Source of the DNA: Pseudomonas cerasi
Lineage (GTDB): Bacteria > Pseudomonadota > Gammaproteobacteria > Pseudomonadales > Pseudomonadaceae
Assembly: GCF_900074915.1 (NCBI RefSeq)
Contig: NZ_LT222319.1
Coordinates: 1,981,001-2,045,000 of the forward strand
Direction: 5' to 3'
Length of the DNA: 64,000 nt
The notes beneath the pieces are model-generated. The model was not told the DNA's origin, did no database searches, and was given only the letters and a program-made list of their open reading frames with translations. The translations under genes were made by a program, and so were the position numbers. This document shows positions 1-64,000 of the stretch, piece after piece. Position 1 is the stretch's first letter; the number at the start of each line of letters is the position of its first letter.

Positions 1-7
1 AGTCATA

Positions 8-3000
8 GTGAATTCAGTCCCCCTCGTCAGTATTGTCATTCCCGCCTTCAATTCGCGCTTCTTCCGCGCAGCGCTGCAAAGTGCGCTCGACCAGGTCTAC
101 GACAATCTCGAAATCATCGTCTGTGACGATTGCCGTAGCGACGAGATCAAGGCGATTTTCGACGAGCTGGTAGCTCCCGACAGCGACCGGGCCCGTTACC
201 TGCGCAATCCTCAGCGCCTGGGATTTCAGGGCAATCTGCTCAAGTGTCTGGAGCAGGCGAGCGGCGAATACATCAAGTTTCTCTGCGATGACGACCGCCT
301 CTATAACTACTGCGTTGCGCATCAGGCGCAAACCCTCGATACCTACAAGGATGTCCAGCTCGTCGTCAGCAAACGCCATCTGGTGGACGTCGATGATTAT
401 GTCCTGACGGCCCGCATGGAAAACGTTGGTCTGGTGCCCTACGACGCTGTGTTCAAGGGCGAGGACATGCTGGCGATTTTCGAGCGCACGCCGCGCAATT
501 ATCTGGGCGGTTTCAGTGGCGCGATGATGCGTCGCGCCGATGTGCAGGAATACCTGCCGTCCATTGCGCTGCCGCAGGGCTTCGTTGCGCTGCTGGATTT
601 CACGCTATTCATCTGCCTGCTGCGGCGCGGCAATCTGGTTGTGCTGCACAGCATCCAGAGTACCGAACGCCTGCACCCGGGGCGCTTCAGCAGTCAGGGC
701 GATATGTACCAGAAAGCCACCACCGAATGGGGCTGGCTGAACGAAATGCTCAAGGCGCGTAGCGGCGAAGACGCACCGGCTCAGGGCTGGGTACGTTTTC
801 TGCCTCTGCGCCGCGCGCACGAAGAGCCGCGCGAGTGGGACGAGGTCGGCCTTTACGGGGTGATGGCGGGTCGCCAGGGCGTGATGATGAGCCGCGTCGG
901 CAGTGCCAGTGACAGCTATGCCGAACTGTACGCCGAATGGCTGTCCTGCCGCCGGTTTTCCGAGCCGCAAAAAAAGCTGCTCGAACAACGCATAGTGAGT
1001 TGGGCATGGCAGCCACGTATTGTGCCGGTGATCATCGATCAGCAGGGTGATGCCGAAGCCCTCGACATCACCTTGCGCAGCCTGGCCGAACAGGACTATG
1101 CCGCAGACTCGGTGGTGGTACTGACCAACGCCAGTGTCGACGATCCGCAGGTGCTGCGTTTTTCTCTGCAGCCGGACTGGGCTCGGCAACTGAACGAAGT
1201 ATTGCCACTGCTGGAGAGTGCCGACTGGGTCTACCTGTTGCGCGCCGGTGACCGGCTGACGCAGCCGGCGCTGCTGATTCTGGCCGAGCGTATTGCCCAG
1301 ACTCCCGGTCTGCTGTGTGTCTACAGCGACGAAGGCGCGCTGGTTGAGGACGAGTCCAGAGAGCCTATTTTCAAACCCGGCTTCAACCTGGATCTGCTGC
1401 GTGCCTATCCCTATGTCGGGCGCACGCTGGCGTTCGAGCGGCGAAATCTGCTGGACATGGGTGGTTTCGATCCGGCCTTCGATGAGCTCGCCCCGCACGA
1501 TGTGATCTGGCGTCTGGTCGAGGGGGCAGGGCCGCAGAGCATCGAGCACATCGCCGAAGTGCAGGTCGAGTCGCGTCTGGCATTCGCCGACTGGCTGTCA
1601 CTGCCTTGTGTCATCGAGCACAGCGAACCTCTGGTTGCGGCCCACCTGTCGCGGATCGGCAGAGAGCACGTCATTCATCACGATCAGTTGCCGTTGCTCA
1701 ATCGCATCGAGTACGTTCATCCGTCGCTGCCTCTGGTCTCGATCATCATCACCGCCAGGGATCAACTCGGCGCCCTGGAGCGCTGCATAGACAGTCTGCT
1801 CAGCAACACCACCTACCCGAATTACGAAGTCCTGATCGTCGACAACGCCAGCGAAAGCGCCGAAGCGCGGGCATGGTTCACGGCGATGAGTGAGCTGGGC
1901 AGCGACAAGCTGCGGATTGTTTCCCTGTCCGAGGCTGGCAGCGAAGCAACCGCCCAGAATCATGCCGCCGGTCAGGCGCGTGGTGATTATCTGCTGATGC
2001 TCAGCGCCTATGCCCTGATCCATCAGGCGGACTGGCTGCAGGGGCTGATCCACCATGCCCAGCGTCCCGAGGTCGGGATCGTCGGTCCACGCATCCTTAA
2101 TCCGCAAGGCAATATTCTGTACGCCGGTATGGTCATGGGCATGGATGGCCTGGCCGGTCGGCCGTTCATCAATTTCCCCGCAGGGGCCAGCGGCTACATG
2201 CAGCGTCTGCAGTTGACCCAGAACTGGAGCGCGGTCAGTGGCAATTGCCTGATGGTGCGCAAGGAGGTGTTCGACGCTGTTGGCGCACTGGAGGCGGCGA
2301 CCTTCACGCAGGGTCTGCAGGACCTGGACCTGTGCATGCGCGTCGGGCGCGAGGGTTACCTGATCGTTGGCACCCCGGATGCATCGCTGGTACTGGCCGA
2401 GCCTGCTGCCGTTGAACGTAATGAGGCGTCTCGCCAGGCGCTCGATGACGAGCAGAAATCGTTCTTTCAGAAGTGGCTGCCGAAAATGGCCAGGGATCAG
2501 GCCTACAATCCCAACCTGTACCTCAACGAGGCGCTGTCGTTCACCCTCGATCCCGGTCTGCTGGCGGGCTGGAGTCCGTTCTGCACCCGCCATCTGCCTT
2601 TCATTTTCGGTATGGCGGTCAACTCTTCGGCGGTGGGTCACTACCGGGTCAGCCAGCCCCTGCTGGAGTTGATGGCGGCCGGGCGGGTGGTTGGCCGGAT
2701 GACTTACGAGACCGCAACGCCCGTCGAAATCGAGCGCCAGTCGCCAGATGTCATCGTCTTTCAGGGCCGGTACACAGAAGCCAAGGTCCCGGACATCGAG
2801 CTGGCAAAGAACTACTCCAATGCCATGCGTATTTTCGAGCTCGATGACTACATCGCCGATGTCCCCGAGCGCAATGAGCACAAGCGCAACATGCCGGACA
2901 ATATCGGCGCCATGCTGCGCAAGGGCATAGGTTTGTGTGATCGCGTGGTGGTCTCGACTCACCCGCTGGCCGAGGCGTTGTCGGGCATGCACAGCGACAT

Positions 3001-3580
3001 TCGCGTCGTGCCGAACATGCTGGCGACGCATTTGTGGAGCAATCTCAGGAGCCAGCGTCGCAGCTCCGACAAGCCGCGTATCGGCTGGGGCGGCGGAACC
3101 AGCCATCGCGGGGACCTGGAGCTGATTGTCGATGTGGTGCGCGAACTGGCTGATGAAGTCGAGTGGGTATTCTTCGGCATGTGCCCGGACCTGCTCAAGC
3201 CCTACATCCATGAGTTCCATCCGGGGGTCAGCCTGAAAACCTACCCGGCCAAGCTCGCCAGCCTGAACCTTGATCTGGCACTGGCGCCGCTGGAATTCCA
3301 TATTTTCAATGACTGCAAAAGTAACCTCAGGTTGCTTGAGTACGGCGCCTGCGGCTACCCGGTGATCTGTTCCGACACCGAAGCGTATCGGGGCCATCTG
3401 CCAGCGACCCGTGTGTACACCAACAGCTCGGATGAATGGTTGCAGGCAATCCGCATGCACTTGTCCGACCCCAATGCCAGCTACCGCATGGGTGACGAGT
3501 TGCGCGAGACAGTACTGCGCGACTTCATGTTGCGCGGCGAAAACCTGCAATATTGGGCCAACGGCTGGTTGCCGGACTGA
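8..3580 (+). CDS. fgt1: Flagellin glycosyltransferase Fgt1 (three-module protein)
   Basis: Large glycosyltransferase of 1190 residues. An N-terminal GT2 domain opens at residues 4-15 (PLVSIVIPAFNS) and carries acidic nucleotide-sugar motifs such as CDDDR. A second GT2 domain begins near residue 575 (PLVSIIITARD) and contains VLIVDNAS. A C-terminal GT-B/GT4-like domain covers roughly residues 865-1185, with IGWGGGTSHRGD near 1024 and RLLEYGACGYPVIC near the end. The same gene order upstream of fliC is known in P. syringae, where Fgt1 attaches the first rhamnose to flagellin serines in the cytoplasm. The start used is GTG at position 8, but the frame is open to the window edge, so translation could begin further upstream. 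The middle region is paralogous to Fgt2. Identity is secure from context; the role of each module is inferred. Confidence 0.9.
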   Translation: MNSVPLVSIVIPAFNSRFFRAALQSALDQVYDNLEIIVCDDCRSDEIKAIFDELVAPDSDRARYLRNPQRLGFQGNLLKCLEQASGEYIKFLCDDDRLYNYCVAHQAQTLDTYKDVQLVVSKRHLVDVDDYVLTARMENVGLVPYDAVFKGEDMLAIFERTPRNYLGGFSGAMMRRADVQEYLPSIALPQGFVALLDFTLFICLLRRGNLVVLHSIQSTERLHPGRFSSQGDMYQKATTEWGWLNEMLKARSGEDAPAQGWVRFLPLRRAHEEPREWDEVGLYGVMAGRQGVMMSRVGSASDSYAELYAEWLSCRRFSEPQKKLLEQRIVSWAWQPRIVPVIIDQQGDAEALDITLRSLAEQDYAADSVVVLTNASVDDPQVLRFSLQPDWARQLNEVLPLLESADWVYLLRAGDRLTQPALLILAERIAQTPGLLCVYSDEGALVEDESREPIFKPGFNLDLLRAYPYVGRTLAFERRNLLDMGGFDPAFDELAPHDVIWRLVEGAGPQSIEHIAEVQVESRLAFADWLSLPCVIEHSEPLVAAHLSRIGREHVIHHDQLPLLNRIEYVHPSLPLVSIIITARDQLGALERCIDSLLSNTTYPNYEVLIVDNASESAEARAWFTAMSELGSDKLRIVSLSEAGSEATAQNHAAGQARGDYLLMLSAYALIHQADWLQGLIHHAQRPEVGIVGPRILNPQGNILYAGMVMGMDGLAGRPFINFPAGASGYMQRLQLTQNWSAVSGNCLMVRKEVFDAVGALEAATFTQGLQDLDLCMRVGREGYLIVGTPDASLVLAEPAAVERNEASRQALDDEQKSFFQKWLPKMARDQAYNPNLYLNEALSFTLDPGLLAGWSPFCTRHLPFIFGMAVNSSAVGHYRVSQPLLELMAAGRVVGRMTYETATPVEIERQSPDVIVFQGRYTEAKVPDIELAKNYSNAMRIFELDDYIADVPERNEHKRNMPDNIGAMLRKGIGLCDRVVVSTHPLAEALSGMHSDIRVVPNMLATHLWSNLRSQRRSSDKPRIGWGGGTSHRGDLELIVDVVRELADEVEWVFFGMCPDLLKPYIHEFHPGVSLKTYPAKLASLNLDLALAPLEFHIFNDCKSNLRLLEYGACGYPVICSDTEAYRGHLPATRVYTNSSDEWLQAIRMHLSDPNASYRMGDELRETVLRDFMLRGENLQYWANGWLPD

Positions 3581-3694
3581 TCCGATCCGTTTGAACACGC
3601 ACCAGCAGGTTGCCTGCCGGCGCGGTCACGCTACGCTCTTGCTTCAACGCCCGCTGCGGTTGAAGGCGCAATCGATTCGTTATAAGGAAAGACC

Positions 3695-6607
3695 ATGCAA
3701 AGCCATTCGGGAAATGAACATAACGCTTTGAATCAGCGTCTGACCCTGCTGTTGATGGCCAGGGATCAGCCAGACTTCCTGCGCCGCGCCTTGAAGTATT
3801 ACAGCGAGTTTCCGTGCAACCTGGTAGTGGTCGATGCATCGGCCCAGCCTGATGCGGAAATTGCCGCGAGCGCTGGCTTGCATTACCTGCAGAGTGACGC
3901 GCTGGTCAATGCCAGCCTTGGCGTCAGGGTCGCAGAAGGGCTCAAACAGGTGACCACACCCTTCGTGGTCCAGGCTCCGGTCGACAGTTTTTTGCTGCCT
4001 GATGCACTGCGCGCAGCGCTGAGCTTTCTCGAGTCCAACCCGACCTACGGTGCCTGTCAGGGCTACAGCCTGAGCTATCAGGCGCAGGTCGGTCAGGTGG
4101 ATTATTTCCGCCGCGATCGCAAAACTTGCGAAGACTATGCCGCAGATGATGCGGGCGAGCGGGTTCTGGGTTTCATGAGCGAAAGTCTGTCGCTGCTCAG
4201 CGCAGTGACGCGCACGGAACTGGCGCAGCAGTGGTTCACCTCGGTTGCCGATGACACCGAGCCGCACTGGCAGGAAATCGGCCACATGAACTACCTGGTT
4301 GCTGCGGCCCGCCTGCGCATCCTGCCAATCCCTTATGCACTGCACTTCACCTTGGACAAGCAGGTCGAGCTACGTCACGGCACCGCCATTGCCGCAGCCG
4401 TCAGACACACTGATCCCAAAGCCAGGGCCGCCCGCGACGCATTCGCCGAAAAACTGGTCGCGCTGCTCGGCGAAGGCTCGGGCTTCGAAGGCGCACAGGG
4501 CCTGCAAAAGATCCAGGCTGGCCTTGCAGTCATGGGCGAATGCCTTAAGACCCAGGCTTTCCAGGGCGATGAGAAAATCATCAGCGCGGTGTGGAATGTC
4601 GGCCTTGAGCAATCGGACGCGCTGTTCGAGCCTCGTCAGTTTGTCGAAATGCCGTTCTACAACCAGGCGTTGTTCGATGAGCTGGCCAAAATCGAATTCC
4701 TGATCCACATCATGCCAGCGGGTCGCTTGCAGTTGGAAGGGCTGGAAGCGGTGCTACTCAAGCAGGCTGAATTGTTGCGCGAGCAGAGCAACCCGGACGC
4801 TGAAGCGCGCATCAGCCGCCTGTGGTATGCCTACGAAACCTACGCTTTTAACCTGGGTGTCGTGCAGAGCCTGATCGCGGAGTTAATCAGCGGCAAAGGC
4901 AAGGACAGTGAAAAGCAGATCGAAATGGTTTCGGCCTGGAGCCAGCGTCTGCAGGCGGCATCCGGTTTCGACAACGGTCGGCTGTTCGATGGCATGGCTT
5001 CCGGTCGACTGCTCAACTGGCTCGATTCGCGCGATCCGGCGCCTGAGGCCCTCAAGCAGATCAGCGACAGGCTCGCCAGCAAACCGGCCGGGTCGCAGAT
5101 CGGTATCTTGCTGCTGGACCTGGACGCGGACGTCTTCAAGCTGCAGGCCACGTTCGACAGCCTGATCAACAGTCACTACAAGGCCTTCAGGGTGGTGGTG
5201 TTCACCACCGGGGAATTGCCAGCCGTGACCACGCTGCACAATACCCTGCACTTTGTGAAAGTCACCGAAAGCAACTACGTCGACAAGATCAACCAGGTCG
5301 TCAAGCAGTCACCCAGCGACTGGCTGATGCTGGCACGGGCCGGCGAAGAGTTCACCCGCAGCGGTCTGCTGCTGGCCAGCGCCGAGCTGATCGATGCGGC
5401 GCAATGCCGGGCTGTTGCCGTGGACGAGATTCAGCGTCAAGCCAATGGCACACTGACCCCGGTGTTCCGTCCCGGCTTCAACCTTGATCTGCTGCAAAGC
5501 CTGCCGGCATTGATGGCTCGTCACTGGCTGGTGCGCCGTGAGTTGCTGGTCGAGGCGGGTGGTTACTCGCGCGAGTTTCCCGAGGCGCTGGAATTCGATC
5601 TGTTGCTGCGCCTGATCGAGCAGGGCGGCATGAGCGGCCTGGCCCATCTCAGCGAACCGTTGCTGATCTGTGATGCGCCCGAACTGAAAGACAATCCGGA
5701 CGAACAGAAAGCGCTCAAGCGCCACCTTGGCAAGCGCGGTTATCAGGCGGAAGTCAGCTCGGCGCAGCCTGGCACCTACAAGATCGATTATCGCCACGCC
5801 CATCGGCCGGTGGTTTCGATCCTGCTGCACAGCCACAGCCAGGACAACCTGCCCGAATTGCAGCGCTGCCTGCAAAGCATTCTGCAACGCACCCGCTATC
5901 AGCGTTATGAAGTGCTGATCGGTGACAACGCCAGCACCTCTGCCGAACTGTCGACCTGGCTTGACCGGCAGGAGCAGGTGTCGGGTCGCGTGCGGGTGTT
6001 CCGTGCCGAACAGCGCATGAGCCCTGCGGCCCTGCGCAATCTGATCAGCCAGGAAGCCGGTGGCGAATACCTGATCCTGCTGGATGCCGAAAGTCAGATC
6101 GTCAATGTCGGCTGGATCGAATCACTGCTCAACCAGGCGCAGCGCCCGGAAGTGGGCGTAGTAGGCGCCAAGCTGGTGAATGTCGAAGGCGCAGTGACTC
6201 AGGCCGGTCTGGTGTTGGGACTGAATGGCGGCGTGGGTTCGGGGTTTGTCGGTGAGCCGAAGACCGCCACCGGCTACATGCAGCGCCTGGTGGTCGAGCA
6301 AAACTACTCTGCCGTGTCATCGGCCTGTCTGATGATTGCCAAGGAGCTGTACAACGCTGTGGGCGGTCTGGATGAAGATCTGTTCGCCGAAGCGCTTGCC
6401 GATGTCGACCTTTGCCTCAAGGCTGCGCAGGCCGGCTACCTGACGGTATGGACGCCGCATGTGCAGGTGGTGCATTCCGGTGTGGTGCATGCCCCGCAGC
6501 AGGCGCGCGAAGCATTGATGGACAAGTGGTCAGCGCAGTTCGCACAGGATGAGGCCTACAACGCCAATCTGGATCTCGACGGCAAGGGTTTCACTCTGGC
6601 CGGCTGA
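3695..6607 (+). CDS. fgt2: Flagellin glycosyltransferase Fgt2
   Basis: Glycosyltransferase of 970 residues, 114 bp after fgt1 and presumably co-transcribed. The N-terminal ~250 residues (LTLLLMARDQPDFLRRALKY) look like the TIGR00180-type glycosyltransferase domain. A linker with no recognisable fold follows, then a second GT2 domain from about residue 705 (RPVVSILLHSHSQ, EVLIGDNAST) to the C terminus. Residues ~590-970 align with the middle of Fgt1: both share PGFNLDLL, a QRPEVG(I/V)VG segment, and a GYMQRL segment followed by SAVS. In P. syringae pathovars Fgt2 extends the flagellin glycan started by Fgt1, so a cytoplasmic rhamnosyltransferase role is likely. Substrate specificity cannot be read from the sequence. 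Confidence 0.9.
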   Translation: MQSHSGNEHNALNQRLTLLLMARDQPDFLRRALKYYSEFPCNLVVVDASAQPDAEIAASAGLHYLQSDALVNASLGVRVAEGLKQVTTPFVVQAPVDSFLLPDALRAALSFLESNPTYGACQGYSLSYQAQVGQVDYFRRDRKTCEDYAADDAGERVLGFMSESLSLLSAVTRTELAQQWFTSVADDTEPHWQEIGHMNYLVAAARLRILPIPYALHFTLDKQVELRHGTAIAAAVRHTDPKARAARDAFAEKLVALLGEGSGFEGAQGLQKIQAGLAVMGECLKTQAFQGDEKIISAVWNVGLEQSDALFEPRQFVEMPFYNQALFDELAKIEFLIHIMPAGRLQLEGLEAVLLKQAELLREQSNPDAEARISRLWYAYETYAFNLGVVQSLIAELISGKGKDSEKQIEMVSAWSQRLQAASGFDNGRLFDGMASGRLLNWLDSRDPAPEALKQISDRLASKPAGSQIGILLLDLDADVFKLQATFDSLINSHYKAFRVVVFTTGELPAVTTLHNTLHFVKVTESNYVDKINQVVKQSPSDWLMLARAGEEFTRSGLLLASAELIDAAQCRAVAVDEIQRQANGTLTPVFRPGFNLDLLQSLPALMARHWLVRRELLVEAGGYSREFPEALEFDLLLRLIEQGGMSGLAHLSEPLLICDAPELKDNPDEQKALKRHLGKRGYQAEVSSAQPGTYKIDYRHAHRPVVSILLHSHSQDNLPELQRCLQSILQRTRYQRYEVLIGDNASTSAELSTWLDRQEQVSGRVRVFRAEQRMSPAALRNLISQEAGGEYLILLDAESQIVNVGWIESLLNQAQRPEVGVVGAKLVNVEGAVTQAGLVLGLNGGVGSGFVGEPKTATGYMQRLVVEQNYSAVSSACLMIAKELYNAVGGLDEDLFAEALADVDLCLKAAQAGYLTVWTPHVQVVHSGVVHAPQQAREALMDKWSAQFAQDEAYNANLDLDGKGFTLAG

Positions 6608-6911
6608 GTCGTCCGCCCTCGTAAAACCGGCTGCTTCGCGGCCGGTTCGCTGCCTTGAAGGCTTCCTCGCAGAGAGCAGTCGGCAAGGATCAAGTGCCTG
6701 TTCCCTCGACGCAAATTATCGTAAAGCATGCAGACGGGAGTGACCTGCGGGTCATAACGTGCATCTCCACTGTATTGTTTTACAGGGAGCGACATGCGCC
6801 TGACTTGCTTTAACCTGCCAAGCGCCCTGAAAATGTCCGTAAATCACCCCTATTCGGTAGCGCTCCGATTTCATCGGGACGAAAAATGACCTGTTTACTC
6901 ATCGGGAAGCC
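6608..6911. other. Intergenic gap fgt2 to FabH-like gene
   Basis: This 304-bp stretch holds no credible gene. Just after fgt2 lies a hairpin (AACCGGC at 6625-6631 pairing with GCCGGTT at 6641-6647) without a T run. A small inverted repeat, TGACC-TGCG-GGTCA, lies near 6740-6753. The rest presumably carries the promoter of the FabH-like gene. I find no convincing sigma-28 or sigma-54 element; CATGCGCCTGACTTGCT near 6793 has a -12 TTGC but lacks the -24 GG. Confidence 0.5.
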
Positions 6912-7841
6912 ATGATGATTGGCATTAAAAGCATAGCGAGTTACGTGCCTGTTGCAGGTGTCGATAACTACGCTCAAGGCGCCAAATTCGGCAAGGATGA
7001 AGAATTCATCCTTGGGAAGATCGGCTCCACCTTTCTGCCGCGCAAAGACGCCGGCCAGGAAACCTCGGATCTGTGCGTTGAGGCAGCCAATACGCTGTTT
7101 GCCAATAACCCGCAGCTCAAGCGCGAAAGTATCGATGTGCTGATCGTCGTCACCCAGAATGGCGACGAGGAAGGGCTGCCGCACACCGCGGCCATCGTTC
7201 AGGACAAGCTGGGGCTGTCGACCAACGTTGCTGCATTCGACATTTCGCTGGGCTGTTCCGGCTATGTGTACGGCATTTATGCGATCAAGGGCTTCATGGA
7301 AGCGGCAGGCTTGAAAAACGGCCTGTTGATCACTGCCGATCCGTACTCGAAAATTGTCGACCCGGAAGACCGCAATACCACCATGCTGTTCGGTGATGCT
7401 GCGACGGCCACCTGGATGGGCGAGGGGGCCGAATGGCAGCTGGGCAAGGCGAAATTCGGTACCGATGGTTCCGGTGCGCCACATCTCAAGGTCAGCAACG
7501 GCATTTTCTTCATGAACGGTCGCCAGGTGTTCAACTTCGCACTGTTGAAAGTGCCAGCGCATCTGCACGAGCTATTGGCCGAGTCTGATTTGACCCCTGA
7601 CGACGTCGATGCCTTCTGTATTCACCAGGGCAGTGCGGCGATCGTCGATGCGGTCGCGCGGCGCTTTGAAGACAAGCCCGAGAAGTTTCTCAAGGACATG
7701 GTCGAAACCGGCAATACCGTGTCATCCAGCATTCCGCTGCTGATCGAAAAGCACGTGCTCGGCTCTTCATGGAAGCGCGTCGCCTTGAGTGGTTTTGGTG
7801 TGGGGCTTTCCTGGGGCTCTGCAATTATCTATAAAGGCTGA
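6912..7841 (+). CDS. 3-oxoacyl-ACP synthase III-like protein of the flagellin glycosylation island
   Basis: Ketoacyl-ACP synthase III (FabH-like) thiolase-fold enzyme of 309 residues. The Cys-His-Asn triad is intact: C115 (DISLGCSGY), H238 (FCIHQGS) and N268 (ETGNTVSSS), so it is probably catalytically active. It corresponds to orf3 of the P. syringae glycosylation island, where mutants have altered flagellin glycans. A plausible role, by inference, is to make the acetoacetyl-ACP that is reduced to the 3-hydroxybutyryl group found on the terminal viosamine-derived sugar of P. syringae flagellin. It has its own terminator at 7862-7892 and a 304-bp leader, so it may be transcribed separately from fgt1-fgt2. 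ATG codons at 6912 and 6915 are both possible starts, after GGGAAG. Confidence 0.85.
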   Translation: MMIGIKSIASYVPVAGVDNYAQGAKFGKDEEFILGKIGSTFLPRKDAGQETSDLCVEAANTLFANNPQLKRESIDVLIVVTQNGDEEGLPHTAAIVQDKLGLSTNVAAFDISLGCSGYVYGIYAIKGFMEAAGLKNGLLITADPYSKIVDPEDRNTTMLFGDAATATWMGEGAEWQLGKAKFGTDGSGAPHLKVSNGIFFMNGRQVFNFALLKVPAHLHELLAESDLTPDDVDAFCIHQGSAAIVDAVARRFEDKPEKFLKDMVETGNTVSSSIPLLIEKHVLGSSWKRVALSGFGVGLSWGSAIIYKG

Positions 7842-7861
7842 GTTTACTTCGCCTGACAAAG

Positions 7862-7892
7862 AACGCCTGCGGATAAATCCCCAGGCGTTTTT
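7862..7892 (+). terminator. Rho-independent terminator after FabH-like gene
   Basis: AACGCCTG (7862-7869) pairs with CAGGCGTT (7882-7889) and runs into TTTTT. It separates the glycosylation genes from the fliC promoter region. Confidence 0.85.
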
Positions 7893-8061
7893 AAATTAAA
7901 TAGTGATCCACGTCACACTTTTAACTTCGTGGCACAACGCACTCGCCTGTCGCCACTTCTGACTGTCACGAATTTCTCTCTGTTGCGTCGCGGGTTTATG
8001 CCCCCAAACCCTTGTTTTATAAGGGGTGTCACGGTGATGGCAAAATATTAAAAAAAAACAC

Positions 8062-8088
8062 TCAAGCAACCTGCCATCGCGACGATAA
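8062..8088 (+). promoter_or_regulatory. Sigma-28 (FliA) promoter of fliC
   Basis: TCAAGCAA (8062-8069), 11 bp, GACGATAA (8081-8088) fits the FliA consensus TAAAGTTT-N11-GCCGATAA. The -10 ends 81 bp before the fliC ATG, leaving a leader of about 75 nt with GAGGAA upstream of the start codon. The rest of the 328-bp gap shows no gene. Confidence 0.85.
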
Positions 8089-8169
8089 CTATTACGAAGG
8101 TTCTCTAGGCACACCCGGCGCTTGCAGGGGCCGGAAGCCACGTAGTACCAAACCAACGAGGAATTCATC

Positions 8170-9018
8170 ATGGCTTTAACAGTAAACACCAACGTAGCAT
8201 CGTTGAACGTCCAGAAGAACCTGGGTCGCGCTTCCGACGCCCTTTCGACCTCGATGACTCGTCTGTCTTCCGGTCTGAAAATCAACAGCGCCAAAGACGA
8301 CGCTGCTGGCCTGAACATCGCCACCAAGATCAACTCGCAGATCAAAGGTCAGACCATGGCGATCAAAAACGCCAACGACGGTATGTCCATTGCTCAGACC
8401 GCTGAAGGCGCGCTGCAAGAGTCGACCAACATTCTGCAGCGTATGCGTGAACTGGCTGTTCAGTCGCGAAACGACAGCAACAGCGCTACTGACCGCGTTG
8501 CACTGAACAAAGAATTCACCCAGATGAGTTCTGAGCTGACCCGTATCGCCAACAGCACCAACCTGAACGGCAAAAACCTGATCGACGGTTCTGCCAGCAC
8601 CATGACTTTCCAGGTTGGCTCCAACTCCGGCTCCGCGAACCAGATCACTCTGACTCTGAGCGCCAGCTTTGATGCAAACACCCTGGGTGTCGGTTCGGCA
8701 ATCACCATCGTCGGTTCCGACAGTGCTGCTGCAGAGACCAACTTCTCTGCTGCAATGGCCGCTATCGACTCGGCTCTGCAGACCATCAACAACACGCGTT
8801 CTGATCTCGGTGCTGCACAAAACCGTCTGACCAGCACCATCTCCAACCTGCAGAACATCAACGAAAACGCCAGTGCTGCACTGGGTCGTATCCAGGATAC
8901 CGACTTCGCTGCTGAAACTGCACAGCTGACCAAGCAACAGACTCTGCAACAGGCTTCCACCTCTGTTCTGGCTCAGGCTAACCAGCTGCCATCCGCTGTA
9001 CTGAAACTGCTTCAGTAA
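8170..9018 (+). CDS. fliC: Flagellin
   Basis: Filament subunit of 282 residues, exported by the flagellar type III apparatus. The conserved N-terminal D0/D1 helices ([15 protein letters not shown]) and C-terminal D1/D0 (ending SAVLKLLQ) surround a short variable region at residues ~140-205. The flg22 epitope is residues 30-51 and has Asn at 49, where P. syringae flagellins usually have Gln. The flgII-28 epitope is residues 84-111. Serines stand at 143, 164, 176, 183, 193 and 201, the six O-glycosylated positions reported for P. syringae pv. tabaci. It is monocistronic, with a FliA promoter upstream and a terminator downstream. Confidence 0.98.
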
Positions 9019-9034
9019 TATCGGCGTGAGTTTT

Positions 9035-9072
9035 AGCGGGGGAGTACTTAACAGTGCTCTCTCGCTTTTTTA
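9035..9072 (+). terminator. Rho-independent terminator after fliC
   Basis: AGCGGGGGAGTAC (9035-9047) pairs with GTGCTCTCTCGCT (9054-9066), allowing G-U pairs, across a 6-nt loop (ttaaca), followed by a T run. Confidence 0.85.
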
Positions 9073-9090
9073 CTTTCTGAGGTGATGGTC

Positions 9091-9483
9091 ATGGATATGA
9101 GTGTGAAGTTGAACGTGACTTATCCGGCCGTTCAACCGGCGAGTCAGGCCCCTGTGCCGGACGCGTCCGTTGACAAGCCTGCCGATAAGGCGCCCGTCGA
9201 GCGTGTTGCCGCCACGGCTGAAAGTAAAGGCTCCGGTCTGCACAAGGATGATTCCAAGGACGATGCCAAAGTCAAGGCAGCCGCCGAGGACATCCAGAAG
9301 TTCTTTCACGAGGTCAAGCGCAATCTCGAGTTTTCGATCGACGAAGATTCTGGCAAAGTCATTGTCAAAGTGATTGCAAGCGATTCCGGTGAAGTAGTAC
9401 GACAGATTCCCAATGCAGAAATCCTGAAGCTGGCCGATAGCCTGAGTGATGCGAACAGTTTGTTGTTCCGCGCCAAGGCCTGA
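9091..9483 (+). CDS. flaG: FlaG family flagellar protein
   Basis: Small protein of about 130 residues. The N-terminal half is hydrophilic and low in complexity (Ala, Pro, Lys, Asp). The conserved C-terminal FlaG domain begins around AAEDIQKFFHEVKRNLEFSI and contains VVRQIPNAEILKLAD. FlaG proteins influence filament length. The start at 9091 is placed by TGAGG at 9078-9082, 8 nt upstream; GTG at 9082 and ATG at 9085 are alternatives. It is the first gene after the fliC terminator and leads into fliD, 83 bp away. Confidence 0.88.
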   Translation: MDMSVKLNVTYPAVQPASQAPVPDASVDKPADKAPVERVAATAESKGSGLHKDDSKDDAKVKAAAEDIQKFFHEVKRNLEFSIDEDSGKVIVKVIASDSGEVVRQIPNAEILKLADSLSDANSLLFRAKA

Positions 9484-9566
9484 TCGCCGGTACGGTATGT
9501 GTTGTCGGGTCATTCGCCTTTTGAAAGGGCGGCGAACCCCGCAGCATTCTTGAAGGGAGAAGCACC

Positions 9567-11048
9567 ATGGCAAGTCCGATTACATCTTCAACAGGCCTGG
9601 GTTCGGGTCTGGCAATTTCCGCCATCGTCGAAGGTCTAGTCGGTGCTGAAAAAGCGCCCAAGCAAAACCAGATCGACAAGCAGAGCGCCTCCACGACTGC
9701 ATCCCTGTCGGGTGTCAGCCAGTTGACGTCTGCACTGGCTGCTTTCCAGAAAACACTGGACACTCTCGCCAGTTCCACCACACCTGCTTTCCAGGGCTTT
9801 GCTGCCACGTCTGCCAATGAAGCGGTGGTCAAGGCCACTGCGGGCAACACGGCAGTCAATGGCACCTATGCGATTAATATAAGCCAGTTGGCAACGCCTT
9901 CGAAGGTGGCTACCGCCGCGCTGGACTCGACGCAGTCGAGTGCTATTCCGAGTGGTACTCTGAAAATCACTCAAAATGGCACTGATTACAACGTGGCGAT
10001 CGACAAGACCTCGACGCTGCAGGAAGTGCGCGACAAGATCAACTCGACGCTGCAGGGTAAAGGCATCACCGCCAACATCATCAACGACAACAACGGTTCC
10101 AGGCTGGTGTTCAGTTCGACGACCACCGGCAAGGGCAGTGACATTTCGGTGACGGGTGCTTCCGGCCAGGAAGCACTTAACATCGATGGCACCAAGTTGA
10201 TGAGTGAATCCAGTACTGGCACTGATGCCAATGGAAACGCCATTCCTGGCGCCGGTGCGATTACCGCTGTCGCCAAGGACGCTGCATTCACGGTCGATGG
10301 CCTGAGTCTGACCAGCAAGACCAATACCGTGAGCACGGCCATTTCCGGTCTGACATTCGAGCTGGTCGCGCCCAGCGCTTCTTCTGCTGCTTCGGCATCG
10401 ACCACGGTCACGGTCGCCACCAACACCGATGGTCTGAAAACCTCATTGCAGTCGTTTGTCGACTCTTACAACACGCTGGTTTCACTGGTGTCCTCGTTGA
10501 CCAAGGGCACTGTCGACAGTGATGGTAAATACACTGCCGCTGCATTGACCGGCGACTCCACCCCGCGTGCGCTGTTGGCAACGATACGCGACCAGATTTC
10601 CACTGCCACGTCGAATGCCGGTTTGAGTTCCCTGGCGCAATTGGGGATCAAAACTCAGCAGGCTGACGGCAAGTTGTCGTTGAACACCACCGAATTGACT
10701 ACAGCGTTGAGCGACAAGAAGCTGGGCAGCCAGATTCAGGCGATGTTCACCGGTGTGACCAGCGCTGACGGCACGACCTCGGGTGGCTTGATCGCACGCT
10801 TGAACACTGCGCTTGAACCCTACACGAAAGCCGACGGCGTTCTGGCTGGCAAGACCACCAGCCTCAATAAAGTGCAGACTCGACTGGCCAGTGATCAGGA
10901 GGCGCTCAACCGTCGTATTACCACGTTGACGGCAACCCTCACCAAGAAATACAACGCAATGGACTTGGTCGTCGGACAGTTAAAGGCGACGGCTTCAAGC
11001 ATTACTTCGATTTTTGAAGCGATGAACGCCCAGAAAAACGCCTCGTAA
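9567..11048 (+). CDS. fliD: Flagellar filament cap protein FliD (HAP2)
   Basis: Filament-capping protein of 493 residues. The N-terminal FliD_N region (SSTGLGSGLAISAIVEGLV) and C-terminal coiled-coil FliD_C region (LNRRITTLTATLTKKYNAMD) flank a Ser/Thr/Ala-rich middle. Pentamers sit at the filament tip and fold incoming flagellin. It lies between flaG and its chaperone gene fliS, and a terminator follows at 11073-11101. Length is in the normal range for pseudomonads. Confidence 0.95.
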   Translation: MASPITSSTGLGSGLAISAIVEGLVGAEKAPKQNQIDKQSASTTASLSGVSQLTSALAAFQKTLDTLASSTTPAFQGFAATSANEAVVKATAGNTAVNGTYAINISQLATPSKVATAALDSTQSSAIPSGTLKITQNGTDYNVAIDKTSTLQEVRDKINSTLQGKGITANIINDNNGSRLVFSSTTTGKGSDISVTGASGQEALNIDGTKLMSESSTGTDANGNAIPGAGAITAVAKDAAFTVDGLSLTSKTNTVSTAISGLTFELVAPSASSAASASTTVTVATNTDGLKTSLQSFVDSYNTLVSLVSSLTKGTVDSDGKYTAAALTGDSTPRALLATIRDQISTATSNAGLSSLAQLGIKTQQADGKLSLNTTELTTALSDKKLGSQIQAMFTGVTSADGTTSGGLIARLNTALEPYTKADGVLAGKTTSLNKVQTRLASDQEALNRRITTLTATLTKKYNAMDLVVGQLKATASSITSIFEAMNAQKNAS

Positions 11049-11072
11049 AAAAACGAGTGTGGAAGTATCAGC

Positions 11073-11101
11073 AACCCGACTCTGTGTCGGGTTTCTGCTT
11101 T
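11073..11101 (+). terminator. Rho-independent terminator after fliD
   Basis: AACCCGAC (11073-11080), loop TCTGT, GTCGGGTT (11086-11093), then TCTGCTTTT. Perfect 8-bp stem with a T-rich tail. Confidence 0.8.
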
Positions 11102-11172
11102 TGGGCTAAAGTTTCTGCGCACTGCGTCGATAGCTTGAGTATCAGTATTCTGGATTTGTTACGAGGCCCCTT

Positions 11173-11562
11173 ATGAATCCGATGTTAGCGTTGCGGCAGT
11201 ATCAGAAGATCGGCTCCCAGGCTCAGACCTCAGAGGCCAGCCCTCATCGTCTGGTGCAAATGTTGATGGAAGGTGGCCTCGACCGCATCGCTCAGGCCAA
11301 GGGCGCCATGGCGCGCAGGGACGTCGCTAACAAGGGCGTACTCATCAGCAAGGCCATCGACATTGTGGGCGGTCTGCGTGAGGGGCTGGATCTGGAAAAT
11401 TCACCCAGTGACACGCTGCTCAGGCAGGACAGCCTGTATCACTACATGATGACGCGCCTGGCGGAAGCCAACGCTCGCAATGATCAGAAGATACTCGATG
11501 AAGTCGCTGGCCTGTTGATCACCGTCAAGGAAGGCTGGGATGCAATCGGTACCATGCAATAA
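11173..11562 (+). CDS. fliS: Flagellin export chaperone FliS
   Basis: Four-helix chaperone of 129 residues that binds the C terminus of unfolded flagellin before export. The N terminus has the FliS signature YQKIGSQAQTSEASPHRLV followed by QMLMEGGLDRI. Standard length. It lies after the fliD terminator, so it may have its own promoter, and is 24 bp before the fliT-like gene, with which it presumably forms an operon. Confidence 0.93.
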   Translation: MNPMLALRQYQKIGSQAQTSEASPHRLVQMLMEGGLDRIAQAKGAMARRDVANKGVLISKAIDIVGGLREGLDLENSPSDTLLRQDSLYHYMMTRLAEANARNDQKILDEVAGLLITVKEGWDAIGTMQ

Positions 11563-11586
11563 CCCGCTGTTCCGAGGAGAATAAAA

Positions 11587-11883
11587 ATGAGTGCTGCGCT
11601 CAAGCGTATCGAAGAAACCCGGGAAGCCTTGGTAGGGGCACTGGCCGAGCGTGACTGGGAGGCTATCGTCAAGCTTGATCTGGCGTGTCGCGAGTGTGTC
11701 GACGCGGTGGTGAGCGAAGCGCCCGATGACGAACCTGCTCTGCGCAGCAACCTTGAGGAGTTATTGGGGGTCTATCGGCAATTGATTGATGTTGCCACCG
11801 GCGAGCGTCAAGCGGTTGTCGAAGAAATGACTCAAATCCAGAATGCGAAGAGTGCTACGAAGGTATACCATCTGTTCGGTTAA
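11587..11883 (+). CDS. fliT: FliT-like flagellar chaperone (FleP position)
   Basis: Helical protein of 98 residues with no cysteine-rich or membrane segments apart from a single CRECVD. Its position between fliS and fleQ matches the gene called fliT or fleP in other pseudomonads. FliT proteins chaperone the cap protein FliD, and the gene next to fliS usually encodes it. Sequence conservation in this family is low, so the assignment rests mainly on size, helical character and synteny. GAGGAG at 11574-11579 is its ribosome-binding site. Confidence 0.7.
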   Translation: MSAALKRIEETREALVGALAERDWEAIVKLDLACRECVDAVVSEAPDDEPALRSNLEELLGVYRQLIDVATGERQAVVEEMTQIQNAKSATKVYHLFG

Positions 11884-11947
11884 TGTTTAATTGTCATTTT
11901 TATTGTTCGACAAGAATTTCGCCATAAATTTGACTGTGTTCGTTTTT

Positions 11948-11976
11948 TTGACTTAACTAGTGATGTTTACTATTTT
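11948..11976 (+). promoter_or_regulatory. Candidate sigma-70 promoter for fleQ
   Basis: TTGACT (11948-11953), 17-bp spacer, TATTTT (11971-11976), in an AT-rich stretch about 85 bp before fleQ. The master regulator gene is sigma-70 driven in P. aeruginosa, which agrees. No experimental support is visible here. Confidence 0.45.
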
Positions 11977-12060
11977 CTGGCGTCTCAAGGTTTATACATC
12001 TGAGAAGCCAAGCTGCCCCCCAATCATGGGCATTGAGTTGACTAGGGAAGTTGCTATTGC

Positions 12061-13536
12061 ATGTGGCGTGAAATCAAGATTCTGCTAATCGATGACGATA
12101 GCCAGCGCCGCCGGGATCTGGCGGTGATCCTGAATTTTCTTGGCGAAGAAAATCTCTCCTGTTCCAGTCAGGACTGGCAGCAGGTGGTCGGCTCTCTGGC
12201 GTCTCCACGAGAAGTACTGTGCGTACTGGTCGGCAGCGTAAACGCGCCGGGCAGCCTGCAAGGGCTCCTTAAGACCATCGCGGCATGGGATGAGTTCCTT
12301 CCTGTGCTGCTGATGAGCGAAAATTCTTCTGTCGAATTGCCCGAGGATTTGCGCAGGCGAGTGCTCTCCGCACTCGAAATGCCACCCAGCTACAGCAAGC
12401 TGCTCGATTCGCTGCACCGTGCCCAGGTCTACCGCGAGATGTACGACCAGGCTCGCGAGCGCGGTCGTCATCGTGAACCGAACCTGTTCCGCAGTCTGGT
12501 AGGTACCAGTCGCGCGATTCAGCACGTGCGGCAGATGATGCAGCAGGTCGCTGACACCGACGCCAGCGTACTGATCCTTGGTGAGTCGGGGACGGGCAAG
12601 GAAGTGGTTGCGCGTAACCTGCACTACCACTCCAAGCGCCGAGATGCGCCGTTCGTGCCGGTCAACTGCGGTGCCATTCCGGCCGAACTGCTCGAAAGCG
12701 AGCTGTTCGGACACGAGAAGGGCGCGTTTACCGGCGCGATCACCAGCCGTGCCGGCCGCTTCGAGCTGGCCAACGGCGGCACCTTGTTCCTTGACGAAAT
12801 CGGCGACATGCCGCTGCCGATGCAGGTCAAGCTGCTGCGCGTCTTGCAGGAGCGCACGTTCGAGCGTGTGGGCAGCAACAAGACGCAGAGCATCGATGTG
12901 CGCATCATCGCCGCAACGCACAAGAATCTCGAGACCATGATCGAGCTGGGCAGCTTCCGCGAAGATCTTTACTACCGTCTCAACGTGTTCCCGATCGAGA
13001 TGGCGCCGTTGCGTGAGCGTGTCGAAGACATCCCGCTGCTCATGAACGAATTGATTTCGCGTATGGAGCACGAGAAGCGCGGTTCGATTCGCTTCAACTC
13101 CGCAGCCATCATGTCGCTGTGTCGCCATGCCTGGCCGGGCAACGTCCGTGAGCTGGCCAACCTGGTCGAGCGCATGGCGATCATGCATCCGTATGGTGTG
13201 ATTGGTGTAGCCGAGCTGCCAAAGAAGTTTCGCTACGTCGACGACGAAGACGAGCAGATGGTCGACAGCATGCGCAGCGAGATCGAAGAGCGTGTGGCGA
13301 TCAACAGCAATACGCCGAACTTCGCTTCCGGCGCGATGCTGCCGCCTGAAGGGCTCGATCTGAAAGACTACCTCGGTGGTCTGGAGCAGGGCCTTATTCA
13401 GCAGGCGCTGGACGATGCCAACGGTATCGTTGCTCGCGCTGCGGAGCGCCTGCGCATTCGTCGGACCACGCTGGTCGAGAAGATGCGCAAGTACGGTATG
13501 AGTCGTCGTGAGGGCGATGAACAGGCAGATGATTGA
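12061..13536 (+). CDS. fleQ: Flagellar master regulator FleQ
   Basis: Sigma-54 enhancer-binding protein of 491 residues. The N-terminal REC-like domain ([14 protein letters not shown]) lacks a normal phospho-acceptor aspartate, as known for FleQ. The AAA+ domain has Walker A GESGTGKE at 174-181, the sigma-54-contacting GAFTGA loop at 221-226, and [11 protein letters not shown]-terminal Fis-type helix-turn-helix follows ([20 protein letters not shown]). FleQ activates the sigma-54 flagellar promoters seen here before fleSR, fliE, fliL and flhA. In P. aeruginosa it is antagonised by FleN, encoded at 36.1 kb, and binds c-di-GMP. It is monocistronic with a strong terminator. Confidence 0.96.
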
Positions 13537-13563
13537 CGCCGGTTTTTTGTGCCAAAAACCAAG

Positions 13564-13588
13564 CCCCTGATTTTTCAGGGGTTTTTTT
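13564..13588 (+). terminator. Rho-independent terminator after fleQ
   Basis: CCCCTGA (13564-13570), TTTT loop, TCAGGGG (13575-13581), then seven or more T. It directly abuts the fleSR sigma-54 promoter. Confidence 0.92.
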
Positions 13589-13590
13589 TA

Positions 13591-13605
13591 GGCACGGGGA
13601 TTGCT
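13591..13605 (+). promoter_or_regulatory. Sigma-54 promoter of fleSR
   Basis: GGCACGGGGATTGCT has the -24 GG and -12 GC exactly 12 bp apart and matches the consensus GGCACG-N4-TTGCT. It starts 68 bp before the fleS ATG. Confidence 0.87.
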
Positions 13606-13658
13606 AAGTCTCTCTTAACACACCGTTTACTGACGGTTCGCCACGAGAGAGATGAATC

Positions 13659-14873
13659 ATGTCCCAGGCCGCCCAACTGACTTCCGCCCTATCTGTTCAG
13701 GCTCAGTACTCCCCGGAACTGGAAAGTCGTCAGGGGCTTGAGCAGGCATTCTCGCTGTTCAATCAAATGTCGGCGCAACTGACCGACTCCTACGGCTTGC
13801 TTGAAGCGCGCGTCACCGAGCTCAAGGGCGAACTGGCTCATGCCGGTGCCCAGCGCCTTCAGGAGCTGGCGGAAAAAGAACGCCTGGCCAACCGACTGCA
13901 GAATCTGCTCGATCTGCTTCCCGGCGGGGTGATCGTCATTGATGGCATGGGCGTCGTGCGCGAAGCCAATCCGGCGGCCATCGACCTGCTTGGTCAGCCG
14001 CTGTTGGGCATGCTCTGGCGTCATGTGATCAGCCGCTGTTTTGCACCCCGTGAAGATGATGGCCACGAAGTCTCGCTCAAGGATGGCCGCAGGCTTTCCA
14101 TTGCCACGCGTTCGCTGGATGCCGAGCCAGGGCAGCTGGTGCTGCTCAATGACCTGACCGAAACCCGTCATCTTCAGGAACAGCTGGCTCGTCACGAGCG
14201 CCTGTCGTCACTGGGCCGTATGGTCGCTTCTCTGGCGCATCAGATTCGTACACCGTTATCCGCCGCCATGATCTACGCCAGCCATTTGACCGAGCAGGAA
14301 CTTCCGGTGGAAACCCAGCAGCGTTTCGCTGCGCGGCTCAAGGATCGTTTGCATGAGCTGGAGCATCAGGTTCGCGACATGCTGGTGTTCGCCCGGGGCG
14401 AGCTGCCGTTGACGGATCGTCTGGAGCCTGGTGATCTGTTTCAGGCGCTGCAAAATGCTGCTGCGACGCATGTTCAGGGCGTGTCGGTACGCTGGCAGTG
14501 CGACAGCATCGATGGCGAGCTGCTGTGCAATCGCGACACATTGGTCGGCGCACTGCTCAATCTGATTGAAAACGCTGTCCAGGCCAGCGCTGGCCGGACA
14601 CTGCTGAAGATTCACGCCTACAGTCGCGGCAATGTGCTGCGGATCTGCTTCAGCGATAACGGCAGCGGCATTGACAAGGCCGGTCTGGCTCGCATCGGTG
14701 AGCCGTTCTTTACCACCAAGACCACCGGCACAGGGCTTGGTCTGGCCGTGGTAACTGCGGTGTCGCGTGCGCATCAGGGGCGCGTGCATTATTTGTCGCG
14801 GGTTGGCCGTGGTACCTGCGCCATTATCAGTCTGCCATTGATCCCGGCTTCCAGTTCGACAGGTAATAACTGA
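13659..14873 (+). CDS. fleS: Flagellar sensor histidine kinase FleS
   Basis: Soluble histidine kinase of 404 residues with no transmembrane segment. A PAS-like domain (LLDLLPGGVIVIDGMGVVREAN) lies around residues 83-170. The HisKA H-box has H194 (SLAHQIRTPLSAA). The HATPase_c domain has DNGSGIDKAGLARIGEPFF and GTGLGL. It phosphorylates FleR, encoded immediately downstream with a 1-nt overlap, to activate middle flagellar genes. The ligand of the PAS domain is unknown. Confidence 0.95.
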   Translation: MSQAAQLTSALSVQAQYSPELESRQGLEQAFSLFNQMSAQLTDSYGLLEARVTELKGELAHAGAQRLQELAEKERLANRLQNLLDLLPGGVIVIDGMGVVREANPAAIDLLGQPLLGMLWRHVISRCFAPREDDGHEVSLKDGRRLSIATRSLDAEPGQLVLLNDLTETRHLQEQLARHERLSSLGRMVASLAHQIRTPLSAAMIYASHLTEQELPVETQQRFAARLKDRLHELEHQVRDMLVFARGELPLTDRLEPGDLFQALQNAAATHVQGVSVRWQCDSIDGELLCNRDTLVGALLNLIENAVQASAGRTLLKIHAYSRGNVLRICFSDNGSGIDKAGLARIGEPFFTTKTTGTGLGLAVVTAVSRAHQGRVHYLSRVGRGTCAIISLPLIPASSSTGNN

Positions 14874-16288
14874 TGCCGATCAATGTGCTGCTGGTCGAGG
14901 ATGACCGTTCACTCCGCGAAGCGCTTGGGGAAACCCTCGAGCTGGCCGGTTATGGCTATCAGGCGGTCGGTTCCGCCGAAGAGGCGCTGGTGGCCGCCGA
15001 GGCGCGGCCCTTCAGTCTGGTGATCAGTGACGTCAACATGCCGGGCATGGACGGTCACCAGTTGCTGAGTCTGTTGCGCAGCCGGCATCCGCAATTGCCG
15101 GTGTTGCTGATGACTGCGCATGGCGCAGTCGAGCGCGCGGTCGAGGCTATGCGCCAGGGGGCTGCGGATTACCTGGTCAAGCCCTTCGAGCCCAAGGCGC
15201 TGATCGCGCTGGTTGGGCGGCACGCACAGGGTCGTCTGGAGCCTGCCGAGCGCGATGGGCCGATTGCTGTCGAGCCCGCCAGTATCCAGTTGCTGAACCT
15301 GGCCAGCCGCGTGGCGAAAAGCGATTCCACCGTGCTGATCTCCGGCGAGTCCGGGACCGGTAAAGAGGTTTTGGCGCGTTTCATTCATCAAAACTCGCCC
15401 CGTGCCGATAAACCTTTTATTGCGATCAACTGTGCAGCGATTCCGGACAATATGCTGGAAGCCACGTTATTCGGTCATGAAAAGGGTTCGTTTACCGGCG
15501 CCATTGCGGCACAGGCTGGCAAGTTCGAGCAGGCGGACGGCGGGACAATCCTGCTGGACGAGATTTCCGAAATGCCTCTGGGGCTGCAAGCCAAATTGCT
15601 GCGTGTGTTGCAGGAACGCGAAGTTGAGCGCGTCGGTGCGCGCAAACCGATCCTTCTGGACATTCGCGTCGTGGCGACCACCAACCGCGATCTGGCGGGT
15701 GAGGTGGCGGCGGGGCGTTTCCGTGAAGATCTGTTTTATCGCCTGTCGGTATTTCCACTGGCATGGCAGGCGTTGCGTCAAAGGACTGCCGATATTCTGC
15801 CATTGGCCGAGCGGCTTCTGGCCAAGCACGTCAATAAAATGAAGCATGCGCCGGTGCGTCTTTCCGCCGAAGCGCAACAGTGTCTGGTGAGCTATCCATG
15901 GCCCGGAAATGTCCGGGAGCTGGATAACGCCGTGCAGCGGGCCTTGATTCTGCAGCAGGGCGGGGTGATTCAGGCGCAGGATTTCTGTCTGTCCGGGCCG
16001 GTCACCAGCCTGCCTGTTGCTGCGCCTGTCGAGGCGGCAGCGGCTGTGACTGGCACTGTCGTGGCGGAGAATGCAGGTGCCGGCGCCAGTCCGGAATCGG
16101 TCGGCGCGCTGGGCGATGACCTCAGGCGTCACGAGTTTCAAATGATCATCGACACCCTGCGTTCTGAACGGGGACGTCGCAAGGAGGCTGCGGAACGCCT
16201 GGGTATCAGCCCGCGTACATTGCGTTACAAGCTGGCGCAGATGCGTGACGCCGGAATGGATGTGGAGGCCTATCTGTTTGCCACATGA
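14873..16288 (+). CDS. fleR: Flagellar response regulator FleR
   Basis: NtrC-family activator of 471 residues. The receiver domain has phospho-acceptor D53 (LVISDVNMPGMDG). The AAA+ domain has Walker A GESGTGKE at 158-165 and a GSFTGA loop from residue 205, a tolerated variant of GAFTGA. A C-terminal Fis-type helix-turn-helix follows (RRKEAAERLGISPRTLRYKL). It activates sigma-54 promoters of basal body and hook genes when phosphorylated by FleS. Its start overlaps the fleS stop. An Ala/Val-rich linker of about 40 residues separates the AAA+ domain from the DNA-binding domain. Confidence 0.95.
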   Translation: MPINVLLVEDDRSLREALGETLELAGYGYQAVGSAEEALVAAEARPFSLVISDVNMPGMDGHQLLSLLRSRHPQLPVLLMTAHGAVERAVEAMRQGAADYLVKPFEPKALIALVGRHAQGRLEPAERDGPIAVEPASIQLLNLASRVAKSDSTVLISGESGTGKEVLARFIHQNSPRADKPFIAINCAAIPDNMLEATLFGHEKGSFTGAIAAQAGKFEQADGGTILLDEISEMPLGLQAKLLRVLQEREVERVGARKPILLDIRVVATTNRDLAGEVAAGRFREDLFYRLSVFPLAWQALRQRTADILPLAERLLAKHVNKMKHAPVRLSAEAQQCLVSYPWPGNVRELDNAVQRALILQQGGVIQAQDFCLSGPVTSLPVAAPVEAAAAVTGTVVAENAGAGASPESVGALGDDLRRHEFQMIIDTLRSERGRRKEAAERLGISPRTLRYKLAQMRDAGMDVEAYLFAT

Positions 16289-16454
16289 GCAACGCACAGT
16301 GATTGCCGTTCCCGATCGGCGGTCCCTGAATATTTTTGCTGTGATGCAAGCCTGAAATTAAACCCGGCGCCCCGTGAATACGGGCGGTCCGGCGCGACCT
16401 CGTGTCAAGCGACATGATGCACTCATCTGGTGTGGCAAATTGCCGCCATCTAGC

Positions 16455-16470
16455 TGGCATCGTTGTTGCT
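16455..16470 (+). promoter_or_regulatory. Sigma-54 promoter of the fliEFGHIJ operon
   Basis: TGGCATCGTTGTTGCT has -24 GG and -12 GC 12 bp apart, near-perfect to consensus. Transcription would begin around 16482, which rules out fliE starts near 16463. The remaining 243-bp gap after fleR holds no gene. Confidence 0.88.
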
Positions 16471-16531
16471 ATACCTTCTGTACCCGCTGAATCAGTGTCA
16501 AAAATTTGCGGGCCTTACGAGAGATATGTCC

Positions 16532-16861
16532 ATGAGCCAAGGTGTTGAATTTAATCGCTTGATGTTGGATATGCGGGCCATGCAGATGGACGCGATGTCT
16601 GCGCCCAAGCCCGTGTCCGGTGCGCAGGAAGCCGGTGCCAGCAGCTTCGCTGACATGCTTGGTCAGGCCGTCAACAAGGTCGCGCAGACCCAGCAGGCTT
16701 CCAGCCAGTTGGCCAATGCATTCGAAATCGGCAAGAGCGGCGTGGATCTGACCGACGTCATGATTTCGTCGCAGAAAGCCAGCGTGTCTTTTCAGGCGTT
16801 GACCCAGGTACGTAACAAGCTGGTTCAAGCTTACCAAGACATCATGCAGATGCCGGTTTAA
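16532..16861 (+). CDS. fliE: Flagellar hook-basal body protein FliE
   Basis: Small protein of 109 residues linking the MS ring to the rod. The conserved C-terminal part ([20 protein letters not shown], then [31 protein letters not shown]) is typical. The frame is open upstream to 16463, but that codon lies inside the sigma-54 promoter. CGAGAG at 16518-16523 places the start at ATG 16532 (MSQGVEF), matching other pseudomonads; ATG 16526 is less well spaced. First gene of the operon, 15 bp before fliF. Confidence 0.93.
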
Positions 16862-16876
16862 GGGACGTACTGAGTC

Positions 16877-18661
16877 ATGGCTGAAGCAGCTGCCGATACC
16901 GTTCCTGCAAGAGCGGGCGCTTCCGAAAGAAAACCGTTGTTCGGTATGTCTTTTCTGGAAAATCTTTCCGAAATGACCATGCTGCGTCAGATCGGCCTCA
17001 TGGTCGGTCTTGCCGCGAGCGTGGCCATCGGCTTCGCCGTGGTGCTCTGGTCCCAGCAGCCTGACTATCGTCCGCTTTATGGCAGTCTGGCGGGCATGGA
17101 CAGCAAGCAGATCATGGACACCCTGACTGCAGCGAACATCAACTACACCGTCGAGCCGAACTCCGGTGCGCTGTTGGTGAAGTCCGATGATGTGCAGCGT
17201 GCGCGCATCCAGCTGGCTCAGGCGGGTGTGGTACAGAACGACGCCAACATCGGTTTCGAAATCCTCGACAAGGATCAGGGGCTGGGCACCAGTCAGTTCA
17301 TGGAAGCCACGCGTTATCGTCGTGGCCTGGAAGGCGAGCTGGCGCGTACCATTTCTGCGTTGAACAACGTCAAGGGTGCCCGCGTGCACCTGGCGATTCC
17401 GAAAAGCTCGGTATTCGTCCGTGATGATCGCAAGCCAAGCGCTTCGGTACTGGTCGAGCTGTACGCCGGTCGTTCGCTGGAGCCGAGTCAGGTCATGGCC
17501 ATCATCAATCTGGTGGCCACCAGTGTTCCCGAGCTGAGCAAGTCGCAGATTACCGTCGTTGACCAGAAGGGGGCTCTGCTTTCCGATCAGGCGGAAAACT
17601 CCGAGCTGACCATGGCCGGCAAGCAATTCGACTACAGCCGTCGCATGGAAAGCATGCTCACCCAGCGCGTGCAGAACATTCTGCAGCCGATTCTGGGCAA
17701 TGACCGCTATAAGGCCGAGGTCTCGGCAGTGGTTGATTTCAGCGCTGTCGAATCGACCGCCGAAAGCTTCAACCCTGATCAACCAGCTTTGCGCAGCGAG
17801 CAGTCGGTCAATGAACAACGTTCCAGCAGCTCAAGCTCGGGCGGCGTTCCGGGGGCGTTGAGTAATCAGCCGCCCGGCCCGGCGACGGCTCCGCAGACTG
17901 CAGGCGGTGGCGCAGCCGGTGCAGCCGGCCCTATCGCTCCAGGTCAACCCCTGCTGGATGCTAATGGTCAGCAGATCATGGACCCGGCAACCGGTCAGCC
18001 CGCGTTGGCGCCATACCCGGCCGACAAGCGCGTGCAGTCGACCAAGAACTTCGAGCTTGACCGTTCCATCAGTCACACCAAGCAGCAACAGGGCCGTCTG
18101 ACCCGCCTTTCGGTTGCGGTAGTGGTCGATGACATGGTCAAGACCAACGCGGCCAATGGCGAAGTCACCCGTGCTCCATGGAGCGCGGCGGATCTCGCTC
18201 GCTTCACACGGCTGGTACAGGATGCCGTCGGTTTCGACGCCAGCCGCGGCGACAGCGTCAGCGTGATCAACGTGCCGTTCTCCAGCGAACGCGCTGAAGT
18301 GCTGCCTGAAGCGTCGTTCTATTCGCAACCCTGGTTCTGGGACATCGTCAAGCAGGCTGTTGGCGTGATCTTCATCCTGATCCTGGTGTTCGGTGTACTG
18401 CGCCCGGTGTTGAACAACATCACCAATGGCAAGCGCAAGGAACTGGCAGGTTTCGGCGGCGACGCCGAACTGGGTGGCATGGGCGGTCTGGACGGCGAAT
18501 TGTCCAACGATCGCGTAAGTCTGGGTGGCCCGCAGAGCATTCTGCTGCCAAGCCCGACCGAAGGCTATGACGCACAGCTGAATGCAATCAAGAGTTTGGT
18601 GGCTGAGGATCCTGGCCGTGTGGCTCAGGTTGTGAAAGAGTGGATCAACACTGATGAATGA
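16877..18661 (+). CDS. fliF: Flagellar MS-ring protein FliF
   Basis: Inner-membrane MS-ring protein of 594 residues. The first transmembrane helix is at about residues 38-59 (IGLMVGLAASVAIGFAVVLW) and the second at about 485-508 (AVGVIFILILVFGVLRPVL). Periplasmic ring-building motifs lie between them, interrupted by a Gly/Pro/Ala-rich insert (residues ~315-360). The cytoplasmic C terminus binds FliG, encoded next with an 8-nt overlap. Confidence 0.96.
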   Translation: MAEAAADTVPARAGASERKPLFGMSFLENLSEMTMLRQIGLMVGLAASVAIGFAVVLWSQQPDYRPLYGSLAGMDSKQIMDTLTAANINYTVEPNSGALLVKSDDVQRARIQLAQAGVVQNDANIGFEILDKDQGLGTSQFMEATRYRRGLEGELARTISALNNVKGARVHLAIPKSSVFVRDDRKPSASVLVELYAGRSLEPSQVMAIINLVATSVPELSKSQITVVDQKGALLSDQAENSELTMAGKQFDYSRRMESMLTQRVQNILQPILGNDRYKAEVSAVVDFSAVESTAESFNPDQPALRSEQSVNEQRSSSSSSGGVPGALSNQPPGPATAPQTAGGGAAGAAGPIAPGQPLLDANGQQIMDPATGQPALAPYPADKRVQSTKNFELDRSISHTKQQQGRLTRLSVAVVVDDMVKTNAANGEVTRAPWSAADLARFTRLVQDAVGFDASRGDSVSVINVPFSSERAEVLPEASFYSQPWFWDIVKQAVGVIFILILVFGVLRPVLNNITNGKRKELAGFGGDAELGGMGGLDGELSNDRVSLGGPQSILLPSPTEGYDAQLNAIKSLVAEDPGRVAQVVKEWINTDE

Positions 18662-19670
18662 ACGAGCCATGGTAGCCAAACTCTCCAAAGTTGAAAAAGC
18701 GGCTGTACTGTTGCTCTCGCTGGGCGAAACCGATGCGGCTCAGGTGCTCCGGCACATGGGCCCCAAGGAAGTCCAGAAAGTGGGTGTGGCGATGGCGCAG
18801 ATGCGCAACGTGCATCGCGAGCAGGTCGAAGAGGTCATGAGCGAATTCGTCGACATCGTCGGCGATCAGACCAGCCTTGGCGTCGGTTCCGACGGCTATA
18901 TCCGCAAGATGCTGACCCAGGCACTGGGCGAGGACAAGGCCAACGGCCTGATCGACCGGATTCTGCTGGGTGGCAATACCAGCGGCCTGGACAGCCTCAA
19001 GTGGATGGAGCCGCGTGCGGTCGCCGACGTGATCCGTTTCGAGCACCCGCAGATTCAGGCCATCGTGGTCGCCTATCTCGATGCCGACCAGGCGGGCGAG
19101 GTGCTTGGGCATTTCGATCACAAGGTGCGCCTCGATATCATCCTGCGCGTGTCTTCGCTCAACACCGTACAGCCAGCGGCTCTCAAGGAATTGAACCAGA
19201 TTCTCGAGAAGCAGTTCTCCGGTAACGCCAACACGTCGCGTACCACACTGGGCGGTATCAAGCGTGCGGCCGATATCATGAACTTTCTCGACAGCTCGAT
19301 CGAAGGTTCGCTCATGGACTCGATCCGCGAGGTCGACGAAGACCTGTCGGTGCAGATCGAAGACCTCATGTTCGTCTTCAACAATCTTTCCGACGTGGAC
19401 GATCGCGGTATCCAGGCGCTGCTGCGCGAAGTATCCTCGGACGTGCTGGTACTGGCGCTCAAGGGCTCCGACGAAGCAATCAAGGAAAAAATCTTCAAGA
19501 ACATGTCCAAGCGTGCCTCCGAGCTTCTCCGCGACGACCTGGAAGCAAAAGGTCCGGTGCGTGTCAGCGATGTGGAAACCGCCCAGAAAGAAATCCTCAC
19601 CATTGCACGTCGTATGGCCGAGGCCGGCGAGATCGTACTCGGTGGCAAGGGTGGCGAGGAAATGATCTAA
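18654..19670 (+). CDS. fliG: Flagellar motor switch protein FliG
   Basis: Switch/rotor protein of 338 residues. The EHPQ motif begins at E130 (RFEHPQIQAIVVAYL). The C-terminal domain has the charged helix that contacts the stators (LALKGSDEAIKEKIFKNMSKR). It sits on the cytoplasmic face of the MS ring and transmits torque. The start at 18654 lies inside fliF, implying translational coupling; ATG 18669 (MVAKLSKVEK) is a possible alternative. Confidence 0.95.
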   Translation: MNERAMVAKLSKVEKAAVLLLSLGETDAAQVLRHMGPKEVQKVGVAMAQMRNVHREQVEEVMSEFVDIVGDQTSLGVGSDGYIRKMLTQALGEDKANGLIDRILLGGNTSGLDSLKWMEPRAVADVIRFEHPQIQAIVVAYLDADQAGEVLGHFDHKVRLDIILRVSSLNTVQPAALKELNQILEKQFSGNANTSRTTLGGIKRAADIMNFLDSSIEGSLMDSIREVDEDLSVQIEDLMFVFNNLSDVDDRGIQALLREVSSDVLVLALKGSDEAIKEKIFKNMSKRASELLRDDLEAKGPVRVSDVETAQKEILTIARRMAEAGEIVLGGKGGEEMI

Positions 19671-19685
19671 GGATTCAGCCGACTC

Positions 19686-20504
19686 ATGTCCAGTTCCAAT
19701 AAAGAATCGGCCAGCGACCTCATTCGCGCCAAGGACGCCGGGTTACTCGACATCTGGGCGCTGCCCAGCTTCGATCCGCACGTGGAGCCAGAACCAGAAC
19801 CGGAGCCCGAGCTGGTCGACGAACCGGCCGAGATGGAAGAAGTGCCGCTGGAGGAAGTCCAGCCACTGACCTTGGAAGAGCTGGAAAGTATTCGCCAGGA
19901 GGCCTGGAACGAAGGCTTCGCCACCGGTGAAAAGGAAGGTTTTCACAGTACTCAGCTAAAAGTGCGTCAGGAAGCGGAGGTCGTTCTTGCGGCAAAAGTC
20001 GCCAGCCTGGAACAGCTGATGGGTAACCTGCTGACACCCATCGCCGAGCAGGACACTCAGATCGAAAAGGCCGTCATTCTCCTGGTCGAGCACATCGCGC
20101 GTCAGGTTATCCAGCGTGAACTGGTCACAGATTCTGCGCAGATTGCCAGCGTCCTGCGCGATGCCCTCAAGCTATTACCGATGGGCGCGCAGAATGTGCG
20201 AATTTTCATAAACCCTCAGGACTTTCTGCTGGTCAAGGCCATGCGCGAACGTCATGAGGAGTCGTGGAAGATCGTCGAAGACGAAGACTTGCTGCCGGGC
20301 GGTTGCCGTATCGAAACCGAGCACAGCCGTATCGATGCCAGCGTCGAAACACGCATCGCCCTGGCAATTTCCAAGATGCACGACCAGTTGCATGAACAGG
20401 TAACCCATCCTGCGGCAGCCGATCTGAGCGTCGATCTGGATGCCTCGCCAGGCAATGCAGCCAATGTTGACGAATCCGACGCGGATACCCTCGATGCACC
20501 TTGA
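19686..20504 (+). CDS. fliH: Flagellar export ATPase regulator FliH
   Basis: Cytoplasmic FliH of 272 residues, negative regulator and stator of the FliI ATPase. The N-terminal third is acidic with a Glu-Pro run (residues ~34-42). The central segment includes EEAWNEGF-like sequence ([15 protein letters not shown]) and glycine-spaced helix. The C-terminal domain ([20 protein letters not shown]) contacts FliI. The 3' end overlaps the start of fliI by 11 nt. Confidence 0.93.
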
Positions 20505-21852
20505 ACGCACCAGTTTCGCCAAGCGCCTCGGTTCCTATGCCGAGTCGATCAGTTTGCCTGCCCAGCCCGTAGTGGAAGGCCGCCTGCTGCGCATGGTAGG
20601 CCTGACGCTTGAGGCTGAGGGTCTGCGCGCGGCAATGGGTAGCCGCTGTGTGGTCATCAATGACGACAGCCATCATCCGGTTGAAGTCGAAGCCGAAGTG
20701 ATGGGTTTTTCCGGTAGCAAGGTGTTTCTGATGCCGGTCGGCAGCGTGGCGGGCATCGCGCCTGGCGCGCGGGTCGTACCGCTGGCCGATACCGGTCGCC
20801 TGCCGATGGGCATGAGCATGCTGGGCCGGGTGCTCGATGGTGCCGGTCGCCCGCTGGATGGTCGCTCGCCGATCAAGGCCGAAGACTGGGTGCCGATGGA
20901 TGGCCCGACCATCAACCCGCTCAAGCGCGACCCCATCAGCCAGCCACTGGATGTTGGTATTCGCTGCATCAACGGTTTATTGACGGTTGGCCGCGGTCAG
21001 CGTCTCGGACTGTTTGCCGGTACGGGCGTGGGCAAGAGTGTGCTGCTCGGCATGATGACGCGCTTCACTGAGGCGGACATCATCGTCGTCGGCCTGATCG
21101 GTGAGCGGGGCCGTGAGGTCAAGGAGTTCATCGAGCACATTCTCGGCGAAGAGGGCCTGAAACGTTCGGTGGTGGTCGCCTCGCCAGCCGATGACGCGCC
21201 TCTGATGCGCTTGCGAGCAGCGATGTATTGCACGCGAATCGCCGAATACTTTCGTGACAAGGGCAAGAATGTCCTGTTGCTGATGGACTCCCTGACCCGT
21301 TTTGCTCAGGCTCAGCGGGAAATCGCACTGGCCATTGGCGAGCCGCCGGCCACCAAGGGCTATCCGCCTTCGGTGTTCGCCCGCTTGCCCAAACTGGTAG
21401 AACGCGCCGGCAATGCCGAGGCGGGTGGTGGTTCGATCACCGCGTTTTACACGGTGCTGTCGGAGGGTGATGACCAGCAGGACCCGATTGCCGACTCGGC
21501 GCGTGGCGTACTCGACGGTCACATCGTGTTGTCCCGGCGCCTGGCCGAAGAGGGGCATTACCCGGCCATCGACATCGAAGCGTCCATCAGCCGGGTCATG
21601 CCCGCCGTGGTCAGCCCCGAGCACATGGCGCGTGCGCAGCATTTCAAACAGTTGTGGTCACGCTATCAGCAGACTCGCGACCTCATCAGCGTGGGGGCCT
21701 ATGTAGCAGGCGGCGATCGCGAAACGGACATGGCCATTGCGCTGCATCCGGTACTGGTGCGCTACCAGCGTCAGGGCCTGCGTGACAACGAAAGCATACA
21801 AGGCAGCAGCGAGGCGCTGGCGTCGATCTTCGCACCAGCGCCTGGCGGCTGA
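20494..21852 (+). CDS. fliI: Flagellum-specific ATP synthase FliI
   Basis: Hexameric export ATPase of 452 residues, homologous to the F1 beta subunit. Walker A AGTGVGKS lies at about 175-182 and Walker B follows ([20 protein letters not shown]). The frame is open upstream to 20440, but alignment to the family ([12 protein letters not shown]) and normal length favour ATG 20494, which overlaps fliH by 11 nt. No strong Shine-Dalgarno is visible, consistent with coupling to fliH. Confidence 0.95.
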
Positions 21853-21858
21853 TAATCC

Positions 21859-22308
21859 ATGGCCCAGAGTCGAGCGGCGCGTCTGGCGCCAGTGGTCGAG
21901 ATGGCAGAAGCTGCCGAGCGAACCGCCGCCCAGCGCCTTGGGCACTTCCAGGGGCAGGTCAACCTTGCCAACAACAAGCTGCAGGAGCTTGACCAGTTTC
22001 GCCAGGATTATCAGCAGCAATGGTTGCAGCGCGGCAGTGCCGGGGTTTCCGGGCAATGGCTGCTGGGTTATCAGCGCTTTCTCAGTCAGCTCGATGTCGC
22101 CGTTGCCCAGCAATACAAAAGTCTCGAATGGCACAAAGCCAATCTGGATCGGGCGCGCAGCGCCTGGCAGGATTGCTACGCGCGGGTAGAGGGCTTGCGC
22201 AAGCTGGTGCAGCGCTACATGGACGAGGCGCGCAGGCTGGAGGACAAGCGCGAGCAGAAACTGCTCGACGAGTTATCGCAGCGCCTGCCGCGCCATGAAC
22301 AATTCTGA
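21859..22308 (+). CDS. fliJ: Flagellar export protein FliJ
   Basis: Coiled-coil export chaperone of 149 residues, almost entirely helical and rich in Gln, Arg and Leu (AARLAPVVEMAEAAERTAAQ at the N terminus). It works with FliI and FlhA and resembles the gamma subunit of F-type ATPases. It begins 6 bp after fliI. The operon seems to continue into hsbA after an 83-bp gap with no terminator. Confidence 0.92.
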   Translation: MAQSRAARLAPVVEMAEAAERTAAQRLGHFQGQVNLANNKLQELDQFRQDYQQQWLQRGSAGVSGQWLLGYQRFLSQLDVAVAQQYKSLEWHKANLDRARSAWQDCYARVEGLRKLVQRYMDEARRLEDKREQKLLDELSQRLPRHEQF

Positions 22309-22391
22309 CGTTTGACTCAATCAGACCGCAGTGATCTCTCTGGCTGGTCTACGCTATCAATGTCTCGGTGATGAAACACCTCGAGGTTCCC

Positions 22392-22739
22392 ATGACTGTC
22401 ACTTCCGAACGTTCTGCCGATGGGCAGACGCTGACCCTTTTTATCGAAGGACGCTTCGATTTCAATTCCCATCAGGCGTTTCGCGCTGCCTATGAGGACT
22501 ATCCGCAGTCGCTGAATTACGTGGTCGACCTGCGCGGTACTCATTACCTGGACAGCTCTGCGCTGGGGATGCTGTTACTGCTGCGCGATCACGCCGGGGG
22601 TGACAAGGCATTGGTGCGCCTGGTCAACTGCACGCCCGATGTGCTGAAGATTCTGGCCATTTCCAATTTCTCGAAGCTGTTCGAATTGAGCATACCCAGT
22701 GCAACCAGCCCTGAAAAAACTGTGCATTCTGATCGCTGA
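22392..22739 (+). CDS. hsbA: STAS-domain anti-sigma factor antagonist HsbA
   Basis: Single STAS domain of about 115 residues. The phosphorylatable serine region is YLDSSALGML (S55/S56). In P. aeruginosa HsbA is phosphorylated and dephosphorylated by HsbR; unphosphorylated HsbA binds the anti-sigma factor FlgM and phosphorylated HsbA supports biofilm via HsbD. The start at 22392 is set by GAGG at 22383-22386; upstream codons at 22368 and 22371 are possible. Here it lies directly downstream of fliJ, unlike P. aeruginosa, where it sits beside flgM. Confidence 0.85.
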   Translation: MTVTSERSADGQTLTLFIEGRFDFNSHQAFRAAYEDYPQSLNYVVDLRGTHYLDSSALGMLLLLRDHAGGDKALVRLVNCTPDVLKILAISNFSKLFELSIPSATSPEKTVHSDR

Positions 22740-24405
22740 CGACAGCGCCAGTGACCGGCTTCTGCTTTCAACTATCGTAGCGCGGCAGGGGCACCGGGTT
22801 CTTAGCGCTGCCAATGGTGTCGAAGCGGTCGCCATCTTCAAGGCTGAAAGCCCGCAGTTGATTCTGATGGACGCCATGATGCCGGTCATGGATGGCTTCG
22901 AAGCGGCGCGAAGGATCAAGGCATTGACCGGCGAATCGCTGGTGCCGATCATCTTCCTGACCTCGCTCACCGAAGGCGAAGCGCTTGCACGTTGCCTGGA
23001 CGCCGGTGGCGACGATTTCATGTCCAAGCCTTACAACCCGCTGGTACTGGCCGCCAAGCTCAACGCCATGAACCGTCTGCGGGTATTGCACGAAACTGTC
23101 CGCCAGCAGCGTGACCAGATCGCCAGGCACCATGAGTATCTGCTCAATGAGCAGCGTGTCGCCAAGGCGGTGTTCGATCAGATCGCCCACGCCGGTTGCC
23201 TGGGGGCGAGCAATATCCGCTACCTGCAGTCCCCCTACGCACTGTTCAACGGCGACCTGATGCTGGCCGCCTACACACCCGCCGGGCACATGCAGGTGCT
23301 GCTCGGGGATTTCACCGGACATGGCTTGCCGGCTGCGGTGGGTGCGATGCCACTTGCAGAAGTGTTCTACGGCATGACGGCCAAGGGCTATGGCCTGGTT
23401 GAAATCCTCCGTGAAATGAACGCCAAGCTCAAACGCATCCTCCCGGTCGATATGTTTTGTTGTGCGACGCTGCTGTGTATCAATCTGCCGCAGCGGCAGG
23501 TCGAGGTCTGGAGCGGTGGCCTGCCCGACGGCTACCTGTTGCGCGGCGCGCAGGGCGAGCATGTGCCGCTGGCCTCGAATCATCTGCCATTGGGCGTATT
23601 GAGCGTCGATGCCTTCGACGCGCGCACCGACGTGTATCCGTTGGCGCCGGGTGACCGCATCTTTCTGCTGTCCGACGGCGTGCTTGATACCAGTAACAGT
23701 CAGGAAGAGCTGTTTGGCGCGCAACGTCTGCGACAGGTTCTGTCTGCCAATCGCGAGCCGCACTTGCTGATCGAGGAGATCCTCGTGGCGCTCAACGAGT
23801 TTGGCGGCAAGGCGCGTGACGATGTCAGCCTGCTGGAGGTCAGCGCTGTCGAGGCGCCGCTGGAAAATTTGCCTGTCATGATGTATTCGGACAGCGGCGC
23901 CTCCAGCCCGCTGGACTGGTCGGCCAGTTTCGAGTTTCGTGCCTCGACGCTCAAGCGTTTCAACCCTCTGCCTTATGTCCTGCAATTGCTGCTGGAGGTA
24001 CATGGCCTGCGTGATCAGGGTGCCGCACTGCACATGGTGCTCGGCGAGCTGTACAGCAATGCGCTGGAGCACGGTGTGCTAGGGTTGGATTCGGCGCTCA
24101 AGCATGATGCAACGGGGTTCGCGCTCTATTATCAGCAGCGGGCAGAGCGTCTCGACAGGCTGCAGTCAGGCTTCATCCGGGTGAGCCTGCAGGTCGAAGC
24201 GGTCGAGCAGGGCGGTCGGCTGACCCTCAGTGTCGAGGACAGCGGCCAGGGTTTCGATGTGGAAAAGACCCGGACGCTGACGCCTGCCAGCAATGAACTG
24301 TATGGTCGCGGGCTGCATCTGGTCTGTGAATTGAGTCGCGAGGCCAGGTGGTCCAGGGATGGCAGGACCGCCTGCGTGGAATTTTGCTGGGAGGGAGTGG
24401 CATAA
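22699..24405 (+). CDS. hsbR: Response regulator / PP2C phosphatase / kinase HsbR
   Basis: Three-domain regulator of 568 residues. The receiver has D58 (LILMDAMMPVMDG). A PP2C/SpoIIE-type phosphatase domain occupies roughly residues 185-395 (LLGDFTGHGLPAAVGAMPLA, FLLSDGVLDT). A C-terminal GHKL/RsbW-like domain covers ~410-568 (LGELYSNALEHGVLG, VEDSGQGF). It receives phosphate from HptB and switches between phosphatase and kinase activity on HsbA. GTG start at 22699 overlaps hsbA by 41 nt, indicating coupling. Confidence 0.87.
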   Translation: MQPALKKLCILIADDSASDRLLLSTIVARQGHRVLSAANGVEAVAIFKAESPQLILMDAMMPVMDGFEAARRIKALTGESLVPIIFLTSLTEGEALARCLDAGGDDFMSKPYNPLVLAAKLNAMNRLRVLHETVRQQRDQIARHHEYLLNEQRVAKAVFDQIAHAGCLGASNIRYLQSPYALFNGDLMLAAYTPAGHMQVLLGDFTGHGLPAAVGAMPLAEVFYGMTAKGYGLVEILREMNAKLKRILPVDMFCCATLLCINLPQRQVEVWSGGLPDGYLLRGAQGEHVPLASNHLPLGVLSVDAFDARTDVYPLAPGDRIFLLSDGVLDTSNSQEELFGAQRLRQVLSANREPHLLIEEILVALNEFGGKARDDVSLLEVSAVEAPLENLPVMMYSDSGASSPLDWSASFEFRASTLKRFNPLPYVLQLLLEVHGLRDQGAALHMVLGELYSNALEHGVLGLDSALKHDATGFALYYQQRAERLDRLQSGFIRVSLQVEAVEQGGRLTLSVEDSGQGFDVEKTRTLTPASNELYGRGLHLVCELSREARWSRDGRTACVEFCWEGVA

Positions 24406-24439
24406 TCCCCGCCTGGAGTCTTGATCAAGGAGTGAACAA

Positions 24440-24796
24440 GTGTCGATTCATCTGGATTACAGCGTTTTGACTGCCTTGCAGGAGGTCATGGAGGACGAAT
24501 ATCCAACTTTGCTGGATGTTTTTCTCAAGGATTCCGAGCAGCGTATCGCGCAGTTGCGTCTGGCTGTCGGGTCGCGCAATCCTGATTTCCAGGAACTGAG
24601 CCTTAATGCTCACAGTTTCAAGGGCAGCAGCAGCAACATGGGCGCCTTGCAGCTTTCCGAGCTATGTCGCCAGCTCGAGGAGCAAGCCCGCCAGCAGCAG
24701 TTCGCAGGTCTGGCAGAATTGATTGGCACGATCGACAGCGAATACATGACGATTCGCGGGTTGTTCAATTCCGAGCGGCAGCTGTTCGTCAGCTGA
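24440..24796 (+). CDS. hptB: Histidine phosphotransfer protein HptB
   Basis: Hpt-domain protein of 118 residues. The phospho-histidine is H58 in LNAHSFKGSSSNMGA. It passes phosphate from hybrid kinases to the HsbR receiver. GTG start at 24440, with AAGGAG at 24427-24432 spaced 7 nt. It ends the hsb module, and fliK follows after a 108-bp gap without a strong terminator. Confidence 0.87.
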   Translation: MSIHLDYSVLTALQEVMEDEYPTLLDVFLKDSEQRIAQLRLAVGSRNPDFQELSLNAHSFKGSSSNMGALQLSELCRQLEEQARQQQFAGLAELIGTIDSEYMTIRGLFNSERQLFVS

Positions 24797-24904
24797 GCCC
24801 TGATGTCTCCCTCGATTCCCGTTATGGAGATCATTTAAAAATTGGCCCGCATATTGCTAACTACTCTGGTAAGGCGATAACCAGCAGCTGATGCGGAGAC
24901 CGAA

Positions 24905-26308
24905 ATGCCCCTTGCTACCAATGCGCTTCTTCAGGCCACAACCTCTGTGACCGCCAGGTCCGGTGTGGCCAATAATGCGGTCAAGTCTGCTGACAGCAGC
25001 AAGGACGGGGCCTCCAGCTTTTCCAATGTCTATGCAAAGCAGGCGAAAGACACCGTCCCTGCGCGTGACGATACGCCCGTAAAACCAGCTCGCGACAAGA
25101 CCGCGCCTGACAAGGACAAGGTTGCCGCTGGCAAGGACAAGCCTGCAAGCGATCAGGCGAATGCCGCCGACAAGTCGAGCGTTGCCGATAGCGGCAATGA
25201 TTTGCCAGCCAAGTCGGCAAGTGCGGATGATGACGCGGCGCATTCCGACTCGAAGCAGGACGATGCGCAGGCCTCTGCCGATCCGGCGCTGACTGAGGGC
25301 CAGGCGGTCGTCGATCCGGCCCTTGACCCGGCATTGCAGGCAATGGCCGCACAGGCTCCCGCGGCGCCTGTAGCCAAGGCGCCACCAAGTGCGGAAGTTG
25401 TCACCGCACCAGTGGTCTCGGCGCTCACCACCACTCAGGCGGCACCGCCAGTCGTAGCCGAAGACGCCTTCAATCCCGACGCAGATCCTCTGGACGGTCT
25501 GGATGCCGTGCAGTTGGCGCTGGAAAACGCCACTGCCAAGACTCAACTGGCTGCGCAGAACTCCCAGGCTGCCAACAAGGCGACGCCGAGCAACGCTGAA
25601 GCTGACCCCAATCAGAATATCGTCAATAACCTGTCGGTCCTGAGCGAGCAACTTCCCTCCGAAGGCAGCAGCACTGAAAGCAGTGACAAGTCGTTCAGCG
25701 GTTTGATCGGTGAGGGTCTGAAGGATGTCAAAGGCGCCGCCGGCGACACGCGCGTCGACAACTTTGCCGATCGCCTCGCTGCGCTCAGTCAGGCCGCGCA
25801 ACCGGCACGCGCAGCGGCAGCACCTGCCGCGCCCTTGATGAACCAGCCGTTGGCCATGCATCAAAGCGGCTGGACCGAAGGCATCGTCGATCGCGTCATG
25901 TACCTGTCGAGCCAGAATCTCAAGACTGCCGATATCAAGCTGGAACCTGCTGAGCTCGGTCGTCTCGATATTCGTATCAACATGGCGCCTGAGCAGCAGA
26001 CCCAGGTGACCTTCATGAGCGCCCATATGGGTGTACGTGATGCACTGGAAAGCCAGATGTCGAAGTTGCGTGAGTCGTTCGTGCAGCAGGGGCTTGGCAA
26101 CGTCGACGTCAATGTTTCCGACCAGTCGCAACAGCAGGCCCAGCAACAGGCTCAGGAGCAGGCCAGCCGTGCCCAGCGCAGCGGTCGTGGCGGTGGCATG
26201 AGTTCCAGCGATACCTCCGATGAAATCGCAGGCGTCGATGCAGCCATTCCGGTCAGCCAGCCAGCGGCACGTGTGATCGGCACCAGTGAGATCGATTATT
26301 ACGCGTGA
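24905..26308 (+). CDS. fliK: Flagellar hook-length control protein FliK
   Basis: Hook-length ruler of 467 residues. A long low-complexity N-terminal part, rich in Ala, Asp, Lys and Pro, is followed by the conserved FliK C-terminal domain (residues ~315-420; DIKLEPAELGRLDIRINMAP) and a Gln-rich tail. FliK is secreted during hook growth and switches FlhB substrate specificity. Composition is typical of this fast-evolving protein. It is followed by a repeat-filled 548-bp gap. Confidence 0.9.
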   Translation: MPLATNALLQATTSVTARSGVANNAVKSADSSKDGASSFSNVYAKQAKDTVPARDDTPVKPARDKTAPDKDKVAAGKDKPASDQANAADKSSVADSGNDLPAKSASADDDAAHSDSKQDDAQASADPALTEGQAVVDPALDPALQAMAAQAPAAPVAKAPPSAEVVTAPVVSALTTTQAAPPVVAEDAFNPDADPLDGLDAVQLALENATAKTQLAAQNSQAANKATPSNAEADPNQNIVNNLSVLSEQLPSEGSSTESSDKSFSGLIGEGLKDVKGAAGDTRVDNFADRLAALSQAAQPARAAAAPAAPLMNQPLAMHQSGWTEGIVDRVMYLSSQNLKTADIKLEPAELGRLDIRINMAPEQQTQVTFMSAHMGVRDALESQMSKLRESFVQQGLGNVDVNVSDQSQQQAQQQAQEQASRAQRSGRGGGMSSSDTSDEIAGVDAAIPVSQPAARVIGTSEIDYYA

Positions 26309-26324
26309 GGCTCTTGAGTTGCAT

Positions 26325-26347
26325 GGCAGCCGCGACGCGATGTCATG
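26325..26347 (+). repeat. Direct repeat, first copy (GGCAGCCGCGAC...)
   Basis: The 23 bp at 26325-26347 recur at 26609-26631 with two differences. The two copies flank the larger repeat at 26372-26604, so a short unit seems to have been duplicated around it. The 548-bp fliK-fliL gap holds only these repeats and the fliL promoter. Confidence 0.7.
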
Positions 26348-26371
26348 CATTGCATGAACTTGATGGCGCAG

Positions 26372-26604
26372 AAATGCTTTTTTAACGCGATGGCACAGAT
26401 GACCCAGATTGCGACGTAAGTGATAGGGCGAAGTCGGGCCGGAAACGGAGTTGCGGGTTTTGCCTACTTTGGCCCCATCAAAGCAGGTCGCCGAGGGGCG
26501 AAAAGGTGACTTGAGTCGAACCTCAATCCACCTGAGAACGAAAAACCATTGTGTGACGCGGAGCGTCACGAACTGCATTCCCACGCGGAGCGTGGGGACG
26601 ATAG
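26372..26604 (+). repeat. Dispersed repeat, copy A (inverted with respect to 47055-47300)
   Basis: About 235 bp that recur in reverse orientation at 47055-47300. The segment 26551-26591 is identical over 41 nt to the complement of 47067-47107, 26489-26510 to that of 47148-47169, and 26429-26446 to that of 47212-47229. Two nested palindromes share a GGA loop: GTGACGC-GGA-GCGTCAC and CCCACGC-GGA-GCGTGGG. Dispersed non-coding repeats containing the ACGCGGAGCGT core are common in P. syringae genomes. No transposase is linked. Confidence 0.85.
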
Positions 26605-26608
26605 TCGT

Positions 26609-26661
26609 GGCAGCCGCGACACGACGTCATGAACTGCATTCCCACGCGGAGCGTGAGGAAC
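26609..26661 (+). repeat. Second partial repeat copy beside copy A
   Basis: Positions 26609-26631 repeat 26325-26347. Positions 26627-26660 then repeat the end of copy A (tcatgaactgcattccc, followed by ACGCGGAGCGT). This looks like a truncated tandem duplication of the palindromic tail of the element. Confidence 0.7.
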
Positions 26662-26789
26662 GGTAGTTATTAGCTCCCGAACTGTGCCTTTAGCCAAACT
26701 GCCCTAAAGTGCTTTCACAAGAATCACGATCCCTCCGCGCCCAGGCGCGTAACCGTTTGTGTCCAATACATCTCCGCCTCGTACAACTC

Positions 26790-26805
26790 TGGCATAACAC
26801 TTGCT
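26790..26805 (+). promoter_or_regulatory. Sigma-54 promoter of the fliLMNOPQR-flhB operon
   Basis: TGGCATAACACTTGCT has -24 GG and -12 GC 12 bp apart. It lies 51 bp before fliL, on the fliL side of the repeat cluster. Confidence 0.88.
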
Positions 26806-26856
26806 CTGCCTCTGTCACGTATTGAAGAACCTCTTGAATAGTGACGGATTATTGGC

Positions 26857-27369
26857 ATGGCGCAGAGCGAAGAAGTTAAAGACCCCGCGACCACAGGCAA
26901 AGGTAAAGGCAAACTCAAGCTCATTATCATCGCCGTCGTGGCGCTGCTGCTGGCCGTAGGCTTGTCGGTGGGCGCGACCTGGTTCCTCATGCACAAGAGC
27001 GAAAGCAAGGAAGATCCAGCGGCGGCCGCAGCGGCAGCCAACGTCAAGCCAGTGGCGGTGTTCGAACCGATGACCCCGGCCTTTGTGGTCAACTTCAACG
27101 CCAATGGCCGCCAACGCTACATGCAGGTGAGCATCACCATGCTGGGCCGTAACGCCGCCGACATGGAAGCGCTGAAGGTCCACATGCCATTGATCCGCAA
27201 CAATCTGGTCATGCTGTTTGCAGCCATTCCCTTCGAATCGCTGGCTTCGCCGATCGGCCAGGAAATGCTGCGTCAGAAAGCGACCGCCAGCATTCAGGAA
27301 GTCGCGCAGAAAGAACTCGGCAAGACTGTGATCGAACAGCTGCTCTTCACTAACTTCGTATTGCAGTAG
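26857..27369 (+). CDS. fliL: Flagellar basal body-associated protein FliL
   Basis: Single-pass inner-membrane protein of 170 residues. A basic N terminus (GKGKGKLK) precedes the transmembrane helix at about residues 24-45 (IIIAVVALLLAVGLSVGATW). The periplasmic FliL domain (FEPMTPAFVVNF...) associates with the stators. It is the first gene of the sigma-54 operon and is 9 bp before fliM. Confidence 0.94.
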   Translation: MAQSEEVKDPATTGKGKGKLKLIIIAVVALLLAVGLSVGATWFLMHKSESKEDPAAAAAAANVKPVAVFEPMTPAFVVNFNANGRQRYMQVSITMLGRNAADMEALKVHMPLIRNNLVMLFAAIPFESLASPIGQEMLRQKATASIQEVAQKELGKTVIEQLLFTNFVLQ

Positions 27370-27378
27370 GACTCTCAC

Positions 27379-28347
27379 ATGGCCGTGCAAGACCTGCTCT
27401 CCCAGGACGAGATCGATGCGCTGCTGCATGGCGTCGACGATGGGATGGTCCAGACTGACAACAACAGCGAACCTGGCAGTGTCAAAAGTTACGACCTGAC
27501 CAGCCAGGACCGGATCGTCCGCGGACGCATGCCGACGCTGGAAATGATCAACGAGCGCTTCGCCCGCTACACACGTATCAGCATGTTCAACCTGCTGCGC
27601 CGCTCGGCGGACGTGGCGGTGGGCGGTGTTCAGGTCATGAAGTTCGGTGAGTACGTGCATTCCCTGTACGTGCCGACCAGCCTCAATCTGGCCAAGATCA
27701 AGCCGCTGCGTGGCACCGCGCTGTTCATTCTCGACGCCAAGCTGGTGTTCAAGTTGGTGGATAACTTTTTCGGCGGTGACGGTCGTCACGCCAAGATCGA
27801 AGGCCGAGAGTTCACGCCAACCGAACTGCGTGTCGTGCGCATGGTGCTGGATCAGGCGTTTGTCGACCTCAAGGAGGCCTGGCAGGCGATCATGGAAGTC
27901 AATTTCGAGTACATCAACTCGGAAGTGAACCCGGCCATGGCCAACATCGTCGGGCCGAGCGAGGCTGTAGTGATCTCCACCTTCCACATCGAACTCGATG
28001 GCGGTGGCGGCGATCTGCACGTGACCATGCCGTACTCGATGATCGAGCCGATCCGCGAAATGCTCGACGCCGGTTTCCAGTCCGATCTGGACGACCAGGA
28101 CGAGCGCTGGGTCAACGCGCTCAAGGAAGACGTGCTGGACGTCAACGTTCCGCTCACCACGACCATCGCCCAGCGCCAGTTGCCATTGCGGGACATCCTG
28201 CACATGCGCCCTGGTGATGTGATCCCTGTGGAACTGGGCGATTCGCTGGTCTTGCGTGCCAATGGCGTACCTTCGTTCAAGGTCAAGCTTGGCTCGCACA
28301 AGGGCAAGATGGCCCTGCAAGTAATCGAACCCATAGCGCGACGCTGA
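27379..28347 (+). CDS. fliM: Flagellar motor switch protein FliM
   Basis: C-ring protein of 322 residues. The N-terminal CheY-P-binding segment is LLSQDEIDALLHGVDD. A CheC-like middle domain and a C-terminal SpoA domain (VPLTTTIAQRQLPLRDILHM) follow. It binds FliG and FliN and reverses rotation on CheY-P binding. The cognate cheY is at 37.9 kb. Confidence 0.96.
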   Translation: MAVQDLLSQDEIDALLHGVDDGMVQTDNNSEPGSVKSYDLTSQDRIVRGRMPTLEMINERFARYTRISMFNLLRRSADVAVGGVQVMKFGEYVHSLYVPTSLNLAKIKPLRGTALFILDAKLVFKLVDNFFGGDGRHAKIEGREFTPTELRVVRMVLDQAFVDLKEAWQAIMEVNFEYINSEVNPAMANIVGPSEAVVISTFHIELDGGGGDLHVTMPYSMIEPIREMLDAGFQSDLDDQDERWVNALKEDVLDVNVPLTTTIAQRQLPLRDILHMRPGDVIPVELGDSLVLRANGVPSFKVKLGSHKGKMALQVIEPIARR

Positions 28348-28408
28348 CCAGTCTGGTCAACGTCGGAAATTGTTGCGTAACTGAAATACTGCGTGCAGAG
28401 GACAACCG

Positions 28409-28867
28409 ATGGCTGATGAAAACGATACGATGTCTGCTGAAGATCAGGCATTGGCGGATGAGTGGGCTGCTGCATTGGGCGAAGCTGGCGACAGCCAGGC
28501 TGATATCGATGCGCTGCTGGCTGCGGATGCCGGAAATTCGGGTAGCCGGATGGCGATGGAAGAGTTTGGCAGCGTGCCGAAAAGCACCGGTCCGGTTTCT
28601 CTGGATGGTCCCAACCTGGATGTGATTCTCGACATTCCGGTGTCGATCTCCATGGAAGTGGGCAGTACCGACATCAACATCCGCAACCTGCTGCAGCTCA
28701 ACCAGGGCTCGGTGATCGAACTGGATCGTCTGGCAGGCGAACCCCTTGATGTGCTGGTCAACGGCACACTGATCGCGCATGGCGAGGTGGTGGTGGTCAA
28801 TGAAAAGTTCGGCATCCGTCTGACCGACGTGATCAGCCCGAGCGAACGCATCAAGAAGCTGCGCTAA
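28409..28867 (+). CDS. fliN: Flagellar motor switch protein FliN
   Basis: C-ring component of 152 residues. An acidic N-terminal extension precedes the SpoA domain at about residues 70-150 (DIPVSISMEVGSTDINIRNL, LAGEPLDVLVNGTLIAHGEV). The stop codon at 28865-28867 directly abuts the fliO GTG. Confidence 0.95.
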   Translation: MADENDTMSAEDQALADEWAAALGEAGDSQADIDALLAADAGNSGSRMAMEEFGSVPKSTGPVSLDGPNLDVILDIPVSISMEVGSTDINIRNLLQLNQGSVIELDRLAGEPLDVLVNGTLIAHGEVVVVNEKFGIRLTDVISPSERIKKLR

Positions 28868-29308
28868 GTGAGGCGCTGGCTGAGTGTTCTGCTGACCCTG
28901 CCATCGCTGGCCTGGGCCGCCGAACCCGCCGTTCAGGCGGCGCCTGCACAAGTGGCCAATACGGTCTCCGGCGGTATGGGCGGGCAGGTGGTGCAACTGC
29001 TGTTCGGTCTGATCCTGGTGATTGGCCTGATTTTCGTACTCGCGTGGCTGATGCGCCGGGTGCAGCGCGTCGGGCCGAACAGCAATCAGGTGATCGAGCT
29101 GGTGAGCTCGCGCGCGCTGGGGCCGCGTGATCGGCTGGTGCTGGTGCAGATCGGCAATGAACAAGTGCTGCTGGGCATTACGCCCGGGCGAATCACGCCT
29201 TTGCATGTGCTCAAGGAGCCCGTGCAGGTGCCGGTGCGCGAGCAGGCTACCCCTGAATTCGCTCAGCGCCTGATGGAGCTGATGGGTAAGGATAAGGACA
29301 AGAAGTAA
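28868..29308 (+). CDS. fliO: Flagellar biosynthetic protein FliO
   Basis: Membrane protein of 146 residues that assists assembly of the FliP ring. A signal-like N terminus ([20 protein letters not shown]) precedes a transmembrane helix near residues 44-65 ([19 protein letters not shown]). The GTG start immediately follows the fliN stop, and the 3' end overlaps fliP by 1 nt. Confidence 0.9.
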
Positions 29309-30060
29309 TGGGCGCCTTGCGTTTCCTGATACTGCTGTTGCTGGTGATGGTGACGCCCGCTGCGCTGGCGGCCGATCCGCTGTCGATCCAGGCGATCACG
29401 CTGTCCAATGGTGCCGATGGTCAGCAGGAGTATTCGGTCAGTCTGCAGATTCTGCTGATCATGACCGCGCTGAGCTTCATTCCGGCGTTCGTCATGTTGA
29501 TGACCAGCTTCACGCGGATCATCATCGTCTTCTCGATTCTGCGTCAGGCCCTCGGCTTGCAGCAGACGCCGTCGAACCAGATCCTCACCGGCATGGCGTT
29601 GTTTCTGACCATGTTCATCATGGCGCCGGTATTCGACCGGGTGAATCAGGATGCCTTGCAGCCTTATCTGGCCGAGAAGCTTTCGGCGCAGGATGCGGTG
29701 GCCAAGGCGCAAGTGCCGATCAAGGACTTCATGCTGGCCCAGACGCGCACCAGCGACCTCGAGCTGTTCATGCGCCTGTCCAAGCGCACCGACATCCCGA
29801 CCCCGGATGCCGCGCCGTTGACCATTCTGGTTCCGGCGTTCGTGATTTCGGAGCTCAAGACAGCGTTTCAGATCGGCTTCATGATCTTCATTCCGTTTCT
29901 GATCATCGATCTGGTGGTGGCCAGTGTGCTGATGGCGATGGGTATGATGATGCTGTCGCCGCTGATCATTTCTCTGCCGTTCAAGATCATGCTGTTTGTG
30001 CTGGTGGACGGCTGGGCGCTGATTGTCGGCACCCTGGCCGGCAGTTTTGGTGGCGTATGA
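29308..30060 (+). CDS. fliP: Flagellar export gate protein FliP
   Basis: Export-gate core protein of 250 residues. A cleavable signal peptide ([17 protein letters not shown]) is followed by the FliP/SctR domain ([40 protein letters not shown]). Five copies form the gate pore with FliQ and FliR. The ATG overlaps the fliO stop. Confidence 0.96.
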
Positions 30061-30085
30061 GCCGTTTCACTGAGGAGTCTGCCCG

Positions 30086-30355
30086 ATGACGCCGGAAGTA
30101 GCCGTCGATCTGTTCCGCGAGGCGCTGTGGCTGACCACTGTGCTGGTTGCGATTCTTGTTGTGCCAAGCCTGTTGTGCGGTCTGCTGGTGGCAATGTTTC
30201 AGGCGGCCACGCAGATCAACGAACAGACCCTGAGCTTCCTGCCGCGCCTGCTGGTGATGCTCGTCACCCTCATCGTCATCGGCCCGTGGCTGTTGAAAAT
30301 ATTCATGGAATACATGCTGTCGTTGTACACCAGTATTCCGACCCTGATCGGCTAG
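30086..30355 (+). CDS. fliQ: Flagellar export gate protein FliQ
   Basis: Two-helix membrane protein of 89 residues (LWLTTVLVAILVVPSLLCGL; LLVMLVTLIVIGPWLLKIFM), separated by the conserved loop QAATQINEQTLSFLPRL. Standard FliQ/SctS length. It is 25 bp after fliP and 6 bp before fliR. Confidence 0.95.
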   Translation: MTPEVAVDLFREALWLTTVLVAILVVPSLLCGLLVAMFQAATQINEQTLSFLPRLLVMLVTLIVIGPWLLKIFMEYMLSLYTSIPTLIG

Positions 30356-30361
30356 CATCGC

Positions 30362-31147
30362 ATGCAGCCGATGCTCGCGCTGACCGATACCCAGATCAGT
30401 ACCTGGGTAGCCAGCTTCATGTTGCCGCTGTTTCGCATCATCGCGTTGCTGATGACCATGCCGATCATCGGCACCACGCTGGTCCCGCGTCGGGTGCGCA
30501 TGTACCTCGCCGTGGCGATCACCGTGGTGGTCGCGCCTGCGCTGCCAGCCATGCCGCCCGTGCAGGCGCTCGACCTGAGCGCGCTATTGCTGATCGGCGA
30601 ACAGATCATCATCGGCGCCGGGATGGGCCTGTCGCTCCAGTTGTTCTTCCATATCTTTGTGGTCGCCGGGCAGATCATCTCGACGCAGATGGGGATGGGC
30701 TTTGCCTCGATGGTCGACCCTACCAACGGTGTCTCCTCCGCCACCATTGGCCAGTTCTTCACGATGCTGGTCACCCTGTTGTTCCTGGCCATGAACGGTC
30801 ATCTGGTGGTGCTGGAAATCCTCGTCGAGAGCTTTACCACGATGCCGGTCGGCAGTGGTTTGCTGGTCAATAACTTTTGGGAGCTGGCCAACGGGTTGGG
30901 CTGGGTACTGGCTTCGGGTCTGCGGCTGGTGTTGCCTGCGATTACCGCGCTGCTGATCATCAACATCGCTTTTGGCGTCATGACCCGTGCCGCGCCGCAA
31001 CTCAACATCTTTTCCATCGGTTTCCCGCTCACGCTGGTGTTGGGCATGGTCATTCTGTGGATGACCATGGGCGACATTCTCAATCAGTATCAACCGATCG
31101 CTACGCAGGCCTTGCAGGCGTTGCGCGACATGGTGAGGGCTCGTTGA
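30362..31147 (+). CDS. fliR: Flagellar export gate protein FliR
   Basis: Polytopic inner-membrane protein of 261 residues with about six hydrophobic helices, including MLPLFRIIALLMTMPIIGTT and GMGFASMVDPTNG. It forms the export gate with FliP and FliQ and contacts FlhB. The TGA at 31145-31147 abuts the flhB ATG with no gap. Confidence 0.95.
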   Translation: MQPMLALTDTQISTWVASFMLPLFRIIALLMTMPIIGTTLVPRRVRMYLAVAITVVVAPALPAMPPVQALDLSALLLIGEQIIIGAGMGLSLQLFFHIFVVAGQIISTQMGMGFASMVDPTNGVSSATIGQFFTMLVTLLFLAMNGHLVVLEILVESFTTMPVGSGLLVNNFWELANGLGWVLASGLRLVLPAITALLIINIAFGVMTRAAPQLNIFSIGFPLTLVLGMVILWMTMGDILNQYQPIATQALQALRDMVRAR

Positions 31148-32284
31148 ATGGCAGAAAACGAGAATGGCCAGGACAAGACAGAAGACCCCACGGAAAAAAA
31201 GGTCAAGGACTCACGGGCTGACGGCCAGATCGCTCGCTCCAAGGAACTGACCACGCTGGTGGTGATGCTGATGGGGGCGGGCGGGCTGTTGATGTTCGGC
31301 TCCGATATCGCCCTGATGATGTCCGAGCTGATGCGTGACAACTTCACGATATCCCGCGAAACCCTGATGGATCAGTCCTACATGGGCAAGGCGCTGCTCA
31401 GTTCCGGGATGCACGCGCTGGTCGTGGTTCTGCCATTTCTGATCGCCATGCTGGTTGCCGCACTGGTGGGGCCGATCATGCTCGGCGGCTGGCTGTTCGC
31501 CACCAAATCATTGATGCCCAAGTTCAGCCGCATGAATCCGGCAGCAGGGCTCAAACGCATGTTTTCGCCGCATGCGCTGGTCGAATTGCTCAAGTCTTTC
31601 GGCAAATTCCTGATCACTCTGGCGGTTGCGCTGGTGGTCCTGAACAATGAGCGCAAGGACCTGGTCGCGATTGCCCACGAGCCGCTTGAGCAGGCCATGA
31701 TTCACAGCCTGATGGTGGTGGGCTGGAGCAGTTTCTGGATGGCGTGTGGCCTGATATTCATCGCGGCGGCGGACGTGCCGTTCGTGTTGTATGAGGCGCA
31801 CAAGAAGCTGCTGATGACCAAGCAGGAGGTGCGCGACGAGCACAAGAACAGCGAGGGCAGCCCGGAGGTCAAGCAACGTATTCGCCAGTTGCAGCGTGAA
31901 ATGTCCCAGCGACGCATGATGGCCTCCGTCCCTGAGGCTGACGTGATCATTACCAACCCGACACACTTCGCCGTCGCCCTCAAATACGATCCCGAGCAGG
32001 GCGGGGCACCGATGTTGCTGGCCAAGGGTACTGATCTGGTGGCGCTGAAAATTCGCGAAATCGGCGCGCATAACGAGATCCTGATTCTGGAATCTGCGGC
32101 ACTGGCGCGTTCCATTTACTACAGCACCGAACTCGATCAGGAAATTCCCGCCGGCCTGTATCTGGCCGTCGCCCAGGTGCTGGCCTACGTCTATCAGATC
32201 CGCCAGTTTCGTGCCGGTCAGGGCAAGCGCCCCGACCCTCTGGGCGACATCAAAATCCCTCCCGACCTGCAGCGCGACGCGTAG
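31148..32284 (+). CDS. flhB: Flagellar export switch protein FlhB
   Basis: Substrate-specificity switch of 378 residues. A hydrophilic N terminus (DKTEDPTEKKVKDSRADGQI) precedes four transmembrane helices. The autocleavage motif N270-P-T-H lies in the cytoplasmic domain (DVIITNPTHFAVALKYD). Cleavage between Asn and Pro, together with FliK, changes export from hook to filament proteins. It is the last gene of the fliL operon; the next gene has its own sigma-54 promoter. Confidence 0.96.
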   Translation: MAENENGQDKTEDPTEKKVKDSRADGQIARSKELTTLVVMLMGAGGLLMFGSDIALMMSELMRDNFTISRETLMDQSYMGKALLSSGMHALVVVLPFLIAMLVAALVGPIMLGGWLFATKSLMPKFSRMNPAAGLKRMFSPHALVELLKSFGKFLITLAVALVVLNNERKDLVAIAHEPLEQAMIHSLMVVGWSSFWMACGLIFIAAADVPFVLYEAHKKLLMTKQEVRDEHKNSEGSPEVKQRIRQLQREMSQRRMMASVPEADVIITNPTHFAVALKYDPEQGGAPMLLAKGTDLVALKIREIGAHNEILILESAALARSIYYSTELDQEIPAGLYLAVAQVLAYVYQIRQFRAGQGKRPDPLGDIKIPPDLQRDA

Positions 32285-32454
32285 TCCGGTCCCCTCTCGC
32301 GACGTTCGGGCATCAATCTGAAAGGCCCTGGTTTCAGAAGCTCCGCGTCCGCTCTTGCACAGGCAAACGAGAAGATTTTTCTGACTGCGCTCAGCGCACT
32401 GGATTTACGTGACTTCTGTGTCTAAAGCCTTACTGCCACTGGCTTTGTAAAAGT

Positions 32455-32470
32455 TGGACAGCTTTTTGCA
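32455..32470 (+). promoter_or_regulatory. Sigma-54 promoter of flhA operon (slightly divergent -24)
   Basis: TGGACAGCTTTTTGCA has the invariant GG and GC 12 bp apart, but ACA replaces CAC in the -24 element. It lies 64 bp before the flhA GTG. The rest of the 249-bp flhB-flhA gap shows no gene. Confidence 0.72.
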
Positions 32471-32533
32471 ACAGGGTCGATACAGGGCGCCATCGGCGTC
32501 AATGTTTTGATCTAGTGCGCAGGTAACGAATCA

Positions 32534-34663
32534 GTGGATCGCTCTCAATTACTCAGTAGCGCACGCAGCAATATCACAGGCCTGGGCCGTGGTCAGTTGG
32601 GCGTTCCGTTGTTGTTGCTGGTCATGATGGCAATGATGATGTTGCCTATGCCGCCATTCCTGCTGGACGTGTTCTTCACGTTCAACATCGCACTGTCCAT
32701 CGTCGTGCTGCTGGTGTGTGTGTACGCCCTGCGGCCGCTGGACTTCTCGGTATTTCCGACCATTCTGCTTGTCGCCACGTTGCTGCGTCTGGCGCTGAAC
32801 GTCGCTTCCACTCGGGTGGTCATGCTTCACGGGCAGGACGGCCACGCCGCTGCGGGCAAGGTGATTCAGGCCTTCGGTGAAGTGGTGATCGGTGGTAACT
32901 ATGTCGTTGGTATCGTGGTGTTCGCGATTCTGATGATCATCAACTTCGTGGTAATCACCAAGGGTGCCGGCCGTATTTCCGAGGTGAGCGCGCGCTTCAC
33001 CCTCGACGCGATGCCCGGCAAACAGATGGCGATCGACGCCGACCTCAACGCCGGCCTCATCGATCAGCCGGAAGCCAAGCGCCGCCGTGCCGAAGTCGCC
33101 CAGGAAGCCGAGTTCTACGGTTCCATGGACGGTGCCAGTAAATTCGTGCGCGGCGATGCGATCGCCGGTCTGCTGATTCTGTTCATCAACCTGATTGGCG
33201 GCATGCTGGTCGGTATCCTGCAACACAACATGACCTTCGCCGACGCAGGCCGCGTTTACACCCTGCTGACCATCGGTGACGGTTTGGTGGCGCAATTGCC
33301 ATCACTGCTGCTGTCCACCGCCGCCGCGATCATGGTGACCCGTGCTTCCGGTTCGGAAGAGATGGGCAAGCTCATCAATCGTCAGATGTTCGCTTCGCCC
33401 AAGGCGCTGGCGGTTTCCGCTGCGGTCATGATCGTGATGGGGCTGGTGCCGGGCATGCCGCACTTCTCCTTCATCAGCCTCGGCCTGGTGGCTGCAGGCG
33501 GCGCGTATCTGCTCTGGAAGAAAGAAAATCAGGTGAAAGTCGAGGCGCTGGCCGAAGTGCAGCGTCAACAGGACCTGCTGCCTTCGCCGACCCGCGTTCA
33601 GGACGCCAAGGAACTGGGTTGGGATGACGTGACGCCCATCGATATCATCGGCCTGGAAGTGGGCTACCGCCTGATTCCGCTGGTGGATCGCAACCAGGGC
33701 GGTCAGCTGCTGGCGCGTATCAAGGGCGTGCGCAAGAAGCTCTCGCAAGAGCTCGGCTTCCTGATGCCCACCGTGCACATTCGCGACAACCTCGATCTGG
33801 CGCCCAGCGCCTATCGTCTGACGCTGATGGGCGTGATTCTGGCCGAGGCCGAGATCTACCCGGATCGCGAACTGGCGATCAACCCCGGTCAAGTGTTCGG
33901 CACCCTGAACGGCATTACCGCCAGAGACCCGGCGTTTGGTCTGGAAGCCGTGTGGATCGAAATCAGCCAGCGCAGTCAGGCGCAGTCGCTGGGGTACACC
34001 GTCGTCGATGCCAGTACTGTAGTGGCAACCCACTTGAACCAGATTCTCTACAAGCATTCGCATGAGCTGATCGGCCACGAGGAAGTCCAGCAACTGATGC
34101 AATTGCTGGCCAAAAGCTCGCCCAAGCTGGCTGAAGAGCTGGTGCCTGGCGTGCTGTCGCTGTCTTCGCTGCTCAATGTGCTTCAGGCGTTGCTGGCTGA
34201 ACACGTACCTGTGCGGGACATTCGCAGCATTGCAGAGGCTATCGCCAACAACGCCGGGAAGAGTCAAGATACCGCCGCTTTGGTGGCCGCAGTGCGAGTG
34301 GGTCTGAGCCGCGCAATCGTCCAAAGCATTGTAGGCGTTGAGCCGGAGCTGCCTGTTATCACTCTGGAACCAAGGTTGGAACAGATATTGCTCAATAGTT
34401 TGCAGAAGGCTGGTCAGGGTCAGGAAGAAGGCGTTCTTCTTGAGCCAAGCATGGCTGAGAAGCTCCAGCGTTCGTTGATTGAGGCCGCCCAGCGTCAGGA
34501 GATGCAAGGGTTGCCGGTAATTCTTCTGGTAGCAGGGCCTGTCCGGGCGATGCTGTCACGATTTGGACGATTGGCTGTACCGAACATGCATGTTCTGGCG
34601 TATCAGGAAATTCCGGACAACAAGCAAGTAACCATCGTAGCGACTGTCGGGCCAAACGGCTGA
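32534..34663 (+). CDS. flhA: Flagellar export apparatus protein FlhA
   Basis: Export-gate protein of 709 residues. The N-terminal half has about eight transmembrane helices and the conserved FHIPEP-type signature (RLALNVASTRVVMLHGQDGH). The C-terminal half is the nonameric cytoplasmic docking ring for chaperone-substrate complexes. GTG start (MDRSQLL), as in other pseudomonads. It opens the flhA-flhF-fleN-fliA cluster. Confidence 0.96.
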   Translation: MDRSQLLSSARSNITGLGRGQLGVPLLLLVMMAMMMLPMPPFLLDVFFTFNIALSIVVLLVCVYALRPLDFSVFPTILLVATLLRLALNVASTRVVMLHGQDGHAAAGKVIQAFGEVVIGGNYVVGIVVFAILMIINFVVITKGAGRISEVSARFTLDAMPGKQMAIDADLNAGLIDQPEAKRRRAEVAQEAEFYGSMDGASKFVRGDAIAGLLILFINLIGGMLVGILQHNMTFADAGRVYTLLTIGDGLVAQLPSLLLSTAAAIMVTRASGSEEMGKLINRQMFASPKALAVSAAVMIVMGLVPGMPHFSFISLGLVAAGGAYLLWKKENQVKVEALAEVQRQQDLLPSPTRVQDAKELGWDDVTPIDIIGLEVGYRLIPLVDRNQGGQLLARIKGVRKKLSQELGFLMPTVHIRDNLDLAPSAYRLTLMGVILAEAEIYPDRELAINPGQVFGTLNGITARDPAFGLEAVWIEISQRSQAQSLGYTVVDASTVVATHLNQILYKHSHELIGHEEVQQLMQLLAKSSPKLAEELVPGVLSLSSLLNVLQALLAEHVPVRDIRSIAEAIANNAGKSQDTAALVAAVRVGLSRAIVQSIVGVEPELPVITLEPRLEQILLNSLQKAGQGQEEGVLLEPSMAEKLQRSLIEAAQRQEMQGLPVILLVAGPVRAMLSRFGRLAVPNMHVLAYQEIPDNKQVTIVATVGPNG

Positions 34664-34674
34664 GGTAGTGAGTC

Positions 34675-36003
34675 ATGCAAGTTAAGCGATTTTTCGCCGC
34701 CGATATGCGTCAAGCCATGAAGCTGGTTCGCGATGAGCTGGGCGCTGAAGCGGCCATCATCGGTAACCGGCGCATTGCTGGTGGCGTAGAGCTGACTGCT
34801 GCTCTGGATTACAAGCTGTCCGCCCTGGCACCGCGTGTGCCGAACATGGAGCTGGAAGACGAGCTGCGCAAGACTCAGTCGCGCATCGTCTCCGCCCAGG
34901 CCGAATTGAACAACCGCAGCGACAGCGACGCATCGGTCAACCTGCAGCTGTTTTCCGGCAAGCCGGTCAACCCTGCCGATACGCACATCGAACCGACGCT
35001 CGAAGAGCCGCCGCGCCCATTCGCGTACGCACCGCCACAGGCCGCCGAGCCTGCCGTTGGCCAGCGCGCCTATGACTCGATGCGCTCCGAATTGAACGGC
35101 CTGCGCGAGCTGCTGGAAGTCCAGCTCGGCTCGCTGGCCTGGAACCAGTTGCAGGGCAGTCGTCCGCAGCAGGCCAATCTGTGGCGTCGCCTGCAACGTG
35201 TCGGCTTGTCCGGCCCGCTGTCACGCGATCTGCTGTCGATGATCCCGGAGATCGACGAGCCTCGTCAGGCCTGGCGCATGCTGCTGGCTCATCTGGCACG
35301 CATGATCGCCGTGCCGGAAGTCGAGCCGCTCGAAGAGGGCGGCGTGATTGCAATGGTCGGTCCTGCCGGCATGGGCAAGACCACCACCCTGGCCAAACTG
35401 GCAGCACGTTACGTGTTGAAGTACGGCCCGCAGAATATCGCACTGGTCAGCATGGACAGTTTCCGTATCGGCGCGCAGGAGCAGCTCAAGACCCTTGGGC
35501 GCATCCTCAACGTGCCGGTCACCCATGTCGATCCTGGCCAGTCTCTGGTTCAGGCGCTGGAACCGCTGCTGCGCAAGCGCGTGGTGCTGATTGACACCGC
35601 CGGGCTGCAGGCCAGTGATCCTGCGCTGCGCATGCAGCTGGAAAGCCTCGCGGGTCGCGGCATCAAGTCGCGCAACTATCTGGTGCTGGCAACCACCAGC
35701 CAGAAGCAGGTGCTGACAGCCGCGTATCACAGTTACAAGCGTTGTGGCCTGGCCGGATGCATTCTGACCAAGCTTGATGAAACAGCCAGCCTCGGTGAAG
35801 TCCTGAGCCTGGCGATCAGTCACGAATTACCTGTGGCCTATCTCACGGACGGACCACGCATTCCTGATGACCTGCATATTCCGCGTCGTCATCAGCTGGT
35901 AAGCCGCGCGGTGAGTGTGCAGATGCAGGATGAGCCTAGCGAGGAAGCAATGGCTGATATGTTTGCTGACCTCTATCACACCCCTGGCAAGAGAGTGGGT
36001 TAA
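34675..36003 (+). CDS. flhF: Flagellar placement GTPase FlhF
   Basis: SRP-type GTPase of 442 residues. The N-terminal basic region (MQVKRFFAADMRQAMKLVRD) is followed by a variable linker and the NG domain with P-loop GPAGMGKTTT at about 229-238 and downstream motif VVLIDTAGL. It marks the old pole as the flagellar site and works against FleN, encoded 115 bp downstream. Confidence 0.95.
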   Translation: MQVKRFFAADMRQAMKLVRDELGAEAAIIGNRRIAGGVELTAALDYKLSALAPRVPNMELEDELRKTQSRIVSAQAELNNRSDSDASVNLQLFSGKPVNPADTHIEPTLEEPPRPFAYAPPQAAEPAVGQRAYDSMRSELNGLRELLEVQLGSLAWNQLQGSRPQQANLWRRLQRVGLSGPLSRDLLSMIPEIDEPRQAWRMLLAHLARMIAVPEVEPLEEGGVIAMVGPAGMGKTTTLAKLAARYVLKYGPQNIALVSMDSFRIGAQEQLKTLGRILNVPVTHVDPGQSLVQALEPLLRKRVVLIDTAGLQASDPALRMQLESLAGRGIKSRNYLVLATTSQKQVLTAAYHSYKRCGLAGCILTKLDETASLGEVLSLAISHELPVAYLTDGPRIPDDLHIPRRHQLVSRAVSVQMQDEPSEEAMADMFADLYHTPGKRVG

Positions 36004-36118
36004 GTGATGGATATTATTGGAATGTCCCTGCGTCAACGGTCTGCCATGCAGTGTTCATACGCGAACGTGCAGCCCTCGATGTGGTTTCGGTCTACGCAAG
36101 ACAAGGTAAAGAAATAAC

Positions 36119-36952
36119 ATGGGCAGCATGCATCCCGTACAGGTTATCGCGGTGACCGGTGGCAAAGGTGGCGTCGGTAAGACTAACGTGTCAGTGAACC
36201 TTTCACTGGCCCTTGCCGAGCTTGGCCGTCGCGTCATGCTGCTGGACGCCGATCTGGGTCTGGCCAATGTCGACGTGCTGCTCGGGTTGACGCCCAAGCG
36301 CACGCTTGCCGATGTCATCGAGGGGCGTTGTGAGTTACGCGACGTGCTGTTGCAGGGGCCGGGCGGGGTTCGAATCGTACCCGCTGCTTCCGGCACCCAG
36401 AGCATGGTGCATCTGTCGCCCGCCCAGCATGCCGGCCTGATCCAGGCGTTCAGCGAGATTGGTGACAACCTCGATGTGCTGGTGATCGACACGGCTGCCG
36501 GTATCGGCGAGTCGGTGGTCAGCTTCGTGCGCGCCGCTCAGGAAGTGCTGCTGGTGGTGTGCGACGAGCCCACGTCGATCACCGATGCCTACGCCCTGAT
36601 CAAACTGCTTAACCGCGATTACGGCATGAACCGCTTCCGGGTGCTGGCCAACATGGCACAGAGCCCGCAGGAAGGGCGCAACCTGTTCGCCAAGCTGACC
36701 AAAGTGACGGATCGTTTTCTCGATGTTGCGCTGCAGTATGTAGGTGCCGTGCCGTACGACGAGTGCGTACGCAAGGCGGTACAGAAACAGCGCGCCGTCT
36801 ACGAAGCATTCCCGCGTTCCAAATGTGCACTGGCCTTCAAGGCCATTGCCCAGAAGGTTGATACCTGGCCGTTGCCAGCCAACCCGCGGGGTCATCTCGA
36901 GTTCTTCGTTGAGCGACTCGTTCACCAGACCAGTGCAGGGCCTGTGCAATGA
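36119..36952 (+). CDS. fleN: Flagellar number regulator FleN (FlhG)
   Basis: MinD/ParA-like ATPase of 277 residues. The deviant Walker A is GGKGGVGKTN at about 14-23, with VMLLDADLGLANVD downstream. FleN limits flagellar number by binding FleQ and by restraining FlhF. ATG 36119 is used; ATG 36128 (MHPVQVIAV) is an alternative. The stop overlaps the fliA start (ATGA). Confidence 0.95.
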   Translation: MGSMHPVQVIAVTGGKGGVGKTNVSVNLSLALAELGRRVMLLDADLGLANVDVLLGLTPKRTLADVIEGRCELRDVLLQGPGGVRIVPAASGTQSMVHLSPAQHAGLIQAFSEIGDNLDVLVIDTAAGIGESVVSFVRAAQEVLLVVCDEPTSITDAYALIKLLNRDYGMNRFRVLANMAQSPQEGRNLFAKLTKVTDRFLDVALQYVGAVPYDECVRKAVQKQRAVYEAFPRSKCALAFKAIAQKVDTWPLPANPRGHLEFFVERLVHQTSAGPVQ

Positions 36953-37689
36953 CTGCGAGCGGCTACCAGATGTACAGCAAGGCTTCCCGTAATTCACAAT
37001 ACGAGTTGATCGAGCGCTATGCGCCACTGGTCAAGCGTATCGCTTATCATCTGCTGGCGCGCTTGCCGGCCAGTGTGCAGGTCGAGGATCTGATCCAGGC
37101 CGGCATGATCGGCCTGCTTGAAGTCTCCACCAAGTATGATTCCACCAAGGGTGCGAGTTTCGAGACCTATGCCGGCATTCGCATCCGGGGTGCGATGCTC
37201 GATGAGGTGCGCAAGGGGGACTGGGCGCCACGCTCGGTACACCGTAATACGCGTATGGTCAGTGACGCAATTCGGGCAATTGAAGCTAAAACCGGCCGTG
37301 ACGCTAAAGATCACGAGGTTGCGGCCGAACTCCAGTTGAGTCTCGATGATTACTACGGGATTTTGAATGACACCTTGGGCAGCCGCCTCTTCAGTTTCGA
37401 CGACCTGCTGCAGGACGGCGATCATGAAGGGCTGCACGAGGATGGCGCAAGCGGATCGCTTGAGCCGTCGCGCGACCTGGAAGACGAGCGCTTCCAGGCT
37501 GCGTTGGCCGATGCAATTGCCAATCTGCCAGAGCGCGAGCGTCTGGTGTTGGCGCTGTACTACGACGAAGAGCTGAACCTCAAGGAAATCGGAGAGGTTC
37601 TCGGGGTCAGCGAATCGCGGGTCAGTCAGTTACACAGCCAGTGCGCAGCTCGTTTGCGAGGGCGTTTGGGGGAGTGGCGAGCGCGTTGA
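36949..37689 (+). CDS. fliA: RNA polymerase sigma-28 factor FliA
   Basis: Flagellar sigma factor of 246 residues. Regions 2 (YAPLVKRIAYHLLARLPASV; DLIQAGMIGLLE), 3 and 4 (LKEIGEVLGVSESRVSQLHS) are all present. It directs transcription of late genes; matching promoters are at 8062-8088 (fliC) and 48790-48816. It overlaps fleN by 4 nt. FlgM, its inhibitor, is not in this window. Confidence 0.96.
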   Translation: MTASGYQMYSKASRNSQYELIERYAPLVKRIAYHLLARLPASVQVEDLIQAGMIGLLEVSTKYDSTKGASFETYAGIRIRGAMLDEVRKGDWAPRSVHRNTRMVSDAIRAIEAKTGRDAKDHEVAAELQLSLDDYYGILNDTLGSRLFSFDDLLQDGDHEGLHEDGASGSLEPSRDLEDERFQAALADAIANLPERERLVLALYYDEELNLKEIGEVLGVSESRVSQLHSQCAARLRGRLGEWRAR

Positions 37690-37883
37690 CAGGCAATGTG
37701 CGGTCTATGGCCGCGCGTTGACTGCAAGCCGGCTGTGCAGAGCGTTACGTGGTAACGGGGTGGACCCGTCAGAAGCCTGTCAGGCATTGCCTCGATGGGC
37801 TTGTTTCTCAGGTCCTTGCCTGTTGTTGTGCCAAGCCCGTCGTCGTTTCGTACAGCCGGGGGTGTGCTGTGCCAGTATTGAGT

Positions 37884-37907
37884 GAACAGCGTGTTCAGGT
37901 GCTGAAC
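37884..37907 (+). other. Nested palindromes upstream of cheY
   Basis: GAACA-GCG-TGTTC (37884-37896) and GTTCAG-GTG-CTGAAC (37893-37907) share the central GTTC, so the two hairpins are mutually exclusive. They lie 16-39 bp before the ribosome-binding site of cheY. The 230-bp fliA-cheY gap holds no clear gene or sigma-28/54 promoter. Confidence 0.5.
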
Positions 37908-37945
37908 GCGTTAAAGACTGCTTGGAGGTCGAATTGGACAAGAAC

Positions 37946-38320
37946 ATGAAAATCCTCATCGTTGATGACTTCTCAACGATGCGGCGGATCATCAAGAACC
38001 TTTTGCGTGATCTGGGGTTTACCAACACATCGGAAGCGGATGATGGTCTGACCGCATTGCCGATGCTGCAGAGCGGTGCCTTTGACTTTCTGGTGACGGA
38101 CTGGAACATGCCTGGCATGTCCGGTATCGATCTGCTGCGCGAAGTCCGCAAGGACGAACGCCTCAAGAGCCTTCCCGTGCTGATGGTCACTGCCGAAGCC
38201 AAGCGTGAGCAGATCATTGAAGCTGCCCAGGCTGGGGTGAACGGTTATGTAGTCAAGCCATTCACTGCCCAAGCCCTGAAAGACAAGATCGACAAGATCT
38301 TTGAACGCGTCAATAGCTGA
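37946..38320 (+). CDS. cheY: Chemotaxis response regulator CheY
   Basis: Single receiver domain of 124 residues. Acid pocket DD at 7-8, phospho-acceptor D52 ([13 protein letters not shown]), a Thr in [11 protein letters not shown], and Lys in VVKPFT. CheY-P binds FliM to reverse rotation. The family-length start is ATG 37946, but GGAGG at 37924-37928 is better spaced for TTG 37934, which would add four residues (MDKN). It is followed 19 bp later by cheZ, with no gap for a terminator. Confidence 0.95.
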
Positions 38321-38339
38321 TGCAAGCCGCGAGGGCGCT

Positions 38340-39125
38340 ATGGATAACAATGATTCGATGGCCGACTTTGAGTCGACCTTAAAAAGACACGCGCAGGAAC
38401 TTGTCACCAGCCTTGAAAAGGGTCGTTTCGGTGACGCTGTGCAACTGATCCACGAACTCAACCAGACACGCGACCGCGGCCTTTATCAGGAAGTGGGCAA
38501 GCTGACTCGTGAGCTGCACAGTGCAATCGTAAACTTTCACATCGATCCGCACATGCCTCAAGCCGAGGAAGTGTCGCAGATCACGGATGCTACCGAACGC
38601 CTGTCGTATGTGGTGAGGCTGACCGAGAATGCGGCCAACCGCACCATGGACCTGGTGGAAGAGAGTACGCCGGTCATGAACGGCCTGAGTTCCGACGCCA
38701 AGGCGTTGAGCGATGACTGGGGACGTTTCATGCGCCGCGAAATCGGTGCCGAAGAGTTCCGCGAGCTGGCCAAGCGGGTCGATGGTTTTCTGACGCGTAC
38801 CGAGAAGGAAACCCATCAGGTTTCCGCGCATCTCAACGACATTCTGCTCGCCCAGGATTACCAGGACCTTACCGGTCAGGTCATCAAGCGTGTGACGCAA
38901 CTGGTGACCGAAGTCGAGAGCAATCTGCTCAAACTGGTGCTCATGGCCAGTCATGTCGATCGCTTCGCAGGCATCGAACATGACGAACAATCCATCCTCG
39001 ATGAAAAAGATCCTAAAAAACATCTCACTCAGGGTGAAGGTCCGCAGATTCATGCCGATAAACGTGAAGACGTCGTATCCGGACAGGATGATGTAGACGA
39101 TCTGCTATCGAGCCTCGGCTTCTAA
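38340..39125 (+). CDS. cheZ: CheY-P phosphatase CheZ
   Basis: Phosphatase of 261 residues, a long four-helix bundle. The catalytic-Gln region is LAQDYQDLTGQVIKRV, and the C-terminal CheY-binding peptide is DDVDDLLSSLGF. ATG at 38340 follows GAGGGC; the frame extends upstream to 38301, but that part overlaps cheY. It lies between cheY and cheA, as in other pseudomonads. Confidence 0.95.
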   Translation: MDNNDSMADFESTLKRHAQELVTSLEKGRFGDAVQLIHELNQTRDRGLYQEVGKLTRELHSAIVNFHIDPHMPQAEEVSQITDATERLSYVVRLTENAANRTMDLVEESTPVMNGLSSDAKALSDDWGRFMRREIGAEEFRELAKRVDGFLTRTEKETHQVSAHLNDILLAQDYQDLTGQVIKRVTQLVTEVESNLLKLVLMASHVDRFAGIEHDEQSILDEKDPKKHLTQGEGPQIHADKREDVVSGQDDVDDLLSSLGF

Positions 39126-39158
39126 GATCTGTAGACGGTTAATTTTAGGGAGCACCCC

Positions 39159-41441
39159 ATGAGCTTCGGCGCCGATGAAGAAATCCTTCAGGATTTTCTG
39201 GTAGAGGCCGGCGAAATTCTGGAGCAGTTGTCAGAGCAATTGGTCGAGCTGGAAAGCCGACCGGATGATGCTGATCTGCTCAATGCAATTTTTCGCGGTT
39301 TTCACACTGTAAAAGGGGGCGCCGGCTTCCTCCAGCTCCATGAGCTGGTGGAGTGCTGCCACATCGCCGAAAACGTGTTCGACATCCTGCGCAAGGGTGA
39401 GCGTCGCGTTGATTCCGAACTGATGGACGTGGTCCTGGAAGCACTGGACACCGTCAACAGCATGTTCGGTCAGGTACGTGAACGGACTGACGTAACTCCG
39501 GCGACGCCAGAACTGCTGGCCGCGCTGTCGCGTCTGGCCGAGCCACAATCCGCCGACGAGGCCGCGGCTCCCGAGCCAGAGCCGGAGCCCGAGCCGGTGG
39601 TCGAAGTCCAGGCTGCTGCGGTTGCAGAGCCAGCGCCTGGCGACGAGATTACCGATGATGAATTCGAGCAACTGCTCGATTCGCTGCACGGCTCCAGCCC
39701 GGTGTCTGCAGCGCCTGCACAGGCGCCAGCAGCAGCGGCCGCGCCGGCGGGTGACGAAATCACCGATCAGGAATTTGAATCCCTGCTTGATCAGTTGCAT
39801 GGCAAGGGCAAGTTTGCGGCCGATGCTGCAACCGCTCCGGCCCCTGCACCTGTGGCGCAGGGCAGTGCAGCGCCTGCCGGTGACGAAATCACCGACGACG
39901 AATTCGAAGCGTTGCTCGATCAACTGCACGGCAAAGGTTCGTTTGACGCCGCGGTAGCGACGCCAGCAGCTGCTGCACCCGTAGCCGTTGCTGCCAAGGC
40001 GCCCGCTGCTGCGGCCGCGTCGGACGAAATCACCGATCACGAATTTGAAAACCTGCTCGACGAATTGCACGGCAAGGGCAAGTTCGAGCCTGAGGCGATT
40101 GTTGCCAAGGCATCTGCTCCGGCAGCCGCAGCGGCTGCTCCGCCACCGCCGCCACCTGCTGCCAAGCCTGCTCCGGCGCCTGCTGCGAAAGCAGAGCCGG
40201 CCAAACCTGCTTCGGCGCCAGCCCCTGCGCGCGCTCCTGCACCCAGCGGCGAAAAGCCGGTGGCGACAGAAGCCGAAACCACGGTTCGTGTCGATACCGC
40301 CCGACTGGACGAGATCATGAACATGGTCGGCGAGCTGGTGCTGGTGCGTAACCGCCTGGTACGCCTGGGTCTCAACAGCGGCGATGAAGCCATGTCCAAG
40401 GCGGTTTCCAACCTGGATGTGGTCACCGCCGATCTGCAGACTGCGGTGATGAAAACCCGCATGCAGCCGATCAAGAAAGTCTTCGGTCGCTTCCCGCGTC
40501 TGGTTCGCGACCTGGCTCGCCAGCTCAAGAAAGAGATCAACCTGGAGCTGGTCGGTGAAGAGACCGACCTCGACAAGAACCTCGTAGAGGCGCTCGCCGA
40601 TCCGCTGGTCCACTTGGTGCGCAACGCTGTCGACCACGGTATCGAAACGCCGGAAGAGCGCGAAGCCACGGGCAAGTCCCGCGGCGGTCGTGTGATCCTT
40701 TCGGCGGAGCAGGAAGGCGACCATATCCTGCTGTCGATCTCCGATGACGGTAAGGGCATGGACCCTAACGTCCTGCGCTCCATTGCTGTGAAACGCGGCG
40801 TCATGGACAAGGATGCAGCCGATCGGTTGAGTGACACCGATTGCTACAACCTGATCTTCGCGCCGGGCTTCTCGACCAAGACCGAGATTTCCGATGTGTC
40901 GGGTCGCGGTGTGGGCATGGACGTGGTCAAGACCAAGATCTCCCAGCTCAATGGCTCGATTAATATCTATTCGACCAAGGGCCAGGGTTCGAAGATCGTC
41001 ATCAAGGTGCCGTTGACCCTGGCGATCATGCCGACCCTGATGGTGATGCTGGGCAACCAGGCCTTCGCTTTCCCGCTGGTCAACGTCAACGAAATCTTCC
41101 ACCTGAACCTGTCGACTACCAACGTGGTTGATGGCCAGGAAGTGGTGATCGTACGTGACAAGGCCTTGCCGCTGTTCTACCTCAAGCGCTGGCTGGTCAG
41201 TTCTGCGGCTCATGAGGAACAGCACGAAGGGCACGTAGTGATCCTGACGGTCGGCACTCAGCGCATCGGTTTTGTCGTCGATCAGCTGGTCGGTCAGGAA
41301 GAAGTGGTCATCAAACCGCTGGGCAAGATGCTGCAAGGTACGCCGGGCATGTCGGGCGCCACCATCACCGGTGACGGTCGCATTGCCCTGATTCTCGATG
41401 TACCGAGCATGCTCAAGCGTTACGCCGCACGGCGTATCTGA
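39159..41441 (+). CDS. cheA: Chemotaxis histidine kinase CheA with repeated linker motif
   Basis: Kinase of 760 residues. P1 Hpt domain with H49 ([11 protein letters not shown]). A low-complexity Ala/Pro-rich linker (residues ~125-385) carries four copies of a motif like [17 protein letters not shown], beginning near residues 161, 198, 241 and 288. P3 dimerisation, P4 ATPase ([26 protein letters not shown]) and P5 CheW-like domains follow. I see no normal globular P2 domain. A repeat-type linker like this is the kind of region bound by ParP in polar chemosensory arrays; parP lies downstream at 45.2 kb. Confidence 0.95.
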
Positions 41442-41491
41442 ACCCGGGGTTGCGGGCAGCCTGGCTGCCTGCGACACCTATTGGAGTGTTT

Positions 41492-42652
41492 ATGGCAGTC
41501 AAGGTCCTGGTGGTGGATGATTCCGGTTTTTTCCGCCGCCGCGTTACGGAAATTCTTTCTTCGGACCCCAACATTGTAGTTGTCGGCACCGCCACCAACG
41601 GCAAGGAAGCGATTGAGCAGGCGCTGGCACTCAAGCCGGATGTCATCACCATGGACTACGAAATGCCGATGATGGATGGCATTACGGCAGTTCGCCACAT
41701 CATGCAGCGTATCCCCACCCCGGTATTGATGTTCTCGTCGCTGACGCACGAAGGTGCGCGCGTGACGCTGGATGCTCTTGACGCCGGTGCGGTGGATTTC
41801 CTGCCCAAGAATTTCGAAGATATCTCGCGCAATCCGCAGAAGGTCAAGCAACTGCTGTGCGAGAAAATCAACAGCATTTCACGCAGCAACCGCCGTTCCA
41901 GCGGCTTCGGTTCAGCCAGTGCAGCTCCGGCCGCACCGGCTCCTTCGACGTTGTCCAGCCGCGCGTCTGCGCCAGCCCCTGCACCTGCCAGGACGGTGCC
42001 GTCACGCACGGCGACACCTGCTGCGGCTCCGGCTGCCCCGGCCCCTCATGCGCCGGCGCACCCGACTACTTCAGGCACAGCCAAGCGTAAGGCCTACAAA
42101 CTGGTGGCCATCGGCACCTCAACCGGCGGCCCGGTCGCGCTGCAACGGGTGCTGACTCAATTGCCAGCCAATTTTCCTGCACCACTGGTGCTGATTCAGC
42201 ATATGCCTGCGGCGTTTACCAAGGCATTTGCCGAACGTCTCGACAAGCTCTGCAAAATCAGCGTCAAGGAAGCGGAAGACGGCGACGTGCTGCGTCCTGG
42301 CCTGGCGCTGCTGGCGCCGGGTGGCAAGCAGATGATGGTTGACGGGCGCGGTACGGTGAAGATTCTGCCGGGCGACGAACGTCTCAATTACAAGCCGTGC
42401 GTCGACATCACCTTTGGCTCGGCTGCCAAGTCCTACGGCGACAAGGTGCTCTCGGTGGTCCTGACTGGTATGGGTGCCGACGGCCGCGAGGGCGCGCGAC
42501 TGCTCAAGCAGGCCGGCAGTACCGTGTGGGCGCAGGATGAAGCGAGCTGCGTGATTTATGGCATGCCGATGGCCATCGTCAAGGCCGAACTCGCGGATGC
42601 GATCTACAGCCTCGACGACATCGGTCGGCACTTGGTAGAGGCCTGTCTCTGA
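41492..42652 (+). CDS. cheB: Chemoreceptor methylesterase CheB
   Basis: Receptor glutamate methylesterase of 386 residues. Receiver with D55 ([13 protein letters not shown]), an Ala/Pro-rich linker of about 60 residues, and a catalytic domain with the Ser-His-Asp triad in [20 protein letters not shown] and [10 protein letters not shown]. The start at 41492 ([12 protein letters not shown]) follows TTGGAG; upstream codons in frame are not supported. The stop overlaps the motC ATG. Confidence 0.95.
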
Positions 42653-43392
42653 TGGATGTACTGAGCCTTATCGGTCTGATTCTGGCGTTTGTCGCAATCA
42701 TTGGTGGTAATTTTCTCGAAGGCGGGCACCTCGGTGCCTTGCTCAATGGCCCGGCAGCTCTGATCGTGCTGGGCGGTACGCTCGGTGCTTCGCTGTTGCA
42801 GTCGCCGATGAGTGCGTTCATGCGTGCCATGAAAATCATCCACTGGATCATTTTCCCGCCGCGTATCGACCTGCCCGGTGGGGTTGACCGGGTCATCGGC
42901 TGGAGCATGACCGCCCGCAAAGAGGGCTTGCTGGGTCTTGAAACCGTAGCCGATTCCGAGCCCGACGGTTATGCCCGCAAAGGGTTGCAACTGTTGGTCG
43001 ACGGTGCCGAGCCTGCAGCGATTCGCAGCATTCTTGAAGTGGATTTCATCACCCAGGAAACCCGCGATATCCAGGCTGCGAAAGTATTCGAAAGCATGGG
43101 CGGCTACGCGCCGACCGTGGGTATCATCGGCGCGGTCATGGGCCTGATTCATGTCATGGGCAACCTGGCTGACCCCAGCCAACTGGGCAGCGGTATCGCC
43201 GTCGCCTTCGTTGCCACGATCTATGGCGTGGCCATGGCCAACCTGATCCTCCTGCCAGTGGCGAACAAGCTCAAGGCCATCGCCCACCGTCAGGCGCGCT
43301 ATCGAGAAATGTTGCTTGAAGGTCTGTTGTCCATCGCCGAGGGTGAGAACCCGCGCTCCATCGAACTCAAGCTGCAAGGCTTCATGGAGTAA
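42652..43392 (+). CDS. motC: Flagellar motor stator protein MotC
   Basis: MotA-family stator of 246 residues with four hydrophobic segments (LIGLILAFVAIIGGNFLEGG at the N terminus; GYAPTVGIIGAVMGLIHVMG in the third). Pseudomonads have two stator sets; this one, beside cheB, is MotCD, which drives swarming and swimming in viscous media. It overlaps the cheB stop and is followed by motD after 6 bp. Confidence 0.93.
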   Translation: MDVLSLIGLILAFVAIIGGNFLEGGHLGALLNGPAALIVLGGTLGASLLQSPMSAFMRAMKIIHWIIFPPRIDLPGGVDRVIGWSMTARKEGLLGLETVADSEPDGYARKGLQLLVDGAEPAAIRSILEVDFITQETRDIQAAKVFESMGGYAPTVGIIGAVMGLIHVMGNLADPSQLGSGIAVAFVATIYGVAMANLILLPVANKLKAIAHRQARYREMLLEGLLSIAEGENPRSIELKLQGFME

Positions 43393-43398
43393 CAGCGA

Positions 43399-44286
43399 AT
43401 GGCTCGCCGTCGTCAGGTCGAAGAACATGAAAATCACGAACGCTGGCTGGTGTCGTATGCCGACTTCATTACCTTGCTGTTTGCGTTTTTCGTGGTGATG
43501 TACTCGATTTCCTCGGTCAACGAAGGCAAGTACAAGATTCTGTCCCAGGCATTGGTCGGCGTGTTCAATGACACCGAACGCACCATGAAGCCGATCCCCA
43601 TCGGTGAGCAGCGCCCGGTTTCAGTCAAGCCCGCCGAGCCGCTGGTCAAGGACAGCGAGCAGACTGACGCAGGCATAGGTCAGGCGTCCGATGACCCGTT
43701 GCAGACCATTGCCCAGGACGTGCGCGATGCGTTCGGTGACCTGATCAAGTCCGACCAGATGACTGTGCGCGGCAACGAACTGTGGATCGAGATCGAACTC
43801 AACTCCAGCATGCTTTTCGGCAGTGGCGATGCGATGCCCAGCGACAAGGCCTTCACCATCATCGAAAAGGTCGCCGGAATCGTCAAACGCTTCGACAACC
43901 CGATCCATGTCGAGGGCTTTACCGACGACCAGCCGATCAGCACTGCACAATTTCCGACCAACTGGGAGCTGTCTTCAGCACGTTCTGCCAGCATTGTGCG
44001 CATGCTGGCCATGGACGGTGTCAATCCGGCGCGTCTCGCTTCGGTGGGCTATGGTGAGTTTCAGCCGATCGCCCCCAACACCAGCACCGTCGGACGCGCC
44101 AAGAACCGCCGTGTAGTGCTGGTTATCTCGCGCAATCTGGATGTTCGCCGCAGCCTGACCAGCGCTGGATCGGCCAATGTGCAACCGGATGCCGCATTGA
44201 GGCGTGCTGGCACACAAACTGCACCGGTGCCAGCAAAGCCGCCGGTACGCGCGAACGCCGTCAATTCTCCGTCACCCGCCCCCTAA
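43399..44286 (+). CDS. motD: Flagellar motor stator protein MotD
   Basis: MotB-family protein of 295 residues. The single transmembrane helix near residues 20-40 carries the proton-binding Asp (WLVSYADFITLLFAFFVVM). The OmpA-like peptidoglycan-binding domain is at about 115-245 (IHVEGFTDDQPIS; NRRVVLVISRN). The C-terminal ~45 residues are low complexity. It forms the stator with MotC. Confidence 0.93.
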   Translation: MARRRQVEEHENHERWLVSYADFITLLFAFFVVMYSISSVNEGKYKILSQALVGVFNDTERTMKPIPIGEQRPVSVKPAEPLVKDSEQTDAGIGQASDDPLQTIAQDVRDAFGDLIKSDQMTVRGNELWIEIELNSSMLFGSGDAMPSDKAFTIIEKVAGIVKRFDNPIHVEGFTDDQPISTAQFPTNWELSSARSASIVRMLAMDGVNPARLASVGYGEFQPIAPNTSTVGRAKNRRVVLVISRNLDVRRSLTSAGSANVQPDAALRRAGTQTAPVPAKPPVRANAVNSPSPAP

Positions 44287-44331
44287 ACATCGTATCGGTA
44301 TGGTCGTCGCTGTACGGAAGGAAAAACATTA

Positions 44332-45120
44332 ATGAGAGTCTGGGCAGTAGCCAACCAGAAAGGTGGAGTCGGAAAGACCACCACGACCATTGCCCTGGCC
44401 GGTTTGCTGGCCGATTCAGGCAAGCGCGTGGTCGTGGTCGATCTGGACCCTCACGGCTCCATGACCAGTTATTTCGGGCATAACCCGGACGAACTGGAAC
44501 ACAGTGCTTTCGATCTGTTTCTGCATAAAGGCGCGGTGCCGGAGGGTCTTCCCGGCCAGTTGCTGCTGCCTACCAGCGATAAACGTATCTCGCTGATACC
44601 CTCCAGCACCGCGCTCGCCACACTGGAGCGTCAATCACCGGGTCAGAGCGGCCTGGGCCTGGTTGTCGCAAAAAGTCTGGCTCAGTTGTGGCAGGATTTT
44701 GACTATGCGTTGATCGACAGTCCGCCGCTGCTGGGCGTTCTCATGGTCAATGCCCTGGCGGCCAGCCAGCAGCTGGCGATTCCGGTGCAGACCGAGTTTC
44801 TGGCCGTGAAAGGTCTGGAGCGCATGGTCAATACGCTGACCATGATCAACCGTTCGCGCAAGGTGCCGCTGCCTTATACCATCGTGCCGACATTGTTCGA
44901 CCGTCGTACCCAGGCATCGCTGGGCACCTTGAAATTGCTGCGCGACAGCTTCCCCGAGCATGTCTGGCAAGCCTATGTGCCGGTCGATACACGATTGCGC
45001 GATGCCAGCCGACTGGGGCTTACGCCGTCGCAGAACGACAGCAAGAGTCGTGGTGTGATCGCTTACCGGGCATTGCTCAAGCATATGCTCGCCGAGCAGC
45101 TCAATGCGCAGGTGGCCTGA
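44332..45120 (+). CDS. parC: ParA-like ATPase ParC (polar chemosensory array positioning)
   Basis: ParA-family ATPase of 262 residues with deviant Walker A QKGGVGKTTTT (residues ~9-19) and VVVDLDPHGSM. The chromosomal context between motD and a CheW-like gene marks it as ParC, which localises chemotaxis arrays to the pole, rather than a plasmid partition protein. AAGGA at 44320-44324 serves as ribosome-binding site. Confidence 0.88.
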   Translation: MRVWAVANQKGGVGKTTTTIALAGLLADSGKRVVVVDLDPHGSMTSYFGHNPDELEHSAFDLFLHKGAVPEGLPGQLLLPTSDKRISLIPSSTALATLERQSPGQSGLGLVVAKSLAQLWQDFDYALIDSPPLLGVLMVNALAASQQLAIPVQTEFLAVKGLERMVNTLTMINRSRKVPLPYTIVPTLFDRRTQASLGTLKLLRDSFPEHVWQAYVPVDTRLRDASRLGLTPSQNDSKSRGVIAYRALLKHMLAEQLNAQVA

Positions 45121-45222
45121 CGTGAACGTCTACTCTTTCTACATTGTTTGCTCAAGTGATGCCTCAATGCGGCCGATAACTGTATCAGGCTGCACATGCT
45201 CCATTTTTTGTTGGGCCCCGGT

Positions 45223-46098
45223 ATGAACCGCCCTGTAGAAGTTGCAACACGACCCAAACTGGCTTTGCAGTCCTACCTGGACGCATTGTTGTACGACGCG
45301 ACTGAAGTGCTCGAAGAGCCCGTCAGCAGCATCGATGAATTTCAGGCGGCTGTGCTCGAAGAGCAGGCCTTTGATGCGCGGATGCAAGCGCAGGTCAAGC
45401 CGCTGGCCGTCGCGGTTGCCGCACCGGCTCCGGTGGCGGTAGCGGTCAAGGTTGAGGCGCCTGCGCCAGTGGTTGAAGTCGCTCCGGTGATCGTTGCCGA
45501 AGCGGTGCAGGTTGAAGTGGCTCAGGTTGAGGAGGCAGTGCCAACCGTTGCGCTGGTAGAACCGGTCGCCGAGTTGAGCACGCTGGCAGCCCAGCGTACG
45601 CCGACACCACCGCCGACCAGTGATGGTCGTCCGGCATGGGCTGCCGAGCCGTTCGAATGCCTGTTGTTCGATGTGGCCGGTCTGACACTGGCGGTGCCGT
45701 TGGTGTGCCTGGGGTCGATTTATCCGCTGGCGGGGCAGGAGCTGACGCCGCTGTTCGGTCAGCCGGACTGGTTTCTCGGGATCCTGCCTTGCCAGGCAGG
45801 CAACCTGAAAGTGTTGGATACGGCGCGCTGGATCATGCCTGATCGCTACCGCGACGATTTTCGCCAGGGATTGCAGTACGTGATTTCGGTGCAGGGATAC
45901 GAGTGGGGGCTGGCGGTGCATCAGGTCAGTCGTTCGTTGCGTCTTGATCCGAACGAGATCAAATGGCGCGCGCAGCGAGGTCATCGTCCATGGCTGGCGG
46001 GCACGGTCATCGAGCACATGTGCGCGTTGCTGGATGTTGCAGAGTTGGCCGAGCTGATAGCCAGTGGCGCGGTCAAGCAGTTGAACAAGTCGAAATAA
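45223..46098 (+). CDS. parP: CheW-domain protein ParP
   Basis: About 291 residues. A short helical N terminus (KLALQSYLDALLYDATEVLE) and a long Val/Ala/Pro/Glu-rich linker (residues ~70-140) lead to a C-terminal CheW/AIF domain (FECLLFDVAGLTLAVPLVCL). In Vibrio, ParP connects CheA and receptors to ParC through this domain. The start at ATG 45223 is a choice by family; 45196 is also in frame and no strong ribosome-binding site decides. Confidence 0.85.
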   Translation: MNRPVEVATRPKLALQSYLDALLYDATEVLEEPVSSIDEFQAAVLEEQAFDARMQAQVKPLAVAVAAPAPVAVAVKVEAPAPVVEVAPVIVAEAVQVEVAQVEEAVPTVALVEPVAELSTLAAQRTPTPPPTSDGRPAWAAEPFECLLFDVAGLTLAVPLVCLGSIYPLAGQELTPLFGQPDWFLGILPCQAGNLKVLDTARWIMPDRYRDDFRQGLQYVISVQGYEWGLAVHQVSRSLRLDPNEIKWRAQRGHRPWLAGTVIEHMCALLDVAELAELIASGAVKQLNKSK

Positions 46099-46155
46099 TC
46101 ATGGGTCGGTGCCAGTGGCGTCACCTGCAAAGAACACACGTGAGGGGTTGGGGTT

Positions 46156-46635
46156 ATGAATAAGTCGTCTGCACAAGGTTCCGAAGATCCTATTCTGCAA
46201 TGGGTTACGTTCCGCCTGGACAACGAGTCCTATGGCATCAACGTAATGCAGGTGCAGGAAGTGCTGCGCTACACTGAAATCGCCCCGGTGCCGGGTGCGC
46301 CAAGCTACGTACTGGGCATTATCAACCTGCGCGGTAACGTCGTGACCGTGATCGATACCCGTCAGCGTTTTGGCCTGGCCCCGGTTGAAGTCAGCGACAA
46401 TACGCGTATCGTGATCATCGAAGCCGACAAGCAAGTGGTCGGTATCCTGGTCGACAGCGTGGCGGAAGTGGTTTACTTGCGTCAGTCAGAAGTTGAAACT
46501 GCGCCTAACGTCGGTAACGACGAATCGGCCAAGTTCATTCAGGGCGTTTGCAACAAGAACGGCGAACTGTTGATTCTGGTTGAACTGGACAAAATGATGT
46601 CCGAAGAAGAGTGGTCCGAGCTGGAGAACATCTGA
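46156..46635 (+). CDS. cheW: Chemotaxis coupling protein CheW
   Basis: Scaffold protein of 159 residues, single CheW domain (WVTFRLDNESYGINVMQVQE; VLGIINLRGNVVTVIDTRQR). It bridges CheA and chemoreceptors. It is 57 bp after parP, and its stop abuts the TTG start of the DUF2802 gene. Confidence 0.95.
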   Translation: MNKSSAQGSEDPILQWVTFRLDNESYGINVMQVQEVLRYTEIAPVPGAPSYVLGIINLRGNVVTVIDTRQRFGLAPVEVSDNTRIVIIEADKQVVGILVDSVAEVVYLRQSEVETAPNVGNDESAKFIQGVCNKNGELLILVELDKMMSEEEWSELENI

Positions 46636-47037
46636 TTGATCTTTGAGGTAGCTGTCGTCTTCCTGGGCATTCTCTGGGTTGTCACCCTGTTTATGTTCCT
46701 GGCCCATACCAGGCGTCAGCGCAAGCTCGACGCCGGGCGTGACGAGGCGGCTGCCTTGCGGGATCAGCGGATCAAGGAGTTGGCCAGGCGTCTGGACAAC
46801 TACCAGAACGGCACGGTGCGCATGGGCGAAGCGTTGCATGAGCTGCGTGCCGTCGTTGCGCCGTTGCCCGACAAGCTCACCGCCCTGGAGCAGCGCGATC
46901 CCTCCACGCTGTCCTTCGCCCAGGCCGCCCGTCTGGTCGGCATGGGTGCCAGCATCGACGAGCTGACCCAGTCCTGCGGCCTGACCCAGGCCGAAGCGCA
47001 ATTGATGACCAAACTGCACGGTAATACAGCGAGCTAG
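46636..47037 (+). CDS. DUF2802 membrane-anchored protein
   Basis: Protein of 133 residues with TTG start directly after the cheW stop. An N-terminal transmembrane helix (VAVVFLGILWVVTLFMFLA, residues ~4-22) is followed by a coiled coil rich in Arg, Asp and Leu, and a C-terminal helix-turn-helix-like segment (AARLVGMGASIDELTQSCGL). It is conserved at this position in pseudomonads but not characterised. The architecture resembles the B. subtilis flagellar assembly factor SwrB; that parallel is my inference only. Confidence 0.85.
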   Translation: MIFEVAVVFLGILWVVTLFMFLAHTRRQRKLDAGRDEAAALRDQRIKELARRLDNYQNGTVRMGEALHELRAVVAPLPDKLTALEQRDPSTLSFAQAARLVGMGASIDELTQSCGLTQAEAQLMTKLHGNTAS

Positions 47038-47054
47038 TTTCTCGTTCGTATGGC

Positions 47055-47300
47055 TATCGTTCCCATGCTCCGCGTGGGAATGCAGTTCGTGACGCTCCGC
47101 GTCACACAGTGGTTCTGTGATGTCAGGTAGATTGAGGTTCGACTCAGGTCACCTTTTCGCCCCTCGGCGAGTTACTTTGACGGGCCAAAGTAACCAATCC
47201 CCCTCGCTCCTGTTTCCGGCCCGACTTCGTCGGGTTCCTTCGTCCTGTCACTAACGTCGCACTCTGCGTCGTCAGTGCCATCGCGATAAAAAAGCGCATT
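47055..47300 (-). repeat. Dispersed repeat, copy B (inverted with respect to 26372-26604)
   Basis: Reverse-oriented copy of the element at 26372-26604. It fills most of the 318-bp gap between the convergent DUF2802 and apt genes, and no gene is seen in this gap. The palindromic end lies at 47055-47107 and similarity runs out near 47300. Confidence 0.85.
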
Positions 47301-47355
47301 TACGATAGCCGTGAGCGCTGGAGAGTTTGGAACCTGTAACTCAGTCCCTGCGCCC

Positions 47356-47904
47356 TTACTGCTCGTCCAGCGCAAACTCGGTCAGACAGAACGTCGGGAT
47401 CTTCAGGTCGTTAAGACGCTTGGAACCGCCCAGTTCCGGCAGGTCGATAATCGCAGCGGCCTCGTACACTTCGGCACCCATGCGGCGGATCAGGTTGGCG
47501 GCGGCGATCAGCGTGCCTCCGGTCGCGATCAGGTCATCGAACATGATGACCGAGTCACCTTCGCACAGGCTGTCGGCATGCACCTCCAGATACGCTTCGC
47601 CGTATTCGGTCTGATACGCCTCTGACAGTACATCGGCAGGCAGTTTGCCTTGTTTGCGGAACAGCACCAGCGGCTTGTTCAACTGATAGGCAACCACCGA
47701 ACCAATCAGAAAACCCCGCGCGTCCATGGCGCCGATATGGCTGAACTCGGCATCGATGTAGCGCTGCACGAAGCTGTCAATCACCTGACGGGTGGCCTTG
47801 GGCGATTGGAACAGGGGCGTGATATCGCGGAAGACCACGCCCGGCTTTGGGAAGTCCACGACCGGGCGGATGAGGGATTTGAAGTTCGATTGATCGAAAG
47901 TCAT
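47356..47904 (-). CDS. apt: Adenine phosphoribosyltransferase
   Basis: Salvage enzyme of 182 residues converting adenine and PRPP to AMP. PRPP-binding motif [15 protein letters not shown]-terminal [17 protein letters not shown] is typical. The frame is open upstream to 47997, but ATG 47904 (MTFDQSNFK), after CCCCCTG on the coding strand, gives the normal length. It lies 61 bp downstream of anr on the same strand. Confidence 0.95.
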
Positions 47905-47965
47905 CAGGGGGTTCCATGGCAGTTTTGGCCGACAGTTTAAGCCGACCCGCCAAAGATCGCACGTT

Positions 47966-48700
47966 TCAGCTTTGCATCGACCCGCCAGCCAGCGCACACA
48001 GCTCGATGGGGGCGAGGATGTGAATCTCTTTGCCCTCGGCAGAAATCAGCTGATTTTGCTGGAAACGGGTAAATACACGGGACACCGTCTCGACTGCCAG
48101 ACCCAGGTGATTACCGATTTCATTGCGCGACATGCTCAGTCGGAACTGATTGGCCGAAAAGCCTCTGGCGCGGAAGCGTGCAGACAGATTGATCAGAAAG
48201 GTGGCGATACGCTCATCGGCGGTCTTTTTCGAGAGCAGCAGCATCATTTGCTGATCGTCGCGGATCTCACGGCTCATGACGCGCATCAACTGCCGACGCA
48301 GCTGCGGCAGTTTCACGGACAGTTCGTCCAGACGCTCGAAAGGGATCTCGCAGACCGATGTGGTTTCCAGTGCCTGGGCCGAGACCGGGTAAGCCTCGGC
48401 GTCCATGCCTGACATGCCCACCAGTTCGCTGGGCAGGTGAAAGCCGGTGAGCTGTTCTTCACCGCTGTCACTGATATTGAAGGTTTTCAGTGCCCCGGAA
48501 CGCACCGCGTAGACCGACTCGAAGGTATCCCCCTGACGAAACAGAAACTCGCCCTTTTTCAGGGGGCGGCCGCGTTTGACGATCTGGTCAAGGCAGTCCA
48601 TGTCTTCGGTATTCAACGAAAGGGGCAGGCACAACGGCGCGAGACTGCAATCCTTGCAATGAGCCTGGGTTTGAGCGCGCGACTTGACTGGCTCGGACAT
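47966..48700 (-). CDS. anr: Anaerobic regulator Anr (Fnr family)
   Basis: CRP/Fnr-type regulator of 244 residues. The oxygen-sensing [4Fe-4S] cysteines are C15, C18, C24 ([10 protein letters not shown]) and C117 (SVCEIPF). The cAMP-binding-like domain is followed by a helix-turn-helix ([20 protein letters not shown]) with the E-SR recognition pattern. ATG 48700 is placed by AAGGA 8 nt upstream; GTG 48703 is also in frame. It activates low-oxygen genes; a matching site lies before hemN at 50780-50793. Confidence 0.96.
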
Positions 48701-48789
48701 CACTTAATTCCTTGTGGGAAATCACACATAAGCTGTAAGGGTAACTCACCCGTGCTTGTCGGGGCCAGCCTGCAAATCTTTCGCAGTCA

Positions 48790-48816
48790 TCAAGGTCGCA
48801 GACTGTCTGCCGATAA
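48790..48816 (+). promoter_or_regulatory. Sigma-28 (FliA) promoter of the FlxA-like gene
   Basis: TCAAGGTC (48790-48797), 11 bp, GCCGATAA (48809-48816): the -10 is a perfect match to consensus and the spacing is the same as at fliC. It ends 36 bp before the ATG at 48853. Confidence 0.88.
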
Positions 48817-48852
48817 CCCTGTATTCCTTCAGCCACATCAGGATGCCTTGGC

Positions 48853-49320
48853 ATGTCAACGACACTCCCGTTGATCAACAGCATTACGATACGGACTGCG
48901 ACCTCGCAGACCACCTACAGTTATGCCGAGCAAAGCACTGCCGAGACATCTGCAAGCGAGACAAAGGGCGTACAGGTCAATTTGTCCGCAGAAGGCAAGG
49001 CGGCTGCTTCATCGTCCTCCAAAAACGCCGATATCGAGCAGAGCGGCCTGCCTGCTTCCGTGCAGAAGATCCTCAAGGCGATTCGCGAGCTTCAGCGCAG
49101 GATCGAGGAAACCATGGAGCAGATCCAGAAGGCCCTGAATGACCCCAGCCTGAGCCCCGAGGAGCGACGGACCAAGGCCGCGGCACTGCAGACCGTGCTC
49201 AGCACGTTGCAGGCGCAGGTGAGCAATTCCACGGCCGATATGTCGTCGCTCATGAACGGCCTGGGCTCCAGTGACGCCGACAAGACCAAGGCGGGGATGC
49301 TGGTTCTGGCCAAAATGTAG
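48853..49320 (+). CDS. FlxA-like coiled-coil protein, FliA-controlled
   Basis: Small protein of 155 residues. The N-terminal ~65 residues are Ser/Thr-rich and polar. Residues ~68-130 form a predicted coiled coil (VQKILKAIRELQRRIEETME; LQTVLSTLQAQVSNSTADM). There is no signal peptide or membrane helix. The overall plan fits the FlxA family, whose E. coli member is transcribed by FliA, and a near-consensus FliA promoter lies just upstream here. The gene is alone between anr and hemN, on the opposite strand from its neighbours. Function unknown; export by the flagellar apparatus is possible. Confidence 0.75.
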   Translation: MSTTLPLINSITIRTATSQTTYSYAEQSTAETSASETKGVQVNLSAEGKAAASSSSKNADIEQSGLPASVQKILKAIRELQRRIEETMEQIQKALNDPSLSPEERRTKAAALQTVLSTLQAQVSNSTADMSSLMNGLGSSDADKTKAGMLVLAKM

Positions 49321-49334
49321 AACCTGGACGCGGG

Positions 49335-50717
49335 TCATATCACTCGGGAGAACTGCTGTCTGTTGTGCCGGGTCAGGTAAGCATCGAAGACCATGCACAC
49401 TGCGCGTACCAGCAGTCGGCCTGCCGGTCTGACTTCAATGCCCGTCTCACTCAGCGTAATCAGCCCGTCGCTGGCCATGCCGAGCAGTTGCGGCCACGCT
49501 TCGCTGAAATAGTCCCTGAAATCGATGCAAAAGGTCTTCTCGATCTTGCCGAAATCCAGGGTGAAGCCGCAGATCAATTGCTGAATGATGGCGCGCCTGA
49601 TGCGGTCGTCATCGTGGCAGATCAGTCCACGTCGAGTTGCGGGCTGGTCGCTGTCCAGCAGCCTCAGATACTCGCTCAGGTCGCTGCTGTTCTGGCTGTA
49701 CAGCTCACCGACCTGACTGATGGCCGAGACACCCAGGCCGATCAGGTCGCAGTGACCGTGCGTGGTATAGCCCTGAAAGTTGCGTTGCAGGGTCAGGTCT
49801 TCCTGAGCGATGGCCAGCTCGTCGTCGGGCAGGGCGAAATGGTCCATGCCGATGTAGCGATAACCGGCGTTGCCCAATTGCTCGACGGTGCGCTCCAGCA
49901 TCAGCAGTTTGCTCGCTGCATCCGGCAGATCCGCAGCGTCGATGCGCCGCTGCGGCATGAAGCGCTCGGGCAGATGCGCATAGTTGAACACCGACAACCG
50001 GTCGGGCTGCAGATCGATGACCTTGTCCACTGTGTGGCTGAAAGTCTGCGGGTTCTGTGCGGGCAGGCCGTAGATCAGATCAATATTCACCGAACGAAAT
50101 TGCAGCGTGCGCGCCGCTTCGACTATCGCGCGGGTCTCTTCCAGGCTTTGCATGCGGTTGATCGCCCGCTGCACCGTCGGGTCAAGGTCCTGCACGCCCA
50201 GGCTGACCCGGTTGAAACCCAGCTCGCGCAGCAGTCCCATCGTCGACCAGTCCGCTTCGCGAGGATCAATCTCGATGCCATAGTCGCCGGAATCGTCGTC
50301 CAGCAGGTTGAAGTGTGAGCGCAGTTGCGCCATCAAGCGGCGCAGTTCGTCGTGACTGAGAAAGGTCGGCGTGCCGCCGCCCAGGTGCAGTTGCTCTACC
50401 ACCTGATCGGGCGCCAGGTGACAGGCGAGCATTCGCATCTCGTGTTCGAGCCGTTTCAGGTAGGCCTGAGCGCGGCCGCGGTCGTTGGTGATGACTTTGT
50501 TGCAGGCGCAGTAGTAGCAAATGTTCGCGCAGAAGGGCAGATGCACGTAAAGCGACAACGGACGTGATGCCTTGCGGCTTTCGCGCAGCGCATGCAGCAG
50601 GTCGAAGGCGCCCACTTGGGTATCGAACTGCGCTGCAGTCGGATAGGACGTATAGCGCGGCCCCGACACATCGTAACGATGGATCAGGTCTGAATCCCAA
50701 CGAATGGCGTCAAACAT
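49335..50717 (-). CDS. hemN: Oxygen-independent coproporphyrinogen III oxidase HemN
   Basis: Radical SAM enzyme of 460 residues for anaerobic haem synthesis. The [4Fe-4S]/SAM cluster cysteines are C63, C67 and C70 (PFCANICYYC), followed by CNK. The GGGTPTF motif is present. ATG 50717 (MFDAIRWDSDLI) gives family length; the upstream in-frame codon at 50756 is not needed. A perfect Anr box lies 63-76 bp upstream. It converges with the FlxA-like gene, 14 bp away. Confidence 0.96.
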   Translation of the reverse strand: MFDAIRWDSDLIHRYDVSGPRYTSYPTAAQFDTQVGAFDLLHALRESRKASRPLSLYVHLPFCANICYYCACNKVITNDRGRAQAYLKRLEHEMRMLACHLAPDQVVEQLHLGGGTPTFLSHDELRRLMAQLRSHFNLLDDDSGDYGIEIDPREADWSTMGLLRELGFNRVSLGVQDLDPTVQRAINRMQSLEETRAIVEAARTLQFRSVNIDLIYGLPAQNPQTFSHTVDKVIDLQPDRLSVFNYAHLPERFMPQRRIDAADLPDAASKLLMLERTVEQLGNAGYRYIGMDHFALPDDELAIAQEDLTLQRNFQGYTTHGHCDLIGLGVSAISQVGELYSQNSSDLSEYLRLLDSDQPATRRGLICHDDDRIRRAIIQQLICGFTLDFGKIEKTFCIDFRDYFSEAWPQLLGMASDGLITLSETGIEVRPAGRLLVRAVCMVFDAYLTRHNRQQFSRVI

Positions 50718-50779
50718 GCGCGCGTTTCCCGGTCTGGCTGGCGATGTCGCGAGCATACGCAGGAGGCCGGGGGGCGGCG

Positions 50780-50793
50780 TTGATGTGGATCAA
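50780..50793 (-). promoter_or_regulatory. Anr/Fnr box upstream of hemN
   Basis: TTGAT-GTGG-ATCAA is a perfect palindrome matching the Fnr/Anr consensus TTGAT-N4-ATCAA. Centred about 70 bp before the hemN ATG, consistent with activation near -40. It sits in the short gap between hemN and the SafE-like gene. Confidence 0.92.
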
Positions 50794-50812
50794 GTGGCAA
50801 GAGTTGCCAGCG

Positions 50813-51496
50813 TCAGTGCCCCATCAGCCAGTGCTGGTGGGGGCCTGGCAAGGTCCAGACACCGAAGACCATCACCAGCAAACCTCCCGCCATGCGCACA
50901 CCACGCTTGCGTAACAAGACCGTGGTGCGCTCGGCAGCCAGACCGGTGGCCAGCAGAACCGGCCAGGTGCCCAGCCCGAAGGCCAGCATCAGCAGCGCGC
51001 TGTCGAGAGGGTTGCCCTGACTGGCGGCCCACAGCAGGGCGCTGTAGACCAGCCCGCAAGGCAGCCAGCCCCACAGCGCACCGAGCACCACGGCGCGCGG
51101 CACACTGGACACCGGCAACAGGCGACCGGCCAAGGGTTGCAAATAGCGCCACAGGCCTCGGCCGAGACGCTCTATATAAGTGAGCCCGCTCCACCAGCCG
51201 GCCAGGTACAGCCCCATCATGATCAGCAATACGGCAGCGACGATGCGCAAGCCCGTCGCCAGCGGACTTTGTGCCACCGCCCAGCCGACCAGTCCGGAAC
51301 ACAGGCCAGCTGCGGCGTAACTGAGAATGCGCCCCAGGTTGTAGGCCAGCAGCAAACGAAACCGGCGACTGCGCTGTTCCTTGGGGATGGCCAGCGTCAG
51401 GGCGCCCATCAGGCCACCGCACATGCCCAGGCAGTGACCACCGCCCAGCAGCCCGAGAATGAACGCCGAGAACAGCATCGAGGCGAGTTCAAACAT
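50813..51496 (-). CDS. SafE/TauE-like sulfite exporter family membrane protein
   Basis: Polytopic membrane protein of about 227 residues with six hydrophobic segments. The N-terminal Cys/His-containing motif GLLGGGHCLGMCGGLMGAL is typical of the DsbD-like/SafE subfamily (UPF0721-type) found beside ccoS. The real start is probably ATG 51496 (MFELASMLF), inside the end of ccoS (8-nt overlap). Its operon position suggests a role in copper delivery or cbb3 oxidase maturation; the true substrate is unknown. Confidence 0.8.
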   Translation of the reverse strand: MFELASMLFSAFILGLLGGGHCLGMCGGLMGALTLAIPKEQRSRRFRLLLAYNLGRILSYAAAGLCSGLVGWAVAQSPLATGLRIVAAVLLIMMGLYLAGWWSGLTYIERLGRGLWRYLQPLAGRLLPVSSVPRAVVLGALWGWLPCGLVYSALLWAASQGNPLDSALLMLAFGLGTWPVLLATGLAAERTTVLLRKRGVRMAGGLLVMVFGVWTLPGPHQHWLMGH

Positions 51497-51692
51497 CGCG
51501 TTTCTCGTCCGGGCCCGACTGCGGAGACTCAGGCGGGACATGCTCCACAGGCGGCGTGTCATCGAACAAGATGCTGTGTGCCGGACCTTCCATGTCGTCG
51601 TACTGACCGCTGTCCACTGCCCAGAAGAACACGTAGATCGCCACGCCTACCAGCAGCAGAGCGGCAGGGATCATGATGTAAAGCGCGGGCAT
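51489..51692 (-). CDS. ccoS: Cytochrome cbb3 oxidase maturation protein CcoS
   Basis: Small single-pass membrane protein of 67 residues. The transmembrane helix is MPALYIMIPAALLLVGVAIY with FFWAVDSGQYDD immediately after, the CcoS signature. Start ATG 51692 lies inside the ccoI 3' end (overlap 22 nt). CcoS is needed to insert cofactors into the oxidase. Confidence 0.93.
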   Translation of the reverse strand: MPALYIMIPAALLLVGVAIYVFFWAVDSGQYDDMEGPAHSILFDDTPPVEHVPPESPQSGPDEKRDV

Positions 51693-54145
51693 GAAACCTC
51701 CGGTGCAGATTGGGGGGCAGGGGCACGACGCGGCAGGCGGGTCAGGCGCAAGGCGTTGAGCACTACCGTCAGTGAACTGATCGACATGCCGATCGCCGCC
51801 CACACCGGAGTGATCCAGCCCAGGGCCGCGAAGGGCAGCACGAGGCCATTGTACAGACCGGCCCAGAGCAGGTTTTCGATAATGACGCTACGCGTGCGTC
51901 GGGCCAGATTCAGCGCGTCGATCAGCACCGGGAGGCGGTTGCACAGCAGCACCGCGTCAGCGCTGGTTTTGGCGAGGTCGGTGGCCGAGCCCATCGCCAC
52001 ACTGATGTCGGCTGCTGCCATGACCGGTACGTCGTTCACCCCGTCACCGATCATCAGCACCTTGCGCCCCTGAGCCTGAAGCCGGCGCAGCACCTCCAGC
52101 TTATCGTCCGGGCGCATACCGCCACGCGCCTCGTCGATGCCCAGCGCCTGCGCGACGCTGTCAACCATCGGTGAGCTGTCGCCTGACAACAGCAGCGTTT
52201 TCCAGCCTCGCGACCGGCATGCCTGTAACAGGATGTCGGCATCCTCGCGCAGTCGGTCGTCCAGCACCAGCCATGCGAGCGGGCCCTGCGCATCGCCCAG
52301 CAACAGCCATTGGCCGCAACGCCCGGTTGGCAAGGGTGTTTCAGCACCGCTCAACGCGCAGACGAATGCCGCCTCGCCGATGCGCAGCAGATGCCCGTCA
52401 ACACGACCTTCCAGCCCCAATCCCCGTGTGCTGAGCACCTCTTCGGCAGCCTTTGGCGCTCGACCGAACGCGCGGGCGATGGGGTGCTCGGAGCGATTTT
52501 CCAGGGCCGCCGCCAGTTCCAGGCAGTGATTGGCGTCCAGCTCGCGCAATGGGTGAACGCTGCGTAACGTCAGGCGTCCTTCGGTCAGAGTGCCGGTCTT
52601 GTCGAAGATGACCGTGTCGATCTGGTTGAGGCCTTCGAGCACATGACCCCGGGTCAGCAGCAGGCCGAGTTTGTGCAGCGTGCCGGTCGCCGCAGTCAAT
52701 GCGGTCGGTGTCGCCAACGAGAGTGCGCAGGGGCAGGTGGCGACGAGCATGGCCAGGACGATCCAGAATGCGCGCGATGCGTCCAGCTGCCACCAGATCA
52801 CCCCGATCAGTGCGGCCGCGATCAGCGAAAACAGCAGAAAGTTCTGTGCCGCCCGGTCGGCAATCTGCGCGAGTCGGGGCTTTTCTGCCTGCGCGCGTTC
52901 GAGCAGCCGGACAATGGCCGAAAGACGGGTTTCGTGGCCCAGCGCCGTCACGGCAACGGTCAGTGGGCTTTCGACATTCAGCGTTCCTGCGGTGACCGCA
53001 TCGCCCACTCTGCGCATCTGTGGCAAGTATTCGCCGGTCAACAGCGATTCATCGATACTGGAGCGACCCTCGAGGATTTTGCCATCGGCCGGTATCACTG
53101 CACCGGGCTGTACCAGCACCCGATCGGCCAAGTGCAGTTCGCTGAGCATGATGCGCTGGCTCTGGCCCTCGTCGCTGAGGCGCAGGCATGAGGCGGGCAG
53201 CACGTTGACCAGTTGGGCCGTGGCCGCTGCCGTGCGCTCGCGGGCGCGGCGTTCCAGGTAACGTCCTGCCAGCAGGAACAGTGCAAACATGCCGACTGCA
53301 TCGAAATACAGCTCGCCAGCGCCGGTGACGGCGGTCCAGATCCCCGCGGCGTAGGCCGCGCCTATTGCCAGCGACACCGAGACATCCATTGTCAGGTGGC
53401 GGCTGCGCAGGTCGCGCAAGGCACCGCGAAAGAATGGCGCGCAACTGTAGAAGACGATCGGCGTGGTCAGAAACAGCGCCACCCAGCGCAGAATGGTGTG
53501 CATCTGCGGGCTGAGGTCGATATTGAATTCCGGCCAGGTGGCCATGGTGGCCATCATGGCCTGAAACCACAGCAGGCCGGCTACGCCCAGTTGTCGCAAC
53601 GCCAGACGATTGTCACGCGCCAGGCGTTCGGCTGCACGGTCGGCCTGCCATGGATGGGCGACATAGCCAATCGCGTGCAGCTCGCTCAGCAATTGGCTGA
53701 GCGCAAGCTGGTCGGGGTGCCAGCGCACCAGCAGGCGATGAGTGGACAGATTCAGGCGCGCTTCGGCCACTGCTGGCAGCCGCCCCAAGCGTTGCTCGAT
53801 CAGCCAGCCGCAGGCCGCGCAACTGATGCCTTCGACAAGCAGGGTGGCTTCTGAAAGGTCGTCGTCGTGGCGCACGAAGGGCGCCTGTACGTCGGGGCGG
53901 TCGTAGAGCACCAGTTCCTCGAACAATTGGCTGGGCAGGCTTTCCGGGTTGGCCGAGGTTTCACTGCGGTGGCGGTAATAGTCGTCCAGACCGCTGGCGA
54001 CGATGGCCTCGGTCACTGCCTGACAACCGGGGCAGCACAGTTGTCGGGTGGCACCGAGCACTACCGCGTTGAAATGGCTGCCCGCTGGAACCGGTAAGCC
54101 GCAGTGGTAGCAGTGCAGCGGAGCAGGAGAGGAGGGCTTGGCCAC
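51671..54145 (-). CDS. ccoI: Copper-translocating P-type ATPase CcoI
   Basis: P1B-ATPase of 824 residues. N-terminal zinc-ribbon-like region (CYHCGLPVP; CCPGC), heavy-metal-binding domain (GISCAACGWLIEQRLG), ion-channel motif CPCALS, phosphorylation motif DKTGTLT and hinge GDGVNDVP. It supplies copper to the cbb3 oxidase catalytic subunit. It follows ccoH by 2 bp. Confidence 0.96.
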   Translation of the reverse strand: MAKPSSPAPLHCYHCGLPVPAGSHFNAVVLGATRQLCCPGCQAVTEAIVASGLDDYYRHRSETSANPESLPSQLFEELVLYDRPDVQAPFVRHDDDLSEATLLVEGISCAACGWLIEQRLGRLPAVAEARLNLSTHRLLVRWHPDQLALSQLLSELHAIGYVAHPWQADRAAERLARDNRLALRQLGVAGLLWFQAMMATMATWPEFNIDLSPQMHTILRWVALFLTTPIVFYSCAPFFRGALRDLRSRHLTMDVSVSLAIGAAYAAGIWTAVTGAGELYFDAVGMFALFLLAGRYLERRARERTAAATAQLVNVLPASCLRLSDEGQSQRIMLSELHLADRVLVQPGAVIPADGKILEGRSSIDESLLTGEYLPQMRRVGDAVTAGTLNVESPLTVAVTALGHETRLSAIVRLLERAQAEKPRLAQIADRAAQNFLLFSLIAAALIGVIWWQLDASRAFWIVLAMLVATCPCALSLATPTALTAATGTLHKLGLLLTRGHVLEGLNQIDTVIFDKTGTLTEGRLTLRSVHPLRELDANHCLELAAALENRSEHPIARAFGRAPKAAEEVLSTRGLGLEGRVDGHLLRIGEAAFVCALSGAETPLPTGRCGQWLLLGDAQGPLAWLVLDDRLREDADILLQACRSRGWKTLLLSGDSSPMVDSVAQALGIDEARGGMRPDDKLEVLRRLQAQGRKVLMIGDGVNDVPVMAAADISVAMGSATDLAKTSADAVLLCNRLPVLIDALNLARRTRSVIIENLLWAGLYNGLVLPFAALGWITPVWAAIGMSISSLTVVLNALRLTRLPRRAPAPQSAPEVSCPRFTS

Positions 54146-54147
54146 GC

Positions 54148-54684
54148 TCAGTCTTTCCGGCGTTGCGCGGCTTGCAGGGGCTCGTCACCCAGGGTCACGT
54201 CGTCAGTGCCGATCTGTTCCTCCTCGAAGAGGCGCCAGGTCTGCTCGCCTTCGACACCCAGCAGTTCCACAAAACGCCGACCATCGACCTTGTCCTGCAA
54301 CTGACCGATGTAACGGCCCGGTTCCGACGGGCTGCGGGTCAGGAACACCCGGCGATCACTGGCAGGGCGCGTGGGCGAAATGAGGTTGAGTTCCAGACGC
54401 TCCGGGTTGCTGTTGCCGCTCAGGTGCAGCCCGACTTCTCCGGTCAGCTCATCCAGGTGCAGGCGCGCGTGCAGTTTGAGGGTCTGGGCGAGCACTTCGC
54501 GATTCAACGAGCGATTGATGCCTTTGCCGGCCTCGTAATAGTTATCGGTGACCAGCGGATCCGGGTGGGTCACGGCGATGAACACCATCGACAGGCTCAA
54601 GGTCACCGAACCGGTGAGGATGGCGATGATGATCCATGGCCAGAGGTGCCGGTACCAGGGGCTTGCAGCAGTCGCAGCGGGCAT
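54148..54684 (-). CDS. ccoH: Cytochrome cbb3 oxidase assembly protein CcoH
   Basis: Protein of 178 residues with one transmembrane helix near residues 12-34 (WPWIIIAILTGSVTLSLSMV) and a periplasmic FixH-type domain (VTHPDPLVTDNYYEAGKGIN). It stays associated with the mature oxidase and works with CcoI. Ten bp after ccoG. Confidence 0.92.
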   Translation of the reverse strand: MPAATAASPWYRHLWPWIIIAILTGSVTLSLSMVFIAVTHPDPLVTDNYYEAGKGINRSLNREVLAQTLKLHARLHLDELTGEVGLHLSGNSNPERLELNLISPTRPASDRRVFLTRSPSEPGRYIGQLQDKVDGRRFVELLGVEGEQTWRLFEEEQIGTDDVTLGDEPLQAAQRRKD

Positions 54685-54694
54685 GACGGTGCTC

Positions 54695-56107
54695 TTAACG
54701 AATGGGTGGGCCGAGGAAGCGGCTTTGGGTCTCGACCTGAGTATCGCTGTCGATGTCCTTGAGGGTAAAGGTTACCTCGTTGCTGTGCGACGGCAGTTTT
54801 TCCGGCGCACTGGACAGCTCCACCGGCAGGCTGACGATTTCGCCTGCCGGGACACTGATTTCCCGACGGCCCTGCAGTCTCAGGTCGGGCAGGCCGCTGG
54901 CCTGCAGCACATAGGTGTGGTCCACCTGATCCTTGTTCATCACTTTCAGGCTGTAGACGTTTTCGATCCGGCCTTCGGCGTTTTCCCGGAACAGCATGCG
55001 GTCCTTGCTGACCTCCAGACCCACCAGCGTGCGCATGCAGAAAGCAGCCGTCAGCAGCGCAATCATCAGCAGCAGGACCAGCGCATAACCGACCAGACGT
55101 GGGCGCAGAGTGCGGGTGCGTTGCCCGGACAGATTGTGTTCGGTGGTGTAGCGAATCAGGCCGCGAGGGTAGTCCATCTTGTCCATGACCGTATCGCAGG
55201 CATCGACGCACGCCGCACAGCTGATGCACTCCACCTGCAGGCCGTCACGAATGTCGATGCCGGTCGGGCAGACCTGCACGCACATCGTGCAGTCGATGCA
55301 GTCACCCAGCCCCAGTGCCTGAGGATCAGCCTCCTTCTTGCGCGGGCCTCGGGCTTCGCCACGATTCTGGTCGTAGGAGATAATCAGCGTGTCCTTGTCG
55401 AACATCACGCTCTGGAATCGCGCATAGGGGCACATGTAAATGCATACCTGTTCGCGCAGCCAGCCGGCATTCAGGTAAGTGGCCAGGGTAAAGAAACCGA
55501 CCCAGAAATAGGCCCAGCCATCCGCCTGGCCCGTGAACAGATCCACGCACAGCGCGCGGATGGGTGAGAAATACCCGACGAAGGTCATGCCGGTGGCAAG
55601 CCCGATCAGCAGCCACAGGCTGTGCTTGGCGAACTTGCGCAGCAGTTTGCCGGCACTCACCGGGGCATGGTCGAGCCTGATGCGCTGGTTGCGGTCGCCT
55701 TCAGTGACTTTCTCGCACCACATGAAGATCCAGGTCCAGACACTCTGCGGGCAGGTATAGCCACACCAGACACGGCCGGCATAAACGGTGATGAAGAACA
55801 GCCCGAACGCTGCAACGATCAGAATGCCGGACAAGAGGATGAAATCCTGTGGCCAGAACGTCGCGCCGAAGATGTAGAACTTGCGTTCCGGCAGGTTCCA
55901 CCAGACCGCCTGATGCCCGCTTCGATTCAGCCAGACCGTGCCGAAGAAGATAAGCAGCAACAGGGCGCCGCCGAGCATCCGCACATTTCGAAACAGACCC
56001 TTGAACGCGCGGGTCTGGATTTTCTCGCGCGAAGCGTAGAGGTCGGTGAATTCGCCGTTTATTTCGGATGCCGGGGTGATGTCGTGTACTGGAATCTGCT
56101 TGGTCAT
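54695..56107 (-). CDS. ccoG: Cytochrome cbb3 oxidase accessory protein CcoG
   Basis: Polytopic ferredoxin-type protein of 470 residues. Four or five membrane segments, motif WCGYTCPQSVWT, and two [4Fe-4S] clusters (CIDCTMCVQVCP and CISCAACVDACD). It is thought to reduce copper for delivery to CcoN. A C-terminal Ig-like domain (residues ~350-470) follows. It should directly follow ccoP, but a toxin-antitoxin pair intervenes here. Confidence 0.94.
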   Translation of the reverse strand: MTKQIPVHDITPASEINGEFTDLYASREKIQTRAFKGLFRNVRMLGGALLLLIFFGTVWLNRSGHQAVWWNLPERKFYIFGATFWPQDFILLSGILIVAAFGLFFITVYAGRVWCGYTCPQSVWTWIFMWCEKVTEGDRNQRIRLDHAPVSAGKLLRKFAKHSLWLLIGLATGMTFVGYFSPIRALCVDLFTGQADGWAYFWVGFFTLATYLNAGWLREQVCIYMCPYARFQSVMFDKDTLIISYDQNRGEARGPRKKEADPQALGLGDCIDCTMCVQVCPTGIDIRDGLQVECISCAACVDACDTVMDKMDYPRGLIRYTTEHNLSGQRTRTLRPRLVGYALVLLLMIALLTAAFCMRTLVGLEVSKDRMLFRENAEGRIENVYSLKVMNKDQVDHTYVLQASGLPDLRLQGRREISVPAGEIVSLPVELSSAPEKLPSHSNEVTFTLKDIDSDTQVETQSRFLGPPIR

Positions 56108-56171
56108 CGATGAGTCCAGCGGCGGTGGCCTGGCCCCGGCCTATAAAGGTCTGGCAGGTTCACACCCGCGT

Positions 56172-56624
56172 TCAACGTGATGCACGTGAATAAACGGCCG
56201 CTTCTTCATTCAACTGGCTGACCCAGGGATTGAGCAGCGCGACCCCGCACGACTGAAAGTCCATTGTGTTGCGTGTGACCACGGTCATGCCATGCACCAG
56301 CGCAGTGGCGGCGATCAGCGCATCGCTTTCGCTGCGCGGGTCGGGAACGTGCAATTGCGCGCAGCGCCTTGCGACCTGAGTGTCGACTGTCAGGATACGT
56401 CCGGCGAACGCCTTCATTACATGCTGGTCGAGCCACATTCGCAATACAGCGCCTTGTGTCGGGTCGCGGCGTTCGATGCGCAGGATACCTGTTTCGAGTT
56501 CAAGAATCGTGATGGACGAGATGAACAGGCTGGAGGCCATCTGCGTTCGCGACCAGCGCAGCACATTAGCGTCAGCAGTGCGCTTTCTGAGCTCTGAAAC
56601 CACGTTGGTGTCGAGCAGGAACAT
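56172..56624 (-). CDS. PIN-domain toxin (VapC family)
   Basis: Ribonuclease toxin of 150 residues. PIN acidic residues D5 (LLDTNVVSELRK) and the C-terminal SESDALIAATALVHGMTVVT motif are present, so the active site seems intact. It overlaps the antitoxin stop by 1 nt, the usual translational coupling. Sits between ccoG and ccoP. Confidence 0.88.
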   Translation of the reverse strand: MFLLDTNVVSELRKRTADANVLRWSRTQMASSLFISSITILELETGILRIERRDPTQGAVLRMWLDQHVMKAFAGRILTVDTQVARRCAQLHVPDPRSESDALIAATALVHGMTVVTRNTMDFQSCGVALLNPWVSQLNEEAAVYSRASR

Positions 56625-56875
56625 CAGGACAGATCAACCTGTCGGGGCGTGATCACGGCGCGCTGAGGCTCGAACTCGATATCGATGTCAGTGGGCATTA
56701 TCAGCAGGTCGGCGATGCTTGCCGCACTGCCGGTCAGCTTCAGGTAATCCTCGATGCAAAGCAGCACATGGGCCGGGCGGCCGCGGTCGGTAATGAACAC
56801 CGGACCTTCGTTAGCCGCTTTCTTGGCCCCGCTGGTGTCCTGATTGAATTCACGGCTGGAGAGGGTAGTGGGCAT
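56624..56875 (-). CDS. Phd/YefM-type antitoxin
   Basis: Antitoxin of 83 residues. N-terminal DNA-binding fold (LSSREFNQDTSGAKKAANEG; VFITDRGRPAHVLL) followed by an acidic C terminus likely to bind the toxin. First gene of the pair. A 5-bp inverted repeat upstream (56933-56950) may be its autoregulatory operator. Confidence 0.87.
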   Translation of the reverse strand: MPTTLSSREFNQDTSGAKKAANEGPVFITDRGRPAHVLLCIEDYLKLTGSAASIADLLIMPTDIDIEFEPQRAVITPRQVDLS

Positions 56876-56932
56876 GTGCGCGACTTCCAGAATGAGTAGA
56901 CAGAGTGTCGTGGTCGTGAACGAGTCTAGTCA

Positions 56933-56950
56933 TGTAGAGATGTAACTACA
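56933..56950 (-). promoter_or_regulatory. Candidate antitoxin operator
   Basis: TGTAG (56933-56937) and CTACA (56946-56950) form a perfect inverted repeat with an 8-bp spacer, about 60 bp before the antitoxin ATG. Phd-type antitoxins bind short palindromes over their own promoter; the match is suggestive only. Confidence 0.4.
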
Positions 56951-56975
56951 AAGAATTTGTTCTTTCAGAATACTA

Positions 56976-56992
56976 CGGTCACATGCTGACCG
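56976..56992 (-). terminator. Weak hairpin after ccoP
   Basis: CGGTCA (56976-56981), loop CATGC, TGACCG (56987-56992), 9 bp past the ccoP stop. The stem is perfect but short and no T run follows, so termination would be inefficient and the toxin-antitoxin genes may receive read-through. Confidence 0.3.
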
Positions 56993-57000
56993 GAGCTCTG

Positions 57001-57978
57001 TCATCTGGATTCAGGTGGCTGCTCCTGGCGGGACAGGCTGTAAACATAGGCAGCCAGAATGTGAACCCGGTCATTGCCTTGCAGTGCTTGCTGAGCAGGC
57101 ATCTGGCCCTGGCGGCCATCACGAATGGTCTGCTGCAACTGAGCGAAGCTGGAACCGTAGATAAACGCACTGGGGTGGGTCAGGTCCGGCGCGCCGAGAA
57201 TCGGCATTCCCTTGCCCTCTGGCCCATGACAGGCAACGCACAGGCTGGCGAAGGTCTTTTGTCCGGCCACCGGGTCAGCTTTCGCATCTTCCGGTAGCGG
57301 GCGGGCGTCCAGCTGCGTCAGCACATAGGCCGCCACATCGCGAACACCCTGTTCGCCGAGCACGCTGCCCAGAGCCGGCATCACGCCCATACGCCCGGCG
57401 AGGATGGAGGTCTTGATCGCCTGGGCATCGCCGCCCCAACGCCAGTCGGCATCGGTCAGGTTGGGGAAGCCGTAGGCACCTTTCGCGTCAGAGCCGTGGC
57501 AGACCGAGCAGTTGGAGGCAAACAGGCGTGCACCGATTTTCAACGCCTGCGGATCTTTGGCCACTTCCTCGACGGGCATGGCGGCGTACTTGGCAAACAG
57601 CGGCCCGTAACGGGCTTCGGCGTTTGCCACTTCCCGCTCCCATTCGTGGACACTGGTCCAGCCTTGCTGGCCGTCGGAGAATTGCGTCTTGCTGTCCTGG
57701 TCACGGTATTCATAACCGGGCAGCAAACCCTGCCAGTTGCCCAGGCCCGGGTACAGGAGCAGATAGCCCAACGCAAAGACGATGGTCGCTATGAATAGGT
57801 AGAACCACCATCTGGGTAGCGGGTTGTCGTATTCCTCGATACCGTCGAATGTATGGCCGACAGTTTCATCCGTGGGTTCGTCGGGCTGACCTTTGCGCGT
57901 GGACACAAGCAGCCAGAGCATGGCGATGATGGTGCCCAGGGTCAGGACCGCGACGTACAGGCTCCAGAACGTACTCAT
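57001..57978 (-). CDS. ccoP: cbb3 oxidase dihaem subunit CcoP
   Basis: Membrane-anchored dihaem cytochrome c of 325 residues. Two CXXCH sites (NCSVCHGSD and CVACHGPEG) in tandem cytochrome c domains, an N-terminal hydrophobic helix ([17 protein letters not shown]) and a second near residues 58-78. It passes electrons to CcoO/CcoN. It overlaps ccoQ by 4 nt. Confidence 0.96.
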
Positions 57979-58169
57979 GACCGGCCGTCCCGTTCAGCCC
58001 TGGCAGTTTCGACCTTGCCGATGGCCTCGGGATCATCCGCGAAAGGCAGCAGGGTCGCGTCGTCGAAGTCTGCCTTGCGGGCAGGGCTGAACACCCACAG
58101 CATCAGGCCGATGAACGCCACCATCACGACCAGTGTGCCAAGGCCTCGAATCATTCCGATGTCCATCAT
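57975..58169 (-). CDS. ccoQ: cbb3 oxidase subunit CcoQ
   Basis: Small membrane protein of 64 residues with one transmembrane helix ([18 protein letters not shown], residues ~12-29). It stabilises the oxidase. ATG 58169 or 58166 (MDIGMIRGL). The start lies 3 bp past the ccoO stop. Confidence 0.93.
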
Positions 58170-58171
58170 GT

Positions 58172-58780
58172 TCACCGTTTGCTCTTGATGAGCGTGCCAA
58201 GGCCTTGCAGATAGGCCACCAGCGCGTCCATTTCGGTCTTGCCCTGTACCGCAGCCGCCGCACCGGCGATATCCGTGTCGGTGTAAGGGGTGCCGAGGGT
58301 ACGCAGCACCTGTAGCTTTTTCGCAGTCTGCGTGCTGTCGATGGTCTTCTCGGCCAGAAACGGATAAGCCGGCATGATCGAGGTCGGGACCAGGTCGCGC
58401 GGGTTGTTCAGGTGTACACGGTGCCACTCGTCCGAGTAACGACCGCCGATCCGTGCCAGGTCCGGCCCGGTGCGTTTGGAGCCCCACAGGAAAGGATGAT
58501 CCCAGACGCTTTCGCCTGCCACCGAGTAATGCCCGTAGCGCTCGGTTTCGGCGCGCAGCGGTCGGATCATCTGCGAGTGGCAACCGACGCAGCCGTTGGC
58601 GATGAATACATCACGGCCTTCCACCTCAAGCGCGCTGCGTGGCTTCATGCCCTCGATAGGCTGGTTGGTCACGTCCTGAAAAAACAGCGGGACGATCTGC
58701 GTCAGTCCGCCGATGCTCACGGCAATCACCATGAAGAAGGCCAGCAGGCCGATGTTTTTTTCCAGCGCATCATGCTTCAT
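58172..58780 (-). CDS. ccoO: cbb3 oxidase monohaem subunit CcoO
   Basis: Cytochrome c subunit of 202 residues with N-terminal membrane anchor ([20 protein letters not shown]) and one CXXCH ([14 protein letters not shown]). The start is ATG 58780 (MKHDALEKN), overlapping the ccoN stop; longer upstream frames are not supported. Confidence 0.95.
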
Positions 58781-60222
58781 CAATGCGCCCCCGCGACTGC
58801 GATGCGGGTGGCCGCCTCGGCCGCCTGCGGGTCCGAGGCCCGTATCGTACGCACGACGTTGTAGGCCATCAGCAACATACCGCTGGTGAAAATCGCGCCG
58901 CCGATGGCCCGCACGATATAGCCCAGGTGGCTGGCCTGCATGGTTTCGATGAAGGAATAGGTCAACGTGCCATCGTCGTTCACCGCGCGCCACATCAGGC
59001 CCTGGGTGATGCCATTGACCCACATCGAGGTGATGTAAAGCACGGTGCCGACGGTCGCGAGCCAGAAGTGCGTGTTGATCAGGCTGACGCTGTACATATG
59101 CGGTCGGGCATAGAGTTTCGGAATCATGTGGTAGATCGACCCGATGGTAATCATCGCGACCCAGCCCAGCGCCCCGGCGTGGACATGGCCGATGGTCCAG
59201 TCCGTGTAGTGCGAAAGCGAGTTGACGGTCTTGATTGCCATCATCGGGCCTTCGAAGGTCGACATGCCATAGAACGCCAGCGAGACCACCAGAAAGCGCA
59301 GTATCGAATCGGTCCGCAACTTATGCCACGCGCCCGACAGCGTCATCATGCCGTTGATCATCCCGCCCCAGCTGGGCACCAGCAGAATGATCGACATGAC
59401 CATGCCCAGCGACTGCGCCCAGTCCGGCAGCGCGGTGTAGTGCAGATGGTGCGGACCGGCCCAGATATACAGGGTGATCAATGCCCAGAAATGCACGATG
59501 GATAAACGATAGGAGTAGACCGGGCGCTCGGCCTGCTTGGGCACGAAGTAATACATCATGCCGAGAAAACCGGTGGTCAGGAAAAAACCGACGGCATTGT
59601 GTCCGTACCACCACTGGATCATGGCGTCGGTCGCGCCAGCGTAGGCCGAATAGGATTTGAACAGGCTAACCGGCAACGAGATATGGTTGACGATGTGCAG
59701 CATGCCGGTCACCACGATGAACGCGCCGTAGAACCAGTTGGCGACGTAGATATGCCGGGTGCGGCGTTTGATGATGGTGCCGAAAAACACTGCAGCGTAG
59801 GCGGCCCAGACGATGGCCAGCAGAATCGCCACCGGCCATTCGAGCTCGGCATATTCCTTGGTGGTGGTGTAGCCCATCGGCAGGGTCACGATGGCGCCGA
59901 CGATCACGGCCTGCCAGCCCCAGAAGGTGAAGGCCGCCAGACCATCGGAAATCAGCCGCGTCTGGCAAGTGCGTTGCACCACGTAATAAGAGGTGGCGAA
60001 CAGCGCGCAGCCGCCGAAGGCAAAGATCACCAGATTGGTGTGCAGCGGGCGCAGGCGTCCGAAGGTGGTCCATTCAAGTTCCAGGTTCAGCCCTGGCCAG
60101 ACCAGTTGCGAAGCAATGAACACGCCCAGGCTCATGCCGACCACACCCCAGACCACAGCCATGATGGCAAACTGGCGCACCACGGTGTAGTTGTAGGTTG
60201 TAGGACTGATTGTTGTGCTCAT
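58780..60222 (-). CDS. ccoN: cbb3 oxidase catalytic subunit CcoN
   Basis: Haem-copper oxidase subunit I of 480 residues with about twelve transmembrane helices. Histidine ligands lie in segments such as [14 protein letters not shown] and [20 protein letters not shown], and [20 protein letters not shown] is the Cu-B region. It reduces O2 with high affinity. First gene of ccoNOQP. I found no good Anr box in the 674-bp upstream gap. Confidence 0.97.
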
Positions 60223-60455
60223 TGCAGACTTCCACGATTCAGAGGGTTACCGCAGACGTAATCGGGCCAGGGCGATGCAGCGCTGGCAATCGCATCGAAG
60301 CACACCGAAGAGGCAGGGGCAGGAACAGACAGGCACATCAATGAGCGTCAAAGGGCTGCGGCAGACGCGTGTCACGAGTTTAGCGTTGAAACAGGGGGTG
60401 TGGGAAGTCGCAGGTTCTGTACGAAAAGATGCTGCGCAATGCGTCAGCGAGTATT

Positions 60456-60478
60456 CCGCACCCCGTTGCAGGGTGCGG
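60456..60478. other. Strong hairpin in the ccoN upstream gap
   Basis: CCGCACCC (60456-60463), 7-nt loop CGTTGCA, GGGTGCGG (60471-60478). Perfect 8-bp stem without a T run, so probably not a simple terminator. Confidence 0.55.
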
Positions 60479-60724
60479 AGTTCACGCATCGCCGCTGGAC
60501 TGGAACACAGCGGTGGCGACCTTCGCGTACAGACGAGTTGATCAGGACCCGCGCAAAGACTGTCACGTATGTTCAGTCGGCAGTAACACCTGTCATTGCC
60601 CAGCAAATCGGCCTGAGCAGGCATATGACTCTGGTGACCGACTCAGCGGTGTTGTTGCAATGTGCGAGGCCAGTGCCGTCAATGAAACCGCCCGGCGGTG
60701 TCAGGTTTGGGGCGCTCATCGCCT

Positions 60725-60759
60725 GGGTACTTTACCTAGTGCACCTTGACAGAGTACCC
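60725..60759. other. Second inverted repeat in the same gap
   Basis: GGGTACT (60725-60731) and AGTACCC (60753-60759) are perfect 7-bp arms separated by 21 bp. Possible operator; no regulator can be named. Confidence 0.35.
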
Positions 60760-60896
60760 GGGCAGACCTGAATGGCGGCTGTCCGACGGGGCGGGGCGTC
60801 TCGATGCGCCGTGCGCTCGCGATTCGTACGGGATTCGCGACCCGGTTCGCCGCTATAGTGATGGGCTACTTTGCGACCCACCTGAATGAGGCAAAC

Positions 60897-61586
60897 ATGA
60901 GCAACGGCTTTAAGCCCGGTATCGGTCAGGATCAATGGCTGCAGCTGGTCAGTGAAAGAGGCTGGATGTGGACGCCCGCGCAACTTGCGGGTGCGCTGGA
61001 CGCGCCGACCCTGTTGCTGGCGCATGGTGCAGGTGCACCGATGGACAGCGACTTCATGAACCGCATGGCGGCTGATCTGGCGGCGCAAGGTATCAGCGTC
61101 CTGCGCTTCGAGTTTCCTTATATGGCGCAGCGGCGTCGGGGCGGCAGCAAGCGTCCACCCAATCCACAGGCACAATTGCTGGAATGCTGGAGAGAGGTGT
61201 TCGCCTGTGTGCGTGCTCACATCCGCGGGCGTCTGGCGGTCGGCGGCAAATCAATGGGCGGGCGGATGGCCAGCCTGATCGCCGATGAGCTTGAGGTCGA
61301 TGCGCTGGTGTGTCTAGGGTATCCGTTCTACGCCGTGGGCAAGCCTGAAAAACCACGCGTGGCGCATCTGGCCGACCTTAAGACACCCACGCTGATCGTG
61401 CAGGGCGAACGCGACGCGCTAGGCAATCGCGAAGCCGTAGAAGGCTATGCATTGTCGAGTGCCATTCGGCTGCACTGGTTGACGACTGCCAATCACGACC
61501 TCAAACCCCTGAAGGTCGCGGGTATCAGCCATGAGCACTGCCTGGCTGAGTCCGTGAGAGAGATTGCCGGGTTCCTGCGCGCCTGA
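60897..61586 (+). CDS. Small alpha/beta hydrolase (KANL3/Tex30-like)
   Basis: Cytosolic hydrolase of about 229 residues. Nucleophile motif GGKSMGGRMA (GxSxG) and C-terminal His in TANHDLKPL are present. N-terminal LLLAHGAGAPMDSDFM is typical of the TEX30/KANL3-type dienelactone-hydrolase-related family. Start ATG 60897 has GAGG at 60888-60891; the upstream codon at 60804 is unlikely. Substrate unknown. Confidence 0.85.
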   Translation: MSNGFKPGIGQDQWLQLVSERGWMWTPAQLAGALDAPTLLLAHGAGAPMDSDFMNRMAADLAAQGISVLRFEFPYMAQRRRGGSKRPPNPQAQLLECWREVFACVRAHIRGRLAVGGKSMGGRMASLIADELEVDALVCLGYPFYAVGKPEKPRVAHLADLKTPTLIVQGERDALGNREAVEGYALSSAIRLHWLTTANHDLKPLKVAGISHEHCLAESVREIAGFLRA

Positions 61587-61827
61587 GTCACCGGCAAGGC
61601 AGGCCGATGGTGGTTCGCATTTTACCCACCTTGCCGTCGGCGATGACGGGGGACTGTTCCAGCTCCGATCTCAGCGTCAGCCGACCTGTCAGTGAGGACG
61701 TCCTGAAAGGCTGTGAGTTGATGCTCGCGGCAAAGCGGCCTTCATGGGTTGCAGGTTGAACGCAGCGCTGGCGTGAGGGAGTTGGACGGTGCATGGGCTG
61801 GCCCTGGGAAACTCCTGAAAACGGTGA

Positions 61828-61858
61828 CAGGGCGTTACGCCTTTAGCGCAACGCCCTG
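61828..61858 (-). terminator. Hairpin terminator for the Ig-like gene
   Basis: CAGGGCGTTACGC (61828-61840), loop CTTTA, GCGCAACGCCCTG (61846-61858), a 13-bp stem with one mismatch. On the minus strand it is followed by CCGTTTTC. It lies 29 bp past the stop of the frameshifted gene. The rest of the ~300-bp gap after the hydrolase holds no gene. Confidence 0.65.
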
Positions 61859-61886
61859 CCGGATGAACAATGGGTTCAGCAATCGG

Positions 61887-63468
61887 TCATCTGATGCCTA
61901 CGCCGAGACTGGAATTGTGACTCTTCAGTTTGAAGTTGCCGCCAGTGACCATGTTTTTCACGTAATACCAGTTCCATCCGCCGATGCCGGCGCTTGAAAC
62001 AGTCGACGACCAATAGTTGCCGTTGCCCATCGGCCAGCGATTGCCGTACAGGTTATAGATCTCCACCAGTTCGTGAATGGTCGGAATCCTCGCGCTGTTG
62101 TTGCCCGCGTTTTTGCTGATCTGAGAAAAGCTGCCGCTGCCCAGACCGATGCAATGGATGGCGCCGGTGACGGTGATCAGGTAGCTTTTACTCGCGCCCG
62201 AAGCATCGGTCGCTGTAATGGTGGCTGTGCCGTTGCCTCGAACCGAGGTCAGGCCATTGCTGTCCACTTTCGCGACCAGCGGGTCGCTCGAAGCGTACTG
62301 ATAGGGTGCCTGTCCGCCACTGGCCTGACGCAGAAGGGTGGTATCGGACGGGAAGTTCGGCAACAGGTCCGGCGAGCCCGGAAGCAGATACACCTTGCCA
62401 GCCAGCGTGACCGGCGAGGTGTCCAGCAGCAGCTCGGGCTGCGCCGCCAGAATCTGCAAGGCCAGCGTGCCGGATACCTGCACCAGACCGTTGACGCGAT
62501 TGACCACATAAGAAATCGCCACCGTCTGCCCGGCGTTTGCCGTTACCAAAGCAAACGCAAACAGCATCTCCAGCGTCTTGCCGGCTTCTGCGCTCGACAG
62601 GGTCTTTTCCTGGGTGTCACTGCCGTTCGGCCCTTGCCATTGCACGATCACCTGATCGCCGGCTTTCAGGTTGGCGGTGGCGTCGATCACCACGGTTGCA
62701 CCGGATGAAGCGTTGGCCGGGTCGAGTATGGTGCCGATGGCTTCTTTTATGGTTGGGGTGGGCAGGGGCGTTGCTTGCGCGAGTTGCAGCTTCACGTCCA
62801 CCGACTCCGAGATTCCCTGCCAGATCTGTAATCGTGTAGTAGACCGGCGCCTCAATGTCACCGATCAACTCCAGAAACGGCCTGGCGAAGTCGACCATTG
62901 TTCGTTTAAGACCCACGTCATCACTGCTCACCACCGCCATCGGACCGGGCAGATCATCCCAGTAGGTGCGGACAACATCGCCCTCCTGCATGCCGTTGTA
63001 GCTGGCAATCGTCCCTGAAAGCACGTTACCCATGGTTTGCAGTTCTTCTGAGGTCAGACCGTTCTGTACCTGCGTGGGAAAAATGATGGGGGCCAGCAGC
63101 GGATCGCCAGGCGGGGTAAGGTCTACGATTACAACTGTCTCGGCAGAAAACTCGACGACCATATTGATCGGGTTTTCGACCGCGTAAGCCACCGAGTGAC
63201 GACCTTCCGTCAACAGCTCGGATGGAATGTGCAGCATGAGGTCGTCACCTGGCATCTGCGAAAGCAGTATCTCTTTCTTGAGACCAATAAGCACTCCATC
63301 GAAGTACAGCTGATAGGTATAGCCGGGGCGCGCGCCTTGCCAGACGTTCAACAGCACTTCGAGGGGCATGTTCAAACTGTCGACGGGTAATAGTCCACCG
63401 TTCAAGGCGGCTGCGATGACTGGCGAAGTCAGCACGTTTTCTTTTTTTTCAGTCGCAAGGTTATACAT
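61887..63468 (-). pseudogene. Ig-like / C-type-lectin-like protein, frameshifted
   Basis: Two minus-strand frames together encode one protein of about 527 residues. The 5' frame (start 63468, AAGGA upstream) is meaningful through APVYYTITDLAGN. The other frame then takes over with ESVDVKLQLAQATPLPTPTI. A one-base loss near 62811 explains the switch. In its present state translation would run on as an Arg/His-rich tail to 62617. The N-terminal part is beta-rich and Ig-like. A Big2-like domain follows (YASSDPLVAKVDSNGLTSV). The C terminus resembles a C-type-lectin-type fold (ARIPTIHELVEIYNLYGN; GNYWSSTVSS). No signal peptide is visible. It could be a real decay or a sequencing error. Confidence 0.75.
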
Positions 63469-63491
63469 GGGCGTTCCTTATACGTGTAAAA

Positions 63492-63517
63492 GTTGCGGGC
63501 CCTTGTGAGCCCGCAAC
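63492..63517 (-). terminator. Terminator after the 151-residue gene
   Basis: GTTGCGGGC (63492-63500) and GCCCGCAAC (63509-63517), perfect 9-bp stem, 8-nt loop. On the minus strand it is followed by TTTTA, 4 bp past the stop of the 63521-63976 gene. Confidence 0.8.
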
Positions 63518-63520
63518 GGT

Positions 63521-63976
63521 TTAGCGACTCAGACAGGTAAAGTCGGTAGGTTTAAGCATATGCACGATGACGCGAGTGACTGTGGAGTTTGCCGGACTTT
63601 GATTGCTGCCTTCGACAGGGTCGACGGTATAACTCGCCTCCGCAAACCCTGTGCAAATAAGCAGTGTGTTGATCTGAGGGACCTTGAATACATGCCCTTG
63701 CACAACATCCACTTCATCCAGCTTACGAGTCGTCACATAAGTAGCGGCTTCGATGGGATTATTGAAGTCGTCAAAACCCTTGAACGTGAAGGTGATCTTC
63801 TGGCCCTCGGCAATATTTACATAAGGTGAGACTTTTACATCGGCACCGTCTGGATTTTCATTGGGCCCCAGCACTCCGTTGGACGTGAGATTGAACGTGG
63901 GCCCGGTCAATCCGTTTTCGCCACCGGGTTGCTCTTCTCGAGACCGTACTGTTACAGGCTGAGTCGGACTCGTCAT
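63521..63976 (-). CDS. Hypothetical Ig-like beta-rich protein
   Basis: Protein of 151 residues. No family is recognised. A beta-rich core (KITFTFKGFDDFNNPIEAAT; YVTTRKLDEVDVVQGHVFKV) resembles the small modular domains of the larger gene downstream. The N terminus is polar (SPTQPVTVRSREEQPGGENG) with no signal peptide. Its own terminator separates it from the frameshifted gene, 52 bp further on. It may be a stand-alone single-domain relative of the larger protein. Confidence 0.65.
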   Translation of the reverse strand: MTSPTQPVTVRSREEQPGGENGLTGPTFNLTSNGVLGPNENPDGADVKVSPYVNIAEGQKITFTFKGFDDFNNPIEAATYVTTRKLDEVDVVQGHVFKVPQINTLLICTGFAEASYTVDPVEGSNQSPANSTVTRVIVHMLKPTDFTCLSR

Positions 63977-64000
63977 ACTGTTTGGGTTTCCTGTACGCGT

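Follow-up and report, generated by a model that had tools for sequence, protein, structure and literature searches.

The 155-codon gene at positions 48853-49320 (forward strand) stands alone between anr and hemN and is preceded by what looks like a promoter for the flagellar sigma factor FliA (sigma-28), which raises the question of whether it is a late flagellar gene and, if so, what its product does. It lies in a window of 64,000 nucleotides, the whole stretch of DNA that was analysed (G000:C1:1981001-2045000, within the 6.3 Mb source genome). An earlier note had described a lone gene for 155 residues, oriented opposite to its surroundings, and this is what we found: both the divergent neighbour anr (47966-48703) and the convergent neighbour hemN (49335-50756) are on the reverse strand. 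The two names, taken over from the earlier note, are presumptive; the genes serve here as synteny markers outside the unit, and 59 distinct loci hold the 155-codon gene together with both. Among named genomes, the 155-residue protein has matches at 7 loci, and the closest genes are those of P. caricapapayae, Pseudomonas sp. KUIN-1, P. tremae, P. congelans, P. graminis, P. avellanae and P. amygdali, from which the source is taken to belong to the P. syringae group. Omega values (NG86) against 8 relatives are 0.10-0.22 for the gene, where anr has 0.01-0.05 and hemN 0.09-0.13; the gene therefore encodes a real, moderately constrained protein; as judged from these values, it is under purifying selection. 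Around the gene, no Rfam match at the gathering score was found and, by consensus search, no sigma-70 promoter or terminator; a scan of the protein against NCBIfam gave no family over cut-off.

The putative promoter occupies positions 48790-48816 (forward strand) and consists of a -35 element of the FliA type, TCAAG (48790-48794), and, 14 nucleotides further on, the -10 element GCCGATAA (48809-48816); the ATG follows 36 nucleotides after the -10. This TCAAG-N14-GCCGATAA site is the TCAAGGTC-N11-GCCGATAA sequence that the earlier note had placed ahead of the gene, and the class IV promoter consensus of Pseudomonas is, in the section of PMC7286023 that gives it, of the TAAAGTTT-N11-GCCGATAA type. 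Within the window, TCAAG...GCCGATAA occurs at 2 places, versus 0.01 expected from shuffles, and genome-wide the pattern has 5 matches, versus 1 for the reversed control; a site with the full score of 13/13 occurs in none of ten dinucleotide shuffles of the window. As an internal yardstick, the fliC promoter (TCAAG-N14-GACGATAA, 8062-8088, forward strand; flagellin gene start at 8170) has the same spacing of N14, as had been claimed, but its -10 has one mismatch, and the site at 48790-48816 is therefore closer to the consensus than that of fliC. The window has a second full-consensus site, TCAAG-N15-GCCGATAA at 45152-45179, directly 5' of a putative CheW-like ORF (45196-46098), which suggests that the chemotaxis run contains a late promoter of its own. 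Outside the window, full-consensus FliA-type sites are present at G000:C1:590029-590055, C1:5437712-5437738 and C1:1962168-1962195.

Conservation of the site was examined upstream of relatives of the gene. Sites were scored out of 13, and a locus passed with a score of at least 11 and a start codon 20-50 nucleotides after the site; only TCAAG was accepted as the -35 in a first set of 32 loci, TCAAG or TAAAG in all later counts. Distinct loci numbered 113 of 119, with L047, L051, L078, L079, L034 and L072 left out as repeats of a place or protein. There are no further identical proteins among the 113; L074 and L075 share one site and were both kept, as were, among the 54 loci elsewhere than between anr and hemN, several poor rows (L055 with no usable start, the doubtful L077, L094 from a plasmid-type operon, L114 and L027).

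In the first 32 loci, all with anr and hemN, the best site scores 10-13 and has N14 spacing in 31 cases and N13 in one, while base-shuffled upstream regions (single-base shuffles) reach 11 in 0.7%. All 59 distinct syntenic relatives have a FliA-type site scoring 10-13 (N14 in 58, N13 in one); 57 pass the promoter test and the other two score 10. Length-matched random stretches taken from the 59-locus set reach 11 in 1.6% of 1645 cases and never 12 or 13, and random 230-mers score 11 in 1.6% of 2204. Of the 54 relatives at other genomic places, 40 pass as well; among the 14 that fail, eight score 10, two score 11 with the start outside 20-50 nucleotides, and four score 8-9. When 107 sites are stacked, T-[CA]-AAG of the -35 is conserved and the -10 columns GCCGATA are informative, with the last A uninformative and most spacer columns near random, a pattern that fits a promoter and that relatedness by itself would not be expected to give.

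Another genus of the family, labelled g45, provides intervals without the gene: in all seven genomes examined, the distance between anr and hemN is 143-259 bp, the gene is absent, no ORF exceeds 89 codons and no FliA-type site scores above 9/13. Some of these intervals (L163-L169) hold ORFs of 58-89 codons, with no FliA-type site. A further g45 genome, G219, carries the gene between anr and hemN, with a site that scores 11 (L089). Gene and promoter thus seem to come and go together. Membership in the FliA regulon is marked by a promoter of the TAAAGTTT-N11-GCCGATAA type, and TCAAGGTC-N11-GCCGATAA at 48790-48816 is of this type and conserved; with the sites of the relatives, what had been a single match becomes strong evidence. 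The promoter, how well it is conserved, the way it accompanies the gene and the selection on the coding region can all be read from the DNA itself; on these grounds, the 155-codon gene is very probably a flagellar gene.

The same cannot be said of the low-oxygen regulon, in which the earlier note had seen the gene embedded. The Anr/FNR box is TTGAT-N4-ATCAA. Between 48700 and 48850, no Anr-type box with up to two mismatches was found; a perfect one, TTGATGTGGATCAA, is present at 50780-50793, where it belongs to the region upstream of hemN and appears to fit hemN itself. It is position alone that links the 155-codon gene to low oxygen.

A protein search of 95 genomes (source genome included) gave matches in 42, all of the same genus. 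With a subfamily profile built from 22 syntenic proteins, relatives were identified in at least 83 of the 198 genomes of Pseudomonadaceae, each scored for up to 19 candidates, and, across the class, in 2 of 274 genomes: the source genome and one doubtful match with three stops. A plasmid search found relatives on two Shewanella plasmids. One of them (L173, positions 2318-2785 of NZ_CP076856.1) has a protein sequence identical to that of L094; it is the second gene after a 241-codon gene on a conjugative plasmid, in a stretch that also contains ISPa33, and upstream of it no FliA-type site scored 10 or higher.

FliA itself has a match over cut-off in 190 of the 198 family genomes; the eight without one, identified by their weak E-values, are G103, G106, G122, G126, G134, G138, G146 and G274. 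A relative of the 155-codon gene was found in none of these eight versus at least 83 of the 190 FliA-bearing genomes, a comparison made by eye on genomes that are not independent of each other. Among the up to 19 candidates scored in each, 107 of the 190 FliA-bearing genomes gave no relative, so that flagella as such seem not to require the gene. The relatives fall into two subfamilies, with up to three members seen per genome. The source genome has three: the 155-codon gene, L039 (C1:3360042) with the promoter TAAAG-N14-GCCGATAG, and the FlxA-like L001 (C1:1330721) with a weaker FliA-type site of 10/13. Proteins of the second, FlxA-like subfamily (L080-L088, L099-L115) have C-terminal ends such as NTTA, STTA or SASA; their genes are found at varied genomic places and mostly have FliA-type sites.

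In E. coli, flxA encodes a FliA-driven small helical protein of unknown function. The earlier note had called the 155-residue protein FlxA-like and had named a profile search against the FlxA family as a check, and the outcome is divided. The protein itself reaches 17.1 bits with Pfam FlxA (PF14282), below the gathering cut-off of 26.3 bits, and membership in this Pfam family was rejected on this test. Its FlxA score is also lower than those of two unrelated families, baculovirus PEP_C (25.5 bits) and P16-Arc (18.5 bits), neither of which is over its own cut-off; PEP_C, the best Pfam match by E-value (1.5e-5, cut-off 38), was taken as coiled-coil noise. What stands is a set of profile links to Pseudomonas proteins, a few of which are over the cut-off: at E <= 0.01, FlxA is matched by 9 of the 22 aligned relatives (best 24.8 bits) and no other family by as many, and 3 of 10 scanned proteins of the second subfamily pass (29.9, 27.5 and 31.5 bits), the other seven having no FlxA match at the limits used. 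L001 passes the Pfam FlxA cut-off and is recovered by the profile of the subfamily of the 155-residue protein (E 1.8e-8); at the level of these profiles, it offers a possible link between this subfamily and FlxA that is independent. An hhalign comparison of 85 proteins of this subfamily with 23 of the second aligns 84 columns with a probability of 99.5% (E 1.4e-22), values that are inflated by coiled-coil composition and come from sets that are not independent, because all of the second set but L001 was gathered with the profile or sequence of the first subfamily. Over the class, the FlxA model matches 19 of 274 genomes, six of them over the cut-off, source genome included. From these profile matches, it is a reasonable guess that the 155-residue protein belongs to a FlxA-like superfamily.

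AlphaFold2 places helices at residues 68-95, 102-136 and 141-152, in agreement with the earlier label 'coiled-coil', and gives residues 1-55 a pLDDT below 50; over the whole model, the mean is 62.9, a moderate confidence. The product is thus predicted to have a disordered N-terminus, a helical hairpin (68-95, 102-136) and a last helix; along the sequence, the disordered, Ser/Thr-rich N-terminus is followed by the motifs VxLS (residues 42-45) and DIxxSGLP (60-67), the helical hairpin and the C-terminal helix. A PDB fold search with the model returned 562 matches at E <= 10 with no specific relative among them (best E 0.30), and a sequence search of solved structures gave a best E of 0.02 (a phosphoprotein chain) and further matches up to E 1 that are mostly coiled coils. 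V-x-[LIF]-S is present in 78 of 85 members of the subfamily of the 155-residue protein. V-x-L-S is also present in 18 of 20 FlgM sequences (counted by eye in 20 of 25 loci, L138-L157); FlgM of the source genome has FSLS.

Exported flagellar proteins are typically cysteine-poor, and for this reason export is the preferred reading for the 155-residue protein. Cysteine makes up 0.02% of the family (it occurs in just 3 of 107 proteins) versus 0.99% in 58 ORFs of the window, which carry presumptive names and some of which may be spurious, and aromatic residues are rare in the family. Serine, threonine, asparagine and glutamine account for 46% of residues 1-50 of the 155-residue protein, with 36% in the flagellin of the window and 34% in its FliD-like ORF. 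There are counter-examples: the N-terminus of a sensor-kinase-like ORF (13659-14873) has 38% of these residues, the subfamily averages 29% over 45 residues, and cysteine is missing from 17 of the 58 ORFs, among them the 155-codon gene, membrane ORFs and the FliS-like ORF. Composition and predicted disorder are thus consistent with a substrate of flagellar type III export, with these exceptions, and the composition of the sequence is a weak argument for export.

We propose that sigma-28 (FliA) would transcribe the 155-codon gene as a class IV, late flagellar gene, which would be switched on when FlgM is exported, after completion of the hook, and which would be one of two or three FliA-driven relatives in the source genome. 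The product would be small and soluble, with a helical hairpin behind a disordered N-terminus; most likely, the flagellar export apparatus would handle it as a minor late substrate, and it would end up outside the cell or in the filament or hook region. It would tune the flagellum rather than build it, because in many genomes of the family that have FliA no relative was found. As a whole, this reading of a FliA-driven late flagellar gene with a minor export substrate that tunes the flagellum seems fairly probable to us. Its parts differ: from promoter and conservation, the gene would in all likelihood depend on FliA in the cell, export of the protein is a tentative suggestion with slightly less than an even chance, and the tuning role is speculative.

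The product could instead stay in the cell as a FliA-dependent cytoplasmic helper, comparable to FliT, FlgN or FliJ: a hairpin protein that would act as a chaperone or would regulate late export or the motor. The helical hairpin of the AlphaFold2 model would suit such a role, as would a weak match to FliT (E 0.015, 16.6 bits), but this match is below the cut-off of 29.5 bits, for which reason a FliT-like chaperone was rejected by sequence, and it is weaker than those to several unrelated coiled-coil families. The long disordered N-terminus also argues against a helper of this kind, as does the lack of a PDB fold match better than E 0.30, and we regard it as rather unlikely.

An anti-sigma-28 protein like FlgM, which would feed back on FliA, was considered as the main reading and rejected after profile comparison. 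Both FlgM and the family have a GxxVxLS-like segment that follows a variable N-terminus and precedes helices, and flgM is in part a class IV gene in Pseudomonas, according to the portion of PMC8036289 that treats it. However, the profile comparison has a probability of 18% over 25 columns, all in this one segment, the helices do not align, and the 25 Pfam families listed for the 155-residue protein do not include FlgM; the common segment is weak evidence at the level of sequence, and an anti-sigma function seems very improbable. Less probable still, and in our view remote, is a promoter match by chance or as a relict, with a gene unrelated to flagella. A site in 59/59 syntenic loci (scores of 10-13) that is missing from 7/7 empty intervals argues against it and supports the late flagellar gene that the earlier note had suggested, and of the 54 relatives located elsewhere, 40 have a promoter of the same type upstream.

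If the proposed FliA-timed export substrate is taken further, the Pseudomonadaceae could have a diversified family of secreted hairpin proteins timed by FliA, with VxLS, which they share with FlgM, as a common signal for late export or chaperone docking; these proteins would compete with FlgM for the flagellar channel or follow it through, and so tune the length of the FliA pulse. This is a conjecture that we consider unlikely. The flagellum has been studied thoroughly, and genes that depend on FliA but have no known function are among the last of its parts to lack an assignment; a promoter that tracks a protein family across a genus, also at different places, yields late flagellar candidates for joint study.

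A FliA-like motif was reported in 2011 before PSPTO_5635 and PSPTO_5638, conserved proteins of unknown function of P. syringae DC3000, in the relevant part of PMC3247240, and the 155-codon gene may be among these two. For the starts of putative RpoF genes in DC3000 (its Table S4), the text of the same paper gives a count of 27. In the open-licence papers searched, PSPTO_5635 was not found outside PMC3247240. Nor was a description of the family of the 155-residue protein in Pseudomonas found in open-licence papers. In P. aeruginosa PAO1, we take PA1545 to be the gene between anr and hemN, and it may be a relative. In the passages that name it, PA1545 is a hypothetical protein that is mutated in drug-resistant lineages and, elsewhere, a hypothetical protein with an entry in a binding table; it also occurs in PMC12132448.

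When compared with known systems, the 155-residue protein resembles FlxA of E. coli and PF14282 in being a small helical protein that would be FliA-driven, and differs from the FlxA type in having the VxLS and DIxxSGLP motifs and in lacking the NTTA/STTA-like C-terminal end of L001. With FlgM (PF04316), which is exported late according to the pertinent part of PMC8036289, the family shares the variable N-terminus and the VxLS segment, whereas the helical parts do not align and the probability is the 18% given above. PSPTO_5635 and PSPTO_5638 of DC3000, as they appear in the section of PMC3247240 concerned, are conserved P. syringae proteins of unknown function that, like it, have a FliA-type motif ahead of their genes.
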